From: Leisingera methylohalidivorans DSM 14336
GTDB lineage: Bacteria > Pseudomonadota > Alphaproteobacteria > Rhodobacterales > Rhodobacteraceae
Length of the DNA: 64,000 nucleotides
Direction: 5' to 3'
Assembly: GCF_000511355.1 (NCBI RefSeq)
Contig: NC_023135.1
Coordinates: 1,824,371-1,888,370 of the forward strand
Under the pieces are notes generated by a model, which saw only the letters and a list, made by a program, of their open reading frames with translations, was not told where the DNA came from and made no database searches. Position numbers and translations under genes: made by a program. Of the stretch, positions 1 through 64,000 are shown piece after piece; position 1 is the first letter of the stretch, and every line of letters starts with the position of its first letter.

Positions 1-506
1 AGCTGGTCGCGCAGCTGGCTGCGCATTGCGGCGGAGCCGATGGGCAGCTCGATCAGCAGGCTGCCGCCGGTCTTATGCCATTGCACCGACACCGCTGTCA
101 GCCGCGCCCCGCCCAGGGTGTCATAGCTCCGGCGCAAGACGGTGCGGGGACGGCCCCGGCTGCCGGTCTGCAGCACCCGCAGCTCGCAGCGCACCGGGTC
201 AAAGCACGCCTCGGACCGGTTGCCGGGATCATGCGCCGTCATCAGCACCAGCCCGGTCAGAAGAAACACCACCGAGATGCCGAACCGGATCAGGTTCACT
301 TCTGGATCAGCGCCGGCAACCGGAACCAGCCACAGCCCGGTGGAGCTGAGGATCATTGCCGCCCCCAGCATCCGCAGAAGGGCCAAACGCAGCGTCCAGT
401 TTGCTTCCCGCCGCAGGCGCAGCGGCACCGCGCGTGCCACGGCATCAAGGGCATCGGCCACCGGGGCGCGGGTCACCTGCGGCGGGGTTTGATATGTCAC
501 TGCCAT
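1..506 (-). CDS. Hypothetical membrane protein, 3' part cut by window edge
   Basis: An open frame starts at an ATG at 504-506 and runs leftward without a stop to the window edge, giving 168 residues. It begins MAVTYQTPPQVTRAPVADAL. Two hydrophobic stretches are visible at about residues 38-58 (LRMLGAAMILSSTGLWLVPV) and 67-85 (IRFGISVVFLLTGLVLMTA), separated by a short acidic loop. The rest looks soluble, with a beta-rich pattern. I do not recognise the family. Two membrane segments followed by a cytoplasmic-type domain would fit an inner-membrane protein. A 15-bp tandem repeat lies just upstream of the start. Codon choice is high-GC like the neighbours. Confidence 0.6.
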   Translation of the reverse strand, partial: MAVTYQTPPQVTRAPVADALDAVARAVPLRLRREANWTLRLALLRMLGAAMILSSTGLWLVPVAGADPEVNLIRFGISVVFLLTGLVLMTAHDPGNRSEACFDPVRCELRVLQTGSRGRPRTVLRRSYDTLGGARLTAVSVQWHKTGGSLLIELPIGSAAMRSQLRDQ

Positions 507-514
507 AAGACTGC

Positions 515-558
515 CCTTTCTAAAGCTGGCCTTTCTGAAGCTGGCCTTTCTGAACCGG
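515..558. repeat. Three tandem copies of a 15-bp unit
   Basis: The unit CCTTTCTGAAGCTGG occurs at 515-529 (one mismatch), 530-544 (exact) and 545-558 (last copy diverges at its end). It lies just upstream of the leftward gene starting at 506, so it falls in that gene's 5' leader or promoter. It may be a slippage product. Confidence 0.8.
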
Positions 559-703
559 CCCGTTCCGGACGATCCGGCGCTGCGGCTGTTCGCCGCGTTC
601 AGGCTTCGTTAAGAGGCAAGGACCTGTTTCGGGGCCTCAATGCGGCGGCCTTGCGGAACTGCGGCGGCCGCGGCGGGCGGAGGCGTGGAACCGCCCTTTT
701 GCC

Positions 704-731
704 TTGCTCTTTCGGCCGCAGCCTGTATAGG
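704..731 (+). promoter_or_regulatory. Possible sigma-70 promoter for the rpsF operon
   Basis: TTGCTC at 704-709 and TATAGG at 726-731 are separated by 16 bases, about 110 bases before the rpsF start. The match is moderate. The rest of 507-839 holds no supported gene; the frames seen there are shadows. Confidence 0.3.
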
Positions 732-839
732 AGGCCCTGCTTCCGCGACATTTTCGATCCGCGCAGCCTCTCGTGACCGGGCAGCGGAAGCTTTGATGCC
801 CGTTCTATGAAATGCGCCTAGACACAAACAGGAGTTCGC

Positions 840-1193
840 ATGCCACTCTATGAGCATGTCATGATTGCGCGTCAGGACCTGTCCAACTCGCAAGCTGAAG
901 GCCTCATCGAACATTTCGGTGCTGTTCTGTCCGACAACGGCGGCAAGCTGGTCGAGCAGGAGTACTGGGGCGTCAAGACGATGGCCTACAAGATCAACAA
1001 GAACCGCAAGGGGCACTACTCCTTCCTGAAGACGGACGCCCCTGCCGGCGCCATCCAGGAAATGGAACGCCTGATGCGTCTGCATGACGACGTGATGCGC
1101 GTCCTGACCATCAAGGTCGACGAGCATGGCGAGGGCCCTTCGGTCCAGATGCAGAAGCGCGACGAACGCGACACCCGTCGCGAACGCCGCTGA
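840..1193 (+). CDS. rpsF: 30S ribosomal protein S6
   Basis: This 117-residue protein is the small-subunit protein S6, which pairs with S18 on the platform of the 30S subunit. It opens MPLYEHVMIARQDLSNSQ and carries the family's central stretch YWGVKTMAYKINKNRKGHY. The C-terminal tail is basic and charged (QKRDERDTRRERR), as is usual in Rhodobacteraceae. The ATG is preceded by CAGGAG about seven bases upstream. It leads the three-gene operon rpsF-rpsR-rplI, with 28 bases to rpsR. The identification is secure from sequence and synteny. Confidence 0.98.
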   Translation: MPLYEHVMIARQDLSNSQAEGLIEHFGAVLSDNGGKLVEQEYWGVKTMAYKINKNRKGHYSFLKTDAPAGAIQEMERLMRLHDDVMRVLTIKVDEHGEGPSVQMQKRDERDTRRERR

Positions 1194-1221
1194 TCCTAGC
1201 TTGAGAAAAGGACGCTAAATC

Positions 1222-1449
1222 ATGGCAGCCAAACCGTTTTTCCGCCGCCGCAAGGTTTGCCCGTTCTCGGGCGACAACGCGCCGAAGATCGACTACAAAG
1301 ACACCCGTCTGCTGCAGCGCTACATTTCTGAGCGCGGCAAGATCGTGCCTTCGCGCATCACCGCCGTTTCGGCCAAGAAGCAGCGTGAGCTGGCCCGTGC
1401 GATCAAGCGCGCCCGCTTCCTCGCCCTGCTGCCCTACGCCGTGAAGTAA
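1222..1449 (+). CDS. rpsR: 30S ribosomal protein S18
   Basis: A 75-residue basic protein, S18 of the small subunit and the partner of S6. The family signature is visible: a [15 protein letters not shown] segment, then [42 protein letters not shown] in two blocks typical of S18. The start follows a GAAAAGGACG Shine-Dalgarno region. It sits between rpsF and rplI in the same operon, with 12 bases to the next start. Confidence 0.98.
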
Positions 1450-1461
1450 GGAGATAAGCAC

Positions 1462-2076
1462 ATGCAAGTTATCCTTCTTGAACGCGTTGCAAAGCTGGGC
1501 CAGATGGGCGACGTCGTTGACGTGAAGCCCGGGTTCGCCCGCAACTTCCTGCTGCCGCAGGGCAAGGCGAAAACCGCTTCCGAAGCCAACATCGCATCTT
1601 TCGAGGACCAGAAAGCGCAGCTGGAAGCGCGCAACCTGGAAACCAAGAAAGAGGCCGAGGCTCTGGCAGCAAAGCTGGACGGCCAGCAGTTCATCGTGAT
1701 TCGCTCCGCATCGGACGCGGGCGCGCTGTACGGCTCGGTCACCCCGCGCGACGCAGCCGATGCTGCAACCGCGGACGGTTTCTCCGTTGACAAGAAACAG
1801 GTCGCCCTGATCGCTCCGATCAAATACCTCGGCCTGCACACTGTCTCCGTGAAACTGCACCCGGAAGTCGAAGCCGTTATCAACCTGAACGTTGCCCGCT
1901 CGGCTGAAGAAGCTGAACTGCAGGCATCGGGTAAATCGATCCAGGAGCTGGCCGCCGAAGAGGAAGCCGCTGCTGAATTCGAGATCTCCGAACTGTTCGA
2001 CGATATCGGTTCCGCTGCGTCTGACGACGAAGACGGCGCGCCGGTTGCTGACGCCGCCGGCGAAGAAACCAACTGA
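1462..2076 (+). CDS. rplI: 50S ribosomal protein L9, with acidic C-terminal extension
   Basis: L9 of the large subunit, 204 residues. The N-terminal domain is canonical ([17 protein letters not shown], then [13 protein letters not shown]), followed by the long connecting helix and the C-terminal domain with [13 protein letters not shown]. The classical protein is about 150 residues; here a strongly acidic tail from about residue 157 ([17 protein letters not shown] and onward) is added. Such tails are common in alphaproteobacterial L9. The start has AAGGAG eight bases upstream. It is the last gene of the rpsF operon, and a strong terminator follows at once. Confidence 0.98.
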
Positions 2077-2100
2077 TCCAGCCGGATCAGGGAAACCCGG

Positions 2101-2136
2101 AAAAGGCCGCTCGATTGAGCGGCCTTTTTCTTTTTT
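2101..2136 (+). terminator. Rho-independent terminator of the rpsF-rpsR-rplI operon
   Basis: A 12-bp perfect stem (AAAAGGCCGCTC at 2101-2112 pairing with 2117-2128) with a GATT loop is followed by a T-rich run to 2136. It starts 24 bases after the rplI stop. Confidence 0.93.
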
Positions 2137-2255
2137 GCCTGAAAAGTTTGAAAAGGTGATCTAAGTTGTAGGCACATACACCTGCCCCATAAACCTCCCG
2201 TTTGCCCTCCTTTGGCAGAATGGTTCCGGGAGAAGGACCAAAATGGGGACGTGAT

Positions 2256-2495
2256 ATGGACAATGCATTGGAGCAGGAAGAGCTGGCCTTGCGGCGCCGG
2301 CTGTTGTTCCGGCTGCTGCGCGGGCACAGATTCGACACGCCCGCCTTCAAAACCGAGGCGATTTCCGATCTGGTTCCGCAGGGGATGATCAAACCTGGAA
2401 ACGGGCTATTCGCGCCGGCGGGTTCTGCCGGGCGCAGCCCCTCGCAGGAGGAACCGCGGTCCTGCGCGACATATGCCGGACAGCCTCTGGGCTGA
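2256..2495 (+). CDS. Small hypothetical protein
   Basis: A 79-residue frame beginning MDNALEQEELALRRRLLFRL. The first half looks like a basic amphipathic helix; the second half is proline- and serine-rich. I chose the ATG at 2256 because a G-rich stretch (GGGGACG) lies just before it; a TTG at 2202 in the same frame would add 18 residues with no obvious ribosome site. No family is recognised. It stands alone behind the L9 terminator, so it would need its own promoter. Codon third positions are GC-rich, which supports coding, but this could be a chance frame. Confidence 0.42.
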   Translation: MDNALEQEELALRRRLLFRLLRGHRFDTPAFKTEAISDLVPQGMIKPGNGLFAPAGSAGRSPSQEEPRSCATYAGQPLG

Positions 2496-3138
2496 AAGTC
2501 CGGAAACCGGCAGACTGTTTCAAGGGCTGCAAACTGCGCGCCTTTCGACAGGCCGGTTGTAACGCGCTGCGGCGCGGAGCTGGCCCTAAGCCGCCAGGAA
2601 CCACCGTAGTACGGCAAAGCACCCGGGCAATTAAGGATCTGCTGCAGGCGCTGTCACCGGCCGGTTATCCGGAACGATCGAGGGTGCGGGCAGCCATAGC
2701 CCGATGGTCCTCAACTGCCTGCAGAACTGCGGCCGCCCGGTGATCTGCGGGTCCGGCACCCTGTGCGTTACCGGCGGGTGCAGGGGGGGCACATTGATAG
2801 TCCGGAGATTATAGGGACCGCGGAAAAGTTGGGAAACAGCCGCGGCCCCCTCTGCCCGATTTGGTCAGCAGCCCCGCAGGCGTAAGGGGCTAACTGCCCT
2901 GAGGATGGTTGCTGCCTCAATGGACATACCCAATATGTTGTAGGGAACCATATTTAACAAATGTCGAATGATTAAAGTTGGATCCAGTCGGATGCGGGCA
3001 GCGCGGGCCCGGTTGCGCGGCAGAAATCCAATGGGATTGGCGGTTCCCTGCCGGTGGCGGTGCGGCGGCAGCGCGGCGCCGTTGCAGCCCGCGGCGATGC
3101 GGGTAAGCTGCGGTCGAGCAACCACCTTCGGAGGCCGC
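2496..3138. other. Intergenic stretch with no supported gene
   Basis: About 640 bases between the small hypothetical protein and the lytic-transglycosylase lipoprotein. The frames present overlap each other and have no ribosome site or recognisable motif. The 2800-2960 part is relatively AT-rich and probably holds the promoter of the downstream gene. Confidence 0.5.
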
Positions 3139-3609
3139 ATGACGCGCCGTAACATTCTGATATCAATTTTGGCCGCCGCGGTGCTGACGGCTTGCGCAGG
3201 CACGGTATCGCCGCCCGAGGTGGCCCGGCAGGCGCCGCCGCTCTACCCCAATGAAACGCCCGAACTTCGGCAGAAGATCAATTATTGGGCCGATCATTAC
3301 GAGGTGCCGCGCAGCCTGGTGCACCGGCTGGCGGTGCGCGAAAGCACCCACCGGCCGCATGCGGTGAACCGGCCCTATTACGGGCTTCTGCAGATCCTCC
3401 CTGCCACCGCGCGCTCGATGGGTTTCCGGGGCAAGCCCAAGGAATTGCTGAATGCTGACACCAACCTGCAATACTCCGTCAAATATCTGCGCGGCGCCTG
3501 GCTGATCGCGGACGGCAGCCAGACCCAGGCCGTCAAACATTATTCCCGCGGCTATTACTACGAGGCCAAGCGCCGCGGCATGCTCAAGGAAACCGGCCTG
3601 CGGCCCTGA
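3139..3609 (+). CDS. Lytic transglycosylase SLT-domain lipoprotein
   Basis: A 156-residue predicted lipoprotein. The N-terminus MTRRNILISILAAAVLTACA is a lipoprotein signal peptide with the lipobox LTAC, so Cys19 would be the lipidated residue. Residues about 45-150 match a soluble lytic transglycosylase core: the catalytic-type glutamate in LVHRLAVRESTHRPHA, then YYGLLQILPATARSMGF, and NLQYSVKYL. Such enzymes cleave the MurNAc-GlcNAc bond of peptidoglycan. The start at 3139 is preceded by CGGAGG; longer frames starting upstream would bury the signal peptide. The protein is short for the family, essentially only the catalytic domain. No operon partner is apparent. Confidence 0.9.
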   Translation: MTRRNILISILAAAVLTACAGTVSPPEVARQAPPLYPNETPELRQKINYWADHYEVPRSLVHRLAVRESTHRPHAVNRPYYGLLQILPATARSMGFRGKPKELLNADTNLQYSVKYLRGAWLIADGSQTQAVKHYSRGYYYEAKRRGMLKETGLRP

Positions 3610-3768
3610 TTTCCGGGCGCTGCAGGCGGTCGCAGCGCCCGGCAGGGCGCTGCCCGGCCCAACGGGACGCGGTGCCTGCCGCAGACAGGCCTCAAGGACG
3701 GGCGGGAGCCTGCCGCCGTGAAACAGCCGGGGCTTTCGCAGAACTCTGGCGGACCGCCGTTCTCCTGA

Positions 3769-4029
3769 TATCATGCTGTCCCTGCTGCACCTCCCGCAGC
3801 GGGATGGCTGCCACCGGAACCCAGCCAGGAACAGGCGATTGCCTGTCCCGCCGGGCATCTGGTGATTTGCGGCGTCTATGCCGGACGGACGCGGAGCGTG
3901 AAACCGGTGCGGCGCCCTGGCCGCGCCTTGCAGGATGTGGTCCGCTTCTCTGTCTATCCGGTCAGCCAAGAGGCGCTGGTTCCGGCGCTGCGCTGTTTCA
4001 TCCGGCCAAGGCCTGCCTGTTCGGGTTGA
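3769..4029 (+). other. Open frame without a start codon, possible gene remnant
   Basis: Between a TGA at 3766-3768 and a TGA at 4027-4029 one frame stays open for 86 codons. It has strongly GC-biased third positions and a protein-like composition, including CPAGHLVICGVYAGRTRSV and LQDVVRFSVYPVSQEALVPA. No ATG, GTG or TTG with a ribosome site opens it. In the next frame just upstream a hydrophobic run TAVLLISCCPCC looks like a lipoprotein signal, so a single frameshift could join the two. I do not recognise the product. The remainder of 3610-4110 holds nothing else that I can support. Confidence 0.35.
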
Positions 4030-4112
4030 ACCTGTTCTTCTGGATCCGGCTGGCCGTCTATCCGTTCTTTTATGGCCGCTGGAACGGAGTGTGCTCTAGC
4101 GCCGGGCCGAAC

Positions 4113-4142
4113 AAAAAAGGCCGCCCCAAGGGCGGCCTTTTT
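4113..4142 (-). terminator. Strong terminator downstream of tig
   Basis: A 13-bp stem (4114-4126 with 4130-4142) with a three-base loop, flanked by A and T runs on both sides, lies 23 bases after the tig stop. Its symmetry would let it act in both directions. Confidence 0.92.
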
Positions 4143-4164
4143 GTAACGTTAAGAGCAGAGAGGA

Positions 4165-5496
4165 TTATTCCTCGTCCAGCGCCTCGACAGCTTTCTGCAG
4201 ATCGTCCTTGGAGATTTCTTTCTCCGTGACTTTCGCCTGTTCGATGATGTGGTCGACAACCTTGTCCTCGAACAGCGGCGCGCGCAGCTGCTGCTGCATC
4301 TGGGCGTTCTGCTGGATGAACTCAAAGAACTGACGTTCCTGGCCCGGATACTGACGCGCCTGCGCCATGATCGCCTGGGTCATCTCGGCGTCGGTCACTT
4401 CGACTTCGGCTTTCTGGCCCAGCTCGGCCAGCAGCAGGCCCAGGCGCACCCGGCGCTCGGCCAGGGCGTTGTGCTCGTCGGTGGTTTCGATCTCGGGGTG
4501 ATCGTGGCCTTCGACTTCCGGGTTTTCCTCGTGCCACAGCTGATGTGCGATCTGCTTTGCTTCCGCTTCGACCAGCGACGGCGGCAGATCGAAAGAAACC
4601 AGAGTGTCCAGCTTGTCCAGCAGCGCACGCTTCATCACTGCGCGGGCAGCACCGGCGTATTCGGCTTCCAGACGCTCGGTGATCTGGGCTTTCAGCGCGT
4701 CCAGGTCGTCCGCACCGAATTTGGTGGCCAGCTCGTCGTTGATCTCGGCCGCTTTCGGGGCTTTCACCTCTTTCACGGTGCAGGAGAACACGGCTTCCTT
4801 ACCGGCCAGGTGCTCGGCGCCGTATTCTTCCGGGAAGGACACGGTCACGTCTTTTTCTTCACCGGCTTTGGCGCCGATCAGCTGCTCTTCAAAGCCGGGG
4901 ATGAAGGAGTTGGAGCCGAGGGTCAGAGGGTAGTCGTCGCCTGCGCCGCCTTCAAAGGCTTCGCCGTCGATCCGGCCGACAAAGTCGATCACAACCTGGT
5001 CGCCGTCTTCCGCAGCCGCACCGTCTTCGCGGGCTTCGAATTCCTTGGCGGTGTCGGCCAGGTTGGTCAGCGCTTCGGTGACGGCTTCTTCTTCAGCCTT
5101 CACAACCAGCTTTTCCAGCTCAACGCCGGAGAAGTCGACTTCGGGGATTTCCGGCAGTGCCTCATAGGACATCTCGACGTTAACGTCGTCGCCTTCTTTC
5201 CATTCGTCGTTGGTCATCTTCACGTCGGGCTGCAGCGCCGGGCGGTCGCCGCTGTCCTCGAAGTGCTTGTTCATGGCGCCGTCGACGGCTTCCTGCATGG
5301 CTTCGCCGATCAGGCGCTGGCCGAACTGCTTTTTCAGCAGTGCCATCGGCACCTTGCCCTTGCGGAAACCTTTCATTTCGACTTCCGGCTGCGCTTCGAC
5401 GAGCTTTTCGTTGACCTTCTCGTCCAGCTCGGCAGCCGTGACGGTGATGGCGTAGCCGCGTTTCAGACCTTCGTTCAGCGTCTCGGTGACCTGCAT
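4165..5496 (-). CDS. tig: Trigger factor
   Basis: Ribosome-bound chaperone and prolyl isomerase, 443 residues, the normal length for the family. It begins [19 protein letters not shown] and contains the ribosome-binding signature region [18 protein letters not shown] near residues 44-61 and an FKBP-like domain around residues 155-245 ([20 protein letters not shown]). The C-terminal chaperone arms follow. I placed the start at 5496 because the in-frame extension upstream shows no family similarity. It is monocistronic, ending in a strong terminator. It acts in the cytosol at the peptide exit tunnel near L23. Confidence 0.97.
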
Positions 5497-5634
5497 CCTA
5501 TACCCCATAGAGATTCGGGGCGCGTGCGCGCAGGCGCCCCCAGACAATTTGCGGTCTTCTATTTCCCCCGGCGCCCCGGCGCAAGAGGCATTGCCGGTTT
5601 CGCACGCAATCGCGCGGATTTCCGGCCCGCGCAA

Positions 5635-5664
5635 AGAAAAACACGCCCGCAATGGGGCGTGTTT
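5635..5664 (-). terminator. Terminator downstream of the first porin gene
   Basis: The stem AAACACGCCC (5639-5648) pairs with 5655-5664 across a six-base loop; on the minus strand it ends in a T run with TTTTTC. It lies 27 bases beyond the porin stop. Confidence 0.88.
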
Positions 5665-5690
5665 CCGTTCTGAAACCGAGAGAGGGAGGG

Positions 5691-6809
5691 TCAGAACTTC
5701 CAGCGTGCGCCGGCCAGGATCACATTGGCATCCTGATAGGTTGCAGCGCTGGTATCAGCATAGGAATAGTCGCGGTAAGCCAGATAGGTTTCGACGTTCA
5801 GCGCGTCGATCTTCTGGACCGCGGCCACCCCCCAGGACTCGGCGCTGTCACCTGCGGTGACCATGTCCGAGCCGTCGTAGTAGTCGACCGAGAACGCAGT
5901 GGAGCCGGCCGCGATCAGATCCGCCTTATAACCCAGCTTGGCATAGGCATAGGTGCCCGCGATGTCGCGCTCGCCCGCGGCCAGGTTCAGCGACAGGCCG
6001 GTCGCCTTGTGCAGCACCGCAAAGGAGCCGGAGATGTCACGCTGGTCGGCCTTGCCGGTTTCTTCGGTCCAGGAGGCGCCGATGCCGCTGTCGAGCGCAA
6101 ATCCGGCAGCGTCTTCATTGGCCCAACGCACGGCAATGTCATAGCTTTCCCGGTCGTTTGCATCCTTCAAGACGTCAGTGCCGTAAGAGGTCGACAGGGT
6201 AAAGCCCGCGAGCTCCGGCGTGTCATAGCGGACCCGGCCCAGGCGGCCGCCGTCCAGATCGGAGAAGGCATCGCCGATATCAACACCGCTGAGTGCGCCC
6301 GCGCTGGTGCGGAACGCGTAGCCGCCGGCGGAATCCGCAACGGCGTTGGACGCGCCGAGGCCGGTGCCCGAGAAGTCGGCGCCGGTGATGCCATCAGTTG
6401 CCATCGAGCCCTGGCCTGCCGAGAAGCGGCCGTAACGGGCGGTGTCGAACTGGAAATCAACATGCCGGATGTTGGTGCGGTCCCAGCTGACGTTGTCGCC
6501 GGTGGACAGCTGGTTCACGCCGTCCGAGCTGCGGAATCCGAAGGCGGTTTCGAAGTTGAAGCGCAGGGTGTTCTCGCCATAGGCCTGCTCCAGCCAGAAG
6601 CCGATCCGCGAGTTCGACGCGGCGTTGTCGGTCAGGCGGTTGAAGTCTTCCTGCCCGTCGTCAAAAGATTGGAACGACGGGTTGAACTGCCCGTACCAGC
6701 GGAAGCTGCCGCCGGTGTCATTGGTGTAAGCCGGCCCCGCAAATGCCGGGGCTGCCAGCGCTGCTGCCAAAGTGGCCGCACCTGCGCACGCTGCAATTTT
6801 TGTGCTCAT
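5691..6809 (-). CDS. Outer-membrane porin
   Basis: A 372-residue general porin of the Rhodobacter type. The start at 6809 gives the signal peptide [24 protein letters not shown], cut before [10 protein letters not shown]. The mature protein has the alternating hydrophobic pattern of a 16-strand barrel, with blocks such as [18 protein letters not shown] near the N-terminus and [15 protein letters not shown] in the middle. It ends ARWKF, the terminal phenylalanine being the recognition signal for the BAM assembly machine. A GAGG motif lies five bases before the ATG. A paralogue follows upstream on the same strand, whose C-terminus is altered. A terminator follows. Confidence 0.94.
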
Positions 6810-7151
6810 AATCCTCGAGTCTCCTGTTCCGTCTGCAGCACGCCTCTCCATCCCTGAGACCGCTGCCTGAACCAGGGGCTATCACGGGTTTTTTCGGCTA
6901 TTCAGGGTTGAAAACTCAAGCTCAGACCAGGGAAAAAGAATAGGCGGATTTCCGCCTGATCACATTGAGGGGTTGCAAGAAGCCGCTTACGGACAATGTG
7001 TTAGGTGAAAAAGATCACATTCAGCCGCGCGCCGGACTCAGAGGGGCCATGCAATTTCCGCAACCCTGCGCATACGCTCAGCAGTACAGTCATTTTTGCA
7101 CAGGCCGACGCGGCCGACACCGGCAGAAACGCCGCGGTCAACTGCGGTGTT
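6810..7151. other. Inter-porin region, probable porin promoter
   Basis: 342 bases between the two porin genes with no credible gene. The part nearest the first porin carries A/T-rich runs and a near-palindrome around 6935-6965 (GGCGGATTTCCGCC), which could be a regulator site or a terminator of the second porin gene. No clear promoter boxes could be fixed. Confidence 0.4.
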
Positions 7152-8291
7152 TCAATGCGCAGCGCCGCGCAGGGTCAGAATTTCCAGCGCGCCCAGAACC
7201 CAGGTGGTCAGATCCTGATAGGTCGCTGCCGCGTCCTCATATTCATACACCTGATAGGTGAGGTAGATATCGGTATTAAGGTTCTCGACCTTCTGGACCG
7301 CCCCGCCCCCCCAGCCCTTGGCGCTGGACCCGGTGACATTGAAATCTTCGCCGTCATGGTAATGCACGCCGACACCGGTTTTGCCCCAGTTGAACCACTG
7401 GTTTTCACAGCCGGTCTTGGCGTAGTAATAGCTTGGGTCGCTGGCGCCCGCTGCGTCATTCTCCCGGGTGCCGCCCGCAACTGTGAAGCTGAGGCCATTG
7501 ACCAGAAGCACCGAGGCCGCGCCCAGCACATCCGACCGTTCAGCCCCGGCATTGTCGCGCACCTGATACGCCAATGAGGCGCTGAAGGCGGCTGAGCCGT
7601 AATCCTGCCCGTACAACAGGCCAATGTCATAATAATCCGCATCATCCGCTGAAGAGAGAACATTCTTCCCCCAGGCAACCCCGGCAGAGAAGCCGTTGAA
7701 GTCCGGTGTGTCATAGCCGATCCGGCCCCGGCGGGACCCATCGAGATTGTCATAAGCGCTGGCCGCGGCCGGCCCGCTCAGCGCTCCGGCTGTATCCCGG
7801 ATCATAAACCCGGCATTGGCATCAGCGGTATAAGAGTACAGCGCAGTGCCGGCATAAGACAGGTCCGTCTCAGCCGCCCCGTCGGCGACCATGCTGCCCT
7901 GCCCTGCGGAAAACCTGCCCCAGATCCCTTCCAGCCAGAAATCCACGTGGCGCAGGCCGGCCCGGGTCCAGCCGCTGCAGTTCGATCCGAACTGGTTGAC
8001 TTCCGTTGAATTCGGAAAGCCCAGCCCGGTTTCGAACCGGACCCCGAAGGTATTGCTGCCGAACGGCTGCATCAGCCGCAACCCGATCCTGGAGCGGGAC
8101 AGATCATTGTCCAGCACATTTGTTTCGGTCTGCCGGCCGTCGTCGACAGAAATGATGGCCGGGTTCAAATGACCGTAAATCTCGACGGAGCCGCCGGAAT
8201 TGTTGGAGTATTTCAGTTCCGCTGAAACCGGCTGCCCCGGGACGTACAGCCCGGCCGCAGCCGCTGCTGAAATTGAAAGAAGACGTCTCAC
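7152..8291 (-). CDS. Outer-membrane porin paralogue with frameshifted C-terminus
   Basis: A 379-residue porin clearly related to the one at 5691-6809 (shared [35 protein letters not shown] and TYQD). I place the start at the GTG at 8291, because AAAGGAGG lies six bases before it and the product MRRLLSISAAAAAGLYVPG is a good signal peptide. An ATG six codons further up has no such site. The C-terminus reads GALEILTLRGAAH instead of GARWKF: two bases are missing near 7186-7191 compared with the paralogue, and the old stop codon at 7175-7177 is still present in the other frame. The barrel's BAM signal is therefore lost. This is either a real mutation or a sequence error. Confidence 0.88.
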   Translation of the reverse strand: MRRLLSISAAAAAGLYVPGQPVSAELKYSNNSGGSVEIYGHLNPAIISVDDGRQTETNVLDNDLSRSRIGLRLMQPFGSNTFGVRFETGLGFPNSTEVNQFGSNCSGWTRAGLRHVDFWLEGIWGRFSAGQGSMVADGAAETDLSYAGTALYSYTADANAGFMIRDTAGALSGPAAASAYDNLDGSRRGRIGYDTPDFNGFSAGVAWGKNVLSSADDADYYDIGLLYGQDYGSAAFSASLAYQVRDNAGAERSDVLGAASVLLVNGLSFTVAGGTRENDAAGASDPSYYYAKTGCENQWFNWGKTGVGVHYHDGEDFNVTGSSAKGWGGGAVQKVENLNTDIYLTYQVYEYEDAAATYQDLTTWVLGALEILTLRGAAH

Positions 8292-8481
8292 GACTATCCT
8301 CCTTTGCATCTGACAACTGGTGAACACACACAGCAGCCGTTGCCCGCGGCCTGCCCGGAGCAAGTATATAACATTCCCTTCCGAACCGGGGGAAATCCCT
8401 GACGGGAAGCGCAATAGGACCGCAGTCAGGTTCTCCCGCCTATAAGCGGAAGCACTCGCGTTTGATCGCTGAAGATGTGAA

Positions 8482-8535
8482 TGGTGCGGATGAAGGGACT
8501 TGCCCCCCCACGCCTTGCGGCGCCAGAATCCAAAA
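8482..8535 (-). other. Decayed 3' end of a tRNA-Leu, possible att site
   Basis: Read on the minus strand, this stretch gives the variable arm and acceptor end of a leucine tRNA: GCCGCAAGGCGTGGG, then CAAGTCCC and TTCATCCGCACCA with an encoded CCA. The T-loop is damaged (GG where TT is expected), and no 5' half precedes it. tRNA 3' ends are the usual integration sites of phages and islands, so it marks one edge of an old insertion. The surrounding 8310-8650 holds no supported gene. Confidence 0.6.
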
Positions 8536-8651
8536 CCAACGAACAATCAATGATTTCATGGCGCTTAGCCAGGAAATTTCAAAGGACATTGCCAGAACGA
8601 AACGTGAAAGCGCAAAGCGGAACAAACGGTGTACAAACATCAGCTGATAAA

Positions 8652-8897
8652 ATGCGCGCCGAAGACTGCCCTCTGCCAACGGTCGAAGTCTTCTGCAGCT
8701 ATTGCAGCCGCTGCGGGCGCTATAAGAAGGAAAGGTTTGTGAAGATAGCCGGCGGCGGGACGGACCTGCCGCAGGCACTTGGCGTTATCGTTGCAGACTG
8801 CCAGGAGGAACGGGTGACACCCGGCAACATGCGCGGCAACAGCAGGCCCCGCTATGCCCAGAACTGGTGGGCTGCAGCCAGCAAGGCGCTCAGGTAA
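8652..8897 (+). CDS. Small zinc-ribbon-like hypothetical protein
   Basis: An 81-residue frame starting MRAEDCPLPTVEVFCSYCSR. The cluster CSYCSRCGRY, with a further cysteine (DCQEER) downstream, suggests a zinc-binding knuckle. The next part, RFVKIAGGGTDLPQALGVIVADC, resembles small proteins common near integrases and prophages in roseobacters. The frame is open further upstream through the tRNA-Leu relic, so I chose the first ATG after it. No clear ribosome site is present. Function unknown. Confidence 0.6.
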   Translation: MRAEDCPLPTVEVFCSYCSRCGRYKKERFVKIAGGGTDLPQALGVIVADCQEERVTPGNMRGNSRPRYAQNWWAAASKALR

Positions 8898-8930
8898 CTC
8901 CGCCCCCTCCTTCTTCGGATCGCTTGCTCT

Positions 8931-9170
8931 TTATTTGCCCTTGATTGCCGCCTCGACAACAGTCCGCGCATTTTCCCGCAATTCCGGGTTCTCACCCGTC
9001 AGAAGCTCAAGCTCTTTGCGTACAACAGCAAGCGCTGCGCGTAACCGCTCAATCTCATCAGCGGCTTCGCTTGTAAGGTGAGGATCATCCAGCGGCGAGC
9101 CACCAGCCACGTTTGTAAGCAGCGAGCGGCGTCTTAGCATTTCAACAATATCAGGTTTCGGCTCAGCCAT
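8931..9170 (-). CDS. Phage-like hypothetical protein with coiled-coil segment
   Basis: A 79-residue acidic protein, MAEPKPDIVEMLRRRSLLTN at the start, with a helical stretch SEAADEIERLRAALAVVRKELELL that looks like a coiled coil. The ATG at 9170 follows AAGGAG by nine bases; an in-frame GTG three codons up is too close to that site. It lies 13 bases after the stop of the small membrane protein at 9184-9330, so the two probably form an operon. Similar short proteins occur in phage and plasmid gene clusters. No function can be given. Confidence 0.62.
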   Translation of the reverse strand: MAEPKPDIVEMLRRRSLLTNVAGGSPLDDPHLTSEAADEIERLRAALAVVRKELELLTGENPELRENARTVVEAAIKGK

Positions 9171-9183
9171 CCTGCGCACTCCT

Positions 9184-9330
9184 TCATTGGATCAAAGGCA
9201 AGGCGAAACGGTAGACGCTCCTTAACAACAGAACCAAGACGCCAAGCCCGGCCAAGAGAATTACTGCATCACCGATCCTGGTCTTCACGGTCCCTTTTTT
9301 GTCGCGCTTCAACTTCGACCTTGCCTCCAT
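9184..9330 (-). CDS. Small single-span membrane protein (48 aa)
   Basis: A 48-residue frame: a basic N-terminus MEARSKLKRDKKGTVKTR followed by one hydrophobic span, about residues 21-36 (DAVILLAGLGVLVLLL), and a short tail. The basic flank predicts an N-in orientation. It lies directly upstream of the coiled-coil protein gene on the same strand, 13 bases apart. No strong ribosome site is visible. Family unknown; such miniature membrane proteins often go unannotated. Confidence 0.5.
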   Translation of the reverse strand: MEARSKLKRDKKGTVKTRIGDAVILLAGLGVLVLLLRSVYRFALPLIQ

Positions 9331-9481
9331 TATTCAGATCGCGGGGCGAAGCACCCGAAAACCACTATTCACGAAGGGCAGTTACGCGGGCAAGAGCTCC
9401 CTTTTCGCTGCAGATGCAGTCTAACCATCATCTTAAGTCAGTTGTGCTGCGGGTTGCGACTTTTGCAAAGGCACGGCTGGG

Positions 9482-9667
9482 CTACTGATCTTCCGGATCT
9501 CCGGCGCCGATATACTGCGGCGCAGCCCGCCGTTCCTGCCGTTTGCCGCGACTGCGAGGCTCCACCCCCAGTAAACGCACACACTGCGGGACCGAGCAGT
9601 CATCGGCAGAGAATATCCCCCCAGAGCCGACACGTTTTTTACTGGAAGCGCTTTCAGTGTCCTTCAC
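9482..9667 (-). CDS. Doubtful short hypothetical protein
   Basis: A 61-residue frame from a GTG (MKDTESASSKKRVGSGGIFS) with GC-rich third positions, but no ribosome site and no recognisable motif. It sits in the accessory stretch 9331-9730, which otherwise appears empty. It may be a remnant or chance. Confidence 0.25.
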   Translation of the reverse strand: MKDTESASSKKRVGSGGIFSADDCSVPQCVRLLGVEPRSRGKRQERRAAPQYIGAGDPEDQ

Positions 9668-9732
9668 TTCAGCCCCTGCTTTCCAAGGCGGCTGTCAGTG
9701 GATGGCTTGCAACTCTACCACGCGCGTTTTGC

Positions 9733-10110
9733 CTATTTCGGCAGCATGAAGAACTCTTCATGGACGATCTTGCCATTTTCGACTGTATAAAGCGCGATCT
9801 CGCTCAGGATCATCTGCCGTCCGGTGGCTTTCTGCGTCACCTCGGCTTGGAAGCGGACAGCGAACCGGTTGGGTGGATGGACATAAGGCCCGTCCGCGTC
9901 GAGGCGTTTGATGTCATGGTTTGCTGCCCAATCCTCACGCTTCCCCCTTATTGCGGCCCGCCCCTTGGCGATCCGCACATCGCGCCCGGGTGGCACAACC
10001 GCCTCTACTGATTGCGCGTTTTCGGAATAGATCCCGTCAACATGCGCTATGCCACGACGATTCCGCATCGCCTGAACAAATTCATGCCCCAGTTTTACAA
10101 GGTCTTCCAT
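9733..10110 (-). CDS. SnoaL-like / NTF2-fold protein
   Basis: A 125-residue protein with the pattern of the SnoaL-like polyketide cyclase family: an N-terminal helix (MEDLVKLGHEFVQAMRNR), YSENAQSVEAVVPPGRDVRI, a central WAANHDIKRLD segment and the C-terminal ALYTVENGKIVHEEFFMLPK. NTF2-fold proteins bind small ligands; some are enzymes, many are uncharacterised. The ATG at 10110 is preceded by AAGGAG seven bases away. It stands between the phage-like genes and the universal stress protein on the same strand. The substrate is unknown. Confidence 0.75.
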   Translation of the reverse strand: MEDLVKLGHEFVQAMRNRRGIAHVDGIYSENAQSVEAVVPPGRDVRIAKGRAAIRGKREDWAANHDIKRLDADGPYVHPPNRFAVRFQAEVTQKATGRQMILSEIALYTVENGKIVHEEFFMLPK

Positions 10111-10300
10111 GCAAGCTCTCCTTTTCAATGGCCATTAGGTGGCAGCCGGGGTTCGCTGCAAGTGACGTGGCTAAGATTAACATGACCGGCCGACCGTGAC
10201 TTTTTCATCGCTCAGCCAGTCTTCTTCAGGTGACACGCGTCAGTCACGCCGCAAGCTCAGCCTTGGAAACCGGTCTTGAAAACCGCTGCAACACAGCCGG

Positions 10301-10828
10301 TCACCGCACAGTTACGACCGTAGATTCAGCCTGCTGATTGACCTTCTGGGAAACACTTCCCTGGAAAATCTGTTGCAGTCTGCCAAGACCCCGATGGCCG
10401 ATCACAATCGTATCTGCTCCGGCATCCTTGGCCATTTCTAGAATGCCTTTGTCATAATCTCCGTTTACTACACGGGTTGAGACATCCTTCGCGCCCTTGT
10501 CTGTCGCGCGGTGCGCAGCGCAGGCCACGATTTCTTCGCCCATAACTGCAATTGCGCGCTCCTTATCGGCACCGGAGAGCGTGCCGGTGAATAGAGCGTC
10601 CATGTTCGACGGGATGTTGGCTATATTCAGTCTTGCCTCAGTGGCAGTGTGACGAACCAGGTGCTCTGCCTCAGCCATCCGGTTCAGCTCCTCCGCCCGG
10701 GCACCGTGTTGCAACACGTGGCCCACAGTTAGTGGAACGCCGAGCTTGGAGGCAATTTCTGCCGCCAGATCAACAGCGCGGCCCGCCGTGTCAGAGCCGT
10801 CTGTTGCGACCAAGATATTCGTAATCAT
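10301..10828 (-). CDS. Universal stress protein, UspA family
   Basis: A 174-residue Usp domain protein starting MITNILVATDGSDTAGRAVD, the classical first strand and ATP-site aspartate region. The C-terminal nucleotide-binding motif is visible as GHRGLGRLQQIFQGSVS (G-x2-G-x9-G-S), so it should belong to the ATP-binding subgroup. A GGGGG-rich ribosome site precedes the ATG. It has no tight partner; about 190 bases separate it from the SnoaL-like gene. Upstream (10829-11100) no gene is seen. A role in survival under nutrient or oxidative stress is likely from the family. Confidence 0.92.
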   Translation of the reverse strand: MITNILVATDGSDTAGRAVDLAAEIASKLGVPLTVGHVLQHGARAEELNRMAEAEHLVRHTATEARLNIANIPSNMDALFTGTLSGADKERAIAVMGEEIVACAAHRATDKGAKDVSTRVVNGDYDKGILEMAKDAGADTIVIGHRGLGRLQQIFQGSVSQKVNQQAESTVVTVR

Positions 10829-11099
10829 ACTCCGATCCCCCTTCAAATCCAGATAGATAGTAAGGGATTCAGTGCTCGGCTTCGTTGATGCAGATCAAGC
10901 GAACAGCTCCTCGGGCTTCGTCTGATGTATCGCAGGCTCCAACCGAGAAGGCGCTGAAGTTTAGAAGCCGAGGATAGCTAAGCCGCCTCTGAGCTCACTG
11001 CTGCCTTGCGGCACTGCAGCGCGCCGGCCACCAGTCTGGACGGTTGCAGTCTGCGTGGCAGATGACCCCAGGCCGCCCAAACATCCCATTCAGCGGATA

Positions 11100-11440
11100 T
11101 GCCTGCCGGCTTTGTTGCATAAATCTGCTGCAGGCCGTGCCACCCCTTTGCCTGGACAGACTTAACCTACGGCCAAGGTATCTGGTATGCCGAGAGCTGT
11201 GTACCGGTTGAGCATTGCGATGCGGAGCTGAAGCTCCGCGACCTGCCTGTCGAAGCCCCGCGCCATGAGGCTTTGGGCGAGCGTTTGATACAGTGCATCC
11301 AATCGCCGGGAAAATGTTCCCCCGGATCATTTTCAGACCCTCGTCATATCCCGGCGCGGCGCCGGCGCTGGTATCCAGTCAACCGTCGCCATAAGGCGCG
11401 GCCCAGGTATTGTGCGGCCCGTACAGCTTCGTTCCGTGCG
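11100..11440 (-). pseudogene. IS5-family (IS903-like) transposase remnant
   Basis: On the minus strand, pieces of an IS5-type transposase C-terminus appear in shifting frames: RNEAVRAAQYLGRALWRRLT near 11340-11410, then SLMARGFDRQVAELQLRIAM and LNRYTALGIP near 11175-11270. The end GGCTTTGTTGCATAAATC at 11109-11126 resembles the terminal inverted repeat of the IS903 group. The 5' part and the other end are missing, so the element is dead. It borders the rimK cluster and supports the view that 8.4-11.5 kb is an accessory region. Confidence 0.68.
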
Positions 11441-11502
11441 ATGGCAGGCGGGCCGAGGCCCGTGACGGTTTTTCAGCACTTCCAATACGCAAGCGCTTAC
11501 CC

Positions 11503-11925
11503 ATGTCCAATTGGAAGAAACTGGCGGAAGCAGGTCACGGCTATGTCGAGGCCTTGACCGCAACAGCGGATGGAGCGGTGGTTGGCTACCGGCTAGTCGG
11601 CGCATCATCAGGCCCGCAAGTTGTCGTCGCGGGCATTTGCCCAGCGTCCGAGCATGTGTTCGACAGGCTGCTGGCGATCCCAACATTGTCCTGGATACGG
11701 GGAATCCTGGTGCTGATCCGGATCGAAGCCTTGGACAACCTGCTGAGCGTTCTACCTTCAGTATTGGCCTCGGGAGAAATCGACCGGACTCTCGTGCTGC
11801 CGTTCTCAGATGCAGAGCAAGCTGATGGGAGGGTCATCAGACGCAGCTGCCACCGGGTGCTCCGAGCCTGGGCAAGCCTGGGCATGATCTCCGGGCGCGG
11901 GTTGCCGCGCGGTCAGGAAGGCTGA
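11503..11925 (+). CDS. Degenerate AstE-like protein heading the rimK operon
   Basis: A 140-residue protein (MSNWKKLAEAGHGYVEALTA). Two segments line up by eye with the AstE-like protein two genes downstream. SSGPQVVVAG with DRLLAIPTLSWIRGILVLI corresponds to [10 protein letters not shown] with [19 protein letters not shown], and RVLRAWASLGMISGRG corresponds to [16 protein letters not shown]. The zinc-binding HxxE motif (GGIHGDE in the neighbour) is replaced by GICPASE, and the DLNRxFPG region is absent. It cannot be a normal zinc peptidase. It could be a non-catalytic partner of the operon or a decaying copy. The ribosome site is weak. 53 bases separate it from rimK. Confidence 0.55.
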   Translation: MSNWKKLAEAGHGYVEALTATADGAVVGYRLVGASSGPQVVVAGICPASEHVFDRLLAIPTLSWIRGILVLIRIEALDNLLSVLPSVLASGEIDRTLVLPFSDAEQADGRVIRRSCHRVLRAWASLGMISGRGLPRGQEG

Positions 11926-11978
11926 TCCGCCGCTTTTTCCTGATCCACCCCTCGGAGTAACAACAAGGAGTACACAGA

Positions 11979-12884
11979 ATGAAAATCGCAATGCTGGCGC
12001 GCAATCCCAAATTGTATTCCCATCAGCGCCTTAAAGAAGCGGCTGAAACGCGCGGCCACACACTCGACATCATTGATACTCTGCGCTGCTATATGAACAT
12101 CGCCTCACGCAAGCCTGAAGTCTACCACAACGGTGAAAATCTTACTGGCTATGACGCAGTCATCCCGAGGATCGGGGCATCCGTCACGTTTTACGGAACG
12201 GCGGTTCTGCGCCAGTTCGAGATGATGGGGGTTTACCCGTTGAATGAAAGTGTCGCCATCGGAAGGTCGCGGGACAAGCTCCGCTCGATGCAGCTGATGG
12301 CACGCGACGGGATCGGGCTTCCGGTCACCACTTTTGCCCATGACCCGAAACAGACAGAGGAGGTGCTTGCCTTGGCAGGCGGGGCTCCTATCGTCATCAA
12401 GCTCCTTGAAGGCACCCAGGGAATTGGCGTGGTTCTGGCCGACACCGATCGTTCTGCCAAATCAGTGGTGGAAGCATTCCGCGGGGCGGGCGTGAACATC
12501 CTGTTGCAGGAATTCATCAAGGAAGCCGGCGGCACAGACATCCGCGCCATCGTCGTGGGCGGCAAAGTTGTCGCGGCAATGAAGCGGACAGGTGCCGAGG
12601 GCGAGTTCCGGTCAAACCTGCATCGCGGCGGGTCCGCGCAACTGGTGAAACTGTCGGCCGAAGAACGCGCAATAGCAGTCCGGGCCGCCAAAACCATGGG
12701 GCTCAATGCTTGCGGCGTGGACATGCTCCGGGCAAATCACGGTCCGGTAATCATGGAGGTCAACTCGTCTCCTGGTCTGGAAGGCGTGGAGAAAGCCACC
12801 GGCCTGGATATTGCAGGTATGATGATAGAATATCTCGAGAAGAATGCGAAAAAAGGAGCAACTAAAACCAAAGGAAAGGGATGA
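11979..12884 (+). CDS. rimK: RimK-type ATP-grasp ligase
   Basis: A 301-residue ATP-grasp ligase of the RimK family, which attaches glutamate residues to carboxyl ends (ribosomal S6 in E. coli). It has [41 protein letters not shown], the ATP-grasp lysine region [18 protein letters not shown], and the metal-binding end [20 protein letters not shown]. Length equals E. coli RimK (300). An AAGGAG site lies eight bases before the ATG. Its stop overlaps the start of the AstE-like gene in an ATGATG junction, so the two are translationally coupled. An S6 substrate is plausible, as rpsF is in this window, but a RimK/AstE pair might instead make and trim another N-acyl or polyglutamyl product. Confidence 0.93.
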
Positions 12885-13924
12885 TGCCACGCGCTGATTT
12901 CTGCATCGAAGACTGCCGGATCGCTGCAGGCAGCCGCCAAACGGTTGACCTTACTGTCAGCGTGCTGTCGGACCATACCCCGGTCACCATGTCGGTGCAT
13001 GTTCTGCACGGCAGACGCGCAGGGCCCACCCTGTTTGTGAGCGGCGGCATTCATGGCGATGAGGTGATCGGAGTGGAAATCATCCGGCGTGTTTTGAACA
13101 TGCCGGGCCTTGCCAAGCTCAAAGGCACCCTTCTGGCGGTGCCGATCGTGAACACCTTCGGCTTCATCAATCACTCACGCTATCTGCCTGACCGCCGGGA
13201 TCTGAACAGGGTTTTCCCAGGCAGTTCCGGTGGTTCGCTTGCCTCGCGGCTGGCCCAACGGTTCATGTCTGAAATTGTGGAAAAATCAGATCTGGGCATT
13301 GACCTCCACTCGGCAGCCATACACCGCACAAACTACCCGCAGGTGCGGATCTCGCCTGACGACACCAAAATGGAAAGCCTGGCCCAGGTTTTCGGTGCGC
13401 CGATTGTCATGCGATCGGTTCTGCGGGACGGATCCTTGCGGCAGGCAGCGAAAGGCACCGGAAAAGACATTCTTTTGTTTGAAGCTGGCGAAGGGCTGAG
13501 ATTTGACGAGTTTTCGGTCCGGGCTGGCGTTGCAGGCATCCTTCGGGTCATGCACCACATGGGAATGATCTCGGCCAAGGGGGTATCCAAGCCCAAGGCT
13601 GCGGCGCAATTCTGCGCCTCAAGCAACTGGCTGCGTGCCCCGATGGGTGGGCTGATCCGCAGTTACAAAGCTGACGGCGAACTGGTTCGTACAGGCGAGC
13701 TGCTGGCTACGATTTCAGACCCATTCGGTGAAGTGGAGAAGCACATTGAGGCGCCATTTTCCGGCATCATTGCCGGCCGGGCGGTGATGCCGAATGTCAA
13801 TGAGGGAGACGCTGTTTTCCACCTGGGCCGGGTCAGCTCTATGGTTCAAGCGGAAGATGCCGTGGAGGACCTGAACACGCAGCTTACGGATGATCCGATG
13901 TTCTACGAAGATGAAATCATTTGA
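12881..13924 (+). CDS. AstE/aspartoacylase-family zinc peptidase
   Basis: A 347-residue zinc hydrolase of the succinylglutamate desuccinylase/aspartoacylase family. The metal ligands are visible: GGIHGDE (about residues 51-57), DLNRVFPG (about 107-114) and the histidine in [11 protein letters not shown] (about 140-150). The catalytic-type glutamate follows in [11 protein letters not shown] (about 200). The C-terminal part [20 protein letters not shown] and onward resembles a lipoyl-like beta barrel, as in related proteins. The gene overlaps rimK by four bases. The enzyme would remove an acyl or glutamyl group; in this pairing it may reverse or process the RimK product. A decayed copy lies inverted at 24028-24410. 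Confidence 0.9.
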
Positions 13925-14219
13925 CCGGCCTGAGCAGCGCCTTTTTTGAAGTTGACAGAGGCGACCGGCATCAAACATACGTTCGCTCCCCTCAAAACTG
14001 ATTATCGTTCAGCAAGGAGGCCGCGATCCTGTTTGCTATGGCTCTCCAGCGGTTATTCGGCAGTCTGACGATCACCTCCGGAAGACTGCTTTGGATAAAG
14101 TGTGCCAAAGTTTTTCAGCCCGATTGGAAAAGAAGCAGCCCCTCCCGGCCGGGCCGCTGGTAATGGAACCTTGGCAGATCGCTGAGGTGGCCTCCATGTA
14201 ACCGGAGCGCAGGAGGTTG
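13925..14219. other. Intergenic region between the rimK operon and pqiC
   Basis: 295 bases between two convergent units (the rimK operon rightward, the pqi operon leftward). No gene with a ribosome site is seen; short open stretches on the minus strand are not recognisable. A TTTTTT run at 13943-13948 could end the rimK operon, but its stem is poor. Confidence 0.4.
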
Positions 14220-14777
14220 TTACATTGCCAGCGCAATCTGCCGGGCGAGCTCTGCCAGGGCCTTGGCGAGCGCATCTGCGGTGGCGGATGGCCCTTGACC
14301 GCTGACCGGTGTCCGGATGTCGAAACGCTTCACAAATTCCCGCACTGTGCCTTCGGGCGAGGAAACCGCGAACTGGCCTGTCAGTTCGAAAACTCCGTCG
14401 GCGCGCGCGTAGGCCTGGTCCACTCGCACATCCAGGCGCGCGTCGGGGCCGGTGTTCAGCGGCCAGGGTTCTATCGCAGCAGAGGCGCCGGTTCGTTCAG
14501 CCAGCCCGCGGGCCAGGGCCGCGGCCATGCCGCGGGCCGGGTCATCGGCCCATTGTGCGCCGCCAAGCGCAAACAGGGCTCCGCCGCCGCCTTCGGCGAC
14601 GATATCAGACGCTGCGGCATAGGAAGGGAGTGAGATCAGCCGCACCTCGATCGTCCGGGAGCGCAGGTTGGCTACCTTCTCGCCGGGGTCCGCAGTGATC
14701 AGATAGCGGGCATCATTGGCCGGAGCGCAAGCCGCCAACACAGCAAGGGGCAACGTCAAAGACAGGGCTTTTATCAT
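14220..14777 (-). CDS. pqiC: PqiC-like membrane-integrity lipoprotein
   Basis: A 185-residue lipoprotein, MIKALSLTLPLAVLAACAPA, with lipobox LAAC. The body matches the ABC-transport auxiliary (PqiC/YmbA) family: ANLRSRTIEVRLISLPSYAA, WADDPARGMAAALARGLAER, LDVRVDQAYARADGVFELTGQ. In E. coli PqiC is an outer-membrane lipoprotein that works with PqiB to bridge the envelope for lipid transport. The start lies one base after the stop of pqiB, so they are coupled. It ends the pqiA-pqiB-pqiC operon. Confidence 0.88.
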   Translation of the reverse strand: MIKALSLTLPLAVLAACAPANDARYLITADPGEKVANLRSRTIEVRLISLPSYAAASDIVAEGGGGALFALGGAQWADDPARGMAAALARGLAERTGASAAIEPWPLNTGPDARLDVRVDQAYARADGVFELTGQFAVSSPEGTVREFVKRFDIRTPVSGQGPSATADALAKALAELARQIALAM

Positions 14778-14778
14778 C

Positions 14779-16863
14779 TTACTTTCCAAACAGAAGGGAA
14801 TTTGGCTGCCTTTCGATCTTTCGGGCAAGCTGGGAGACCGCACGTGCAGCCGATTTGATTTCCCGCAAGGCATCCAGCGTTTCGGAGCTGAAGTTCGAGC
14901 GGGCGCCGTAGGCTGTGATCAAGGCCTCAGATTGTGCGACCAGCCTTTCCAGCCGGGCGGAGAGAGCCGGCAACCCTTCAGCTGCCGCCGCCACAGCGTC
15001 GGCAGCGCCGCGGGCAGAGGCCATTGTTGCATTGGCGTTGCTCACCAGCCCGCCGCTGCGCAGCTCCGCCAGGGTGAGGCGGATTTCATCCAGCGCACTG
15101 GTCAGGGCCGGGGGCAGCGCCCGGGCGCCCTCCGAATCGATCATGCTGTCTGCGCTTTTCATCAGCTGGCTGGCGGAACGGATCAGCTCTTCGGTCTCCA
15201 GTGCATTGGCTTTGTCCGCCAGGGAGCGGAAGTCGCTGACCAGCGCGGGCAACTCCTCCGATGCCGCAGCGAGGCTGGAAGCAGCCCGGCCGCCCTGCTC
15301 CAGTGCTGTTGTCAGGTTGGCCACCGCTCTGCCTTGCTCCAGCTCTGACAGAATTGCGCGGAGGTCAGCCACTGCTGAACGCAGCTCGCCGGGCAGCGCC
15401 CGGGTCTCCGGATCCGCGACCAGCGCCCGGGTGTCCTCCAGCAAGGCCACCGCCGCCACAGGCGTCTGGCGGGTGCTGTCAGCGGAGGCGAGGGCTTCGA
15501 TGCTGGCCAGAGTGGCGATGGCCTGCGCCATCAGCTCTTCGACCGGCAGCTCGCTGATGCGTTCCAATGCGCCTTCGGCGGTGGCTGTGAAATCGGGCAG
15601 ATCGGAGGGCGCACTGGGCAGTTCGGGGAAGGGTTCCGCATCGCGGTTGAACTGTGCAGGTTCAGCATCCTCCAAGGTAACCAGTTCCACAATCAACTCA
15701 GAGCTGAACAGCCCGGCAGCAGCCAGCCGGGCCCGCAGCCCGCCCGCTGCCGCCTGTTCCAGAAAGTCCAGTACTTCAGCCTCCCCCGCCCCGGGCGGAA
15801 GGCCCATCAGCGACGGGTCAAGCTGCAGTTCGGCAATCAGCCGCACCTCCGCCTCATTACTGCCGCTCTGAATAGCAGCGTTCAGGCTGCTGACCTCGCC
15901 GACTTTGACACCGCCCAGCTGGACCGCAGCACCGCTGGTCAGGCCCGCGACCGACTCGCCGAAGGCAACCGAAACGGCGACGCCGCCGGTCAGCGCGCGG
16001 GCAAAGGCGGTGCGGCGAGCTGCGGCCTCGTCGGTATGGATATCAAAAACGGCGCCAGAGCTGACCGGGCGGCCACCATCGAACACATTGTCAAACTCAA
16101 TCCCGCCGGCCACCAGCGAGGCGATGCTGTCCACGTCAAGCGACAGTCCGCTGGCGCCAATTGAAACTGAGAAGCCGGAGCTGTCCCAGAAACGCGTAGC
16201 GGAATTGATCCGCCGGTCGTGCGGGGCCTCGATGAAGGCATCAACAACAATACTGTCGCCGCTGACTGTCAGCCGCGGGCGTTCCAGACGGCCAACCTCA
16301 ATCCCGCGGAAAAGCACCGGAGCGCCCTCAGAGATCATCCGTCCGTCGTTGGTGCGCAATGTGATCCGCTGCCCGCCGCGGCCCGGCTGCACCAGCGGCG
16401 GCCGGTCAGCGCCTTCAAAGCTGGTTTCGGGGCTCCCCCGATCCTGATCCCAGGCGCCTTCGATGTAAACGCCGGACAAAACGGTGCTAAGGCCCGAGAT
16501 GCCGCGCGTGCTCACTTCGGGACGCACAACCCAGAAGACGGCATCCTGATCCAGGAAGGGGGCAATCTTCTTGTCAATGCGGACCCAGACCAAAACCTTG
16601 CTCAGGTCCTCGGCAAACCCCACGTTTTCGACCTGGCCGATCACCACGTCGCGGTAGCGCACCGTCGTTTCATTGGCGGCAATGCCAGAGGCGTTTTTAA
16701 ATGTGATGCTGATCAGAACGCCCCGGTCGGAATAGGCTTTCCAGGCGACACCGAGCGAAACTGCCAGTGCCGCGAGGGGCACCAGCCAGACCAAGGAAAG
16801 GTTGCGCCAGGGCGATGGGCGCTGCGCAGAGATGTCCATCTGGGCGGGTTCAGGCGTGCTCAT
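14779..16863 (-). CDS. pqiB: PqiB-like MCE-domain lipid transport protein
   Basis: A 694-residue MCE protein. After a short cytoplasmic head there is one transmembrane anchor (NLSLVWLVPLAALAVSLGVA, about residues 21-40). Three MCE domains follow, marked by VRYRDVVIGQVENVGF, APVLFRGIEVGRLE and AAVQLGGVKVGEVSSLN. The long C-terminal part from about residue 400 is alanine-rich helical, as in PqiB, where it forms a needle crossing the periplasm. Its ATG overlaps the pqiA stop in ATGA. E. coli PqiB is about 546 residues; this one is longer, the extra being in the helical tail. The likely job is phospholipid movement between membranes. Confidence 0.93.
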   Translation of the reverse strand: MSTPEPAQMDISAQRPSPWRNLSLVWLVPLAALAVSLGVAWKAYSDRGVLISITFKNASGIAANETTVRYRDVVIGQVENVGFAEDLSKVLVWVRIDKKIAPFLDQDAVFWVVRPEVSTRGISGLSTVLSGVYIEGAWDQDRGSPETSFEGADRPPLVQPGRGGQRITLRTNDGRMISEGAPVLFRGIEVGRLERPRLTVSGDSIVVDAFIEAPHDRRINSATRFWDSSGFSVSIGASGLSLDVDSIASLVAGGIEFDNVFDGGRPVSSGAVFDIHTDEAAARRTAFARALTGGVAVSVAFGESVAGLTSGAAVQLGGVKVGEVSSLNAAIQSGSNEAEVRLIAELQLDPSLMGLPPGAGEAEVLDFLEQAAAGGLRARLAAAGLFSSELIVELVTLEDAEPAQFNRDAEPFPELPSAPSDLPDFTATAEGALERISELPVEELMAQAIATLASIEALASADSTRQTPVAAVALLEDTRALVADPETRALPGELRSAVADLRAILSELEQGRAVANLTTALEQGGRAASSLAAASEELPALVSDFRSLADKANALETEELIRSASQLMKSADSMIDSEGARALPPALTSALDEIRLTLAELRSGGLVSNANATMASARGAADAVAAAAEGLPALSARLERLVAQSEALITAYGARSNFSSETLDALREIKSAARAVSQLARKIERQPNSLLFGK

Positions 16864-17495
16864 TCTGTTTCTCGCTTTGCCGCTTTCCAAATCAGACGCG
16901 GATCGAAACTTTGGGCTGCCATCATGGTGAAGGCAACCGACAATGCAAAACTGACCGCCGCAATCCCCGGCGTGACGGCAGCGGCAAAATCCAGCTGAAC
17001 CAGGGCGGTCAGGATTGCCACGACAAAGACGTCAATCATTGACCACCGCCCGATAAATTCGACTATCTCATAGAGCACCAGCCTGCCATGGCTGCCAAGG
17101 GCCGCGGGCCTGCCGACAGAGACCGCCAGATAGGCGATGGCCAGGAATTTGGCGACCGGGATTACGATGCTGGCAAAGAACACGATGAATGCGACCCCAT
17201 AGGAGCCATGGCTGAACAATTCGGCAATGCCGCCGATCAGCGTGTTCTCCGAGCTGCGGCCGAAGGTGGTGGTGCGCAGCATCGGGTAGAGATTGGCGGG
17301 AACATAGGTGATCATCCCGGCAGCCAGCCAAGCCCAGACCCGCTGCAGGCTGGCCACCCCGGCAGGGGCCAGGGTGCTGCCACAGCAGGTGCAGGCCCGC
17401 GCGCCGCCCGGGTTCGCGGTGCCGCAGGCGCGGCAGCCAGCCAACCCGGCCGCGGCGGCGGTCAGGAAGCGCTGCGCGTCTTCAGGGTTTTCCAT
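16860..17495 (-). CDS. pqiA: PqiA C-terminal half-protein
   Basis: A 211-residue membrane protein with an N-terminal zinc ribbon (GCRACGTANPG, CTCCGS) followed by about four hydrophobic spans, including VWAWLAAGMITYVPANLYPM and FIGRWSMIDVFVVAILTAL, the PqiA domain signature. E. coli PqiA is one protein of about 417 residues with two such halves; here the halves are separate genes. This second half starts inside the end of the first, overlapping by 34 bases. Together they would form the inner-membrane part of the Pqi system with PqiB. A frameshift splitting a once-single gene is the simplest explanation, but each half keeps its own ribbon and start. Confidence 0.85.
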   Translation of the reverse strand: MENPEDAQRFLTAAAAGLAGCRACGTANPGGARACTCCGSTLAPAGVASLQRVWAWLAAGMITYVPANLYPMLRTTTFGRSSENTLIGGIAELFSHGSYGVAFIVFFASIVIPVAKFLAIAYLAVSVGRPAALGSHGRLVLYEIVEFIGRWSMIDVFVVAILTALVQLDFAAAVTPGIAAVSFALSVAFTMMAAQSFDPRLIWKAAKRETE

Positions 17496-18079
17496 ACAGT
17501 CAGCCTGCAAATCGAGTTGTCGGTCAGAATTGTCACCACCAGAAGCGCCGCAAAGGCCCAGAAGGCAGGCCCGAGCCCGACCTGCGCGAGGCCGGACACT
17601 TTGACAAGGGCCACCGCCACGCCAATGATGAAAATCTCGGCCATGGCCCAGGGCTTCAGTTTCTCCGCCCAGCGGTAGACGGCGGCGGCCCGCGGCGCAG
17701 GGCGCCAGCCCAGGGCCATCGGCGCCAAGGTGTAGATCAGCGCGCTGTAGCGCGCAGCAGGCAGCAGCACGATCAAGAAACCGGTTGCCAGCGACAAGGG
17801 CGCCATCGGCCCGCGCGAAAAGGCCATCATTGCATCCATCACCGAGGCCCGGTGCGACAAGCCCTGGGCCTTGAGCTCCAGAAAGGGGAAACCGGCTGCG
17901 GCGGTTAGAAGGATCAGCGCAGTCAGCGACAGCATCGCGATCCGGGTCATGGCGCCGGATCTGGGGGCCGCCAGCACAGTGCCGCAGCGGGCGCATCTGG
18001 CCACCGTGTGCGCCGCCACATCCTGATAGTGGTGCAGCACGTCGCAAACGGGGCAGGCAATGAGCTGTTCTCTATCCAT
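17462..18079 (-). CDS. pqiA: PqiA N-terminal half-protein
   Basis: A 205-residue membrane protein starting MDREQLIACPVCDVLHHYQD. The zinc ribbon CPVCD...CARCG occupies residues 9-42. It is followed by spans such as MLSLTALILLTAAAGFPFLE and PLSLATGFLIVLLPAARYS and the motif KPWAMAEIFIIGVAVALVKV, all typical of the PqiA family. It is the first gene of the pqi operon and overlaps the second-half gene by 34 bases. Longer upstream starts would add a cysteine-rich stretch with no family match. The combined length of the two halves (416) equals a normal PqiA. Confidence 0.85.
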   Translation of the reverse strand: MDREQLIACPVCDVLHHYQDVAAHTVARCARCGTVLAAPRSGAMTRIAMLSLTALILLTAAAGFPFLELKAQGLSHRASVMDAMMAFSRGPMAPLSLATGFLIVLLPAARYSALIYTLAPMALGWRPAPRAAAVYRWAEKLKPWAMAEIFIIGVAVALVKVSGLAQVGLGPAFWAFAALLVVTILTDNSICRLTVWKTLKTRSAS

Positions 18080-18156
18080 GTCACCCCCATCCGGACACTC
18101 AGCGCAGCCCGCCGCGGGTCGGAAGTTACTCTGCCGCGGCCAGTGACGGCAGCACT

Positions 18157-18465
18157 TCATTGCCGGCCCGCCGGAAGTTTGCGAAGGAATTGGCGCTCAT
18201 AATCACGAAAAAAACTGTCCATATCAATCAGGACATAGCCTTTCTCCAGCAGCACACGCGCCAGCGACATGATGTCTTCCTCATAAAGCCGACGCTTTCC
18301 GCAAAGTTTCTGGAGCAGTTTTCGCGGGATCCTGTAGCGGCCGGAGGCTTTGCCGCCGAAGCCGCGGACATAGAGCCTGGCGAGAACTTCGGCCGCATCC
18401 GTCGAAGTCGGGCATCTCCAATTTTCCGCATGTTTTTGGCTATTGGCAAAAAGTATCATTTTCAT
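18157..18465 (-). CDS. Conserved-looking hypothetical protein, basic
   Basis: A 102-residue protein from an ATG at 18465 (MKMILFANSQKHAENWRCPT). The C-terminal two-thirds is helical and basic, for example RYRIPRKLLQKLCGKRRLYE and SLARVLLEKGYVLIDMDSFF, which could be a small helix-turn-helix domain. The frame stays open upstream to 18624, but no ribosome site favours those starts. It lies 77 bases upstream of pqiA on the same strand and may share transcription with it. No known family recognised. Confidence 0.5.
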   Translation of the reverse strand: MKMILFANSQKHAENWRCPTSTDAAEVLARLYVRGFGGKASGRYRIPRKLLQKLCGKRRLYEEDIMSLARVLLEKGYVLIDMDSFFRDYERQFLRKLPAGRQ

Positions 18466-18643
18466 TGTGGAGCGGCAACCGACTTGAATGATGAGTTTGT
18501 GGACGGAGTACGGAGATGCCGCTGTAGAGCGGTACTCTTTTACTGACCTGTGAACCGGCATGCGAAATTGGGTCCGGCGCAGAATTGGTGCAGCGCTGAC
18601 GTGCTTCACGCTATATTTCGACAAGCTCTGAAGGAGGTTGCCG

Positions 18644-18742
18644 ATGGCGTCACACTTTTCACGGCGGGATTTTCTGCCAGCGGTTAAGGCCGATCAGGTC
18701 GAACTTGCTGGGAACATGATCCGGTCGGGTGCTGCGCTTTGA
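18644..18742 (+). CDS. Possible 32-residue small protein
   Basis: A 32-residue frame (MASHFSRRDFLPAVKADQVE and onward) with an excellent Shine-Dalgarno AAGGAGG six bases before the ATG, and a TATATT box about 30 bases further up. It overlaps the 3' end of the hypothetical gene on the other strand at 18684-18923. No homologue is known to me. The strong ribosome site is the main support. Confidence 0.38.
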   Translation: MASHFSRRDFLPAVKADQVELAGNMIRSGAAL

Positions 18743-18923
18743 TTGCCGCCTGATGCCAGCTGGCAGCAGGTTCCGCGGCAAACTGGGCCTCTAATTTGTC
18801 CTGCCGCCTGTGAAGCGCTTTCTGATCGGCTGCGAAAGTCTTGAGGGAATGGCGCCGGAAACCGGTTGCCATCCTGCTTTCATTGCTGCGCCGGCTGTCG
18901 AGGCCGACCGGATCATCGTTCAT
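18684..18923 (-). CDS. Short hypothetical protein, doubtful
   Basis: A 79-residue frame starting MNDDPVGLDSRRSNESRMAT, rich in Q, A, H and R, with no recognisable motif. It begins inside the end of the gene at 18913-19482 (11-base overlap), so translational coupling is possible. Codon usage is acceptable but not decisive. Confidence 0.35.
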   Translation of the reverse strand: MNDDPVGLDSRRSNESRMATGFRRHSLKTFAADQKALHRRQDKLEAQFAAEPAASWHQAAIKAQHPTGSCSQQVRPDRP

Positions 18924-19482
18924 GGCAGGGTTGCCTCGCTCTGGGCGGCTCTGTTGGCGGACTGCCATGCTTTCGGGAGGGGCGCTCCGCCCGGCTGGGC
19001 ATGCCTTCGTTTTCGGCCGCTTGGATTGACAGCCTTTCCTGAAGATCGCTCTGCGGTTCCCGCGCTGCGTCATGGTCCGGAAATCCGCTGGCTGACTCTG
19101 CGATATGCAAACCGGAATACAACTGGCGGATCTGCGTTTCGGACACACCGTCGGCTTCCATCACAAGGCGCACCATCGGGTCAGCCAGCATTTCTTCCAG
19201 GAAGAACTTTGAAAGATCCATTCCGGAGAGCTTGTCTTTCGCGCGCGCGGCTTCGAGTTCGGCCAGCGAAACGGTCAGGCTCCGCTCCAGCCCGGGGTAG
19301 GAGGTGCGCGGGTGCAGATGTATCTGGACCGAGGCCTTCCAAGCCTGAGGATCAAGGTGGCCAGGAGGCGCACTAAGCTCGGTTTCGATGTCATACTCTC
19401 CTGCCGGGAGGGTTTCGTCAAACCCCGGCACGGTGAAGGGCCGCAAGAACACCGCGATGGTCTTGCTTGTCAGATTGTCCAT
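18913..19482 (-). CDS. Island protein with FxRPFTxPGF domain (paralogue A)
   Basis: A 189-residue protein. The N-terminal 60 residues (SKTIAVFLRPFTVPGFDETL, PAGEYDIETE) match, position for position in character, those of the shorter gene at 20484-20798 (SRTVVTFFHAFTLPGYTDCL, PAGQYQVVAEEE). The remainder has LERSLTVSLAELEAARAKDK, then a helical acidic region and a low-complexity basic tail. The start at 19482 is supported by GGAAGG six bases upstream. Proteins with this N-terminal pattern are, as far as I recall, frequent uncharacterised proteins in rhizobia and related bacteria. No function is known to me. Confidence 0.68.
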   Translation of the reverse strand: MDNLTSKTIAVFLRPFTVPGFDETLPAGEYDIETELSAPPGHLDPQAWKASVQIHLHPRTSYPGLERSLTVSLAELEAARAKDKLSGMDLSKFFLEEMLADPMVRLVMEADGVSETQIRQLYSGLHIAESASGFPDHDAAREPQSDLQERLSIQAAENEGMPSRAERPSRKHGSPPTEPPRARQPCHER

Positions 19483-19537
19483 GAGCGCCTTCCACATTTG
19501 CTGGCGCAACCTCATCCCTGCCGTTTGCGAGGAAAGA

Positions 19538-19696
19538 TCACCCCTCCGGACGGACCTTTTTGTTCTTTCGGGGGGCCGGCCTGGGCTCTTGCGGGCTCAT
19601 CGCGGGCTCGTTGCTTCCGGGTTTATTCTTTTGCTTCGCAGCGGGTTTCAATTTCAGCAAGGCCGCTATTTTGGCCAGAAATTCTCTGAAAGACAT
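19538..19696 (-). CDS. Small basic protein (52 aa)
   Basis: A 52-residue frame with a perfect ribosome site (AAAGGAG, six bases before the ATG). It starts MSFREFLAKIAALLKLKPAA, an amphipathic helix, and continues as a lysine/proline-rich disordered tail ending in NKKVRPEG. It lies between the two paralogue-containing clusters on the same strand. The helix could bind a membrane or nucleic acid. Unknown family. Confidence 0.6.
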   Translation of the reverse strand: MSFREFLAKIAALLKLKPAAKQKNKPGSNEPAMSPQEPRPAPRKNKKVRPEG

Positions 19697-19787
19697 GGTT
19701 TTCTCCTTTGGTTGCCCGCAACAGATTCAAGCCAGTGATGAGGCAGGAAATCAGCTTGCGGCTGTTTCTGTTCAAAAGCTGCCCGCG

Positions 19788-20144
19788 TTACTCCGGGCTT
19801 CCCCGGAAAGTGGCTTCCGCCACTATTTCTATTGTGTCAGCCCCCCACCCCGCGCCACAGCTCCGGTTCGCCCGATACCGGTTGCGGGGCCCCGGAACGG
19901 CAACGCATTTGCCATCCTCAAGCCGGTAAGACGGGTCGCAGTCCCAGCCGCCTCCGAACCCTTTGGCATGGGCATTTCCGGGTCTGATCTGAGAGGCCGG
20001 CAGCATGGAGCTGTGAGAGGAAACCGCCATCAAAGCAGCAAACATAAGGCTCAGGACGCAGGTGCCGGAACGAAGCGGCGCATTTCCCGCCGCAGACGCG
20101 GAACACCTTTCAGCGGGGCATTTATTCAATGGGTTACGATGCAT
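19788..20144 (-). CDS. Putative secreted cysteine-containing protein
   Basis: A 118-residue protein with a possible signal segment (CVLSLMFAALMAVSSHSS, about residues 29-46) and a short cysteine motif GGWDCDPSYRLEDGKCVAV. That motif resembles the G-W-x-C-x-x-G-Y-R repeat of small exported proteins in Rhodobacteraceae. The start at 20144 overlaps the end of the upstream gene by 11 bases. The N-terminal 28 residues before the hydrophobic part are unusually long, so a later start may be right. Function unknown. Confidence 0.52.
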   Translation of the reverse strand: MHRNPLNKCPAERCSASAAGNAPLRSGTCVLSLMFAALMAVSSHSSMLPASQIRPGNAHAKGFGGGWDCDPSYRLEDGKCVAVPGPRNRYRANRSCGAGWGADTIEIVAEATFRGSPE

Positions 20145-20487
20145 CCAGGTCCAGATGGCCCATGCACGCCTGCGCGAGGTCACGGTCAGGTGATTGGGAA
20201 CCCGGAACTGTAGCCCAGCCCGCAGCCATGACAATTTCTCTCCGCTTGTAGGAGGAGGCCTCTCGGATTTCCGTCAGTCTTGCAACGCGGTTGGTGTCGG
20301 TTCTGGCAATGTCGAGGCAGACCGGTACCAGCGCCTCAATCACTTTGTCATGGGACAGGGAGCTGGCCATTTGGGTCGCGCTGCTGCCGGTCACCCAGCC
20401 GCCCCAGGAAAAGCCTGCGACAGCAATCATAACCGCACCGGCCAGAGCGCCGTAAATGCCGGGTTTCAACCATTTGGGTGTGTTCAT
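20134..20487 (-). CDS. Conserved alphaproteobacterial membrane-anchored protein
   Basis: A 117-residue protein with one N-terminal span (YGALAGAVMIAVAGFSWGGW, about residues 12-31) and a soluble part containing ALVPVCLDIARTDTN, LTEIREASSYKRREIVMAAG and GWATVPGS. This pattern (a GFxWGGWVTG span, a cysteine pair, and a GWAT-PGS motif) is shared by many uncharacterised proteins in rhizobia and methylobacteria, to my knowledge without assigned function. The ATG overlaps the previous stop in ATGA, so it is coupled to the gene at 20484-20798. Probably periplasmic, held by its N-terminal helix. Confidence 0.75.
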   Translation of the reverse strand: MNTPKWLKPGIYGALAGAVMIAVAGFSWGGWVTGSSATQMASSLSHDKVIEALVPVCLDIARTDTNRVARLTEIREASSYKRREIVMAAGWATVPGSQSPDRDLAQACMGHLDLDAS

Positions 20488-20798
20488 CTCAAGTCCTCCT
20501 GCGGAGAAAGCTCCGCATCGCTGTCATTGCTGTTCCGGGTCAAGTCCCGGTCGCGCCTAAGCGCCAGTTCCAGGCCGCTTTCGGAGACCGGGCGCAGCTC
20601 GGTCCGGCCCGCTTGCCCGCCCCTGTTGCGGATCTCCAGATAGGTTGCCGTCCTTCGGTAGGCTTCGAAGCTAAGCCCTTGGATCAGCTCTTCCTCGGCG
20701 ACAACTTGGTACTGCCCGGCCGGAAGACAGTCCGTGTACCCCGGCAGAGTGAATGCATGGAAGAATGTCACTACCGTTCTTGACGAGCGCATGTTCAT
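20484..20798 (-). CDS. Island protein with FxxxFTLPGY domain (paralogue B)
   Basis: A 104-residue protein starting MNMRSSRTVVTFFHAFTLPG. It is related over its first 50 residues to the gene at 18913-19482 (see there). The rest includes YRRTATYLEIRNRGG and a charged tail with ELALRRDRDLTRNSNDSDAE. The beta-rich N-terminus with L-PAG-Y-V-E could be a small barrel. AGGACC precedes the ATG. It is the first gene of a tightly coupled leftward set (20798 to 19788). Unknown function. Confidence 0.68.
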   Translation of the reverse strand: MNMRSSRTVVTFFHAFTLPGYTDCLPAGQYQVVAEEELIQGLSFEAYRRTATYLEIRNRGGQAGRTELRPVSESGLELALRRDRDLTRNSNDSDAELSPQEDLR

Positions 20799-21222
20799 TT
20801 GGTCCTGTATTCATTGCGTGTCTTGGCCCGCGCTACCCGCGGCAGGACACTCCGCAGCGAGGTCCCGTTAAGGCCTAGCGTTTAGAATAACTCTAAGCCC
20901 TCAGCAGAAGGCCTGCGCTGACCGATGTTAGCGCTTGCAGAATATTTTGAGCATGGAGGCCGTTGCTGGCGCTTGAAACTGCCCGCCAGAGACACCGCCG
21001 CTCCGATGCTGATCTGCATAAGCAAAGTCTTTGTTCAGCCATAGTATGATTGGGCAGTCCGCAGTCTGAATGCGGCCGGACGGCAGGTGTTTCGCCTTAT
21101 GCAGCAGGCCGCGGGATCCGGATAGCCGGGCGCCTGAACTGGAAAGGACATCGGTGGGTCCGGCGCGGGCGTTTCCCAGCGTTCAGGCCTGTGTCGCTTA
21201 TTGATCCAAGAGGAAACCAGCC
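20799..21222. other. Divergent intergenic region in the small-gene island
   Basis: 424 bases between the leftward set starting at 20798 and the rightward gene at 21223. Promoters for both must lie here. I see no supported gene, and no promoter boxes clear enough to assign. Confidence 0.45.
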
Positions 21223-21570
21223 ATGCGCGATGAAGCAGCTCTATGGGACCTGGAAGAACGGTTCTGGACCGGAGGATTGGACGGTGCGCGCGCCGCAACC
21301 GCGCAGGACGCCGTCATGATATTCCCCTACCCTGAAGGCATTCTTCAGGGCGGTGAGATCTGGGAACGCCTGAAACGGAAAACGCCCTGGCGCTCGGTTG
21401 AGATGACTGGCCGAAGCCTGCGTCGGCGTGGCGATCTTGCCGTTCTTGCTTACCGGGTCTCAGCTGAAAAAGCGGCAGCGCCGATTCTTACGGCACTATG
21501 TGCCTCCGCTTATCTGCGCGACAACGGAACATGGATCCGCATGTCGCACCAGCAGACCCCGGTGAGCTGA
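21223..21570 (+). CDS. DUF4440-like NTF2-fold protein
   Basis: A 115-residue protein, MRDEAALWDLEERFWTGGLD, followed by AQDAVMIFPYPEGILQG and VEMTGRSLRRRGDLAVLAYRVSA in two blocks. This is the SnoaL/DUF4440 (NTF2-fold) pattern: an N-terminal helix with a WxxE-type start, a proline-containing strand and a long beta sheet. The ribosome site AGAGGA lies eight bases before the ATG. Single gene. A ligand-binding or steroid-isomerase-like role cannot be specified. Confidence 0.75.
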   Translation: MRDEAALWDLEERFWTGGLDGARAATAQDAVMIFPYPEGILQGGEIWERLKRKTPWRSVEMTGRSLRRRGDLAVLAYRVSAEKAAAPILTALCASAYLRDNGTWIRMSHQQTPVS

Positions 21571-21783
21571 GACGCAGGCGGATACCGGCCTGCAGCGGAA
21601 GTCCGCGCTAACTTGCGTCAGTGCGGAGAGGCCAGGAAACAGGCTAGGTGATCCCTGCCGGCCAAACTCGCGCCGGTGTGTTTTTTCCGAGTAGCAGAGA
21701 AGCGCGGAGGGCCTGCCGGCTCTCAGAAGGGCTGCCCGCAATCCGCGCTTCTGTTTCTCGGGAGACAATGAAAGGACAACCGA

Positions 21784-21972
21784 ATGACAACCGAAGTAAA
21801 CAGACCTGCCTTGACGATGACTTCGGTCAAGGCCGCCTGCGACAAGGCACCTGCCGGGCCCAAAAAGGACACTGCCCTGAAGCATTTCCGGGCCGCTGAA
21901 AAGGCGCAGACGGCCAAGAACCATACCCAGATGAACAAAGAGCTCGGCGCCGCGAAGCTCGCGCTCGGGTAA
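21784..21972 (+). CDS. Small helical hypothetical protein (62 aa)
   Basis: A 62-residue basic protein, MTTEVNRPALTMTSVKAACD, then DTALKHFRAAEKAQTAKNHT and ELGAAKLALG, with the look of a helical hairpin. AAAGGA lies eight bases before the ATG. The 210 bases upstream hold no gene. It ends only 56 bases from the converging Crp-type regulator gene. No family name known. Confidence 0.65.
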   Translation: MTTEVNRPALTMTSVKAACDKAPAGPKKDTALKHFRAAEKAQTAKNHTQMNKELGAAKLALG

Positions 21973-22027
21973 CTCCTGCGATCAGGCCTAAGCGCCGGGC
22001 GGGCCGTGCTATGCCGCGCGGCCCGTC

Positions 22028-22762
22028 TCATTTCAAAAAAGGCCTGGCCTGATCCAGATAGGCGGGGTCGAATTCGGCCAATGCAACCAGACGGTCATAG
22101 TTGTCGAAGGTCACTTTGCCCGCGCGGAAAGTGGCAAGGCCGTCCTCACGCAGCTGCCGCAGGACGCGGTTCACATGGACCGCACTCAATCCCAGCGCGT
22201 CGGCAAGATGGTATTGTGTCAGAGGGCAGTCATATCCCGATTTGCTTCCCATCCCAACCAGCTCAAGCCTAGCACCGAGTTCCAGCAGGAAATGCGCCAT
22301 GCGCTCATCCGCGTCCCGCCGCCCAAGTCCGACAAGATGCTCGACCACCATCGCCTCATCCCGTGAAGCGGCCCAAAGAATGGCCATCGCCAGCCGCGGG
22401 GTTTCAGCAAAAGCCGTTATCAGGTCGTCTGCCAGAACTTCTGCGGCTTCTATCTGCATGATCGGCTCGATGCTGTGGTCCGAGGCCTGAAGCAGAACGC
22501 TGCGCAGGCCCAGGAAGTCGCCCGGGATCTGGAAATCGACAATCTGGCGCGACCCGTCCGGCTGGATCTTGTAGGAGCAGACCCAGCCCTCCGACAGAAT
22601 GTAGGCAGCCTGCTCCGGCTGCCCCTGATGCACAAGGTCACGTCCCGCCGCAAAGGTTCTGCGGCGCTGGTGCAAGCGCTCCAGAACCGCAAGCTCGCCC
22701 GCCGACAGCGCGACGAAGGCCATCAGCTTTCTGGCGAGCGGGCTGTTTTCGATGGCGTTCAT
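22028..22762 (-). CDS. Crp/Fnr-family transcriptional regulator
   Basis: A 244-residue regulator with an N-terminal cyclic-nucleotide-binding-type barrel (LVHQGQPEQAAYILSEGWVC, then IPGDFLGLRSVLL) and a C-terminal winged helix with the recognition region LTQYHLADALGLSAVHVNRV and LRQLREDGLATFRAGKV. There is no N-terminal cysteine cluster, so it should not be an iron-sulfur FNR, and the phosphate-binding arginine of cAMP-binding Crp is not evident. This subfamily is common in alphaproteobacteria with unknown signals. It is divergent from the small gene at 22918, so it may control the island genes. Confidence 0.9.
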   Translation of the reverse strand: MNAIENSPLARKLMAFVALSAGELAVLERLHQRRRTFAAGRDLVHQGQPEQAAYILSEGWVCSYKIQPDGSRQIVDFQIPGDFLGLRSVLLQASDHSIEPIMQIEAAEVLADDLITAFAETPRLAMAILWAASRDEAMVVEHLVGLGRRDADERMAHFLLELGARLELVGMGSKSGYDCPLTQYHLADALGLSAVHVNRVLRQLREDGLATFRAGKVTFDNYDRLVALAEFDPAYLDQARPFLK

Positions 22763-22917
22763 GGCCCCTCCCGAACCGGCGCGGCACGGCTTTCTTCACA
22801 AAACCGGCCAGGGACTGCTTTCTATCAGTCCAGCATAGCGCAATTTCTGCGAGGATGACCAAGTTCATCGGCCTCCTCCTGCGGTTTGATGAGCGAGGCA
22901 AAGAAGGAGGGCCCAAT

Positions 22918-23154
22918 ATGCCCGAGCAAACTGAATACGCTGGCATCGCGGCTCTAACAATTTGCGAGGCACTGCTGCTTGCCATAAGCGACCACGATCT
23001 ATTGCCAAAGCATGAGGTCGTCGGTGTTCTACGCGACGCCGCCGCGAGCCACGAGAACGCTGCCGGTTCTGACTCTGACGCCGATATGCACCGGACAGTC
23101 GCCGCCCTGATCAATCAGATTATCGCAGGCGGGAACTCGGTCCGGCGACCGTGA
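22918..23154 (+). CDS. Small hypothetical protein of the island
   Basis: A 78-residue acidic protein, MPEQTEYAGIAALTICEALL, continuing LAISDHDLLPKHEVVGVLRD and ending VAALINQIIAGGNSVRRP. It is a helical bundle-like pattern shared, as I recall, by small uncharacterised proteins in rhizobia. The ribosome site AAGGAGG is nine bases before the ATG. It is divergent from the Crp-type gene with 155 bases between, and probably heads a run of short rightward genes. Confidence 0.7.
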   Translation: MPEQTEYAGIAALTICEALLLAISDHDLLPKHEVVGVLRDAAASHENAAGSDSDADMHRTVAALINQIIAGGNSVRRP

Positions 23155-23160
23155 TGCAGC

Positions 23161-23322
23161 TTGGCCAATGACAATTACAGCCCCGGACAACCGCCGCGAT
23201 GGGATCGCCAGTTTCGGACCAAACGCGAGGTTCAGCAGTCAAGCTCATCCGGCTGGCGGGCTGATCAGAACCGGGAGCAGCAGGATCACTTCTGGGACAC
23301 AACCGCAACCAACGGACCTTGA
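23161..23322 (+). CDS. Possible short Q/R/W-rich protein after a stop codon
   Basis: Directly after the TGA of the previous gene the same frame stays open for 53 further codons. It gives a hydrophilic product with NDNYSPGQPPRWDRQFRTKR and WRADQNREQQDHFWDTTATN. The first usable start is a TTG at 23161 with no ribosome site. It could be an independent short gene or the C-terminal part of the preceding protein cut off by a nonsense mutation. Confidence 0.38.
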   Translation: MANDNYSPGQPPRWDRQFRTKREVQQSSSSGWRADQNREQQDHFWDTTATNGP

Positions 23323-23333
23323 AAGGAAATCAA

Positions 23334-23468
23334 ATGTCAAAAGGTGATAAGAAACGCGGCAACCGTGAAGCGAAGAAGCCCAAGAAAATTAAGGAGAAGA
23401 TCGTCGCGACAGCCGACTTCACCAAGGGCAAGACTGTGGTGAATGTCGGGGCAAAGAAGAACTCGTAG
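23334..23468 (+). CDS. Small lysine-rich protein (44 aa)
   Basis: A 44-residue basic protein, MSKGDKKRGNREAKKPKKIK, ending in VVNVGAKKNS. AAAGGA lies seven bases before the ATG. Short proteins starting MSKGxKxRGNKEAKKPK are widespread in rhizobia and relatives; no function is established as far as I know. The charge suggests nucleic-acid binding or a disordered stress protein. It follows the previous stop by 11 bases. Confidence 0.72.
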   Translation: MSKGDKKRGNREAKKPKKIKEKIVATADFTKGKTVVNVGAKKNS

Positions 23469-23535
23469 CGGGGTATGCCGTGCCGTGCAGCCCGCCCCCG
23501 AAACCCGGACACGGGCATAAGCTGCGATCTGCAGT

Positions 23536-24006
23536 TTGCTGATCTTCGGCGAGAAGCAGATCAGAGATGCCGAGGCGATTGCATCCGAGAGCACTACCCT
23601 CGCCCCTGTCACCAGCCCGGCCCTGCCCGAAGATGTCTGGACCCTCCGCCCCGGCACCCTGCCTGCGGCGCACAAGCGCGGCGGCCAAGGACAGGATGTG
23701 AGCCTCTCATTGCAGGACCGGCCGGATGCGGTGGAGCTGTTGAAACGGGCGTCGTCTCGGTGGCGGTCCATTCTTCTGCGGCTGCGCATCGCCAAAGCCA
23801 CTTTCCCGGAACCGGACATCCAGAAAGTCGTGGCAGCCGCGGTTGATACTGTGTTCTGCACCGGTGACAGCGAGGCGCAGAATGCAGGCATTCAAATCGC
23901 ACGCTTTTTCCCATTGGCTGCTTTTTGCGTTTGTTGCCTTTGGTCCGGTGGCAGATCTTTGATCCGGGTGCTTGGTCTGACACGGGAGCGCAACTGTCAG
24001 CTTTAA
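23536..24006 (+). CDS. Hypothetical protein, uncertain
   Basis: A 156-residue frame from a TTG (MLIFGEKQIRDAEAIASEST) with GC-rich third positions over its first 115 codons and a helical middle, AVELLKRASSRWRSILLRLR. The last 35 residues change character (a cysteine-rich hydrophobic stretch), so the true end may be disturbed. No ribosome site is clear. Not recognised. Confidence 0.4.
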   Translation: MLIFGEKQIRDAEAIASESTTLAPVTSPALPEDVWTLRPGTLPAAHKRGGQGQDVSLSLQDRPDAVELLKRASSRWRSILLRLRIAKATFPEPDIQKVVAAAVDTVFCTGDSEAQNAGIQIARFFPLAAFCVCCLWSGGRSLIRVLGLTRERNCQL

Positions 24007-24027
24007 CAAACGCGCAACACCGGCACG

Positions 24028-24410
24028 TCAGATGGTTTCATCTCCACATAACATCAGATCATCCATAAATTGCGTTCTCAGATCCTCCACGGCATCTTCG
24101 GCTTGACCCAGCGGCCTGACCCGGCCGAAACAAAAAACAGCATCCCCTCGTTGGCAATTGCCATCACTGCCCGGCCTGCAATGAAGCCGGAGCACGGCGC
24201 TTTAATGTGTTGTTATTCTTCACCGAAAGGGTTCGAAATTGTGGCCGGAACATCACATGCACGAACCAATCCCCATCAGCTTTGCAGCTACGGATTAGCC
24301 CGCCCATCGGTGGGCGCAGCCAGGTGCTTGAGGAACAGTACTGCGCCGCAGTCCTGGGCTTGGATAGCCCCGGGGCCGCTGTGTCGGAGCATCGCTGCTA
24401 TAACAGTCTT
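24028..24410 (-). pseudogene. Decayed inverted copy of the AstE-like peptidase 3' end
   Basis: Read on the minus strand, this stretch follows the DNA of 13510-13924 closely: shared blocks include CTATCCAAGCCCA, CTGCGGCGCA, GATGGGCGGGCTAATCCG and GAAGATGCCGTGGAGGA. Several one- and two-base gaps and at least one internal deletion break the frame. The final codons, including a TGA at 24028-24030, correspond to the end of the intact gene. It covers roughly the C-terminal 135 residues only. It lies in the opposite orientation about 10 kb from the intact copy. Confidence 0.85.
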
Positions 24411-24526
24411 CAGCGGGGCATCTGTTGCCACGATCCGCCTCCATAGTTTCTAATCGGGGAGAGCTTTTCAGGCAGAATGCGAATATAAAATGTGCTTGAG
24501 GCAAGAAAACTTTATGGATTGACCTG

Positions 24527-25462
24527 ATGGACATTTCCCTGATCCGAACCTTCCTCGAAGTTGCTTCCGCCGGGTCTTTCGTGAATGCAAGCGAGCGGCT
24601 GTTCGTGACCCAGTCAGCGGTCAGCCTGCGGGTGCAGCGGCTGGAGGAAGCCCTGGGCAAGCAGCTGTTCACCCGCTCCAAGGCCGGTGCTGAGCTGACG
24701 CCGGCGGGGCGCGAGTTTGAACGCTACGCGCTGTCGCTAATCAAGATCTGGGAGGAGGCGCGCCAGCAGGTCGGAGTGCCCGAAGGCTATACCAAATCGC
24801 TTACGATCGGCGCACAGTATTCGCTGTGGCCGCGGCTGGGATTTCGCTGGATCGACTCTATGCAGCAGGAAATGCCGTCGCTGAACATCCGGGCCGAGCT
24901 GGGCATGCCGGACCGCATCGTGCGCTTCCTGATCGAAGGCGTGGTGCAGATCGGCCTGATGTACAGCCCGCAGCTGCGGCCCGGTCTCACCGCCCGCAAG
25001 GTGATCGAGGAGGATCTGGTGCTGGCGGCCTCCTGGCCGGCCTCCTTTGAGGAGATTGTCCCCCACTATGTCTTTGTCGACTGGGGGCCGGAGTTCGTCC
25101 ACGCCCACGCGCTGGAACTGCCCGAGCTGACCAACCCCGGGCTGAGCCTGTCGCTAGGTGCCCTTGCTGCGGAGTACATCGTGTCGCGCCGGGCCGCCGC
25201 CTATCTGCCCGCGCGCTATATCAAGAAATACCTCGATGAGGGCCGCCTCCACCTGGTTGCCGACACGCCGCGGTTTCCCTATCCGGTGTGGTCCATCTGG
25301 CGCGATGACCTGGATCCCGAGGTCCGGGCCAACGCCGAAGCCACACTTGTGGTACTAAAGTCACGCATTGAGGCCGAACAGCACGCCGTCATCGCCGAAC
25401 TGCGCGACATCAGCACCAATGACATTGTCGAAGTGCTTGGAAACACTGAGAACAGCTTTTAA
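24527..25462 (+). CDS. LysR-family transcriptional regulator
   Basis: A 311-residue LysR-type regulator. The N-terminal winged helix is canonical: MDISLIRTFLEVASAGSFVN, RLFVTQSAVSLRVQRLEEAL, GKQLFTRSKAGAELTPAGRE. The effector domain follows from about residue 90. The gene is followed by a DUF481 outer-membrane gene in the same direction with an imperfect palindrome at their junction, so that gene may be a target. The inducer is unknown. The start is the only ATG matching the family N-terminus. Confidence 0.93.
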   Translation: MDISLIRTFLEVASAGSFVNASERLFVTQSAVSLRVQRLEEALGKQLFTRSKAGAELTPAGREFERYALSLIKIWEEARQQVGVPEGYTKSLTIGAQYSLWPRLGFRWIDSMQQEMPSLNIRAELGMPDRIVRFLIEGVVQIGLMYSPQLRPGLTARKVIEEDLVLAASWPASFEEIVPHYVFVDWGPEFVHAHALELPELTNPGLSLSLGALAAEYIVSRRAAAYLPARYIKKYLDEGRLHLVADTPRFPYPVWSIWRDDLDPEVRANAEATLVVLKSRIEAEQHAVIAELRDISTNDIVEVLGNTENSF

Positions 25463-25481
25463 AGTGAATAATATTCGCTTT
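25461..25481. promoter_or_regulatory. Imperfect inverted repeat before the DUF481 gene
   Basis: AAAGTGAATA and TATTCGCTTT flank a single A (nine of ten positions pair). It overlaps the LysR stop codon and lies 114 bases before the DUF481 start, in an AT-rich stretch. It could be a LysR-type operator or a weak terminator of the LysR gene. Confidence 0.42.
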
Positions 25482-25594
25482 ATCTACAATTATTCTAAAT
25501 TTTTCCAATACATCAGCAGTTCCTATCTGCTGTCCATGCAGTGATGCCCCCCGACCATCCGGGACGGATCACTTGATTGGGAAAGGATAGACCC

Positions 25595-26419
25595 ATGCAA
25601 GCACGCAACATTCTGGCCGTATCGATCTTGGCTCTGCTCGTGGCCGCTCCTGTTTTCGCGCAGGGGGCAATCGTCGGGATTGAAGATCTGGACGACCGCA
25701 TCGACGACATTCAAGAAGATGCCGGCGACGATCTGGCAGAAGGCAGCGACAAAGACCGCTTCGGCATCAACCAGTACGCCCAGGGCTGGACCGGAAGCGC
25801 CGCACTCGGCTTCTCCGGCACCAGCGGCAACACCGATACAGCCGATCTAAACTTTGCCGGACGCCTGCGCTACGGCAACGGCCCTTGGAACCATACACTG
25901 GGATTTGCCGGCGAGTTCTCGGAAGACAACGACGTGCGCAACAAGGAAGAGATCTTCCTGACCTATGAAGTTAACCGATACATGACAGAGGAGTTCTACC
26001 TTTTTGGCTTGGGTTCGGTTCGCTACGACGATTTCGACTCCAACAGGCTGGACGGCTTCCTGGGCTTCGGCCCCGGCTACCGGGTGATCAACACCCCCAC
26101 CCAGACTTGGCGGGTTCAGGCTGGCCCCGGCGTGCGCTATATCGAGGACCAGTTGCGCAATGACAGCACGGAAGTGGCAGGCATTGCCGCGTCGCGCTAC
26201 TACTTCGCTTTCAGCGAAAACACCTATCTAACCATGGACACGGACGTGCTTTTCTCGGACGAGGACACTGTGGTGACCAACGATCTGGGCGTTAACTTCA
26301 GGATGACCGACCGCCTGTCCACCCGTGTTTCCTACCGGACCGAATGGGACAGCGACCCGCTGCCGGGCCTGAAAAGCACCGACAACAAGCTAGGCGTGTC
26401 TCTGGTCTACGGCTTCTGA
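25595..26419 (+). CDS. DUF481-family outer-membrane protein
   Basis: A 274-residue predicted beta-barrel. The signal peptide MQARNILAVSILALLVAAPVFA ends at AFA-type residues before QGAIVG. The next 30 residues are acidic (DLDDRIDDIQEDAGDDLAEG), then strands such as WTGSAALGFSGTSGNTDTAD and RLRYGNGPWNHTLGF follow, and the chain ends GVSLVYGF with a terminal phenylalanine. This matches DUF481 (salt-stress-induced YdiY-like) proteins. AAAGGA precedes the ATG at 25595. A terminator follows at 26448. Function in the family is unclear. Confidence 0.88.
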   Translation: MQARNILAVSILALLVAAPVFAQGAIVGIEDLDDRIDDIQEDAGDDLAEGSDKDRFGINQYAQGWTGSAALGFSGTSGNTDTADLNFAGRLRYGNGPWNHTLGFAGEFSEDNDVRNKEEIFLTYEVNRYMTEEFYLFGLGSVRYDDFDSNRLDGFLGFGPGYRVINTPTQTWRVQAGPGVRYIEDQLRNDSTEVAGIAASRYYFAFSENTYLTMDTDVLFSDEDTVVTNDLGVNFRMTDRLSTRVSYRTEWDSDPLPGLKSTDNKLGVSLVYGF

Positions 26420-26440
26420 CGCGGGCCGCCATTCCCTCGT

Positions 26441-27271
26441 TCACCTTGGGGCGGAGAGTTCCGCCCCTTTTGTCCCTTTGGCATCCACACGGACATAGGT
26501 CCGGATGCGCGCCGTGGTGCAAGTGCCTTTGGCCCGCATTTTGTTCGGGATGTCATCCGCAAAGATGGTCTGGCCAGCACGCACATGACGGCCGATGGCA
26601 TCAGCCATTGGTGCCGGCAGCGCCGCAGACCGGCCACCCCAATCCGCCGGCGTGCAGCGGTCCAGGTCGATCCCTTCCCGCCCGTAGATTTGCGACTTCC
26701 GGTACAGCGGACAATGATCCGCATATGTGCTGACCAGCACATGGTCCAAGAGGCCCGGCCCGGGCCGATCACGCTTAATCGGGCGTGATGGCAGTGCTGA
26801 TTGAACGGTCCGCTCGCAATCCCGGCAAGCCATGCGCGGTCGGAAAATGCGGTTGACCACAAATCGGCCAGGCGCATATTCCAGTTCTTCCGTCACATCG
26901 CCGCCAATGGTTCGGAGCTTGCCGCCGCATTTGCAGTCTTCGCCTGGCGTCAGAATCTGATCAATCCGGGGCATCTCCGGCGGCGGCGGCGGCGGTTTGC
27001 GCTTGGGTTTGGCCTCCTGCCCCTCAGCATCGCCGTCAGGAGCATCTTCGCCGGCAACCTGCGCTGCCGCCGTCTCTTCTTCCTCCAGCCTGAGCAGAAG
27101 CTGATCCAGACTTTCCGGCTTTGATCCGAACCGGAGCCGGTTATGCCCCGCAAGCTGGCGTTCCAGCTTGGCGACCCTAAGTGCATGCGCCTTCACCAGG
27201 TCAAGCGAACCTTCCGCTGTCTCGTGGAGTTCGCCAGGATCGGAAGGCAGTGTATTGGGCGCATCTAGCAT
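26441..27271 (-). pseudogene. IS66-family TnpC transposase, 3'-truncated
   Basis: A 276-residue frame matching the first half of IS66 TnpC: a helical N-terminus with RLRFGSKPESLDQLLLRLEE-like residues, a zinc-ribbon CKCGGKLR...CRDCERT, then DHVLVSTYADHCPLYRKSQI, YGREGIDLDRCTPADWGGRS and the first catalytic aspartate region FADD. Normal TnpC is over 500 residues. Here the sequence stops matching after RIRTYVR and runs into the neighbouring terminator. The rest of the catalytic core is gone. Confidence 0.88.
26448..26471 (+). terminator. Terminator of the DUF481 gene
   Basis: The stem GGGGCGGA (26448-26455) pairs with TCCGCCCC (26460-26467) around GAGT and is followed by TTTT. The truncated IS66 frame on the other strand runs into this hairpin, so the deletion that cut the transposase ended here. 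Confidence 0.82.
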
Positions 27272-27299
27272 GGACCGGAATATACCCCGGCTATGGAGG

Positions 27300-27485
27300 G
27301 ATGGGAATCCTACGGCTCTGCAATTGCGGGATTACTCCCGGCGGTCAGCGGCTTCCAGGTCTTCTGCCGCACCCGCCAGTCGATCCGTTCCAGCAGCATT
27401 GAACGCTGCGCAGGCGTCAGGCTGACCTTGCCGTCTTTAACAGCAGGCCAGACAAACCGCCCCCGTTCCGGCGGCGAACACCATC
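27300..27485 (-). pseudogene. IS66-family TnpB fragment
   Basis: On the minus strand one reading gives ERGRFVWPAVKDGKVSLTPA followed by QRSMLLERIDWRVRQKTWKP, the end of IS66 TnpB (Orf2). The upstream part is not recognisable. It lies just upstream of the tnpC relic in the normal IS66 order. Confidence 0.78.
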
Positions 27486-27726
27486 AGCGGTGGAAAGCAC
27501 CTCGATTTGCGGGTAGTAATTCAAGCCGGAGATACAGCCGGACTGATCATCGGATCGTCGCCGCGATCAGACGGCCGCCTCCGGAGCCTTACTTTGCTCC
27601 GCACCAATGGCAGGATTTTGCGCCGCCGTTGACACTGGCATTCGTCCAGTCGGCAGAGGCCGTGTTCTCCAATCGGCCTATCGTTCGCAGGTAATCTGCG
27701 CTCAGTCCGATGATTGCAAGCTGGTT

Positions 27727-27795
27727 GCAAATAACCTGGGCTCATTCGCAAATAAACCGGGTTTGGCCCCTTCAATAGATGCAAATAATTCGGGC
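27727..27795 (+). repeat. Three GCAAATAA repeats, possible IS21-type end
   Basis: GCAAATAA followed by a (C/T)CxGG-like sequence occurs at 27727, 27748 and 27781. Short repeated boxes like these are characteristic of the ends of IS21-family elements. No istA or istB gene remains nearby, so this would be a solo end. 27490-27870 holds nothing else that I can support. Confidence 0.4.
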
Positions 27796-27869
27796 CGAAA
27801 ATCACGGTGATTGCAGGTCGAACCGATTATGTTTGCAGGTCGCTATGAGCAGCCCCACTTGAGTGGTCC

Positions 27870-28400
27870 AAATTGAAAGTTAGTGCATGATTGGCCGTTG
27901 CTCCATCGGGAGGACGGTTTCCGGGGCCGGCGGGCGGCAGACCAGGGCCCTGTGCGGTCGCTTGGTGTTGCGGTGCTTTCTCCAGCTTTCGATGATGATC
28001 TGGGCTTCCCGCAGCGCGTAGAAGACCTCCCCGGTCAGCAGATCGTCCATTACCCGTCAGGCGCATGCAAAGCATGCTGCCGAGCGGGGCGCATCCGCCC
28101 GTTGAAGCTCTCGCAAAATCCGTTCTCCCGCGGCGATCCTGGCTCGATGCAGGCGGTCTTTCCCCCGCAGCTTTGATCCAATCTCTGACAGCCTCAGCGA
28201 TAGACTCCGGGCCGGTGTCCGACCGGATGCAGGCAGCCACGCCGCGTAGAAGGAACAGGTCGGTCAGCGCCGCCCCGCGTCTTCACGCCCCTGAGGCAAT
28301 CGCCGCTGTGTGGACCGGTGCCGGCCCGGGACGCGGCCAACGCGAGGCTCTGAAACCGGCATCCGGCTGCGCGCATGAGTGATGCAGGAACGGCGACGCG
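27870..28400 (-). pseudogene. IS3-family (IS407-like) OrfB remnant
   Basis: Minus-strand pieces of OrfB: near the start RRRSCITHARSRMPVSEPRV and GRHRSTQRRLPQGREDAGRR (28260-28400), then a jump to RSDTGPESIAEAVRDWIKAA (28170-28240), which holds the second catalytic aspartate region. The end follows in other frames (WENGFCESFNG-like and LREAQIIIESWRKHRNTKR-like residues). The middle part with the first catalytic aspartate is deleted and several frameshifts are present. Confidence 0.82.
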
Positions 28401-28406
28401 AGGAGC

Positions 28407-28685
28407 TCAGAAGTTTCCCCGTGCGGCTTCCGGCAGGATCAGCTTGCCCAGCGTCAGATCCGGGACAGCCCGGCGGAGACGCTGGTTCGCTTGCTGAAGC
28501 CGCTTCAGGCCCTTCAGTTGTTCTGCGCCCATTCCGCCGTACGTTTTCTTCCAGCAATAATAAGTTTGCTCCGTCACGCCGGTCTGACGGATTGCATCAA
28601 TCCGGGGCATGCTTTGTCCCATCAGGACTTCAACCTGCCGCAACTTCACGACAATCTCTTCTGGCTTGGGTCTCTTAATCGCCAT
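28407..28685 (-). mobile_element. IS3-family OrfA (intact frame, stranded)
   Basis: A 92-residue OrfA of the IS407-type: MAIKRPKPEEIVVKLRQVEV, the helix-turn-helix with VTEQTYYCWKKTYGGM, and a leucine-zipper-like end LKGLKRLQQANQRLRRAVPD followed by LTLGKLILPEAARGNF. The frame is complete, but its partner OrfB is broken, so the element cannot move by itself. Its start abuts a fragment of an RTX-type gene. Confidence 0.85.
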
Positions 28686-28754
28686 CTATGGCCCTCCGAT
28701 TTCCCAATCATAGGCGCGGACCGCTTCTCTGGGGGAGGCTCAATTTCAGCCGCA

Positions 28755-28984
28755 AGCAGGGTGATAGGGTCGATCTCAGCGAAATCGGCGGCGACCGGGA
28801 TGCGTCCGGGGTTCAGGAGCTCCTGTGGGTAGGACGGGAACCCGAATTCTCCGGCACGGGTGAAGTCAGTTTCGATTCCTCCCGTTCACTCTTGAAAATC
28901 AACCTGGACGTGGATCCGGCTGCTGAAATGAGAATTGATTTCGATGGTCAGGATGTGTGCGGAGCACGGGATCTGATATTCTGA
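28755..28984 (+). pseudogene. 3' stub of an RTX / serralysin-type protein
   Basis: The frame reads GDRVDLSEIGGDRDASGVQE, then FSGTGEVSFDSSRSLLKINL, DVDPAAEMRIDFDGQDVCGA and RDLIF. This is the pattern of the C-terminal module of M10-type calcium-binding proteins (D-x-I-D-L-S-x-I, F-S-G-x-G-x-x, D-x-D-G-D-x-x-A-D, D-F-I-L). No repeats or start codon precede it; the IS3 remnant begins immediately upstream at 28685. The stub ends with a stop at 28982-28984. Confidence 0.72.
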
Positions 28985-29142
28985 ATGCGGCGGCATTTCC
29001 GGCCGCATTCACGCGCTGAAAGTTGCAATGCCAAGATGGCCCCGCCCCTCTCCAGCCACCAGCGTGCGATTTCGCAGAATTGTGCTAGCCTGACGCGGCG
29101 CGTCTGCGCGGTGCAGGCGGACAGTTTTGCGAGGGTACCAGA

Positions 29143-29625
29143 ATGACACGGCATTGTTTGTTAATGGCACTGTTTTGCGCCTTCAGCGCAGGAAACGGAA
29201 TTGCGGGCACGACCTGGGATCAGGCAGGCACTGGAACGGGCATCTCAACCAGCTCTGTCACAGAAATTGCCGCCGGGCACTTGGTGATGCAAATCAGCAG
29301 CTCCTATGAGAATGTGGAAATGGCAGATGCCGGCCACCCGATGAACGGGGCGGCAGGGCCGTGTTTCGGAGCGGTCGAGGTTGCGTCCGGGAGCGTTGGC
29401 GGCGGTGGCATTTGCGCCTTCACCGACAGCGCCGGTGACAAGGTTGTGCTGCATTGGACCGCTGAGTCGATGGATCCGTCCGGAGCCCTGACCGGCAGCT
29501 GGAAACTGACTGGCGGCACCGGGCACTGGTCTGATGCTGACGGCGGCGGCCGCTTCTCCTCATTGACAGATCCGGAAACCGGCAAATTCGTCAACACCAT
29601 TACCAGCAGTGTGACAATGCCCTGA
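29143..29625 (+). CDS. Secreted hypothetical protein, beta-rich
   Basis: A 160-residue protein with a signal peptide (MTRHCLLMALFCAFSAGNGI, cut near A-GTTW). The mature part is glycine- and threonine-rich with alternating strands, for example GALTGSWKLTGGTGHWSDAD. GGTGxW resembles small dirigent/allene-oxide-cyclase-like barrels, but this is weak. A GAGGG ribosome site lies upstream. It converges with pgi, 45 bases away. It may be a periplasmic or secreted binding protein. Confidence 0.7.
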   Translation: MTRHCLLMALFCAFSAGNGIAGTTWDQAGTGTGISTSSVTEIAAGHLVMQISSSYENVEMADAGHPMNGAAGPCFGAVEVASGSVGGGGICAFTDSAGDKVVLHWTAESMDPSGALTGSWKLTGGTGHWSDADGGGRFSSLTDPETGKFVNTITSSVTMP

Positions 29626-29670
29626 ACTGACGGCGGGGCTTGGCCGGCCCCGCCTGCACATACACTTGCC

Positions 29671-31278
29671 TCAGGCCTTGAACTTGCGCACGAAGTCCAG
29701 CAGGGCCCGGGTGGACCCGTCCTTTCCCGCGTCACCGTTCACCCCCGCCAGAAGCGGCAAAAGAGAGTTCGCCAGTTCCTTGCCCAGCTCTACACCCCAT
29801 TGATCGAAGGAGTTGATGCCGAGAATCACGCCTTCGACGAACACACGGTGTTCATAGAGCGCAATGATCTGGCCCAGCACATAAGGCGTCAGCTGCGGAT
29901 AGATCAGCGTGGTCGACGGCCGGTTGCCCGGGAAAACCCGGTGGCGCGCCTGGCGCTCCAGTTCGGTGCCCGCAAACCCGGCAGCCCGCATCAGCGCACA
30001 GGCCTCATCCAGGCTGCGTCCGCGCATCAAAGCTTCGGATTGGGCCAGGCAGTTTACCACCAGCAACCGGTGATGCTGCTCCAGTTCCGGCTCATGCCCC
30101 TTGGCTGCAACCAGGAATTCCGCAGGCACGACGGAGGTGCCCTGATGCAGCAGTTGATAGAAGGCATGCTGCCCGTTGGTGCCCGGCTCGCCCCATACGA
30201 CAGGCCCTGACGGGTGGGGCAAAGGCGAGCCGTCCATCGCTACAGATTTACCGTTTGATTCCATTTCCAGCTGCTGCAGATAGGCCGGCAGGCGCCGCAG
30301 CCGCTGGTCGTAGGGCAGCACGGCGCGGGTCGGATAGCCGCAAACCTGATTGTGCCACACTCCGGTCAAGGCCAGCATCACCGGCATGTTCTGTTCCCAA
30401 GGCGCTGCACGGAAATGATTATCCATCGACTTACCGCCTGCCAGGAAGGCGCGGAAATGATCCGGGCCGACCGCCAGCATCAAGCTCAGCCCGATCGGGC
30501 CCCAAACCGAATAACGCCCGCCAACCCAGTCCTCAAATCCAAACACATGTTCCCGCGGAATGCCGAAATCCGCGGTTTCCTCCTCGGATGTCGACAACGC
30601 CAGGAACTGGCGCGCAGGGTCACCGCCGCCGGACTCGACCCAGCGCCGCGCGGTCGCGGCATTGGTCATAGTTTCAACCGTGGTAAAAGTTTTGGAGGCG
30701 ACAATCACCAAAGTAGTTTTTGGATCAATCCGTTGCAGAATATCGTGAATGTGAGCGCCGTCGACGTTGGACACGAAATGGCACCGCGGCCCATCGTGAT
30801 ACGGTGCCAGCGCCAGCGCCGCCATGACCGGCCCCAGGTCAGAACCGCCGATGCCGATGTTCACAACATCGGTGAACGGGCCGCCAGGGCCTGCCAGTTT
30901 GCCTGAACGCACATGCCGTGCCAAACGCTCCATCCGCCCGAGCGTCGCGCGCAGAGGTACGCGGATGTCCTCTCCGTCGACGATCAGCTCAGGACCGCCG
31001 GGGTCCCGCAGCGCTGTATGCAGCACAGCACGCTGCTCAGTTTCATTAACCTTTCCGCCTTCAAACATGGCTTCACGCCGCCCGGCTACATTCTGCCGGT
31101 TGCACAATTCTATCAGCCCGTCGCGCACCGCGGCAGTGATCTGTGTCTTGGAGTAGTCGAACAGAAGTGTTTCAAACCGCACGCTGAACATGTCAGCGCG
31201 GTTCGGGTCGTCTTCAAATAACTCGGAAATACTCTCACTGCATTGCTGGGAACGCAGCGACTTCAAGTCCTTGAACAT
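29671..31278 (-). CDS. pgi: Glucose-6-phosphate isomerase
   Basis: A 535-residue phosphoglucose isomerase that interconverts glucose-6-phosphate and fructose-6-phosphate in the cytosol. Family motifs are plain: VVNIGIGGSDLGPVMAALAL, SKTFTTVETMTNA, GGRYSVWGPIGLSL, and the C-terminal GVILGINSFDQWGVELGKEL. The start at 31278 gives MFKDLKSLRSQQ with GGAAAG seven bases before. It is the last gene of the leftward zwf-pgl-pgi operon, with 17 bases between pgl and pgi. Pgi returns fructose-6-phosphate to the oxidative route. Confidence 0.97.
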   Translation of the reverse strand: MFKDLKSLRSQQCSESISELFEDDPNRADMFSVRFETLLFDYSKTQITAAVRDGLIELCNRQNVAGRREAMFEGGKVNETEQRAVLHTALRDPGGPELIVDGEDIRVPLRATLGRMERLARHVRSGKLAGPGGPFTDVVNIGIGGSDLGPVMAALALAPYHDGPRCHFVSNVDGAHIHDILQRIDPKTTLVIVASKTFTTVETMTNAATARRWVESGGGDPARQFLALSTSEEETADFGIPREHVFGFEDWVGGRYSVWGPIGLSLMLAVGPDHFRAFLAGGKSMDNHFRAAPWEQNMPVMLALTGVWHNQVCGYPTRAVLPYDQRLRRLPAYLQQLEMESNGKSVAMDGSPLPHPSGPVVWGEPGTNGQHAFYQLLHQGTSVVPAEFLVAAKGHEPELEQHHRLLVVNCLAQSEALMRGRSLDEACALMRAAGFAGTELERQARHRVFPGNRPSTTLIYPQLTPYVLGQIIALYEHRVFVEGVILGINSFDQWGVELGKELANSLLPLLAGVNGDAGKDGSTRALLDFVRKFKA

Positions 31279-31295
31279 ATCAATCTTTCCTGAAT

Positions 31296-31967
31296 TCAAG
31301 GCGCCCAATGCACGGTTACCTCGGACATTACGGCCTGGACCGGTGCAGTTTCCGGCGGCAATGTCATCGCCTGTTCAAGCGCCCGCCGTTTGGCGTCGCC
31401 GAAAATCACCAAATGTTTGGCTATGGCGGAATCCAGCACCCGTGCTGTCAGGCTGATGCGTGCTTCAGGCTGGCTGTCCGGCCGCATGACGATAAGAGCA
31501 GGCGCATCGGCAGCGAGCGCGGCCTCGATCCCATCGGTGCCGGGAAACAGCGAGGCGGTGTGCATGTCCTCGCCCATGCCCAACAGCAGCACGGACAGCG
31601 GCAGTTGCGGAACAACCTGGGCTTCCAATTCCGCAAGCACCTCTTCGGGCTGCCCCTCCGGCACATGAAACGGCAGCAAGTGCGCCGCAGCCGCCCGGTT
31701 TTGCAGCAGCCGAGCGCGGATCATCCTGGCATTGGAACGCGCGCTGTCTGCAGGCACCCAGCGCTCATCAGTGGCCATCACCTGTACCCGGCCCCACTCA
31801 ATATCGGCTGCGCAAAGGGCGTCGAAGATCAACCCCGGGGAGGTGCCGCCGGGCACCGCGAAAGAGGCCGCATCATGGGTGAGCAGATGGGTTTTCAGAT
31901 CGCCGGCAATTTCATTTGCGACTTCGATCGCAAGCATATCCTGATCAGGGTATTCGTTGAATTTCAT
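31296..31967 (-). CDS. pgl: 6-phosphogluconolactonase
   Basis: A 223-residue lactonase (DevB/SOL type) that hydrolyses 6-phosphogluconolactone made by Zwf. Motifs: LAIEVANEIAGDLKTHLLTH, VPGGTSPGLIFDALC, MATDERWVPADSARSNARMI and LLGMGEDMHTASLFPGTDGI. GAGGGAT lies just upstream of the start. Its ATG overlaps the zwf stop (ATGA), so the two are coupled. It acts between Zwf and the 6-phosphogluconate branch point, whose other enzymes (edd, eda, gnd) are not in this window. Confidence 0.96.
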   Translation of the reverse strand: MKFNEYPDQDMLAIEVANEIAGDLKTHLLTHDAASFAVPGGTSPGLIFDALCAADIEWGRVQVMATDERWVPADSARSNARMIRARLLQNRAAAAHLLPFHVPEGQPEEVLAELEAQVVPQLPLSVLLLGMGEDMHTASLFPGTDGIEAALAADAPALIVMRPDSQPEARISLTARVLDSAIAKHLVIFGDAKRRALEQAMTLPPETAPVQAVMSEVTVHWAP

Positions 31968-33439
31968 GGGTTTATCCCTCTCCATTCACGCCCGTCGCGG
32001 CGCATAAGCAAATCGGCATCGCCAGGTCCGGTGCTGCCGCTCTCATAGGGTTTAGGCACATCGCCGCGGGACTTCCAGCCCGCAATCAGCGGATCCGTCC
32101 AGGCCCAGGCCGCCTCAACCTCGTCCCCCCTCATAAACAACGTCTGGTTGCCGCGCACAACATCCATGATCAGCCGTTCATAAGCGTCAGGCGGATCGCC
32201 GCCTTCAGGCCCCAGCGCCTCCGCAAAGCTCATGTCCAGCGGCACGTCGACCAGCCGCATTCCGCCCTGCCCCGGTTCTTTGATTGTCACGCTCAAAGTG
32301 ATGCCTTCGTTGGGCTGCAGGCGGATTTTCAGGTGGTTGGCATGGCGCCCGGCCTCGGCCCCGAAAATGGAGTGCGGCGCGTCCTTGAACATCACGTTAA
32401 TCACCGAGGACCGGTTTACCAGCCGCTTGCCGGTGCGCAGATAAAACGGCGTGCCTGCCCACCGCCAGTTGCTGATATGCGCCTTCAGCGCGACATAGCT
32501 TTCGGTGCTGCTGCGCGGATTGCAAACCAGCCCGCGGTAGGAGGGATGCGGATCTGACGGGTCCAGGCGCGCCTGATACTGGCCGCGCACGATGTGGTGC
32601 GGCTCTACCGGATCCAGCGCGCGGATCACTTTCAGCTTTTCGTCGCGTACCGCATCAGGGTCAAACTTGGCCGGCGGTTCCATAGCGATCAGGCACAGCA
32701 ACTGCATCAGGTGGTTCTGCATCATGTCGCGCATGGCGCCGGCCCGTTCATAGTATTCCTCGCGCCCTTCGACGCCGACCGTTTCCGCCACTGTGATCTG
32801 GATGTGATCGACATACTGGCTGTTCCATAACGGTTCGAACAGCATGTTTCCAAAACGGACAGCCATCAGGTTCTGAACCGTTTCCTTGCCCAGATAATGG
32901 TCGATCCGGTAGATCTGGCCTTCATCGAAATGGCTGGCGAGCGTCCGGTTCAGCTCCCGCGCAGAGACCAGGTCCCGGCCGAACGGTTTTTCGACAACAA
33001 TCCGCGTATCCGCATTGGCCAGCCCATGGCTGTGCAGCTTCTCTGCCAGCGGCCCGAACAAGCCTGGCCCAACCGAGAAGTAGAACATGCGGACCGGCGC
33101 CTCACCGGCCGGCCGCAACTGGCGGCTCAACTCCTGCCAGCCCGCCTCCCCCAGAGCGTCCAGCGCGACATAACTGATCCGCTCGAGAAAAGCCGCCAGC
33201 GCCCCGCCGCTGCACGCCTTGGCCCCTGCGTTCACGCGCACCGCTTCGGCCACGATTGTGCGGTATTCAGCATTGGACAAATCAGTGCGCGCCGCCCCGA
33301 TGATCCGCTCAGCCCCTGTCAGCTGGCCGGCGCAATGCCGGCGGAACAGGGCCGGCAGGATCTTGCGCTGCGCAAGATCGCCTGTGCCGCCAAAAATCAC
33401 CAGGTCAAACGGGTCGACCGGTATCACACGCGAAACCAT
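31964..33439 (-). CDS. zwf: Glucose-6-phosphate 1-dehydrogenase
   Basis: A 491-residue dehydrogenase that oxidises glucose-6-phosphate with NAD(P). The nucleotide fold is at the N-terminus (PFDLVIFGGTGDLAQRKILP), the substrate site at RIDHYLGKETVQNLMAVRFG, and the C-terminal barrel has FYLRTGKRLVNRSSVINVMF. Length is standard. It leads the zwf-pgl-pgi operon, which feeds the Entner-Doudoroff pathway used for glucose in roseobacters. It is divergent from the radical SAM gene with 140 bases between. Confidence 0.97.
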   Translation of the reverse strand: MVSRVIPVDPFDLVIFGGTGDLAQRKILPALFRRHCAGQLTGAERIIGAARTDLSNAEYRTIVAEAVRVNAGAKACSGGALAAFLERISYVALDALGEAGWQELSRQLRPAGEAPVRMFYFSVGPGLFGPLAEKLHSHGLANADTRIVVEKPFGRDLVSARELNRTLASHFDEGQIYRIDHYLGKETVQNLMAVRFGNMLFEPLWNSQYVDHIQITVAETVGVEGREEYYERAGAMRDMMQNHLMQLLCLIAMEPPAKFDPDAVRDEKLKVIRALDPVEPHHIVRGQYQARLDPSDPHPSYRGLVCNPRSSTESYVALKAHISNWRWAGTPFYLRTGKRLVNRSSVINVMFKDAPHSIFGAEAGRHANHLKIRLQPNEGITLSVTIKEPGQGGMRLVDVPLDMSFAEALGPEGGDPPDAYERLIMDVVRGNQTLFMRGDEVEAAWAWTDPLIAGWKSRGDVPKPYESGSTGPGDADLLMRRDGREWRGINP

Positions 33440-33579
33440 TCTTATTCTTCCTGTCTAAGCCGGTGCAGGCGCAGCACACTGCCGCTCACATCCCTGTCAT
33501 GTGCCCGCCCGGCTGCTTTCAATTCCGGCATAGTATAAGGTAGCTTCCCGCGAAAGGAACTGCCCCAAAGGATATCCGC

Positions 33580-34533
33580 ATGAAAGACCTGCAAAAACCA
33601 GTTGCGAACCTGGGCAAGTTTCAAGACGCCTTTGTGACGGCAAGTGGTCAGACACGCGCTTCGGTGCCGCTCAGCGATCCGGAGACCCTTTGGTTCAACA
33701 CTGGCACACTGTGCAATATCGAATGCACAAACTGCTATATTCTCAGCTCTCCCGCCAATGACGCGCTGGTCTACCTGTCCGAGGCCGAAGTGCAAAGTTA
33801 TCTCAGCCAGATCGGGGAACGCAACTGGCCAATCCGGGAAATCGGCTTTACTGGCGGCGAACCGTTCATGAACCCCGGGATGATTGCCATGGCCCGGGCG
33901 GCGCTGGAACGCGGGTTTGACGTACTGATCCTGACCAATGCCATGCGCCCGATGATGCGCAAGACAGTGCAGGCCGGATTGCTGGCCCTGCGGGAGGCCT
34001 TCGGGGACAAGCTGACACTGCGCATCTCGGTCGATCATCACTGTGAGGCACTGCACGACAAGGAGCGCGGCGCCGGCAGCTTTGCCAAAACCATCCAAGG
34101 CATGGAGTGGCTGCGCGATAATGGCGTCCGGATGACTGTGGCCGGCCGCACCGTATGGGAAGAAAGCGAGGCGGAAGCCCGGGACGGCTATGCGGCGCTG
34201 TTTGCCGCGCATGGCTTTGCCATTGATGCGCACAACCCGTCTCAGACCGTCTTGTTCCCGGAGATGGACGAAACTGTGGAAGTGCCCGAAATCACCTCCG
34301 ACTGCTGGGGCATCCTGGGCAAATCCCCGGACAGCGTCATGTGCGCCTCGTCCCGCATGGTCGTCAAACGCAAAGGGGCCAAGTCGCCCGCAGTGCTGGC
34401 CTGCACGCTGCTGCCCTATGCGCCGGAATTCGAGATGGGCGAAACCCTTGCCGAAGCAGAACGCCCGGTGCAGCTGAACCACCCGCACTGCGCAAAGTTC
34501 TGCGTTCTGGGAGGCGCCAGCTGCTCGGCCTGA
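33580..34533 (+). CDS. Radical SAM protein
   Basis: A 317-residue radical SAM enzyme. The cluster motif is CNIECTNC (C-x3-C-x2-C, residues about 47-54), followed by the SAM-binding stretch IREIGFTGGEPFMNPGMIAM. The C-terminal half has further cysteines (SDCWGILG, VLACTLLP, and HPHCAKFCVLGGASC at the end), which could bind an extra iron-sulfur cluster as in SPASM/twitch proteins. No partner peptide or pathway gene lies next to it. The reaction is unknown. The ATG at 33580 is the only start before the motif with suitable spacing. Confidence 0.88.
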   Translation: MKDLQKPVANLGKFQDAFVTASGQTRASVPLSDPETLWFNTGTLCNIECTNCYILSSPANDALVYLSEAEVQSYLSQIGERNWPIREIGFTGGEPFMNPGMIAMARAALERGFDVLILTNAMRPMMRKTVQAGLLALREAFGDKLTLRISVDHHCEALHDKERGAGSFAKTIQGMEWLRDNGVRMTVAGRTVWEESEAEARDGYAALFAAHGFAIDAHNPSQTVLFPEMDETVEVPEITSDCWGILGKSPDSVMCASSRMVVKRKGAKSPAVLACTLLPYAPEFEMGETLAEAERPVQLNHPHCAKFCVLGGASCSA

Positions 34534-34555
34534 CGCCTCCTCACTTGGGCGGGTC

Positions 34556-35686
34556 TTAGTAGTCCCAGTTACCCACGGTGAAGTTGCCGGCTGTCAGTTC
34601 GACATCCGTCGCGAATTCCACCAGGACGTTGCTGCCGTAATAGAGCTTGTCCGCGCCGTTATCCATGAACAGCCGGTCTTCCTCCGAAGCCACCCATTCC
34701 TCCCGGTCGAACAGGACGTCTGTGTTTCGGGGGATCGCCCGACTGGATTCCTCGCGATCGAACACAAAAACGTCTTTTGCGGCGGAAAAATCTTCAACAA
34801 CTGCAACGGTCGAATAGGCATCCAATTCCACAAACAGACGATCCTTGCCGCCGCTTGTCTTGATGGTATCGGCAGCGTTCGCAAAGCTGCCGGTCAGCAC
34901 ATAGATGTCATCCGACCCGCCGCCAGCATTCAGATATTCCGAATGCATGCCTTCCAGAACAACTGTGTCAGCACCTTTGCCGGTATTGATGACCGCGTCC
35001 AACCCGCCCGGCGAGGTGACCGTAGAACCGTTGATGACAACTATGTCTTTCCCGCTGCCGGTTTTCACTTCGATGTCTGCAGTAACGCCCCACTTGCCGG
35101 TGAACTCGAAATAATCCTTGCCGCTGCCTGTGTTTACTTTCAGGTCGCTCACGCTGGCGTTCGCTGTGTACAGAACGCTGTCCGCGCCCGCGAATGTATT
35201 GACACGGATGCTGATTTCCCTCGCGTCTGCCTGCTGGAAGATATTCAGCGTGTCGTCCTTCATCCCGCTCCGGATCGTGAAATCGCCATCTTCCGGAATT
35301 CCGGATAGAAATATGTCATAAAACCAATGCTCAACCGAAATGACACTGGTTTCTATTGTATCCAGATCCAGAGTGGAGCCGCTTGACATCACCGCAGACA
35401 CTTGTGATTTTACAGTATCGTAACCGCCGCCGCCATCAAAGCTGAGCTGACTGTACCTGGTGAGATCGTCGCTATCGGCGGTCACGCTGAAACTCAATAG
35501 ATCCAGCGTGTCATCGCCGCTTCCGCCAAAGTACCGGTCGGTCAGATCCGGAATATCAACCCCATCCGGATCGTGATGATAAAGCGTGAAAAAATCGTCG
35601 CCGCCCCGCCCGTAAAAACTCTCCCGGATCGTCGAGGACGCCGCATAGATGTTTTCGAACTGGTTTCCAAAAAAAGTCTTGCGCAT
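34556..35686 (-). CDS. RTX-like calcium-binding protein
   Basis: A 376-residue acidic protein. Degenerate nonapeptide-type repeats of the RTX kind are spread along it: GRGGDDFFTLY, GGSGDDTLDLL, NTGSGKDYFEF, KTGSGKDIVVI, NTGKGADTVVL, AGGGSDDIYVL and SGGKDRLFV. The glycine-aspartate repeats bind calcium in the parallel beta-roll fold. The C-terminus (VVEDFSAAKDVFVFDREESS and onward) resembles the type I secretion tail of such proteins. There is no signal peptide. The start at 35686 has AGGCAGG upstream. No type I secretion genes are beside it. Role unknown: extracellular enzyme, adhesin or bacteriocin-like. Confidence 0.82.
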   Translation of the reverse strand: MRKTFFGNQFENIYAASSTIRESFYGRGGDDFFTLYHHDPDGVDIPDLTDRYFGGSGDDTLDLLSFSVTADSDDLTRYSQLSFDGGGGYDTVKSQVSAVMSSGSTLDLDTIETSVISVEHWFYDIFLSGIPEDGDFTIRSGMKDDTLNIFQQADAREISIRVNTFAGADSVLYTANASVSDLKVNTGSGKDYFEFTGKWGVTADIEVKTGSGKDIVVINGSTVTSPGGLDAVINTGKGADTVVLEGMHSEYLNAGGGSDDIYVLTGSFANAADTIKTSGGKDRLFVELDAYSTVAVVEDFSAAKDVFVFDREESSRAIPRNTDVLFDREEWVASEEDRLFMDNGADKLYYGSNVLVEFATDVELTAGNFTVGNWDY

Positions 35687-35849
35687 TAATACCTGCCTGA
35701 TTTCAGTCCGCCCCGGGTCGGTACGGGAATGCCGTAGACCGGCCCCGCCCGGGAACTTCAAACACGCATAGGGTTATGACGGTCCCTGCATACACGCAAC
35801 GGCAAAGACTGCCGTACGGCCTTGCAATCACGTTAAAATGCCAGCCGGT

Positions 35850-36119
35850 TCAATGCAGCTGAAATTCTCCAACCACGTTACGCCATTCTCCCGGGCCGAT
35901 CATCTTGCGGTGATTGAAGCGGACTGAATGCAGCGGGCCGTCAATTTCCCGTTGCCAGAACTCAATAAATTCGAACAACCGCGGATGATCCGGGGCAAGG
36001 TCGTACTCCTGCCACACAAAGGTGTTCAGAACGTGGATGTAATCGGGCATACAATAGGTGAATTCCGCCGTGGTCAGCCCGTATCCTTTCAGCATCAGCT
36101 CGGTCTCAGTGGTCTCCAT
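35850..36119 (-). CDS. usg: Usg-family protein
   Basis: An 89-residue protein matching the Usg family of alphaproteobacteria: ELMLKGYGLTTAEFTYCMPD, YIHVLNTFVWQEYDLAPDHP and FWQREIDGPLHSVRFNHRKM. The family function is not established. It is divergent from gyrA (193 bases between), where promoters of both must lie. Length is typical. Confidence 0.85.
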   Translation of the reverse strand: METTETELMLKGYGLTTAEFTYCMPDYIHVLNTFVWQEYDLAPDHPRLFEFIEFWQREIDGPLHSVRFNHRKMIGPGEWRNVVGEFQLH

Positions 36120-36312
36120 TTACAGCCTCCAAAAATTTTCGCCTGTTACTGATGCTAGGCTGCTATTGGTTAATTTCTCCAAAAACAGTGTGTTACCGCC
36201 ACGTGAACGGCCTGTTTCCAGCTTTCCCGGCTGTTTGCTTGCGCCCCATATACGGTATCTGATAGGGTGCGAACACAATATATAGAGCCAGAAGAAAGAG
36301 CGGGCAGCCAAC

Positions 36313-39054
36313 GTGAGCGATACGCCGGAAACTCCTGAAAACATGGACGAAAACCTACCGGAACGGCCAGCATATGACGGCCCTACGGTATCCATTGAAT
36401 CCGAAATGCGCACGTCCTACCTGGACTATGCGATGTCGGTCATCGTCAGCCGTGCCATCCCGGACCTGCGGGACGGGTTGAAACCGGTTCACCGGCGCAT
36501 TCTTTATGCAATGCACGAATCCGGCAACACCCATGACAAGTCCTACCGCAAGTCGGCCCGCCCGGTCGGCGACGTGATGGGTAAATACCACCCGCACGGC
36601 GACAGCGCGATCTATGACGCGCTGGTGCGGATGGCGCAGGACTTCTCGATGTCGCTGCCGCTGCTGGACGGCCAGGGCAACTTTGGCTCGATGGATGGCG
36701 ACAACCCGGCGGCCATGCGCTACACCGAAGTTCGCATGGACAAACCTGCCGCGGCGCTGCTGGCGGACATTGAAAAAGAGACCGTCGATTTCCAGGACAA
36801 CTATGACGGCAAGGACCGCGAGCCGACAGTGCTGCCGGCCCGGTTTCCGAATATGCTGGTCAATGGTGCGGGCGGTATTGCGGTCGGCATGGCCACCAAT
36901 ATCCCGCCGCACAACCTGGGCGAAGTCATCGACGCCACACTGGCACTGATCGACGAACCGGACCTGACCAGCGAACAGCTGATCGATTACGTGCCCGGTC
37001 CGGACTTTCCGACCGGCGGTGTGATGCTGGGACGCTCCGGTGCGCGCAAGGCCTATCTGGAGGGCCGCGGCAGTGTGGTCATCCGTGCGAAAACCCGCAC
37101 CGAAGAGATCAGGAAAGACCGCTATGCCATTATTGTGGACGAAATTCCCTATCAGGTGAACAAGGCCGCAATGATCGAAAAGATCGCCGAGCAGGTCCGC
37201 GAAAAGAAGATCGAAGGCGTCGCGCATGTGCAGGACGAATCCGACCGTAACGGCGTGCGCGTGGTGATCGAGCTGAAGCGGGACGCTACACCCGAAGTGG
37301 TGCTGAACCAGCTGTACCGCTTCACCCCGATGCAGACCTACTTCGGCTGCAACATGCTGGCGCTGAACGGCGGCCGGCCGGAACAGCTGACGCTGCGCCG
37401 GTTCCTGACCTCTTTCATCGATTTCCGCGAAGACGTGGTAGCGCGCCGCACGGCTCATCTGCTGCGCAAGGCCCGTGAACGCAGCCACATCCTGTGCGGC
37501 TTGGCGGTTGCGGTCACCAATATTGATGAAATCGTCAACACAATCCGGCAATCTGCCGATGCCGCTGAGGCACGCGAAAAGCTGATGACCCGGCGCTGGC
37601 CGGCGCAGCCGATCCTGGAATACATCGCACTGATTGATGATCCGACCCATACAGCCAACGAAGACGGCACCTACAACCTCTCTGAGACCCAGGCCCGCGC
37701 GATTCTGGAACTGCGGCTGCAGCGCCTGACCCAAATCGGCGTCAAAGAAGTCACAGACGAGCTGGAAGAACTGGCCAAGAAGATCAAGGAATACCTTGAA
37801 ATCCTGTCTTCGCGCGAACGCATCATGGGCATCATCGGCGATGAGCTGCGCGAGGTGCGCGACAACTTTGCCGTGCCGCGCCGCACCGAGATCGTCGACT
37901 GGTCCGGCGACATGGAGGACGAAGACCTGATCGAGCGCGAGGACATGGTGGTGACCGTGACCTCGGGCGGCTATATCAAGCGAACTCCGCTCGCAGATTT
38001 CCGCTCGCAGAAACGCGGCGGCAAGGGTGTATCGGGCATGCAGACCAAGGAAGAGGATGTGATCACCACCCTCTTTGTCGCCAATACCCATACCCAGCTG
38101 CTGTTCTTCACAACCGATGGCATGGTCTACAAACTCAAGACCTGGCGACTGCCGCAATCCGGGCGTACCGGCAAGGGCAAGGCCATCGTCAACATCCTGC
38201 CGATCCCGACCGGCGTTTCCATTGCAGCGATCATGCCGGTCGATGTTCCGGATGAGGAATGGGAAAACCTGCAGGTGGTGTTTGCCACCAGCGGCGGCGA
38301 TGTGCGCCGCAACCGGCTGTCGGATTTCACCAACGTCCGCCGCAATGGCAAGATCGCGATGAAGCTGCCCGAGGACGGATCGGTTCAGCTGGTGAACGTC
38401 CGCATCTGCTCGGAAGATGATGACGTGATGCTGTTCACCGACTCGGGCCGCGCGATCCGGTTCCGCTCCACCGATGTGCGCGTCTTCAACTCGCGCGAAT
38501 CCACTGGTGTGCGGGGCATCAGGCTGAGCGGCGAGGACCGGGTGGTCTCCATGTCCGTGATCCGGCACTCGAAATACACGCCGGAACAGCGTACCGCCTA
38601 CCTCAAGATGCGCCGCGCCATGGCCGGTTTGACCGACGATGCCGAAACCGCTGACGAGGATGCCGTCGAGGATCCGAATTTCTCGACTGAGCTTTACGCG
38701 GAAATGTCGGCAGCGGAAAACCTGATCCTGACGATCACCACCGGCGGTTCGGGCAAGCTGTCCTCTTCGCATGACTATCCGGTGCGCGGCCGTGGCGGAA
38801 TGGGTGTCACCGCGATGGACAAGGCAATGCGCGGCGGCGAGATCGTCGCCTCCTTCCCGGTCGAAATGGATGACCAGATCATGCTGGCGACCTCCAAGGG
38901 CCAGTCGATCCGGGTTCCGGTGGACGGAATTTCCTTCCGCTCGCGCTCGGCCGGCGGTGTCCGGGTGTTCAACACCGGCAAGGGCGAAGAAGTGGTATCC
39001 GTCGCCTGGATTGCCGAGAACGGCGAAGAGGAAGAAGGCGGCGGCGAAGAATAG
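36313..39054 (+). CDS. gyrA: DNA gyrase subunit A
   Basis: A 913-residue GyrA, the breakage-reunion subunit of gyrase. The quinolone-resistance region reads [20 protein letters not shown] with serine 98 and aspartate 102 (E. coli Ser83 and Asp87), the sensitive residues. The active tyrosine is in [10 protein letters not shown] (about residue 137). The six-bladed C-terminal domain includes a GyrA-box-type [12 protein letters not shown] short acidic tail (EEEEGGGEE) closes the chain. The start is a GTG at 36313, chosen because the following residues match the family. A terminator is at 39082. Long minus-strand frames opposite it are shadows. Confidence 0.97.
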
Positions 39055-39081
39055 CACTGTTGCCCAACCTGAATTCAGCAG

Positions 39082-39107
39082 CGCCGCCCCGGATCACCAG
39101 GGCGGCG
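39082..39107 (+). terminator. Terminator after gyrA
   Basis: CGCCGCCC (39082-39089) pairs with GGGCGGCG (39100-39107), loop of ten bases, followed by TTCTTATGTTT. The T run is interrupted, so efficiency is uncertain. Confidence 0.6.
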
Positions 39108-39182
39108 TTCTTATGTTTAACGGCTGCCTAATCTTTCTGTGCCAGACTATCGCTTGAGCTGTTTCAACCAAGGGATCGTCCT

Positions 39183-39533
39183 ATGAATCTCTATCAATGC
39201 TCCATCGATCTGCATCACGAAGCCAAGGCGTTGAGCTTTGCCAGCGCGGTGGACCAATGGATGAGCTATCTTCAGGAACGCGGCGTGATCCTGGGCTGGC
39301 GCTTGATGCGCCGCAAGCTGAACCTTGCCAGCGACAAGTGCCGTGATTTTCTGCTGGAAATTGAATTCAAGGACATGACCCAGCTGGATCAGGCCTTTCG
39401 TGTCCTGGGCGAACATGACGAGGAGGTTGAAAAGCTCTACTCGAATGTCACGGCGCTGATCGCCATGTCGGAGACCGGCCTTTACCGGCCTTTCCCGGAC
39501 CCCGAGAGGGCGGAGCGGATGGCGCTGATCTGA
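39183..39533 (+). CDS. DUF6614-like small protein
   Basis: A 116-residue protein, MNLYQCSIDLHHEAKALSFA, with WRLMRRKLNLASDKCRDFLL and EIEFKDMTQLDQAFRVLGEH. It ends ETGLYRPFPDPERAERMALI. This is a ferredoxin-like (dimeric alpha-beta barrel) pattern of a roseobacter-typical family, which I believe is called DUF6614 but could not check. Single gene downstream of gyrA, 128 bases from it. Function unknown. Confidence 0.68.
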   Translation: MNLYQCSIDLHHEAKALSFASAVDQWMSYLQERGVILGWRLMRRKLNLASDKCRDFLLEIEFKDMTQLDQAFRVLGEHDEEVEKLYSNVTALIAMSETGLYRPFPDPERAERMALI

Positions 39534-39544
39534 CGGCTTGCGCC

Positions 39545-39607
39545 TCAGATCAGGGTCGGCGCCAGTACGAAGCTGGCAAAAATCAGATAAGCTACGGCTG
39601 TATGCAT
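39545..39607 (-). CDS. Possible 20-residue membrane peptide
   Basis: A 20-residue frame, MHTAVAYLIFASFVLAPTLI, entirely hydrophobic, preceded by GAGAG about eight bases before the ATG and by an AT-rich stretch that could be a promoter (39610-39660). It lies alone in the 190-base gap between the DUF6614-like gene and the M32 peptidase. It could be a tiny membrane protein or chance. Confidence 0.35.
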   Translation of the reverse strand: MHTAVAYLIFASFVLAPTLI

Positions 39608-39727
39608 CAGTTTACTCTCTTACTCACATCCCCATGAGCATCCGAGAATATACTTAAAATACGGCATTTCAGGGGCAGCAGAGTTTCAGCTGCCCCGGAA
39701 ATGGTTAAGGATTGAGAGTACAGGCCG

Positions 39728-41197
39728 TCAGAGATCATAGATCGTGCTGAACTTCTCTTCCAGATAGGTTAGAAGCGGCTGATGCCCTGGCTCCATACCC
39801 GCTGCATGGATGATCGTGTCGCGCGGACTGCGCAATCCGCCATGCTGCTGCAGGTTTTCTTTCAGCCAGGCAGTTGCACCCCGGGTTTCACCTTGGGCAA
39901 GCTGTGCATCCAGCCCCGGCACGTCCCGTCGCAGCGCCTGGTACAGGCAGCCGGCATAGACGTTGCCCAGCGAATAGGTCGGGAAATAGCCAAACAGCCC
40001 CACCGACCAATGCACATCCTGCAGGCAGCCGTTCGAGGGTTTGTCGACGGCATAGCCGAAATCGGCCTCAAACCGTTCGTTCCAGGCGCCCTCAAGATCC
40101 TTCACGGCCAGATCGCCGCTCATCAGTGCACGCTCCAGGCCGAACCGGAGCATGATATGCAAGTTATACTGCAGCTCATCCGCCTCGGTGCGGATATAGC
40201 CCTTATGCACAGCGTTCACCGTGGCATAGAAAGCATCCGCATCGGCAATGCCAAAATCGCCAAAAGCGCCTTTCATTTCCTCAAACAGCCAGCCGGTGAA
40301 CGCGCGGCTGCGGCCGATCTGGTTCTCATAGATCCGGCTTTGGCTTTCATGCACGCCCATCGACACGCCGCTGCCCAGCGGGGTCAGCAGGTAATCGCGG
40401 CTGATGTTCTGCTCATAGGCGCCGTGGCCGACCTCGTGGATGGTCGAATAGAAGCAGTTGAACGGGTCGGTCTCGCTGGTCCGGGTGGTGATCCGCACAT
40501 CCAGGCCCGAGCCTGAGCTGAATGGATGCACTGCCTTGTCCACCCGCCCGTGCGCCATGTCATAGCCGAATACCTTGGCCAATTTGCGGGTCAGTTTCAT
40601 TTGGGCCGCTTCGTCAAAAGTACCTTGCAGCATTTTCGGCGCGGGCTTCTCCAGCACTTTGGCGCGCAGCTCCACCAGGCCCGGGCGCATGGCGTCGAAA
40701 ATTTCGGCGATCCCTGCCCCGGTCATGCCGTGCTCGTAATCCTCAACCATCGCGTCATAGACGTCACCGCCCTCAGCCAGCGCCAGACCTTCTTCGCGCT
40801 TCAGGGCGACGACTTCTTCCAGCACCGGCACAAAGGCAGCGACATCCTCGTCCGCGCGCGCAGCGGCCCATTTGCCCTGCGCTTCGGAGGTGACTTGCGC
40901 GATCTTCTTGGCCAGATCAGCGGGCACCTTGACGGTGCGCTCATAGCTTCGGCGGATCTCGCGCAGCTGGGCCTCGCCCGCCTCATTCGGCGCCACCGCC
41001 TGCTGCAGCCACTCAGCCACCCGCGGATCGGATCGGCGGGCGTGCAGCACAGCTTCGATCGCGGCCATCTCCTCGCCCCGTTGCGGCGCCGCGCCGCGGG
41101 GCATCATGGTTTCCTGATCCCAGCCCAGCCGGCCCGCAATCTGCCCCAGCGCTTGCGTGTCGCGCTGGAAGGCCATCAGTTCGTCAAATGCGCTCAT
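39728..41197 (-). CDS. M32-family carboxypeptidase (Taq type)
   Basis: A 489-residue metallocarboxypeptidase of family M32. The zinc motif HEVGH lies near residue 255, with the family signatures HPFSSG, DVRITTR, GVHESQSRIYENQIGRSRAF and GYIRTEADELQYNLHIMLRF all present. It removes C-terminal residues from peptides in the cytosol. The start at 41197 (MSAFDELMAFQ) lies four bases after the ctaA stop, so the two genes are probably co-transcribed, though not functionally linked. Length is typical (about 490-500). Confidence 0.95.
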   Translation of the reverse strand: MSAFDELMAFQRDTQALGQIAGRLGWDQETMMPRGAAPQRGEEMAAIEAVLHARRSDPRVAEWLQQAVAPNEAGEAQLREIRRSYERTVKVPADLAKKIAQVTSEAQGKWAAARADEDVAAFVPVLEEVVALKREEGLALAEGGDVYDAMVEDYEHGMTGAGIAEIFDAMRPGLVELRAKVLEKPAPKMLQGTFDEAAQMKLTRKLAKVFGYDMAHGRVDKAVHPFSSGSGLDVRITTRTSETDPFNCFYSTIHEVGHGAYEQNISRDYLLTPLGSGVSMGVHESQSRIYENQIGRSRAFTGWLFEEMKGAFGDFGIADADAFYATVNAVHKGYIRTEADELQYNLHIMLRFGLERALMSGDLAVKDLEGAWNERFEADFGYAVDKPSNGCLQDVHWSVGLFGYFPTYSLGNVYAGCLYQALRRDVPGLDAQLAQGETRGATAWLKENLQQHGGLRSPRDTIIHAAGMEPGHQPLLTYLEEKFSTIYDL

Positions 41198-41201
41198 CGG
41201 G

Positions 41202-42347
41202 TCAATGGTCCTTGATCGAAGTTGCAATGGGATAGGCAGACAGGAAACGGGCGCGCAGGATCAGCACCCAGAGGCCGATTGCGATCAGCTGATGGGTGAT
41301 CGCGGCGTGCAGCGGTGCGGCATAAAGAACGGTAATGATCCCCAGCAGAACCTGCAGGGACAGCGCCGCAAAAACTGCATTAAAGGCAAAGCGGGTTCGG
41401 CCGTGGGCACTTCCGCGCCCGCGCAGCCAGGTCACTGCGCCAAAGGCAAACAGCAGATAGCCTGCCAGCCGGTGAATGAATTGCACCAGGCCCGGGTTTT
41501 CAAAGAAGTTCTTCCAGACCGGCTCGATCATGAAGGGGTTCGGCGGGATCACCTGACCGCCCATCAGCGGCCAATCGGTATAGGAGCGGCCCGCATCGAT
41601 CCCCGCCACCAGTGCGCCCAGCAGGATCTGCAGGAATGCGAAATGCATGAGACCGGTCGAGAGGCTGAACAGCTTAGCCTCCTTGGCGCGCCGCGCCTGC
41701 ATCAGCTCACGTTCTTCGCGGCCCAGCATCATTATATACCAGGCAATGAAGCCAAGGATCACAAACGCCAGCCCCAAATGCACCGCCAACCGGTAGGAGG
41801 CGACAGACGTCATCCCCTCGCCCGGGTTCACGCCTGAGGAAACCATCCACCAGCCGATCGCGCCCTGCACACCGCCCAGAACACCAGGCAGTGCCAGCCG
41901 TCCGGCCCAGCCCGCCGGGATTTTGCGCGCGGCTAGGAAACCCAGAAAGCCAACCGCCCAGATCAGACCAATGACGCGGCCCAGCTGGCGATGGCCCCAC
42001 TCCCACCAGTAAATAGATTTAAAGTCAGACAGTTGCATCCATTTGTTCTGGATGCGCCACTGGTCGATCTGCTGGTATTTTTCGAATTCCGCCTGCCATT
42101 CCGCTTCGGACATCGGCGGGATGGCTCCGGTCACGGGGCGCCATTCGGTAATCGACAGGCCAGAGTCTGTGAGCCGCGTCAACCCGCCCACCACGATCAT
42201 CGCAACCACCAGCGCAAACAGCACCATCAGCCAGGCCCGGATGCCCTTGCGGGCGCTGCCGCGGCCGCGGTCGATCAGTCCGGGCTGTACTGCGGGTACG
42301 TCGGACTTCTCGCCCTCAACCTCTTCGAAAATGCTGCGCTTGCTCAT
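41202..42347 (-). CDS. ctaA: Heme A synthase (COX15/CtaA)
   Basis: A 381-residue polytopic protein that oxidises heme O to heme A for aa3-type cytochrome oxidase. Eight hydrophobic spans are visible. Heme-ligand regions of the family occur in GGLTRLTDSGLSITEWRPVT, YWWEWGHRQLGRVIGLIWAV, AVHLGLAFVILGFIAWYI and LVQFIHRLAGYLLFAF. It belongs to the long COX15-type of alphaproteobacteria. The start at 42347 gives a 40-residue soluble head before the first span. Inner membrane; co-directional with the M32 gene. Confidence 0.96.
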   Translation of the reverse strand: MSKRSIFEEVEGEKSDVPAVQPGLIDRGRGSARKGIRAWLMVLFALVVAMIVVGGLTRLTDSGLSITEWRPVTGAIPPMSEAEWQAEFEKYQQIDQWRIQNKWMQLSDFKSIYWWEWGHRQLGRVIGLIWAVGFLGFLAARKIPAGWAGRLALPGVLGGVQGAIGWWMVSSGVNPGEGMTSVASYRLAVHLGLAFVILGFIAWYIMMLGREERELMQARRAKEAKLFSLSTGLMHFAFLQILLGALVAGIDAGRSYTDWPLMGGQVIPPNPFMIEPVWKNFFENPGLVQFIHRLAGYLLFAFGAVTWLRGRGSAHGRTRFAFNAVFAALSLQVLLGIITVLYAAPLHAAITHQLIAIGLWVLILRARFLSAYPIATSIKDH

Positions 42348-42407
42348 GCTTGCCTCTTTACCATTGCTGCCAAGCTAGGGACGGATTTGATATTGGTCCA
42401 GAGCGGC

Positions 42408-43172
42408 TCAGTCGCCGCCGCGCTCTTTCCAGCGAACCATCTGCCGCATGATCCCGTGCAGCATCTGCACGTCCGCGCGGGTCATCCGCATCCGGCTCCA
42501 CAGATTGCGCAGATTGGTCTTCATGCTTTCGGCTTTTTCCGGCGGGAAGAAAAAGCCAGCCTGGTCCAGGCGGTTCTCGTAATGCTCCACCAGTTTCTCG
42601 ACTTCCACACCGCTCGCCCAGTCGCCCTTGCGGCCCAGGTCAGTGGTTTCATGCTCCACTTCTCCGGATTGCCGCATCCATTCATAGCCGGTCAGCAGCA
42701 CGCATTGGCCCAGGTTCAACGAGGCATAGAGCGGGTTCACCGGCACCGAGATAATGGCGTTGGCCTTGGCGATGTCTTCATTCTCCAGCCCCGCGCGCTC
42801 GGGCCCGAACATAACCGCGACCTTCTCGCCCGCCGCGATCTTCCCGGCTGCGATCTGCATCGCCCGTTCGGGGCTGTAGACGGGTTTGGTCAGCCCGCGC
42901 TGGCGGGCGGTGGTGGCAAAGACATAGGTGCAATCGCCCAGCGCCTCGGGCACATCCGCACAGAGCTGTGCCTCGTCCAGCAGGCGGCCCGCACCTGAGG
43001 ACATCGCAACCGCCTTGGCGTTCGGCCAGCCGTCCCGCGGCGCCACGATGCGCATCCGGTCGAGGCCGAAGTTCCACATCGCCCGCGCCGCGGCGCCGAT
43101 ATTCTCGCCCATCTGCGGGCGGACCAGGACAAAGGCGGGTTGAGGCGTATCAGTGGGCATTGCTGCAGGCAT
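42408..43172 (-). CDS. trmJ: SPOUT-type RNA methyltransferase, TrmJ-like
   Basis: A 254-residue SPOUT methylase of the TrmJ group (2'-O-methylation of nucleotide 32 in tRNA in E. coli). Motifs: FVLVRPQMGENIGAAARAMW, GLDRMRIVAPRDGWPNAKAV, the knot region KVAVMFGPERAGLENEDIAK and VPVNPLYASLNLGQCVLLTG. A C-terminal helical domain follows. The start could be 43172 or 43160 (MPTDTPQ); neither has a strong ribosome site. It is divergent from the ThiE-like gene. Substrate assignment by family only. Confidence 0.86.
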   Translation of the reverse strand: MPAAMPTDTPQPAFVLVRPQMGENIGAAARAMWNFGLDRMRIVAPRDGWPNAKAVAMSSGAGRLLDEAQLCADVPEALGDCTYVFATTARQRGLTKPVYSPERAMQIAAGKIAAGEKVAVMFGPERAGLENEDIAKANAIISVPVNPLYASLNLGQCVLLTGYEWMRQSGEVEHETTDLGRKGDWASGVEVEKLVEHYENRLDQAGFFFPPEKAESMKTNLRNLWSRMRMTRADVQMLHGIMRQMVRWKERGGD

Positions 43173-43341
43173 CCGTCTGTTGCGCGTAAATTCCGCCTTG
43201 CTGTAATCCCCGCAGGCGTCCGGGGCAAGGTCCGGCACCTGGCTTGCCGGTATTTCCCGCCTGCTCGGGCTGCGCAAATCCTTGCGTCCGGCGGCAAATC
43301 GGCTAAACACCGTTCAATCGCCTGAACAATGGAGCGCCACC

Positions 43342-43974
43342 ATGGACAGCCCTTCTGACGCACCGGAACAGCCGCAGATCTATTTGATCTCCCCGCCGAG
43401 CTTTGAGCTGGGCAAGTTTCCCGGCCAATTGGCACGGGTACTGGACGAGATCGGCGTGGCCTGCGTGCGCCTGGATCTGGCCAGCCGCGACGAAGACACC
43501 CTCAGCCGTGCAGGCGACGCACTGCGTGAGGTCACCATGGAACGCGATGTGGCGCTGGTGATCTCGGATCATCAGATCCTGGCAGAGCGGCTGGGCCTGG
43601 ACGGCGTGCATCTGACAGACGCGTCCAAATCCGTGCGCACCGCGCGCAAGGCACTGGGGCCGGATGCGATTGTCGGCTGTTTCTGCGGCGCGTCGCAGCA
43701 CGACGGCATGGTGGCAGGTGAAGCGGGCGTGGACTACGTGAGCTTCGGGCCTGTCGGCACGTCGGGCCTGGGGGATGGCGCACAGGCTGAGGCTGATCTG
43801 TTCCAATGGTGGTCCCAGATGATCGAGGTTCCGGTGGTCGCAGAGGGCGGCCTGACCGAGGATCTGGTACGCAGCATCGCCCCCTATACCGATTTCTTTG
43901 GCATCGGAGACGAAATCTGGCATGCCGAGGACCCGCTTGCACAGATCAAAACCCTGATGCGGGCAATGGGCTGA
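43342..43974 (+). CDS. Thiamine-phosphate synthase-like protein
   Basis: A 210-residue TIM-barrel protein of the ThiE/TenI family. IYLISPPSFELGKFPGQLAR begins the barrel, LGLDGVHLTDASKSVRTARK holds the pyrimidine-phosphate region, VDYVSFGPVGTSG is the phosphate loop and VPVVAEGGLTEDLVRSIAPY the last strand. ThiE joins the thiazole and pyrimidine halves of thiamine; TenI relatives isomerise the thiazole. The diphosphate-binding residues are not fully typical, so either is possible. GGAG precedes the ATG. No thi genes are adjacent. Confidence 0.78.
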   Translation: MDSPSDAPEQPQIYLISPPSFELGKFPGQLARVLDEIGVACVRLDLASRDEDTLSRAGDALREVTMERDVALVISDHQILAERLGLDGVHLTDASKSVRTARKALGPDAIVGCFCGASQHDGMVAGEAGVDYVSFGPVGTSGLGDGAQAEADLFQWWSQMIEVPVVAEGGLTEDLVRSIAPYTDFFGIGDEIWHAEDPLAQIKTLMRAMG

Positions 43975-43989
43975 CCTATCAGCGGGGGT

Positions 43990-45141
43990 TTACAGGAACA
44001 CCCGCTCGATAAACCAGTACCCCCCTATCATCGCAATGGTGACCGAGGCCGGAATCGCCACACGGCCGCGGTATTTCGGATGCTGCCCGAACCACAGCCG
44101 CACACCCAGGTAAGCCGCCGCAATCACTGCAAGCTGGCCCAGTTCCACGCCGATGTTAAAACCGATCAGGGCTGGCAGGAACTGGCTGGACGGCAGGCCG
44201 AACGCGCCCAATACGCTGGCAAAACCCAGCCCGTGCAACAACCCGAACCCAAAAATCACAAAGGTTCGCCAGCTGTGCAGCTTGCGGGCAAAGATGTTCT
44301 CGACCGCGACAAAGACAATCGACAGTGCAATCAGCGGCTCGACAATACTTGCGCTGACCGACACCACCCCCAAGGCGCCCAGCGCCAGTGTAGTGGTATG
44401 CGCCACTGTAAAGACGCTTACCTGCAGCAGCAGCGGCTTTACCCGCGGGCTGAGAAAGAACAGCCCCAGTACAAACAGGATATGATCCAGCCCCTTCGGC
44501 AGGATATGGGTAAAGCCGACGGGGATGTATTCCACAAAGGCCTCGGCCGCTGTCTTGGCGGCACCGCCCTTCAACGGGATCGGCGGCGAGGTCTCTCCCC
44601 CCTGAAGGTAACCGGTATAGGGTTCCTTGACCCCGTTCTGCCGCAGCACCACGCCGCCGGACCCGGCAGGCCAGAAAATTCGCAGGCTCTCGGCCGCTGC
44701 CGGAATTTTCCCGGTCAGCTCCAGGAAAGACGTGCGCGGCAGGCTGGCATCGCCAACCTCCGGTATAGTGACCTGCGACAGGCGGAGGTCCACCGCCCTG
44801 GCGGCCCGCAAGGAAAACGTTTCCAGCCATTCTTCGGCGAACAGCCGCACCATCGGTTCGAGATCCTGCATCCCCAGTCCGCGCAGTTCATCGTAATCGG
44901 CGGCCTGCGCAGTCTGGTTTGTATCCGACAGGCCATCCAGATTGATGCCGGCGACAAACGCCTCGACATTCAGCCGCAGCCCCAGCGTGATCTGCCCGTC
45001 CTCCACCCGGAAGTCGGCAATCGCCGGTGTGACCTCATGCGCGCGGACACTTGCAGCACCTATTGCAACCACACTGAACAGCAGCGCAAATAGGATCTGC
45101 AGCCAAGTCACACTGCGCCTGACAGCCAAGGACAATTTCAT
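43990..45141 (-). CDS. HupE/UreJ-type membrane protein
   Basis: A 383-residue protein: a signal-like first span (LQILFALLFSVVAIGAASVR), a soluble periplasmic domain of about 170 residues, then six or seven hydrophobic spans with the family's GLDHILFVLGLFFLSPRVKP and FTVAHTTTLALGALGVV. The histidines in GLDHIL and AHTTT are the metal-handling residues of HupE/UreJ, related to nickel permeases. The annotated ATG at 45141 overlaps the start codon of the divergent DUF4198 gene. A GTG at 45111 with AGG upstream is an alternative start. A metal (nickel or cobalt) transport role is inferred. Confidence 0.85.
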   Translation of the reverse strand: MKLSLAVRRSVTWLQILFALLFSVVAIGAASVRAHEVTPAIADFRVEDGQITLGLRLNVEAFVAGINLDGLSDTNQTAQAADYDELRGLGMQDLEPMVRLFAEEWLETFSLRAARAVDLRLSQVTIPEVGDASLPRTSFLELTGKIPAAAESLRIFWPAGSGGVVLRQNGVKEPYTGYLQGGETSPPIPLKGGAAKTAAEAFVEYIPVGFTHILPKGLDHILFVLGLFFLSPRVKPLLLQVSVFTVAHTTTLALGALGVVSVSASIVEPLIALSIVFVAVENIFARKLHSWRTFVIFGFGLLHGLGFASVLGAFGLPSSQFLPALIGFNIGVELGQLAVIAAAYLGVRLWFGQHPKYRGRVAIPASVTIAMIGGYWFIERVFL

Positions 45142-45949
45142 GCAATACCGCCTGTTCTGCTCAATTATCTGCGCCGGGCTGGCTTTGGGGACCGCCCCCC
45201 TGTTATCCCACGAGTTTTGGATTGAGCCGGAAAAATATCAAGTGCCTATCGGCACCGTGGTAGTGGCGAGATTACGCAACGGACAGCAATTCAAAGGTGC
45301 CGAGCAGCCTTACTTGGACCACCGGATCGCCCGGTTCGAGGTTGTTCAGAACGGATCTGCGACCGCTTATGAAGGCCGGATGGGCGACATGCCTGCGTTT
45401 GCCGCTGACGAAGAAGGTGACGGCCTGGCCGTGATCATCCACCAGACACAGCCGCAGATGCTGATCTATGACACCTGGGAGGACTTTCAGGCCTTCATCG
45501 ATCACAAGGGTTTTGCCGGCATCCCCAGTCAGCACCATGCGCTTGGCCTGCCGGACGCGGGCTTTGCCGAGCAATACACCCGCTATGCCAAGGCTATGAT
45601 TGCCATCGGCAGCGGTGCAGGCTCAGATCAGGACACAGGGCTGGAGACCGAGATCGTTGCCCTCGCCAATCCTTATACCGATGACCTGTCATCAGGTCTC
45701 CCGGTTCAGGTGCTGTATCAAGGCAAGCCACGCCCCCAGGCACAGGTTGAGATTTTTGCAAAAGCGCCGGATGGCAGCATCAGCATCAGTACCATGCCAA
45801 CCGATGCACGGGGTGAGGCCGTCATCCCCGTTACCCCCGGGCATTCTTACCTGCTTGACGCTGTGGTGCTTCGTCCGGCCCCTGAAGGCCAGGATTATGT
45901 TTGGGAAAGCCTCTGGGCGGCACTGACCTTTGCGGTGCCTGCACCGTGA
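45140..45949 (+). CDS. DUF4198 periplasmic protein
   Basis: A 269-residue secreted protein: signal peptide MQYRLFCSIICAGLALGTAP, then HEFWIEPEKYQVPIGTVVVA, the start of DUF4198 domains, and a C-terminal Ig-like or carboxypeptidase-regulatory-like domain (VLYQGKPRPQAQVEIFAKAP). DUF4198 proteins are often found with nickel or cobalt uptake systems. AAGGAC lies just before the ATG. The start shares CATG with the start of the HupE-like gene on the other strand. Confidence 0.85.
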   Translation: MQYRLFCSIICAGLALGTAPLLSHEFWIEPEKYQVPIGTVVVARLRNGQQFKGAEQPYLDHRIARFEVVQNGSATAYEGRMGDMPAFAADEEGDGLAVIIHQTQPQMLIYDTWEDFQAFIDHKGFAGIPSQHHALGLPDAGFAEQYTRYAKAMIAIGSGAGSDQDTGLETEIVALANPYTDDLSSGLPVQVLYQGKPRPQAQVEIFAKAPDGSISISTMPTDARGEAVIPVTPGHSYLLDAVVLRPAPEGQDYVWESLWAALTFAVPAP

Positions 45950-45990
45950 TGCCTCTTGCGACGAACCGGCAAAGGCGGCAATAGGTCATT

Positions 45991-46899
45991 ATGACACAAA
46001 ATTCCGCTTCCCAGCGCCCCGCCATGCTGTGCATCGGGTCGGTCCTTTGGGACATTATCGGCCGCTGCAGTACGGAGATGCAGCGCGGCTCGGACATGCC
46101 CGGGCGCATCACCCGGCTGCCCGGCGGCGTTGCCATGAACATCGCCATGACCCTGTCGCGTTTCGGGATACAGCCCGCATTGCTGACGGCCGTGGGCCGC
46201 GATCCCGAAGGTGACGAGCTGATCCGCGCCTGCAGCCACTTTGGCCTGATCACGGATTACATCTACCGGTCCGAGGATCTGCCCACCGACCGCTACATGG
46301 CAGTCGAAGGCGCCAATGGGCTGATTGCCGCCATTGCCGACGCCCACTCGCTGGAGGCCGCAGGCGACAAGATCCTGCGTCCGCTGTCCGACGGCGCACT
46401 GGGCACCTGCGATGCCCCGTACCGGGGCCAGGTTGCGCTGGATGGCAACCTGACGCTTTCGCTGCTGGATGACATCGTGGCCAGCCCCGCCTTTGCCAGC
46501 GCCGACCTTCGCGTCGCTCCAGCGTCGCCGGGAAAGGCGGAACGGTTGCGTCCATTTCTCAACCGCACCCGCGGCACGCTTTACGTGAACCTCGAAGAGG
46601 CTGGCATCCTGTGCCAGGCAGAGTTCACCGATAGCGAAACCGCTGCGCAGGCAATGCTGGATCGCGGTGCGGCTCGGGTGCTGGTCACTGATGGCGGCTC
46701 CTCTGCCACCGTCGCCGATGCCGAAGGCGCCATCACCCTTGTTCCGCCCCGCGTGACCGTCGCCCGGGTGACCGGCGCCGGAGATACCTTCATGGCCGCC
46801 CATATCGTTTCCGAGGCACGGGGCGAAGACCGCAAGACCGCTTTGGCCTCCGCCCTCGCGGCCGCGGCCACATATGTTTCAGGAGAACCCCCGCTGTGA
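45991..46899 (+). CDS. psuK: Pseudouridine kinase, PfkB family
   Basis: A 302-residue PfkB sugar kinase. The N-terminal GSVLWDIIGR and GGVAMNIAMTLSRFGIQPAL, and the catalytic signature VARVTGAGDTFMAAHIV near residue 265, are clear. It is coupled to psuG by an overlapping GTGA, which identifies the substrate as pseudouridine: PsuK phosphorylates it, PsuG splits the product into uracil and ribose-5-phosphate. The start at 45991 matches the family N-terminus. Confidence 0.92.
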   Translation: MTQNSASQRPAMLCIGSVLWDIIGRCSTEMQRGSDMPGRITRLPGGVAMNIAMTLSRFGIQPALLTAVGRDPEGDELIRACSHFGLITDYIYRSEDLPTDRYMAVEGANGLIAAIADAHSLEAAGDKILRPLSDGALGTCDAPYRGQVALDGNLTLSLLDDIVASPAFASADLRVAPASPGKAERLRPFLNRTRGTLYVNLEEAGILCQAEFTDSETAAQAMLDRGAARVLVTDGGSSATVADAEGAITLVPPRVTVARVTGAGDTFMAAHIVSEARGEDRKTALASALAAAATYVSGEPPL

Positions 46900-47810
46900 T
46901 CGAGATCCGCTATTCATCCGAAGTCCAGACCGCCAAGGCCGCAGGACAGGCCATTGTTGCGCTGGAAAGCACCATCATCACCCATGGCATGCCCTACCCG
47001 CAGAACGTCGAAGTCGCCGCCCAAGTGGAGCAGGACATCCGCGATGCCGGTGCTGTTCCCGCGACAATGGCCGTTATGAAAGGCGTGCTGCATGTGGGAC
47101 TTGAACCCGATCAATTGCAGGCGCTTGGCCAGGCAAAGGGGGTTGCCAAGATATCCCGCGCCGATATGCCCGCCTGCATCGCCACCGGCGGCACCGGTGC
47201 CACCACGGTTGCGGCGACTATGATTGCCGCGCGGCTGGCCGGGATCGAAGTTTTTGCAACCGGCGGCATCGGCGGCGTGCATAAAGGGGCCGAGACCACA
47301 TTCGACGTCTCCGCCGACCTGATGGAACTGGCGCAAACCCCGGTCACCGTGGTGGCTGCGGGCGCCAAGGCCATTCTCGACGTCCCCAAGACACTTGAAG
47401 TACTGGAAACACAAGGGGTGCCGGTCATCGCTTACGGCCAGGACAGTTTCCCGGCTTTCTGGTCCGCGCAGTCTGATATTAAGGCCCCCCTGCGCATGGA
47501 CACGCCCGACAAGATCGCCCGCGCCCATGCCACCCGGCTGGCGATGGGCCTGCCCGGCGGCCAACTGGTTGCCAACCCGATCCCGGCAGATGCCGAAATC
47601 GCGGCCGCGGAGCTGGACCCGGTGATTGCCAAGGCTCAATCCGAAGCGGATCAACAGGGTATCTCGGGCAAGGATGTAACCCCATTCCTGCTGCGCCGCA
47701 TTTTCGAACTGACCGAGGGCCGTTCTCTCACCGCCAATATCGCATTGGTGCGCAACAATGCCCGGCTGGCGGCAAAGATCGCACTGGAACTGAACAAACT
47801 GGCTCAATGA
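46896..47810 (+). CDS. psuG: Pseudouridine-5'-phosphate glycosidase
   Basis: A 304-residue PsuG that breaks the C-C bond of pseudouridine-5'-phosphate. Signatures: VALESTIITHGMPYPQNVEV, TGGTGATTVAATMIAARLAG, FATGGIGGVHKGAETTFDVS, DLMELAQTPVTVVAAGAKAI and LPGGQLVANPIP. The start is GTG at 46896 overlapping the psuK stop. Length is standard. With PsuK it salvages pseudouridine from RNA turnover in the cytosol. Confidence 0.96.
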   Translation: MIEIRYSSEVQTAKAAGQAIVALESTIITHGMPYPQNVEVAAQVEQDIRDAGAVPATMAVMKGVLHVGLEPDQLQALGQAKGVAKISRADMPACIATGGTGATTVAATMIAARLAGIEVFATGGIGGVHKGAETTFDVSADLMELAQTPVTVVAAGAKAILDVPKTLEVLETQGVPVIAYGQDSFPAFWSAQSDIKAPLRMDTPDKIARAHATRLAMGLPGGQLVANPIPADAEIAAAELDPVIAKAQSEADQQGISGKDVTPFLLRRIFELTEGRSLTANIALVRNNARLAAKIALELNKLAQ

Positions 47811-47890
47811 CTTGATTTTCCGGGCGGATGCCATTGCTCCGCCCGCAATCAGTGCCTAGGTTCCATTCGAAATTCAGGTGAAGCAGCCCC

Positions 47891-48601
47891 ATGACCACGC
47901 CCTTCGACGAAGAACCTCACCGCCGCCGCGGACTGTTTGCAAGTCTGCGGGCGTCCTTCTTTACCGGGATCGTCGTCATTGCACCGGTGAGCCTGACCAT
48001 CTGGCTGCTGTGGTCGGTGATGGGATGGATTGACAGCGTGGTGCTGCCGCTGGTTCCAACCACCTTCCGGCCCGAGCAGTACATCGGCATCAACCTGCGC
48101 GGTGTCGGGCTGATTATCTTCCTGCTGTTCACAATCGTCGTTGGCTGGATTGCCAAGGGTATCCTTGGCCGGTCGCTGATCAATTTTGCCGAGAGTCTGG
48201 TGGAACGCATGCCGGTGGTCCGCACGGTCTACTCCGGTATCAAGCAGATTTCAGAAACCGTTTTCGCCCAGTCGGAACGCAGTTTTGAAAAGGCCTGCTT
48301 GGTGCAATACCCGCGCAAGGGCATCTGGGCGATCGGGTTCATTTCCACCACTGCCAAAGGTGAGATCTCCAAGAAGGTCGAAACCAGCCGCGGCCTTGTC
48401 AGTGTTTTTCTGCCAACCACACCAAACCCGACATCCGGTTTTCTGCTGTTCGTCCCCGAGGAAGATGTGATCGAGCTGGACATGTCAGTGGAGGATTCCG
48501 CCAAGCTGGTGATTTCGGCAGGCCTTGTCTATCCGAACCCCAAGGATCCCTCAAAACCGCTGGAGAACGGCAAGAAACCGGCACTGAAAGAAACCGCCTG
48601 A
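47891..48601 (+). CDS. DUF502 membrane protein
   Basis: A 236-residue DUF502 protein with two membrane spans (FFTGIVVIAPVSLTIWLLWS and GVGLIIFLLFTIVVGWIAKG), followed by the conserved soluble part VRTVYSGIKQISETVF and LVSVFLPTTPNPTSGFLLFV. DUF502 proteins are widespread and of unknown function. It ends one base before the converging patatin gene. Start at 47891, preceded by a weak AGGTGAAG site. Confidence 0.92.
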   Translation: MTTPFDEEPHRRRGLFASLRASFFTGIVVIAPVSLTIWLLWSVMGWIDSVVLPLVPTTFRPEQYIGINLRGVGLIIFLLFTIVVGWIAKGILGRSLINFAESLVERMPVVRTVYSGIKQISETVFAQSERSFEKACLVQYPRKGIWAIGFISTTAKGEISKKVETSRGLVSVFLPTTPNPTSGFLLFVPEEDVIELDMSVEDSAKLVISAGLVYPNPKDPSKPLENGKKPALKETA

Positions 48602-48602
48602 C

Positions 48603-49628
48603 CTAGCTGAACATCGCGGGCAAATCCGTCGAGGAACGCACCCCGAGGTTCTTCCCGTCCTGCGTTAGAAAGCTGTCTGCCGCATCCCGCCCCGCCTGTT
48701 TCAGCCGCGCCAGGATCTGCGGCACAGGAAACAGCTTGGTGGTAACTGACAGCTGCGTCATCAGAACATCATCGGCAATCATGTGAACCCGCACTTTCTT
48801 CATCCGCCCGGGTTCCAGCGTTCCATCCGCCAGCAAACGCTGAACAAAGCTGATAGCCCGCAACTCCCGCAGCAATGAAGTGTTAAAGCTGATCTCATTC
48901 ACCCGGTTGCGGATCTGCTGCGGGGTCTTGGGAATCTCGTCGCGCTCCAGCGGGTTGATGTTCACTATCACCACATCTCCCGGCAGCCCGGCGCGGAACA
49001 AGGGAAACAGGGCCGGATTGCCAGTAAATCCGCCATCCCAATAGGCCTCCACCCGCCCGGTGTCCGGATCCTCGATCTCCACCGCCTGGAACATGTCCGG
49101 CAGGCAGGCCGAAGCGAGGATCGCATCTGTGCTGATCTCCTGCCCCTCGAAAATGCGGATCTTGCCGCTGCGCACGCAGGTGGCGCAAACGAACAGCTCT
49201 GGGCCTTCCTCGGCGCAGACTTTCGAAAAATTGAACGCCTCCACAACCTCCTGCAGCGGGTTCTTGTAGAACGGACCATAGTGATAGGGTGAGATCGCCT
49301 GGCTCATGGATGCCATCGGAGAAAACGGCATTACCGCCTCCCAGGCGCCTGCCCAGGCCACCGCATCAAACCGGGTCAGCCAATGGGCAAACCGCATGTC
49401 CCCCACCGCCCCCATCCGCCGCCACAGACTGTTCAGCGCCGCCTTGGCGCCCTCGCGCCCGCCCTGAACCATGCCGGACTTGAATGCTGCGCCATTCAGC
49501 GCGCCAGCCGAAGTTCCGGTAATCCCGGCCACCTCGATACCCTCATCTTCCAGCAGCCGGTCCAGCACACCCCAGGTGAACGCTCCATGCGCGCCGCCGC
49601 CCTGAAGGGCCAGATTAATGCGTTTCAC
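48603..49628 (-). CDS. Patatin-like phospholipase
   Basis: A 341-residue patatin-domain lipase. The oxyanion motif LALQGGGAHGAF, the nucleophile elbow GTSAG (serine about residue 40) and the catalytic aspartate in DGGFTGNP are all present. I chose the GTG at 49628 because AGG lies nine bases upstream and the domain starts directly after it. It lies about 100 bases downstream of bdhA in the same direction; the pair recurs in alphaproteobacteria, which suggests that it acts on polyhydroxybutyrate granules, but that is inference. A phospholipase role is the alternative. Confidence 0.9.
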   Translation of the reverse strand: MKRINLALQGGGAHGAFTWGVLDRLLEDEGIEVAGITGTSAGALNGAAFKSGMVQGGREGAKAALNSLWRRMGAVGDMRFAHWLTRFDAVAWAGAWEAVMPFSPMASMSQAISPYHYGPFYKNPLQEVVEAFNFSKVCAEEGPELFVCATCVRSGKIRIFEGQEISTDAILASACLPDMFQAVEIEDPDTGRVEAYWDGGFTGNPALFPLFRAGLPGDVVIVNINPLERDEIPKTPQQIRNRVNEISFNTSLLRELRAISFVQRLLADGTLEPGRMKKVRVHMIADDVLMTQLSVTTKLFPVPQILARLKQAGRDAADSFLTQDGKNLGVRSSTDLPAMFS

Positions 49629-49731
49629 CAAAATACACCTGCCCATTTCATCGTTGCGAAAATGCTTCGGGGCTGAATTTCCCCGGCCGCGGCATTGGGG
49701 GCCGGCCCCTCCCGCCGCTTCCAGGCAACGC

Positions 49732-50505
49732 CTACAGCGCCGTCCAGCCGCCATCGACACTCAGCGTCGTGCCGGTAATTTGCGCTGCGGCATCGGAACA
49801 CAAGAACACCGTGGTGCCGCCTAATTGCTCCACAGTAGCAAACTCGCGGCTCGGCTGGCGTTCGAGCATCACCTTCTTGATCACCTCGTCCCGGCCCATG
49901 TTGTATTTTTCCATGGTGTCCGGAATTTGCGCCTCCACCAGCGGCGTCAGCACATAGCCCGGGCAAATCGCATTGCAGGTGATTGGCTCCTCCGCTGTTT
50001 CCAGCGCCACTGTCTTGGTCATGCCTACGACCCCGTGCTTGGCTGCCACATAGGCGGCCTTAAACGGCGAGGCAGTCAGCCCGTGCGCTGAGGCGATATT
50101 TACGATCCGCCCCCAGCCCGCCGCGCGCATTCCGGGCAAGGCCGCCGCCATGGTATGAAAGTTCGAATTCATGTTGATCGCGATGATCGCGTCCCATTTG
50201 TCCTGCGGGAACGCATCGATCGGCGCCACATGCTGGATGCCGGCGTTGTTCACCAGGATATCGCAAACGCCGGCCTTCTCAATCAGCGCCCGGCAATCGG
50301 CACCATTGGACATGTCAGCCTGGATGTACTGGGCGTTGACGCTGAATTCACGGGCGATTTCTGCCGCCAGGGCGTGATCCTCTTCCCGGTCGGTGAATGA
50401 ATTCAGAACCACATCGGCCCCAGCCCGCGCCAGTTCGCGTGCAACCCCCAGGCCAATACCTGAATTCGATCCGGTGATAACGGCGGTCTTCCCTTGCAAG
50501 GACAT
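49732..50505 (-). CDS. bdhA: 3-hydroxybutyrate dehydrogenase
   Basis: A 257-residue short-chain dehydrogenase oxidising 3-hydroxybutyrate to acetoacetate with NAD. Motifs: KTAVITGSNSGIGLGVAREL (nucleotide site), DILVNNAGIQHVAPIDAFP, the catalytic serine in NIASAHGLTASPFKAAYVAAK with YxxxK at the end of that stretch, and CPGYVLTPLVEAQIPD. The HGLTASPFKAAYVAAKHG block is characteristic of BdhA. The start could be 50505 or 50511, both near GAGGG. It heads a leftward pair with the patatin gene and probably degrades polyhydroxybutyrate-derived monomer. Confidence 0.94.
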   Translation of the reverse strand: MSLQGKTAVITGSNSGIGLGVARELARAGADVVLNSFTDREEDHALAAEIAREFSVNAQYIQADMSNGADCRALIEKAGVCDILVNNAGIQHVAPIDAFPQDKWDAIIAINMNSNFHTMAAALPGMRAAGWGRIVNIASAHGLTASPFKAAYVAAKHGVVGMTKTVALETAEEPITCNAICPGYVLTPLVEAQIPDTMEKYNMGRDEVIKKVMLERQPSREFATVEQLGGTTVFLCSDAAAQITGTTLSVDGGWTAL

Positions 50506-50639
50506 CGGCATCTTTCCCTCGGCTGAATGAAACTGCCGCCACTGTGCCATGCTGCAGATGCAAAAGAAACGCGTAAGACTACGGATCGTTCCTTGCAAAG
50601 TTTGGGCATTTCCCTTCAGAGGCAGTGTGGAACTGTCCG

Positions 50640-50668
50640 AAAAAAAACGCCCGCACAAGGCGGGCGTT
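50640..50668 (-). terminator. Intrinsic terminator of the predicted sRNA
   Basis: AACGCCCGC (50646-50654) pairs with 50660-50668, five-base loop; on the minus strand it ends in eight T's (50640-50647). It points away from the flanking coding genes, so it ends no annotated protein gene. Confidence 0.88.
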
Positions 50669-50714
50669 AGTTATTGAGGCAGGTTTCATACAGGCAAGAA
50701 ACCTATCGAGCAGT
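50640..50714 (-). ncRNA. Predicted small regulatory RNA (about 75 nt)
   Basis: In the gap between bdhA and the solute-binding protein gene, the minus strand carries a well-formed promoter (50721-50749), then about 75 bases, then a strong intrinsic terminator. No protein frame on this strand has a matching start. The transcript would fold into a 5' hairpin (AGGTTTC at 50681-50687 pairing with 50698-50704, ten-base loop containing GCCTG), a single-stranded linker CTCAATAACTAA, and the terminator hairpin with eight U's. That is the layout of Hfq-binding small RNAs. The C-rich loop could pair with Shine-Dalgarno sequences. Identity with a known roseobacter sRNA was not testable. Confidence 0.6.
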
Positions 50715-50720
50715 GATCTC

Positions 50721-50749
50721 TTTATAAGCAATTTCCGGCTTTCGTCCAA
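50721..50749 (-). promoter_or_regulatory. Sigma-70-type promoter of the predicted sRNA
   Basis: Read on the minus strand: TTGGAC (50744-50749) and TATAAA (50721-50726) with exactly 17 bases between. Expected transcription start near 50714. Confidence 0.65.
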
Positions 50750-50823
50750 GCTAAAAGTTTGAAAAGACGAAAAGGCGCACGTAGCGTGCGGAAGCAAGAA
50801 AATAAGGGCAGAGCGGGATTGTT

Positions 50824-52647
50824 GTGAAACTGCGTATAGAAAATTTCGTCACGCTCAGTGCGGCACTGACCGGAATCACCTTGGCTTTTGCTGCGAACTT
50901 TGCTCAGGCAGAATCGGGTCATGGCATAGCTATGTATGGCGCTCCTGCCCTGCCACCGGATTTTGTGTCTTTACCCTATGCCAACCCGAATGCGCCCAAA
51001 GGCGGCAAGGTGGTTTTCGGCAACACCGGCGGCTTTGACACGCTGAACCCGTTCACCCTTAAAGGGACCGCGCCGTGGCAGCTGAGGTTCTGGGGATACG
51101 AGAGCCTGATGGGCCGCTCCTGGGATGAGCCGTTCACGCTTTACGGTCTTTTGGCCGAATCGATTGAGGTGCCCGAGGACCGCTCCTGGGTCGAATTCAC
51201 CCTGCGGGAAGAGGCGCGATTCTCCGATGGCAGCCCGGTGACCATCGAAGATGTGCTCTGGTCGTATGAAACTTTGGGCACCAAAGGCCACCCGCGCTAC
51301 CGCGGCTTCTGGACTAAGGTCGAGCGGATGGAACAGACCGGGCCGCGCAGCCTGCGGCTGACGTTCAACACGATAGACCGCGAGCTGGCACTGATCGCCG
51401 GAATGCGTCCGATCCTCAAGAAGGCACAGTGGCAGGGCAAGGACTTCGGTACAGATGAGCTGCCCGGCGCTCCGATCGGCACCGGCGCCTATGTTGTCAA
51501 GAATTTCGAACCCGGCCGCTTTGTAACCCTGACCCGGAATCCGGATTACTGGGGCAAGGATTTGCCACTGCACCGCGGCACCCGGAACTTTGACGAAATG
51601 CGCCTGGATTTCTTTGGCGACGCAACTGTGCTGTTCGAAGCCTTCAAGGCAGGCGAGCTGAGTGCGGTGCGTGAATTCAACGCCGACAAATGGGACAGCG
51701 TCTACAACTTTCCTGCCGTAACCCGCGGCGATGTAGTCAAAAGCGAAATACCGCATCAGCGTCCTTCGGGCATGACCGGGTTGGTGATGAACAGCCGCCG
51801 TGCCCCGCTGAACGACTGGCGCGTGCGCGAAGCGCTGCTACTGGCGTTCAATTTCGAATATATAAACGGCACGGTGACAGGCGGCGTGCAACCGCGGATC
51901 ACCTCATATTTCTCGGGGTCCGAGCTTGGCATGCAGCCCGGCCCAGCTGCCGGCAAGGTTCAAAAGCTGTTGGAACCCTTTGCAGACACGCTGCTGCCCG
52001 GCACGCTGGACGGCTACGAACTGCCACAGGGCGACGGCACCAAGCGAAACCGCAAAAACCTGCGCAAAGCAATGAAACTGCTGGCCGACGCGGGTTGGAG
52101 CGTCACCGATGGCGTGCTGCGCAATACCGATGGTGCGGCACTGAACTTCACAGTTCTGATCCGCCAGGGCGACGGCGAGTTGAAAACCATCACTGAAATC
52201 TTTGCCCGCGCACTTGAACGTCTGGGCATCACGCTGACGGCGGAAACCGTCGACAACGCACAATATGTCGAACGCCAGACCGCCTATGATTTCGACCTCA
52301 CCCGCTACCGCCGGGAGTTGTCGCTGAGCCCCGGAAACGAGCAGCGCTATTACTGGGGCAGCGACGGTGTCAGCCAGCCCGGCAGCCGTAATCTGATGGG
52401 CATGGAAAGCCCGGCGGCTGAAGCAATGATTGATGCCATGCTAACCGCGACGGAGCCCGAAGACTTCACAGCCGCGGTGCGGGCGCTGGACCGGGTTTTG
52501 ACCGCGGGCCGCTATGTCATTCCATTCTGGAGGTTCGATGCGGGACGGATCGCCCATGTCAAGGAAATGCGGTTCCCGGAGTATCTGCCGATTTACGGCG
52601 ACCGGACCGAGTTCATGCCGGATGTCTGGTGGTATCAAAAAGACTGA
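50824..52647 (+). CDS. Peptide-type ABC transporter substrate-binding protein
   Basis: A 607-residue family-5 extracellular solute-binding protein. A signal peptide (LSAALTGITLAFAANFAQAE) is followed by HGIAMYGAPALPPDFVSLPY and VVFGNTGGFDTLNPFTLKG, the start of YejA-type peptide-binding proteins, then TLYGLLAESIEVPEDRSWVE, FTLREEARFSDGSPVTIEDV and FWRFDAG near the end. The start is GTG at 50824, with no strong Shine-Dalgarno. No permease or ATPase genes follow in this window (an ars operon comes next), so the transporter is elsewhere or it works alone. Ligand probably a peptide. Confidence 0.92.
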   Translation: MKLRIENFVTLSAALTGITLAFAANFAQAESGHGIAMYGAPALPPDFVSLPYANPNAPKGGKVVFGNTGGFDTLNPFTLKGTAPWQLRFWGYESLMGRSWDEPFTLYGLLAESIEVPEDRSWVEFTLREEARFSDGSPVTIEDVLWSYETLGTKGHPRYRGFWTKVERMEQTGPRSLRLTFNTIDRELALIAGMRPILKKAQWQGKDFGTDELPGAPIGTGAYVVKNFEPGRFVTLTRNPDYWGKDLPLHRGTRNFDEMRLDFFGDATVLFEAFKAGELSAVREFNADKWDSVYNFPAVTRGDVVKSEIPHQRPSGMTGLVMNSRRAPLNDWRVREALLLAFNFEYINGTVTGGVQPRITSYFSGSELGMQPGPAAGKVQKLLEPFADTLLPGTLDGYELPQGDGTKRNRKNLRKAMKLLADAGWSVTDGVLRNTDGAALNFTVLIRQGDGELKTITEIFARALERLGITLTAETVDNAQYVERQTAYDFDLTRYRRELSLSPGNEQRYYWGSDGVSQPGSRNLMGMESPAAEAMIDAMLTATEPEDFTAAVRALDRVLTAGRYVIPFWRFDAGRIAHVKEMRFPEYLPIYGDRTEFMPDVWWYQKD

Positions 52648-52697
52648 CGCGCCGGCCAGCGGGCGCTGCAGGCCAGAGCATTTGACTTTCGGCAACT

Positions 52698-52725
52698 AAT
52701 TCCATATTTCATGAAATATGGAATT
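52698..52725. promoter_or_regulatory. Perfect 28-bp palindrome: ArsR operator over the start codon
   Basis: All 14 pairs match (AATTCCATATTTCA on each side of the centre between 52711 and 52712). TTGACT at 52682-52687 and a TATTTC box at 52705-52710 (17-base spacer) put transcription start at about 52717-52718, the A of the arsR ATG. The operator thus covers the -10 box and the first codons, ideal for repression by the ArsR encoded downstream. Confidence 0.85.
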
Positions 52726-53551
52726 TAATATCGCAGATAAACTCAGTGCACTGGCGCATCCGAACCGTCTGGCCCTGTTCCGCCTGCTGATGCGGCGCTA
52801 TCCGGATGCTGTTCCCGCTGGCGAGATTGCCTCAGCACTGAATTTCAAGCCCAACACGGCCTCTGTTTATCTGTCAGTTTTGAACCAGGCCGGACTGATC
52901 AACCAGCACCGGAGCGGCACCTCCCTGATGTACACCGCCGACCTGACTGGTTTGCGCGGCATGTTTGATGCCCTGCTGTCCGGGTGCTGCCAGAACCGAC
53001 CCGGTATCTGCAGCCCTGTCACGAGTGATGAACCGATCATGCCGACGGTTGAGCGCCCGTTGAACATTCTGTTCCTCTGCACTGGCAATTCCGCCCGGTC
53101 GCTGCTTGCCGAATCTATCCTGAACCAATCCGGCGAGGGTAAATTCCGCGCCTATTCAGCAGGCACCCGCCCTTCACCCGGACCGCGCCCGGAGGTGACC
53201 GCCCTGCTGCAGGCCAAAGGCCATGACACCAGCACGCTTTATCCCAAGGATCTGGGCGCGTTCTCAGCCCCGGAGGCACCAAAGATGGATTTCATCTTCA
53301 CCGTCTGCGACCACGCCGCCAACGAGGAATGTCCGGCCTGGCCAGGACAGCCGATGAGTGCCCATTGGGGGCTCGAGGATCCGGTCAAGGCGACAGGCAC
53401 AGATGCCGAACGGCGGCTGGCCTTCCAGCAGGCCTACGGGCTGCTGCGCACCCGGATCAAAGCTTTTGTGGCGCTGCCCTTTGAAACTCTCGACCGCCTG
53501 TCGCTTCAACATCAGCTTGACGATATCGGCCGCGTGAATTCATCCGACTAA
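52718..53551 (+). CDS. ArsR repressor fused to arsenate reductase
   Basis: A 277-residue fusion. Residues 1-100 are an ArsR-type winged helix (MEFNIADKLSALAHPNRLAL, ASALNFKPNTASVYLSVLNQ) with a candidate arsenic-sensing cysteine set SGCCQNRPGICSP near residues 88-100. Residues 114-277 are a low-molecular-weight phosphatase-type ArsC: the loop FLCTGNSARS (C-x4-N-x-A-R-S form), MDFIFTVCDHAANEECPAWP. The start lies inside the palindromic operator with no room for a Shine-Dalgarno, so the mRNA is probably leaderless. It heads arsR/C-arsC-aqpS. A dual sensor and enzyme, or a repressor that became fused. Confidence 0.88.
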   Translation: MEFNIADKLSALAHPNRLALFRLLMRRYPDAVPAGEIASALNFKPNTASVYLSVLNQAGLINQHRSGTSLMYTADLTGLRGMFDALLSGCCQNRPGICSPVTSDEPIMPTVERPLNILFLCTGNSARSLLAESILNQSGEGKFRAYSAGTRPSPGPRPEVTALLQAKGHDTSTLYPKDLGAFSAPEAPKMDFIFTVCDHAANEECPAWPGQPMSAHWGLEDPVKATGTDAERRLAFQQAYGLLRTRIKAFVALPFETLDRLSLQHQLDDIGRVNSSD

Positions 53552-53573
53552 CCCAATAAAACGGTCAACACCC

Positions 53574-54050
53574 ATGAACATTCTCGTCCTTTGCACGGGC
53601 AACTCTGCCCGCTCCATCCTGCTGGAATCGATTTTCAACAGCCTCGGCGCGGGCCGCACCCGTGCGTTTTCCGCTGGCTCCAAACCCACCGGCGAGGTGC
53701 ATCCGCAATCCCTGGCGCTGCTGGAAGAGCTTGGCCAAGATGCCGCCGGCGCCCGCTCCAAGAGCTGGGACGAGTTTGCCGCTGAAGGCGCGCCGGAAAT
53801 GGACATGGTGATCACCGTCTGCGCTTCGGCTGCTGGTGAAACCTGCCCGATTTGGCCCGGCACGCCGGTTCGCGCGCACTGGGGCGTCGCAGATCCGGCT
53901 GCCGCAGACCAGCCGGAATGGGACACAGCCTTCCGCGCCGCTTACATCACACTGGAACAGCGTGCCAAAGCGCTGCTGGATCTGCCATTTGAGACCATGA
54001 ACGCAACCGAACTGACGCAGCAGCTCAAACGGATTGGAGAGATCGTATGA
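53574..54050 (+). CDS. arsC: Arsenate reductase, LMW-phosphatase type
   Basis: A 158-residue ArsC of the low-molecular-weight tyrosine-phosphatase fold that reduces As(V) to As(III). LVLCTGNSARSILLESIFNS holds the catalytic P-loop cysteine; MDMVITVCASAAGETCPIWP holds the second and third cysteines used in the disulfide relay; the WGVADPAA segment is typical. It is a second ArsC beside the one fused to ArsR, so the operon carries two. 22 bases follow the fusion stop, and its own stop overlaps the aqpS start (ATGA). Confidence 0.92.
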   Translation: MNILVLCTGNSARSILLESIFNSLGAGRTRAFSAGSKPTGEVHPQSLALLEELGQDAAGARSKSWDEFAAEGAPEMDMVITVCASAAGETCPIWPGTPVRAHWGVADPAAADQPEWDTAFRAAYITLEQRAKALLDLPFETMNATELTQQLKRIGEIV

Positions 54051-54703
54051 CCGGGCAGAAACTGCTGGCCGAGGGGCTGGGCACGGCTATGCTGCTGATT
54101 GGCGTTGTCGGCTCCGGCATCATGGCTGAAAACCTGGCCGGCGGGAACGTGGCGCTGGCGCTGCTGGCCAATGCAATTGCCACCGGCTGCATGCTCTATG
54201 TAATCATCACCACGCTGGGGCCGGTTTCCGGTGCGCATTTCAATCCGGCGGTGACCCTCGCCTTTGCGTTGCGCGGCGACCATTCCTGGAGCGCGTCAGC
54301 ACCCTATATCGCGGTGCAGATCATTGGTGGCATCCTGGGGGTCTGGGCCTGCCACGTCATGTTTGATCTTGCAATTTTGCAAAGCTCCGAAACCATGCAC
54401 CGAACCGGAACGGCTCAGTGGTTGTCCGAAATCCTGGCCACTTTCGGCCTGCTGTTCGTAATTTTCGGCGGGCTGCGGTCGCGTCCCGATGCGGTGCCCG
54501 CGCTGGTCGGCCTCTATATCACCGGGGCTTACTGGTTCACCTCTTCCACCAGCTTTGCCAACCCGGCGGTGACCATTGCGCGCGGCTTCAGCGACACCTT
54601 TGCAGGCATCTATCCGGGCCATATTCCGATGTTCATTGCCATGCAGGTGATCGCGGTGGGCATTGGCCACATCACTCTGCCGCGGCTGTTTGCACGGGGC
54701 TGA
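54047..54703 (+). CDS. aqpS: Aquaglyceroporin, arsenite channel
   Basis: A 218-residue MIP-family channel with six spans and both NPA boxes (HFNPAVTLAF near residue 66, FANPAVTIARGF near 170). In an ars operon this is the AqpS type, which lets arsenite out down its gradient instead of an ArsB pump, as described for Sinorhizobium meliloti. The ATG overlaps the arsC stop. The usual ArsB or Acr3 and ArsH are absent here. Confidence 0.9.
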   Translation: MTGQKLLAEGLGTAMLLIGVVGSGIMAENLAGGNVALALLANAIATGCMLYVIITTLGPVSGAHFNPAVTLAFALRGDHSWSASAPYIAVQIIGGILGVWACHVMFDLAILQSSETMHRTGTAQWLSEILATFGLLFVIFGGLRSRPDAVPALVGLYITGAYWFTSSTSFANPAVTIARGFSDTFAGIYPGHIPMFIAMQVIAVGIGHITLPRLFARG

Positions 54704-54831
54704 TCACTGGCGGAATCTTGCTGATTGCGGCGGCCCCGGGCTGATGCCCCGCGGCCGCCGTTACACAAAGCTTGAAAAATGCTAGCATAAGGGTCCAACA
54801 ACCCAAATCCGTTTGTCAGGGAGGCCCCCCA

Positions 54832-55062
54832 ATGCCTGTACAGACAGCAGCTGCCAGCTGGATTGACAGGATGCCCCGCATCAAACAGCGCTTTCCGCAT
54901 CTGAAAGCCAGCAACGCGCCGTCACTTGTGGATGACCGGGACAGATTTGTTGCCTATCTGGCCCGCACCCATCACCTTACCTTGAACGAAGCCAGGGAGG
55001 AGGTGGACGACTTCCTCTATATCGAAAGCCTGCTGAGAGAACTGGACGGGCGGCCGCACTAG
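54832..55062 (+). CDS. Small hypothetical protein (76 aa)
   Basis: A 76-residue protein, MPVQTAAASWIDRMPRIKQR, then HLKASNAPSLVDDRDRFVAY and a helical acidic end EAREEVDDFLYIESLLRELD. AGGGAGG lies eight bases before the ATG, so it is probably expressed. No family known. It lies between the ars operon and the converging regulator gene. Confidence 0.65.
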   Translation: MPVQTAAASWIDRMPRIKQRFPHLKASNAPSLVDDRDRFVAYLARTHHLTLNEAREEVDDFLYIESLLRELDGRPH

Positions 55063-55091
55063 CAGCACAGCCCCTGTTTCAGGTCCCGCAA

Positions 55092-55715
55092 TCAAGCCAG
55101 CGACGTCACCCAAAGGATCATTGCATCTTCAGGGCTGACGGATATGACATTGTGCCCCATGGCCGCGTCGTAATAGGCGCTGTCACCGCGGCGCATTTCG
55201 ATCGGCTCATAAAACTCCGTATAAAGCTTGACCACCCCGGTCAGCACATACAGGAATTCCTCGCCATCATGGCGCACCCAGCCGTCAAATTCATCCAGCG
55301 ACCGTGCCCGCACCCGCGCCCTGTACGGCAGCATCTGCTTGCGCGACAGACCGTCCGCCAGCAGCTCGTGCTCATATGTCGCGGTGGCATGGGCTGACCC
55401 GTCACCCGATTTGGTCACCGTCATCCGCCCGTTCACCTGATCGCGCTGCGGCTGGGTAAACAGCTGCGGCACCGAGATCTGGAGGCCCACAGCCAGCTTC
55501 TTAAGCGCCTCATAAGTCGGTGACATCTGGCCATTTTCAATCTTGGACAGGGTCGAACGCGCCAGCCCGGCCTGATTGGCAGCATGCTCCAGTGTCCAAT
55601 CCCGCGCCTTGCGCAGTTCGCGCACGCGTGCCCCCAGGTCCAATGGCTCTGCTTCGTCATCTCCGCCGTTTGCACGGGCGATGGTAATCAGGGATTTCGG
55701 GTCACGGCCAGTCAT
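55092..55715 (-). CDS. XRE-type regulator with cupin domain
   Basis: A 207-residue protein. An N-terminal helix-turn-helix (LGARVRELRKARDWTLEHAA, NQAGLARSTLSKIENGQMSP) is joined to a C-terminal cupin (FDGWVRHDGEEFLYVLTGVV, YDAAMGHNVISVSPEDAMIL). Such XRE-cupin regulators sense small metabolites, for example acids or polyamines. The start at 55715 follows the ORF's best family match; a GTG two codons up is possible. It is divergent from the acyl-CoA ligase gene with 64 bases between, which it probably controls together with the following dsbA-like gene. Confidence 0.9.
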   Translation of the reverse strand: MTGRDPKSLITIARANGGDDEAEPLDLGARVRELRKARDWTLEHAANQAGLARSTLSKIENGQMSPTYEALKKLAVGLQISVPQLFTQPQRDQVNGRMTVTKSGDGSAHATATYEHELLADGLSRKQMLPYRARVRARSLDEFDGWVRHDGEEFLYVLTGVVKLYTEFYEPIEMRRGDSAYYDAAMGHNVISVSPEDAMILWVTSLA

Positions 55716-55779
55716 AGCCACTCTATAAGCCGCACCGGCGCAGCTTGCAACGCAGGACGGTGCGGGCTACCCAATTGCC

Positions 55780-57285
55780 ATGCTGTCTGTTTTTGATCAG
55801 GGGCCCTTTGCGCCCTGCCCCGCACCCTTTAATCTCGCGGCCCATGTGCTGCGCCATGCCCGGCGGCTGGCGGATAAACCCGCGCTGTCAGTTCTGCAAG
55901 GCGATGGCAGCGAAGTTTGGACATACGCCCGGCTTGAATCCGCCGTGCGCGGCACCGGGACCGGGCTTCTCAAGGCTGGGCTGAAACCCGGAGACATCGT
56001 GCTGATGCGGCTGGGGAACACGGTGGAGTTTCCAATTGCCTATCTCGGCGCCATTGCGGCCGGGCTGGTACCGGTTCCAACCTCAGCCCAGCTGACAGCG
56101 CCCGAAACCGCCCGGATGATCGCCGATCTGAACCCGGCTGCAGTTCTGCGCGACCCTGCTGTGGCTTGCGCGAGTCACCCGCTGCAAATCAGCAGCGCCA
56201 GCTTGCTGGAAATGCACCGGCTGCCTCCCTGTGATTACGCTTTTGGAGACCCGGAGCGGCTTGCCTATGTGGTCTACACCTCCGGCACCAGCGGAAATCC
56301 GCGCGCCGTCGCCCACGCACACCGGGCAGTTTGGGCGCGGCAGATGATGGTGGAGGGCTGGTACGGTCTGACAGCAGACGACCGGCTGCTGCATGCTGGC
56401 GCTTTCAACTGGACTTACACGCTGGGCACCGGCCTGCTGGACCCCTGGGCGGCGGGTGCAACCGCGCTGATCCCGCAGCCTGGGACCCCGCCAGCGGACC
56501 TGCCCGCACTGCTGCGCCGCCACCGGGCAACCCTCTTTGCCGCCGCCCCCGGCGTTTACCGGAAATTCCTGCACGCCGGCCCGCTCGAACTGCCGGACTT
56601 GCGGCATGGGCTTTGCGCTGGTGAAAAGCTTTCCCGCCATCTTCACGCAGCCTGGGAGACCGCAACAGGTTGCGGGTTGTTCGAGGCTTTCGGCATGTCG
56701 GAATGTTCCACTTTCATTTCTTCTTCGCCGTCCTGCCCTGCACAGGACGGAGCGCTCGGGCAGCCGCAACCCGGCCGCAGAACCGCCATACTGGGCAGCG
56801 GCGGACCGGTTCCGATGGGGGAGGAAGGCACCATCGCAATCCACCGCTCGGACCCGGGGCTGATGCTCGGCTATCTGAATGCGCCTGAAGAAACTGCTGC
56901 CCGCTATCAGGGGGATTGGTTCCTGACCGGTGATCAGGGCACAATGTCTGAGAACGGCCAGATCCGCTACCTGGGCCGTGCAGACGACATGATGAACGCC
57001 GGCGGCTACCGGGTTTCGCCGATCGAAGTTGAAACCGCGCTCGCCGCCCATCCCGGCATCACCCAGGCCGGTGCCGCAGCGGTTGAGGTAAAGCCGGACA
57101 CCTATGTCATCGCGGCCTTCTATACCGGTCCCGAAGAGTTGATCCCGGAACAGCTGCAGGCCTTTGCATCCCAGCGCCTGGCCCGTTACAAGCAGCCCCG
57201 CGCTTATGTCCACCTCGATGCCCTGCCTATGGGTGCCAATGGCAAACTGCTGCGCCGCGCCCTGCCCGCCCTGTTCAAAGGATGA
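55780..57285 (+). CDS. AMP-dependent acyl-CoA synthetase
   Basis: A 501-residue ANL-superfamily ligase. The ATP motif is VVYTSGTSGNPRAVAHAH, the adenylate region FEAFGMSEC, the hinge and C-terminal domain WFLTGDQGTMSENGQIRYLG with GRADDMMNAGGYRVSPIEVE, and the C-terminal lysine region GANGKLLRRAL. It adenylates a carboxylic acid and transfers it to CoA. Similarity in length and motifs is to benzoate-type ligases, but the acid is unknown. Its stop overlaps the next gene's ATG. Divergent from the XRE-cupin regulator. Confidence 0.92.
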   Translation: MLSVFDQGPFAPCPAPFNLAAHVLRHARRLADKPALSVLQGDGSEVWTYARLESAVRGTGTGLLKAGLKPGDIVLMRLGNTVEFPIAYLGAIAAGLVPVPTSAQLTAPETARMIADLNPAAVLRDPAVACASHPLQISSASLLEMHRLPPCDYAFGDPERLAYVVYTSGTSGNPRAVAHAHRAVWARQMMVEGWYGLTADDRLLHAGAFNWTYTLGTGLLDPWAAGATALIPQPGTPPADLPALLRRHRATLFAAAPGVYRKFLHAGPLELPDLRHGLCAGEKLSRHLHAAWETATGCGLFEAFGMSECSTFISSSPSCPAQDGALGQPQPGRRTAILGSGGPVPMGEEGTIAIHRSDPGLMLGYLNAPEETAARYQGDWFLTGDQGTMSENGQIRYLGRADDMMNAGGYRVSPIEVETALAAHPGITQAGAAAVEVKPDTYVIAAFYTGPEELIPEQLQAFASQRLARYKQPRAYVHLDALPMGANGKLLRRALPALFKG

Positions 57286-57947
57286 CCCAAATGACCGACG
57301 TCAAACTCGACATCCTGTCGGACCCGATCTGCCCATGGTGCTATATCGGTAAGACCCATCTGGACAAGGCACTGGCCGAAGTGCCCGATCATCCCTTTAT
57401 CATCGAATGGCACCCTTTCCAGCTGAACCCGGATATGCCGCGTGAAGGCATGGACCGGCGCGACTACCTGGAGCGTAAATTCGGCGGCAAGGACGGCGCG
57501 GTGAAGGCTTATGCGCCAGTGGTGGAACACGCCGAAAAGGCCGGCCTCGCCATCAATTTCGAGGCGATGACGCGCACCCCTAACACGCTGGATGCGCACC
57601 GGCTGATCCATTGGGCCGGGATCGAGGGCAAGCAGACGCAGGTGGTGGACGCCCTGTTCAGAGCTTATTTCATTGACGCGAAGGACATCGGAGACCACGC
57701 GGTTCTGACGGAAATCGCAAGCGGGGTTGGAATGGAGGCTGACGTCACCGCGCGCCTGCTCCTAGGCGACAGCGATGTGCAGACCATCCAGAACCGCGAC
57801 GCCCACTCCCGTAAAATGGGGGTAAGTTCGGTGCCGACGTTTATTGTTGCAAGCCAGCACGCCGTGCCCGGCGCCCAGCCGCCGGAGCTGTGGAAACAAG
57901 TGATTGAGGACATCCTGCAGCAGCAGAAGGCCGCAGAGGCCGAATAA
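57282..57947 (+). CDS. DsbA-family (FrnE-type) oxidoreductase
   Basis: A 221-residue thioredoxin-fold protein with the active motif CPWC in LDILSDPICPWCYIGKTHLD, and the family end GVSSVPTFIVASQHAVPGAQ. No signal peptide, so it acts in the cytosol, like FrnE or HCCA-isomerase relatives. The ATG overlaps the ligase stop (ATGA), so they form one operon. The FrnE-type is known to reduce or isomerise disulfides; substrate here unknown. Confidence 0.9.
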   Translation: MTQMTDVKLDILSDPICPWCYIGKTHLDKALAEVPDHPFIIEWHPFQLNPDMPREGMDRRDYLERKFGGKDGAVKAYAPVVEHAEKAGLAINFEAMTRTPNTLDAHRLIHWAGIEGKQTQVVDALFRAYFIDAKDIGDHAVLTEIASGVGMEADVTARLLLGDSDVQTIQNRDAHSRKMGVSSVPTFIVASQHAVPGAQPPELWKQVIEDILQQQKAAEAE

Positions 57948-58098
57948 CCTCACGGAAACTACTTAGCATCGCAACAATGCACAATTTCCTGTGCAGCCGG
58001 GCGCTGGTCCGGCTCATGGATTCGTGCTACCGGAACCGGACAGCTCCCGGACCGGCCTTGATCCCCGGAACCTTCTGAAGAGCTGTTAGAGGATTCAA

Positions 58099-59340
58099 AT
58101 GTCTCAGTCTCAGTCTCAGGTTCAATCTCCGGCCCATGGCATGGCCAAGGCTGAATTCATTGCGCTTATCGCGATGATGTTTGCCACCATTGCCTTTTCA
58201 ATCGACGCGATGCTGCCCGCGCTGCCCGAAATCGGCCAGGCGCTAAGCCCCGATGACAGCAACCGTGCCCAGCTGGTGCTGACCTCCTTTGTGCTGGGCA
58301 TGGGGATCGGCACGTTCTTTACCGGCCCGCTGTCCGATACCTTTGGCCGCAAGCAGGTCATTGCCGGCGGTGCAGCCCTGTATATCGTCGCAGCAGCCGT
58401 AGCCTGGCAGGCGCAATCATTGGAGCTGCTGCTGGCCTCCCGCGTCGTCATGGGGCTGGGTGCAGCCGGGCCGCGGGTGGTTGGCATTGCCATTGTGCGT
58501 GACCTTTATTCAGGCCGGGAAATGGCGCGGCTGATGTCGATTGCAATGATGATCTTCACGCTGGTTCCCGCCTTTGCGCCGATGCTGGGCGCAGGCATCA
58601 TCGCGTTTTCCAGCTGGCGCGGTATCTTTCTGGCCTTTGCCGTTTTCGCCATCCTCATCGTGATGTGGATGGGTCTGCGCCTCCCGGAAACGCTGGCACT
58701 GGAAAACCGCCGCCCCTTTCGTCTGCCGCTGCTTCTGAGCGCCGTGAAAGAGATGTTCGCCCATCCTGCCGTGCGCCTGTCGATCCTGGTGCAGACCCTT
58801 TGCCTCGGCATGCTGTTCACCATGCTGACAATGGTGCAGCAAGTCTATGACGTGATCTTTGACCGCGCCGGCAGCTTCCCCTTCTGGTTTGGATTTGTGG
58901 CCTTGATGGCAGGAACCGCCAGCCTGCTGAACGCAGCCATCGTTGTCCGCGTTGGCATGCGCAGGATCGTGACTTGGTCTTTGGCTGCGCAGGTCTGCAT
59001 TTCCGCCATCATGCTGATGCTCAGCGGCCAGGCGCTGCCGGAAACGCTGCTGTTTGGCCTGTTTGTCGCGTGGCAAACCAGCGTGTTCTTTCTGGCGGGC
59101 ACCACGCTTGGCAATCTCAACGCCATTGCGATGGAGCCGATGGGCCATATCGCCGGCATGGCGGCCTCGGTGATCGGTGCGATCTCCACTGTTCTTGCCG
59201 CCGCAATTGCCGCCCCCGTGGGCCTGTTGTTCGACGGTTCGCTGCTGCCGCTGGCCGCCGGGCTGCTGACAATGGCCGGCCTTGCGTTCCTGCTGATGCT
59301 GCAAATGGCACGGGCGGAGGCGCAATTGTCCGCCGAATAA
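58099..59340 (+). CDS. Bcr/CflA-family multidrug exporter
   Basis: A 413-residue major-facilitator protein with about twelve spans. The Bcr/CflA pattern is visible: SIDAMLPALPEIGQAL, FVLGMGIGTFFTGPLSDTFG RK (motif A) and RVVMGLGAAGPRVVGIAIVR (motif C-like). It would expel small drugs such as bicyclomycin or chloramphenicol by proton antiport. AGAGGA precedes the ATG. It follows the DsbA-like gene after 150 bases with no tight link. A repeated CAGTCT stretch gives the serine-glutamine N-terminus. Confidence 0.92.
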   Translation: MSQSQSQVQSPAHGMAKAEFIALIAMMFATIAFSIDAMLPALPEIGQALSPDDSNRAQLVLTSFVLGMGIGTFFTGPLSDTFGRKQVIAGGAALYIVAAAVAWQAQSLELLLASRVVMGLGAAGPRVVGIAIVRDLYSGREMARLMSIAMMIFTLVPAFAPMLGAGIIAFSSWRGIFLAFAVFAILIVMWMGLRLPETLALENRRPFRLPLLLSAVKEMFAHPAVRLSILVQTLCLGMLFTMLTMVQQVYDVIFDRAGSFPFWFGFVALMAGTASLLNAAIVVRVGMRRIVTWSLAAQVCISAIMLMLSGQALPETLLFGLFVAWQTSVFFLAGTTLGNLNAIAMEPMGHIAGMAASVIGAISTVLAAAIAAPVGLLFDGSLLPLAAGLLTMAGLAFLLMLQMARAEAQLSAE

Positions 59341-59689
59341 ATAACTCGTCCGGATGAACGCCCCTGCCTGACCTTTCCAGACACCGCGAGAGGTATATTC
59401 ATGGGTCACGATTAAAACCTCGGCAGCTGATCCTCGCCATCCAGGCGCGCTATCCCCTTCGAGACGCAATCGAGCACATGCACGCCTGAGACTACGCTTC
59501 CGCTGGCGCCATGCTCAAGCCTATGCCGCCTGCCGGGACCATTTGGATCTGCGCGCGGTCTATACCTAAAGCCTACTGAAGCTGAGGTCCTGGAAGATGC
59601 GGGATCCAAAGTCCGGCCAACCTGCCGGCGGGGCCGCGACCTGGGAAGGCTCAGGAAGTACTTAAATCGGCAATAAGCAACGCCTCAAA

Positions 59690-60378
59690 AACGATGCGGC
59701 ATCCCGGGAATCTGTATTGATGTTCATCTGATGGAGATGCCGCCCGCGCCTGAAGAGACCCTGAAGGCCGCCGATGTCCTGCGCGCACTGATGCCCGATG
59801 CAGGCCATCTGATACAGATGCCGCCCCATATTGACATGCTCCAAATTGATTTCCACAGCCTCGCGCACTGGAACCAAAAGGCGATTGAGGCGGATCAAAA
59901 GTTCGGCCAGCGCGAGGGCGTCCTCAATATATAGACAGGCTACCGCAAGCATAACTACAATTCCGCACTCTTCGGCGCGAATTTCTTGGTCAGATCGAAC
60001 CTGCCCTGCGGGCCAATCTATGTACTCTGCAAGCTACCCCGCCGGAAATGCTGCTGGTCCAAAGCCGGCCATCGCGGATTTCTTTGATGGGTAAATGGCT
60101 TTGCAGCCGCAGATTGTGGTTCGTTTGGCCGCTGGGACGAGGCCATGGCGCTGGAACCGCCCGACGACCTATCCCTGTATTGTATCTTGACTGCCAACAG
60201 CCATCACCCCCGCGCCATCGGATTTGCGGCAACGGGCCGCTTGTCAAGCGACGAAGCGGTTAATGAAATCACAACCAAAATGCTGCGCGGCGATATTGCG
60301 TACCGCAAAGGTAACTTTTTGGGCTGGATAGTACCCTGCCGCGCACGTCGATCCATCCGGACAATAGCCGGAGCCTGA
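59690..60378 (+). pseudogene. Remnant of a tetratricopeptide-repeat protein
   Basis: Fragments of a TPR protein appear in successive frames. CIDVHLMEMPPAPEETLKAA and LMPDAGHLIQMPPHIDMLQ are followed, after a stop at 59935, by GYRKHNYNSALFGANFL, then EAMALEPPDDLSLYCILTAN, AIGFAATGRL and KMLRGDIAYRKGNF. These are the usual blocks (HxxHLMEM-P-P-A, DAGHL-MP-HID, Y-HNYHF, AATGR, GEIAYRKGD-F) of a family common in roseobacters. Stops and shifts break it, and the N-terminal half is absent. 59341-59690 holds nothing recognisable. Confidence 0.75.
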
Positions 60379-60540
60379 GAGGCCTGCACTAATGCCGGAA
60401 GGTCCATTGCTAACATTTTAAAATCCGGCACTTAAAACAGAAAATTTATATAGCACTGGCCCGCTCAGACCAGGTGGTGGCTGCGTCCTGTTTCCGCACC
60501 CAGGCGGCCCATAAAGCCGGACAGCTGCTGCGGTTGACCA

Positions 60541-60560
60541 AAATTTCTTCGAAGAAATTT
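60541..60560. repeat. Perfect 20-bp palindrome after mfd
   Basis: AAATTTCTTC followed by its exact reverse complement. It lies 34 bases beyond the mfd stop on the minus strand and may be a weak terminator hairpin or an operator. Confidence 0.8.
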
Positions 60561-60594
60561 GCCAAGGAAAATTGATCCTCCTTGGTTCCAAGTA

Positions 60595-63500
60595 TCAAAC
60601 CTTTGCTTTTGCCTTGGCCTTCTTCTTCTCCGCAACGACTTTCTCCGCCAGGTCGCGGGCAATGGCAAAAGCCCCTTTGATCTTGTCGCTGTCCTTCTTC
60701 CAGTCCCGCCTTATAACAATTTTGTTGTCCTTGACCTTAGCCAGACCATTCTGGCCCTGGATGAACTCCACCAGCCCCTGCGGCGAGGCGAATTTGTCAT
60801 TGTGGAACTGGATCGTCGCGCCTTTTGGCCCGCCGTCCATCTTGGCAATGCCTGCGCGCTTGCACATTCCCTTGATCCGAACCACCAGCATCAGCGTGTT
60901 CACTTCCTTGGGCAGCTTGCCGAAACGGTCGATCAGCTCAGCGGCAAAGCCTTCCAGCTCCACCTTGGTCGACAGCGAGGACAAGCGGCGGTAGAGGCCC
61001 AGGCGCACGTCCAGGTCCGGCACATAGTCCTCGGGGATCAGTACCGGAACGCCCAAGTTGATCTGCGGCGCCCATTGCTCATCAGCATCCGATAGACCTT
61101 CCATCTCGCCCGCTTTGATTTTAGCGATCGCCTCCTCCAGCATGGATTGGTACAGTTCATAGCCAACATCGCGCATCTGGCCGGACTGCTCCTCTCCCAA
61201 CAGGTTACCGGCGCCCCGGATATCAAGGTCTTGCGAGGCCAAGGTGAAGCCGGCGCCCAGTGTGTCCAGCGAGCCCAGAACCCGCAGCCGCTTCTCAGCC
61301 GCCGGTGTCAGCCGCTGGCGCGGCTTGGTCGTCAGATAGGCGTAAGCACGGGTTTTCGACCGCCCCACCCGGCCACGGATCTGGTAGAGCTGCGAGAGGC
61401 CGAACATGTCGGCGCGGTGCACCACCATGGTGTTGGCGGTAGGAATATCCAGGCCGCTTTCCACGATCGTCGTCGCCAGCAGCACGTCGTACTTGCCGTC
61501 ATAAAAGGCGTTCATACGGTCATCGAGTTCCCCCGCTGCCATCTGCCCATGCGCCACCACATAAGACAGCTCCGGCAACTGTGCCTGCAGGAACGCCTCG
61601 ACCTCCGGCAGGTCGGTGATCCGCGGCACCACATAGAAGCTTTGCCCGCCACGGTAATGCTCCCGCAGCAGTGCCTCGCGGATGGTGACGGTGTCGAATT
61701 CGCTGACGTAGGTGCGGATCGCCAGACGGTCCACCGGCGGGGTGCCGATGATAGACAGGTCCCGCACACCGGTCAGGCTGAGCTGCAGCGTCCGCGGGAT
61801 CGGTGTCGCGGTCAGGGTCAGAACGTGAATGTCGCTGCGCAGCTGTTTCAGCCGTTCCTTGTGACCGACGCCAAAGTGCTGCTCTTCGTCGATGATCAGC
61901 AGCCCGAGGTTCTGGAACTTGATGTTCTTGGCCAGGACTGCGTGGGTGCCGACGACGATATCGACGGTTCCCTTTGCCAGTCCTTCGCGGGTCTTGCCGG
62001 CTTCCTTGGCGGAAATAAACCGCGACAGCTGCCTGACTTGCAAGGGAAACCCGCGAAAACGCTCGGCAAAAGAGGCTGCATGCTGGCGTGCCAGCAGCGT
62101 GGTCGGCGCCACCACAGCCACCTGCAGCCCGGTCATCGCCGCGACAAAGGCCGCCCGCATCGCCACCTCGGTCTTGCCAAAACCAACATCGCCGCAGATC
62201 AGCCGGTCCATCGGCTGGCCGGAGTGCAGATCCTCCATCACATCTTCGATTGCGCGCAGCTGGTCCTCGGTTTCCTGATAGGGGAAGCGGGCCGAGAATT
62301 CCTCCCAGGCATGCGACGGCGGGTCCATCACCGGCGCCTTGCGCAGGGCGCGTTCGGCAGCGATACGGATCAGCTTGTCCGCCATCTCACGGATGCGTTC
62401 CTTGAGCTTGGCCTTCTTGGCCTGCCAGGCACCGCCGCCAAGCCGGTCCAGCAGGCCTTCGTCATGGCCGTATTTGGACAGCAGCTCGATGTTTTCGACC
62501 GGCAGGTACAGCTTGGACGCTTCGGCATATTCCAGCAGAATGCACTCATGCGCGGCACCTGCGGCTGTCACCACTTCCAGCCCCTTGTAGCGGCCGATAC
62601 CGTGGTCCACATGCACCACCAGATCGCCAGGGCTGAGGGATTGCGTCTCGGTCAGGAAGTTCTCGGCCTTGCGGCGTTTCTTCGGCGCCCGGATCAGCCG
62701 GTCGCCCAGTACATCCTGCTCCGAGATCACCGTCATGTCCGGCGCCTCGAACCCGTGCTCCAGCGCCCAGACCGCCAGATGCAACCCGCTTTTTCCGATC
62801 CGCGTGCCATCCATCACCGGGATGGCTTCTGCCAGGCCTTCGTCTTCGATCAGCCCGGTCAGGCGTTCCCGCGCGCCTTCGGAGTAGGAGGCAACAACAA
62901 CCGGCCCCTCCTGCATCCGCGCTTTGATATGGGACGCCAAGGCACCAAAAAGACTTATGCTTTCCTGCTGCCGCTCGGGTGCGAAATTGCGCCCGATCCG
63001 CCCGCCTGCGTCCACAGTCCCTGGGCCCGAAGCCTGTGGCAGCGGGTGCAATTGCACCACACGGTGTTCTGCCGATGCAGCCTCCCAGGCGGCATCATCC
63101 AGATACAGCAATCCTGGAGGCGTGGGTTTGTAAACGGTATCAATCCGCCCCTTCTGCGCCATTGCGTGTTTGCGGGTTTCAAACTGGTCCTCGATTGTGT
63201 CCCAGCGCGCCAGCCGCGCCGGTGTCACCTGGTCGTCCAGCGTCACGGTCGCCTGCGGCAGGTAGTCAAACAGGGTTTCCAGCTTTTCATGGAAGAATGG
63301 CAGCCAATGCTCGATCCCCTGGTGCTTGCGGCCTGCGCTGACCGCTTCATACAGCGGATCATCGGTGCCCGCAGCGCCGAATTCGATCCGGTAGTTCTGC
63401 CGGAACCGGGTGATCGCCGCCTCGTCCAGGATCACCTCGGATACCGGTGCCAGTTCCACCACATCCAGTTTCTCGGTGGTCCGTTGCGTGGCTGGATCGA

Positions 63501-64000
63501 ACCGGCGCGCGCCATCCAGCACATCGCCGAACAGATCCAGCCGCACCGGGCCGCTTTCACCCGGCGGGAAGATATCGATGATACCGCCGCGCACCGCATA
63601 GTCGCCCGGCTCCATCACCGTCGGGCTTTGGGTGAACCCCATACGCACCAGGAAACTGCGCAGCGCCCCTTCGTCAATCCGGTGATCGACGCGGGCGGTA
63701 AAGGCCGCCTCGCGCAGCACCTCGCGCGCAGGCACCCGCTGGCTGGCGGCATTCAACGTGGTCAGCAGCACAAACTGCTTGGGCATTTGATGCACCAGGG
63801 CCGCCAGAGTCGCCATCCGTGCAGCCGAGATATCGGCGTTCGGCGATACCCGGTCGTACGGCAGGCAATCCCAGCCCGGAAAGGCGAACACCGGCATTTC
63901 CGGCGCGAAAAAGGCAAGTGCAGACCGCATTGCCTCCATCCGCTTGTCGTCGCGCGCCACATGCAGAACCGGCGCGCCTGATTTCTGCACTTCCTTCAGG
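60595..64000 (-). CDS. mfd: Transcription-repair coupling factor Mfd (5' end beyond window)
   Basis: At least 1134 residues of Mfd, which pushes stalled RNA polymerase off DNA and recruits UvrA. The UvrB-like N-terminal domain ([20 protein letters not shown]), the polymerase-interaction domain ([20 protein letters not shown]), the helicase with [17 protein letters not shown] (Walker A) and [16 protein letters not shown] (DEEQ), [20 protein letters not shown] and [18 protein letters not shown] are all present. The C-terminal tail is lysine/alanine-rich ([12 protein letters not shown]). The frame stays open to the right edge, so the true start lies outside; the missing part should be short, as Mfd is about 1150 residues. 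Confidence 0.97.

Follow-up and report, generated by a model that had tools for sequence, protein, structure and literature searches.

A small RNA gene conserved across the Rhodobacteraceae, probably an ortholog of StsR, with two predicted pairing sites in the mraZ leader

Anatomy and surroundings of the locus

The window, a stretch of 64,000 nucleotides of the Leisingera methylohalidivorans DSM 14336 genome that was analyzed as a whole, contains a gap between bdhA and a divergently oriented solute-binding protein gene. Judged from its sequence, the minus strand of this gap (50640-50749) carries a real small RNA (sRNA) gene with predicted transcript ends. The following features were assigned.

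50750..50760, minus strand: conserved AAACTTTTAGC block directly upstream of the -35 box, from comparison of upstream sequences across the family
50744..50749, minus strand: -35 box TTGGAC, TTG kept at 91 to 100% per position in 181 distinct upstream sequences
50721..50726, minus strand: -10 box TATAAA, TATA kept at 96 to 99% per position
50640..50714, minus strand: predicted sRNA of about 71 to 75 nt, start inferred 7 nt past the -10 box
50675..50714, minus strand: 40-nt core ACTGCTCGATAGG...CTGCCTCA, invariant in 68 of 68 aligned sequences
50707..50713, minus strand: 5' segment CUGCUCG of the sRNA, complementary to CGAGCAG, site B in the mraZ leader
50680..50705, minus strand: 5' hairpin of 7 pairs with a T-G pair outside and a 10-nt loop, TTGCCTGTAT; from folding, invariant in the alignment
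50679..50696, minus strand: predicted pairing segment UGCCUGUAUGAAACCUGC from the loop and 3' arm, with complementarity to mraZ leader site A
50640..50668, minus strand: intrinsic terminator with a 9-pair stem (50668-50646) that shows covariation
49732..50505, minus strand: bdhA, 3-hydroxybutyrate dehydrogenase, downstream of the sRNA (TIGR01963, 356.5 bits, cut-off 307.05)
48603-49637, minus strand: patatin-like phospholipase gene beyond bdhA (PF01734, 62.9 bits)
50824..52647, plus strand: divergent gene for a family-5 extracellular solute-binding protein (PF00496)

The first-pass annotation of this DNA had described TTGGAC, a 17-base spacer, TATAAA, a 7-bp hairpin, a linker, and a terminator with eight T residues, and both its coordinates and its anatomy were found to be correct. 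The hairpin arms AGGTTTC and GAAACCT pair 50704-50698 with 50687-50681, a short linker lies between the hairpin and the terminator stem, and the eight T residues occupy 50647-50640, the first two inside the stem. It was also right that no protein gene fits here, bdhA and the solute-binding protein gene being the flanks. Folding of the predicted sRNA yielded an energy of -25 kcal/mol (z score of -4.46), and none of 200 shuffled sequences was equally low. Terminator-like sites numbered 4 in the region versus 4.4 expected, and one such site alone is not significant.

The promoter boxes are present, as had been claimed, and are conserved in part. However, their description as consensus quality was overstated by the standard of Escherichia coli sigma-70, since TTGGAC matches TTGACA at three of six positions; a simple promoter scan omitted the sRNA promoter. 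In the 181 distinct upstream sequences, the TTG letters were kept at 100, 91, and 97%, respectively, TATA was retained as given above, and an AAAcTTTtagc block preceded the -35 box (3 of 118 named loci had less than 75 nt upstream and were left out of this comparison). The AAACTTTTAGC block could serve as an UP element, as a regulator site, or within the divergent promoter. TTG and TAT are, in the parts of the literature consulted, the published marks of RpoHI/RpoHII promoters. Both are kept at the sRNA promoter, and a sigma-70 promoter has the same letters.

The position next to bdhA and an uptake gene, to which the annotation had drawn attention, is a truly conserved arrangement. Among the named loci listed and long enough to be scored, the divergent solute-binding gene was present at 103 of 109, bdhA lay within 1.5 kb of the sRNA at 75 of 91, and both neighbors occurred together at 68 of 83. 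In the remaining 15 of these 83 loci bdhA was not within 1.5 kb, and 5 of the 15 were also without an adjacent solute-binding gene. Patatin-like genes occur near bdhA in some other genera as well. On the other side of the sRNA, inspection by eye indicated an ArsR-type regulator seemingly fused to a low-molecular-weight phosphatase/arsenate reductase-like domain (52718-53551, plus strand), followed by a second domain of the latter type (53574-54050, plus strand).

Sequence conservation and taxonomic range

The sRNA was found by DNA search in 289 of 295 family genomes, nearly all of different genera, and in 258 of the 260 good assemblies; the six genomes without a match were 71 to 92% complete. 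A DNA search of 41 related genomes gave matches with E values of 10 or better in 39, reaching 3.6e-16 or better in the 25 genomes of the family itself, whereas the best value among the 16 others was 0.003. A covariance model (R1) was built from 68 aligned sequences and applied with the stricter filters of Infernal to the order and to a draw of 385 genomes from the class. It matched all 149 order genomes, all listed under the same family. In the class draw, the five genomes listed as members of the family scored 102.7 to 107.9 bits; weak matches, at most 31.4 bits, were obtained in 23 of the other 380 genomes, with kinship not listed for 337 genomes without a match. At the loci outside the family, 18 to 23 of the 40 core letters differed, the same as for 25 random sequences compared on both strands (25 of the 28 listed matches had readable loci). 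Because the core differs as much as random sequence does, these weak matches are, as far as sequence can tell, look-alikes of the terminator.

A genus resembling Paracoccus carried the sRNA in 124 of 125 genomes, and among the matches listed there was one strong copy per genome. The named loci listed, at least 118, belong to the Rhodobacteraceae and their kin and include Leisingera aquaemixtae. A search of a viral collection for the exact 22-nt hairpin returned zero matches. On this sequence evidence the sRNA is present family-wide with a sharp taxonomic edge. A covariance search and an alignment in related roseobacters had been suggested as checks of the sRNA, and both hairpins, together with the TTG and TATA letters of the promoter boxes, proved to be kept in relatives.

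The two parts of the sRNA differ in how they vary. The ACTGCTCGATAGGTTTCTTGCCTGTATGAAACCTGCCTCA letters were constant across all 68 rows of the alignment, which were taken from 90 selected sequences, themselves from 140 distinct ones (1 of 179 core loci was without a terminator and was dropped). The named loci had been selected by an exact 29-nt pattern, from which most of the 68 aligned sequences came, so that identity inside this stretch is partly by construction. The stretch was also exact in 72 of 72 loci retrieved by looser DNA and model searches, these being the better-scoring loci, in which a few genomes appear twice; ACTG and TGCCTCA, which flank the pattern and lie beyond it, were likewise invariant. 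The 5' hairpin is invariant in the alignment and thus offers no covariation. In the terminator stem, 8 of 9 pairs were changed on both sides and 97.5% of cells were paired across the 68 sequences. The terminator varies freely yet keeps its pairs, as expected for an RNA that is transcribed and ends at an intrinsic terminator. The prediction of a small RNA that has a promoter and a terminator of its own is strongly supported by this covariation and by conservation far above chance, and the constraint on the core, as read from the alignment, exceeds what structure alone would require.

A 19-nt sequence identical in the sense orientation to part of the sRNA, GAAACCTGCCTCAATAACT, was noticed at the 3' end of a frame that is GNAT-like by eye (locus L031, G000:C1:618562-618580). 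Its identity is 94 to 100% in many genomes of the genus. It is probably, or at least possibly, a chance match kept by coding; possibly it acts as a sponge on the opposite strand.

Predicted pairing with the mraZ leader

The sRNA matches the leader of mraZ, the first gene of the dcw cell division cluster, in antisense orientation to the mraZ message (MraZ was identified by NF001476, 229 bits, cut-off 162). We compared the mraZ loci of 30 genera, each represented by one genome hand-picked among well-assembled genomes of the order. Site A, in its typical form (G)CAGGTTTCATACAGGC(A) and with TTC(A/G)TACAGGC as its core, was present in 30 of 30 leaders and is complementary to the loop and 3' arm of the sRNA. 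Its longest unbroken complement measured 12 to 18 nt in 29 leaders; in the other it was 9 nt, owing to an interrupting G-U pair. Several genera deviate from the longest form of the site. Site B, CGAGCAG, complements the 5' end of the sRNA over 7 nt in 29 of 30 genera and over 6 nt in the remaining one. At least 6 nt of site B occurred in 6 of 390 control windows. Site B starts 41 to 51 nt past the start of the site A core throughout the 30 leaders, a nearly fixed spacing, and both sites could be paired simultaneously because their order and polarity allow it.

Duplex energies were calculated for the Leisingera window sRNA against 130-nt segments of all 30 leaders and ranged from -38.5 to -48.4 kcal/mol, with a mean z score of -5.4. 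For 29 of 30 leaders, none of 200 shuffled versions was as low; for Rhodobacter sphaeroides, 1 of 200 was. Few columns were invariant when the 30 leaders were aligned, and the cores of sites A and B were among them. Two further leader blocks, GATCCGGCGCGC and ACATCCCCCCAGG, showed at least 90% conservation in most columns and have no match to the sRNA, and the leader must therefore be under another constraint. Where the sites change, the sRNA does not change with them, and the pairing is therefore characterized by conservation but not by covariation.

A C-rich GCCTG stretch in the loop had been proposed to pair with Shine-Dalgarno sequences. Pairing of the loop is indeed predicted, but with CAGGC of the mraZ leader and not with a ribosome-binding site; in R. 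sphaeroides, the mraZ start lies about 200 nt downstream of this partner. At two loci, L252 and L263, direct repeats of the TGGG type were observed ahead of the mraZ leader. They resemble MraZ boxes, and the leader promoter may therefore be MraZ controlled here too.

Relation to known small RNAs and alternative explanations

No Rfam 15 family reached its gathering score in the window or in six loci, four of which were homologs. RyhB (26.3 of the required 55 bits) and Hrs13 (25.8 of 52) were the best subthreshold scores, and membership of any Rfam 15 family was rejected, all scores being below the gathering cut-off. SorY (RF02651), a stress sRNA of R. sphaeroides, also has a promoter of its own and a terminator, but the window RNA scores 11.9 bits against the SorY cut-off of 111. 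The MmgR (alpha-r8) sRNA of rhizobia is a short alphaproteobacterial sRNA with a link to storage polymers in the literature. R1 gave at most 31.4 bits outside the five listed family genomes of the class draw. The Paracoccus denitrificans sRNAs "intergenic 60" and "intergenic 134" have reported homologs outside the family, according to the part of the source consulted, unlike the family-bound window sRNA (PMC5107571). None of the 124 matches in the Paracoccus-like genus lay at their coordinates, although the assembly underlying these may differ. Ruegeria pomeroyi trans-acting sRNAs in the consulted part of Table 2 of another study are 101 nt or longer (PMC4809877).

A closer counterpart exists in R. 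sphaeroides. As far as the consulted parts of the publications describe it, the mraZ leader there is 268 nt long, and partial termination within it yields the sRNA UpsM of 206 nt; a long terminator-bearing mraZ leader is reported in those parts only from the Rhodobacteraceae (PMC5089854). Under stress, RNase E cleaves UpsM in a manner dependent on Hfq and on the RpoHI/RpoHII regulon; a partner RNA, then unknown, made under RpoHI/RpoHII was inferred to be responsible (PMC5089854). StsR is an Hfq-bound sRNA of 72 nt that depends on RpoHI/RpoHII, is induced in stationary phase, and pairs with UpsM and the dcw leader, which leads to the RNase E cut (PMC8307010, PMC11354728). In the same consulted portions, this cleavage reduces UpsM and dcw mRNA and makes R. 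sphaeroides grow more slowly, the rpoE mRNA just past its start codon is given as a further StsR target, and RSs0827 and RSs0682 appear as the former names of StsR and UpsM, respectively.

The homolog of the window sRNA in R. sphaeroides 2.4.1 is located on chromosome 1 at 1,443,996-1,444,073 (minus strand), adjoining homologs of the same two genes, bdhA and the solute-binding protein gene. Coordinates in this genome agree with published ones, SorY being found at 1,632,645 (Rfam, 115 bits, cut-off 111) versus a published start of 1,632,642. In the leader, site A occupies 694,689-694,706 and site B 694,742-694,748; between them falls 694,720, the 5' end published for the RNase E cut. We regard this as the most telling result, the cut having been mapped independently. 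With its one mismatch, this leader lacks the exact 14-mer of site A. A constrained fold of UpsM with both sites blocked left the pairing at the cut site unchanged, and the published conformational change is therefore not reproduced by this simple model.

In further agreement with StsR, the window sRNA is a stand-alone gene of about 71 to 75 nt (predicted ends), against 72 nt for StsR, with its own promoter, bearing TTG and TAT letters that a sigma-70 promoter shares, and an intrinsic terminator. Pairing with the UpsM/dcw leader was predicted in silico for 30 of 30 leaders. The predicted sRNA has a U-rich tail and may bind Hfq. The leader of UpsM, the predicted partner, bears sites A and B; UpsM itself stands on the target side, with the window sRNA gene elsewhere on the chromosome. 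The consulted passages describe StsR in R. sphaeroides only and contain no report of it outside this species or of A and B sites across the family; the original paper may treat conservation. The sRNA had initially been termed unreported, which remains apt in that no Rfam family reaches its gathering score and is inapt in that it is probably the ortholog of the published StsR.

The number RSs0827 does not suit this identity. With RSs0682 at about 0.695 Mb and RSs1624 at 1.7245 Mb as anchors, RSs0827 is expected near 0.85 Mb if the numbers follow the chromosome, and not at 1.444 Mb, which corresponds to about RSs1370. RSs1543 is the number of SorY, and RSs1368 that of an R. sphaeroides sRNA that would lie near the 1.444-Mb position. 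The locus might then encode a separate sRNA, distinct from StsR, whose pairing partners likewise include the dcw leader and UpsM. We consider this unlikely. Two different sRNAs acting on one target region would be surprising, and the length, the own promoter, and the position of the cut site all suit StsR. A scan of 0.79 to 0.93 Mb (stem of at least 5 pairs, at least 5 T residues) gave terminator-like sites at two positions, 905.5 and 914.7 kb; besides these two, no convincing StsR-like gene was found near the place predicted from the number by scanning for a terminator and for pairing with UpsM. As for the other published target, rpoE was not found within the R. sphaeroides stretches read, where the ChrR zinc motif was also looked for, and family searches of that genome for its neighbor ChrR (TIGR02451) gave no match.

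The other alternatives concern the target. A role of the sRNA in carbon or nutrient control had been suggested from its neighbors, and local regulation of storage polymer or peptide use through bdhA or the solute-binding gene would agree with the retention of both neighbors (103 of 109 and 75 of 91 listed loci). Pairing with the start of the solute-binding gene was mildly low, at -34.2 kcal/mol (3.9% of 1,000 random 100-nt window segments were as low), but that with the bdhA start region was ordinary (-29.7 kcal/mol, 18.4%). None of the 1,000 random segments paired below -40.1 kcal/mol. Pairing with the mraZ leaders is far stronger and is kept in 30 of 30 genera, and the sRNA persists at the 15 of 83 listed loci without bdhA nearby, 5 of them also without the adjacent solute-binding gene. 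The proposed nutritional role thus found no support, and local control is extremely improbable. It is also conceivable that the complementarity to mraZ is a by-product, the leader blocks being kept for other reasons while the sRNA acts on other targets. The conservation of GATCCGGCGCGC and ACATCCCCCCAGG without an sRNA match and the absence of covariation between sRNA and sites fit such an origin, and the target comparison was limited to mraZ leaders and local genes. Against it, two sites in the right order and spacing occur in 30 of 30 genera, whereas site B by itself turned up in 6 of 390 control windows, and the sites flank the mapped RNase E cut. We judge a by-product to be very improbable.

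Taken together, these comparisons make it very probable that the locus is the StsR ortholog, a trans-acting sRNA predicted to pair in two parts with the dcw leader and UpsM, on either side of the RNase E site. That this organism and the family as a whole possess the same circuit as R. sphaeroides is, by analogy, the most likely reading. The sRNA would end at its intrinsic terminator and, as published for R. sphaeroides, would be controlled by RpoHI/RpoHII under stress and in stationary phase. Its loop and 3' arm (UGCCUGUAUGAAACCUG) would bind leader site A and its 5' end, CUGCUCG, site B, leaving between them the stretch in which RNase E cuts in R. sphaeroides. The cut would lower UpsM and dcw mRNA and slow growth, effects that, like StsR-UpsM binding and the RNase E cleavage, are published for R. 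sphaeroides only.

We lean, with some reserve, toward a broader proposal in which, across essentially the whole of the Rhodobacteraceae, cell division is coupled to stress transcription by an sRNA that clamps the dcw leader at two sites and whose 40-nt core hardly changes. The sRNA would hold the leader on either side of the cut and present the intervening segment to RNase E. Such a clamp would explain the invariant core, because one hairpin arm serves both the fold of the sRNA and the leader. If this is right, the sRNA supplies a missing Rfam family, and the two pairing sites are now named to the base. The circuit would be directly testable in genetically easy strains of Phaeobacter, Ruegeria, Dinoroseobacter, and Paracoccus, and an RNA circuit linking stress to division, described in one phototroph, would be nearly universal in a large and widespread family.
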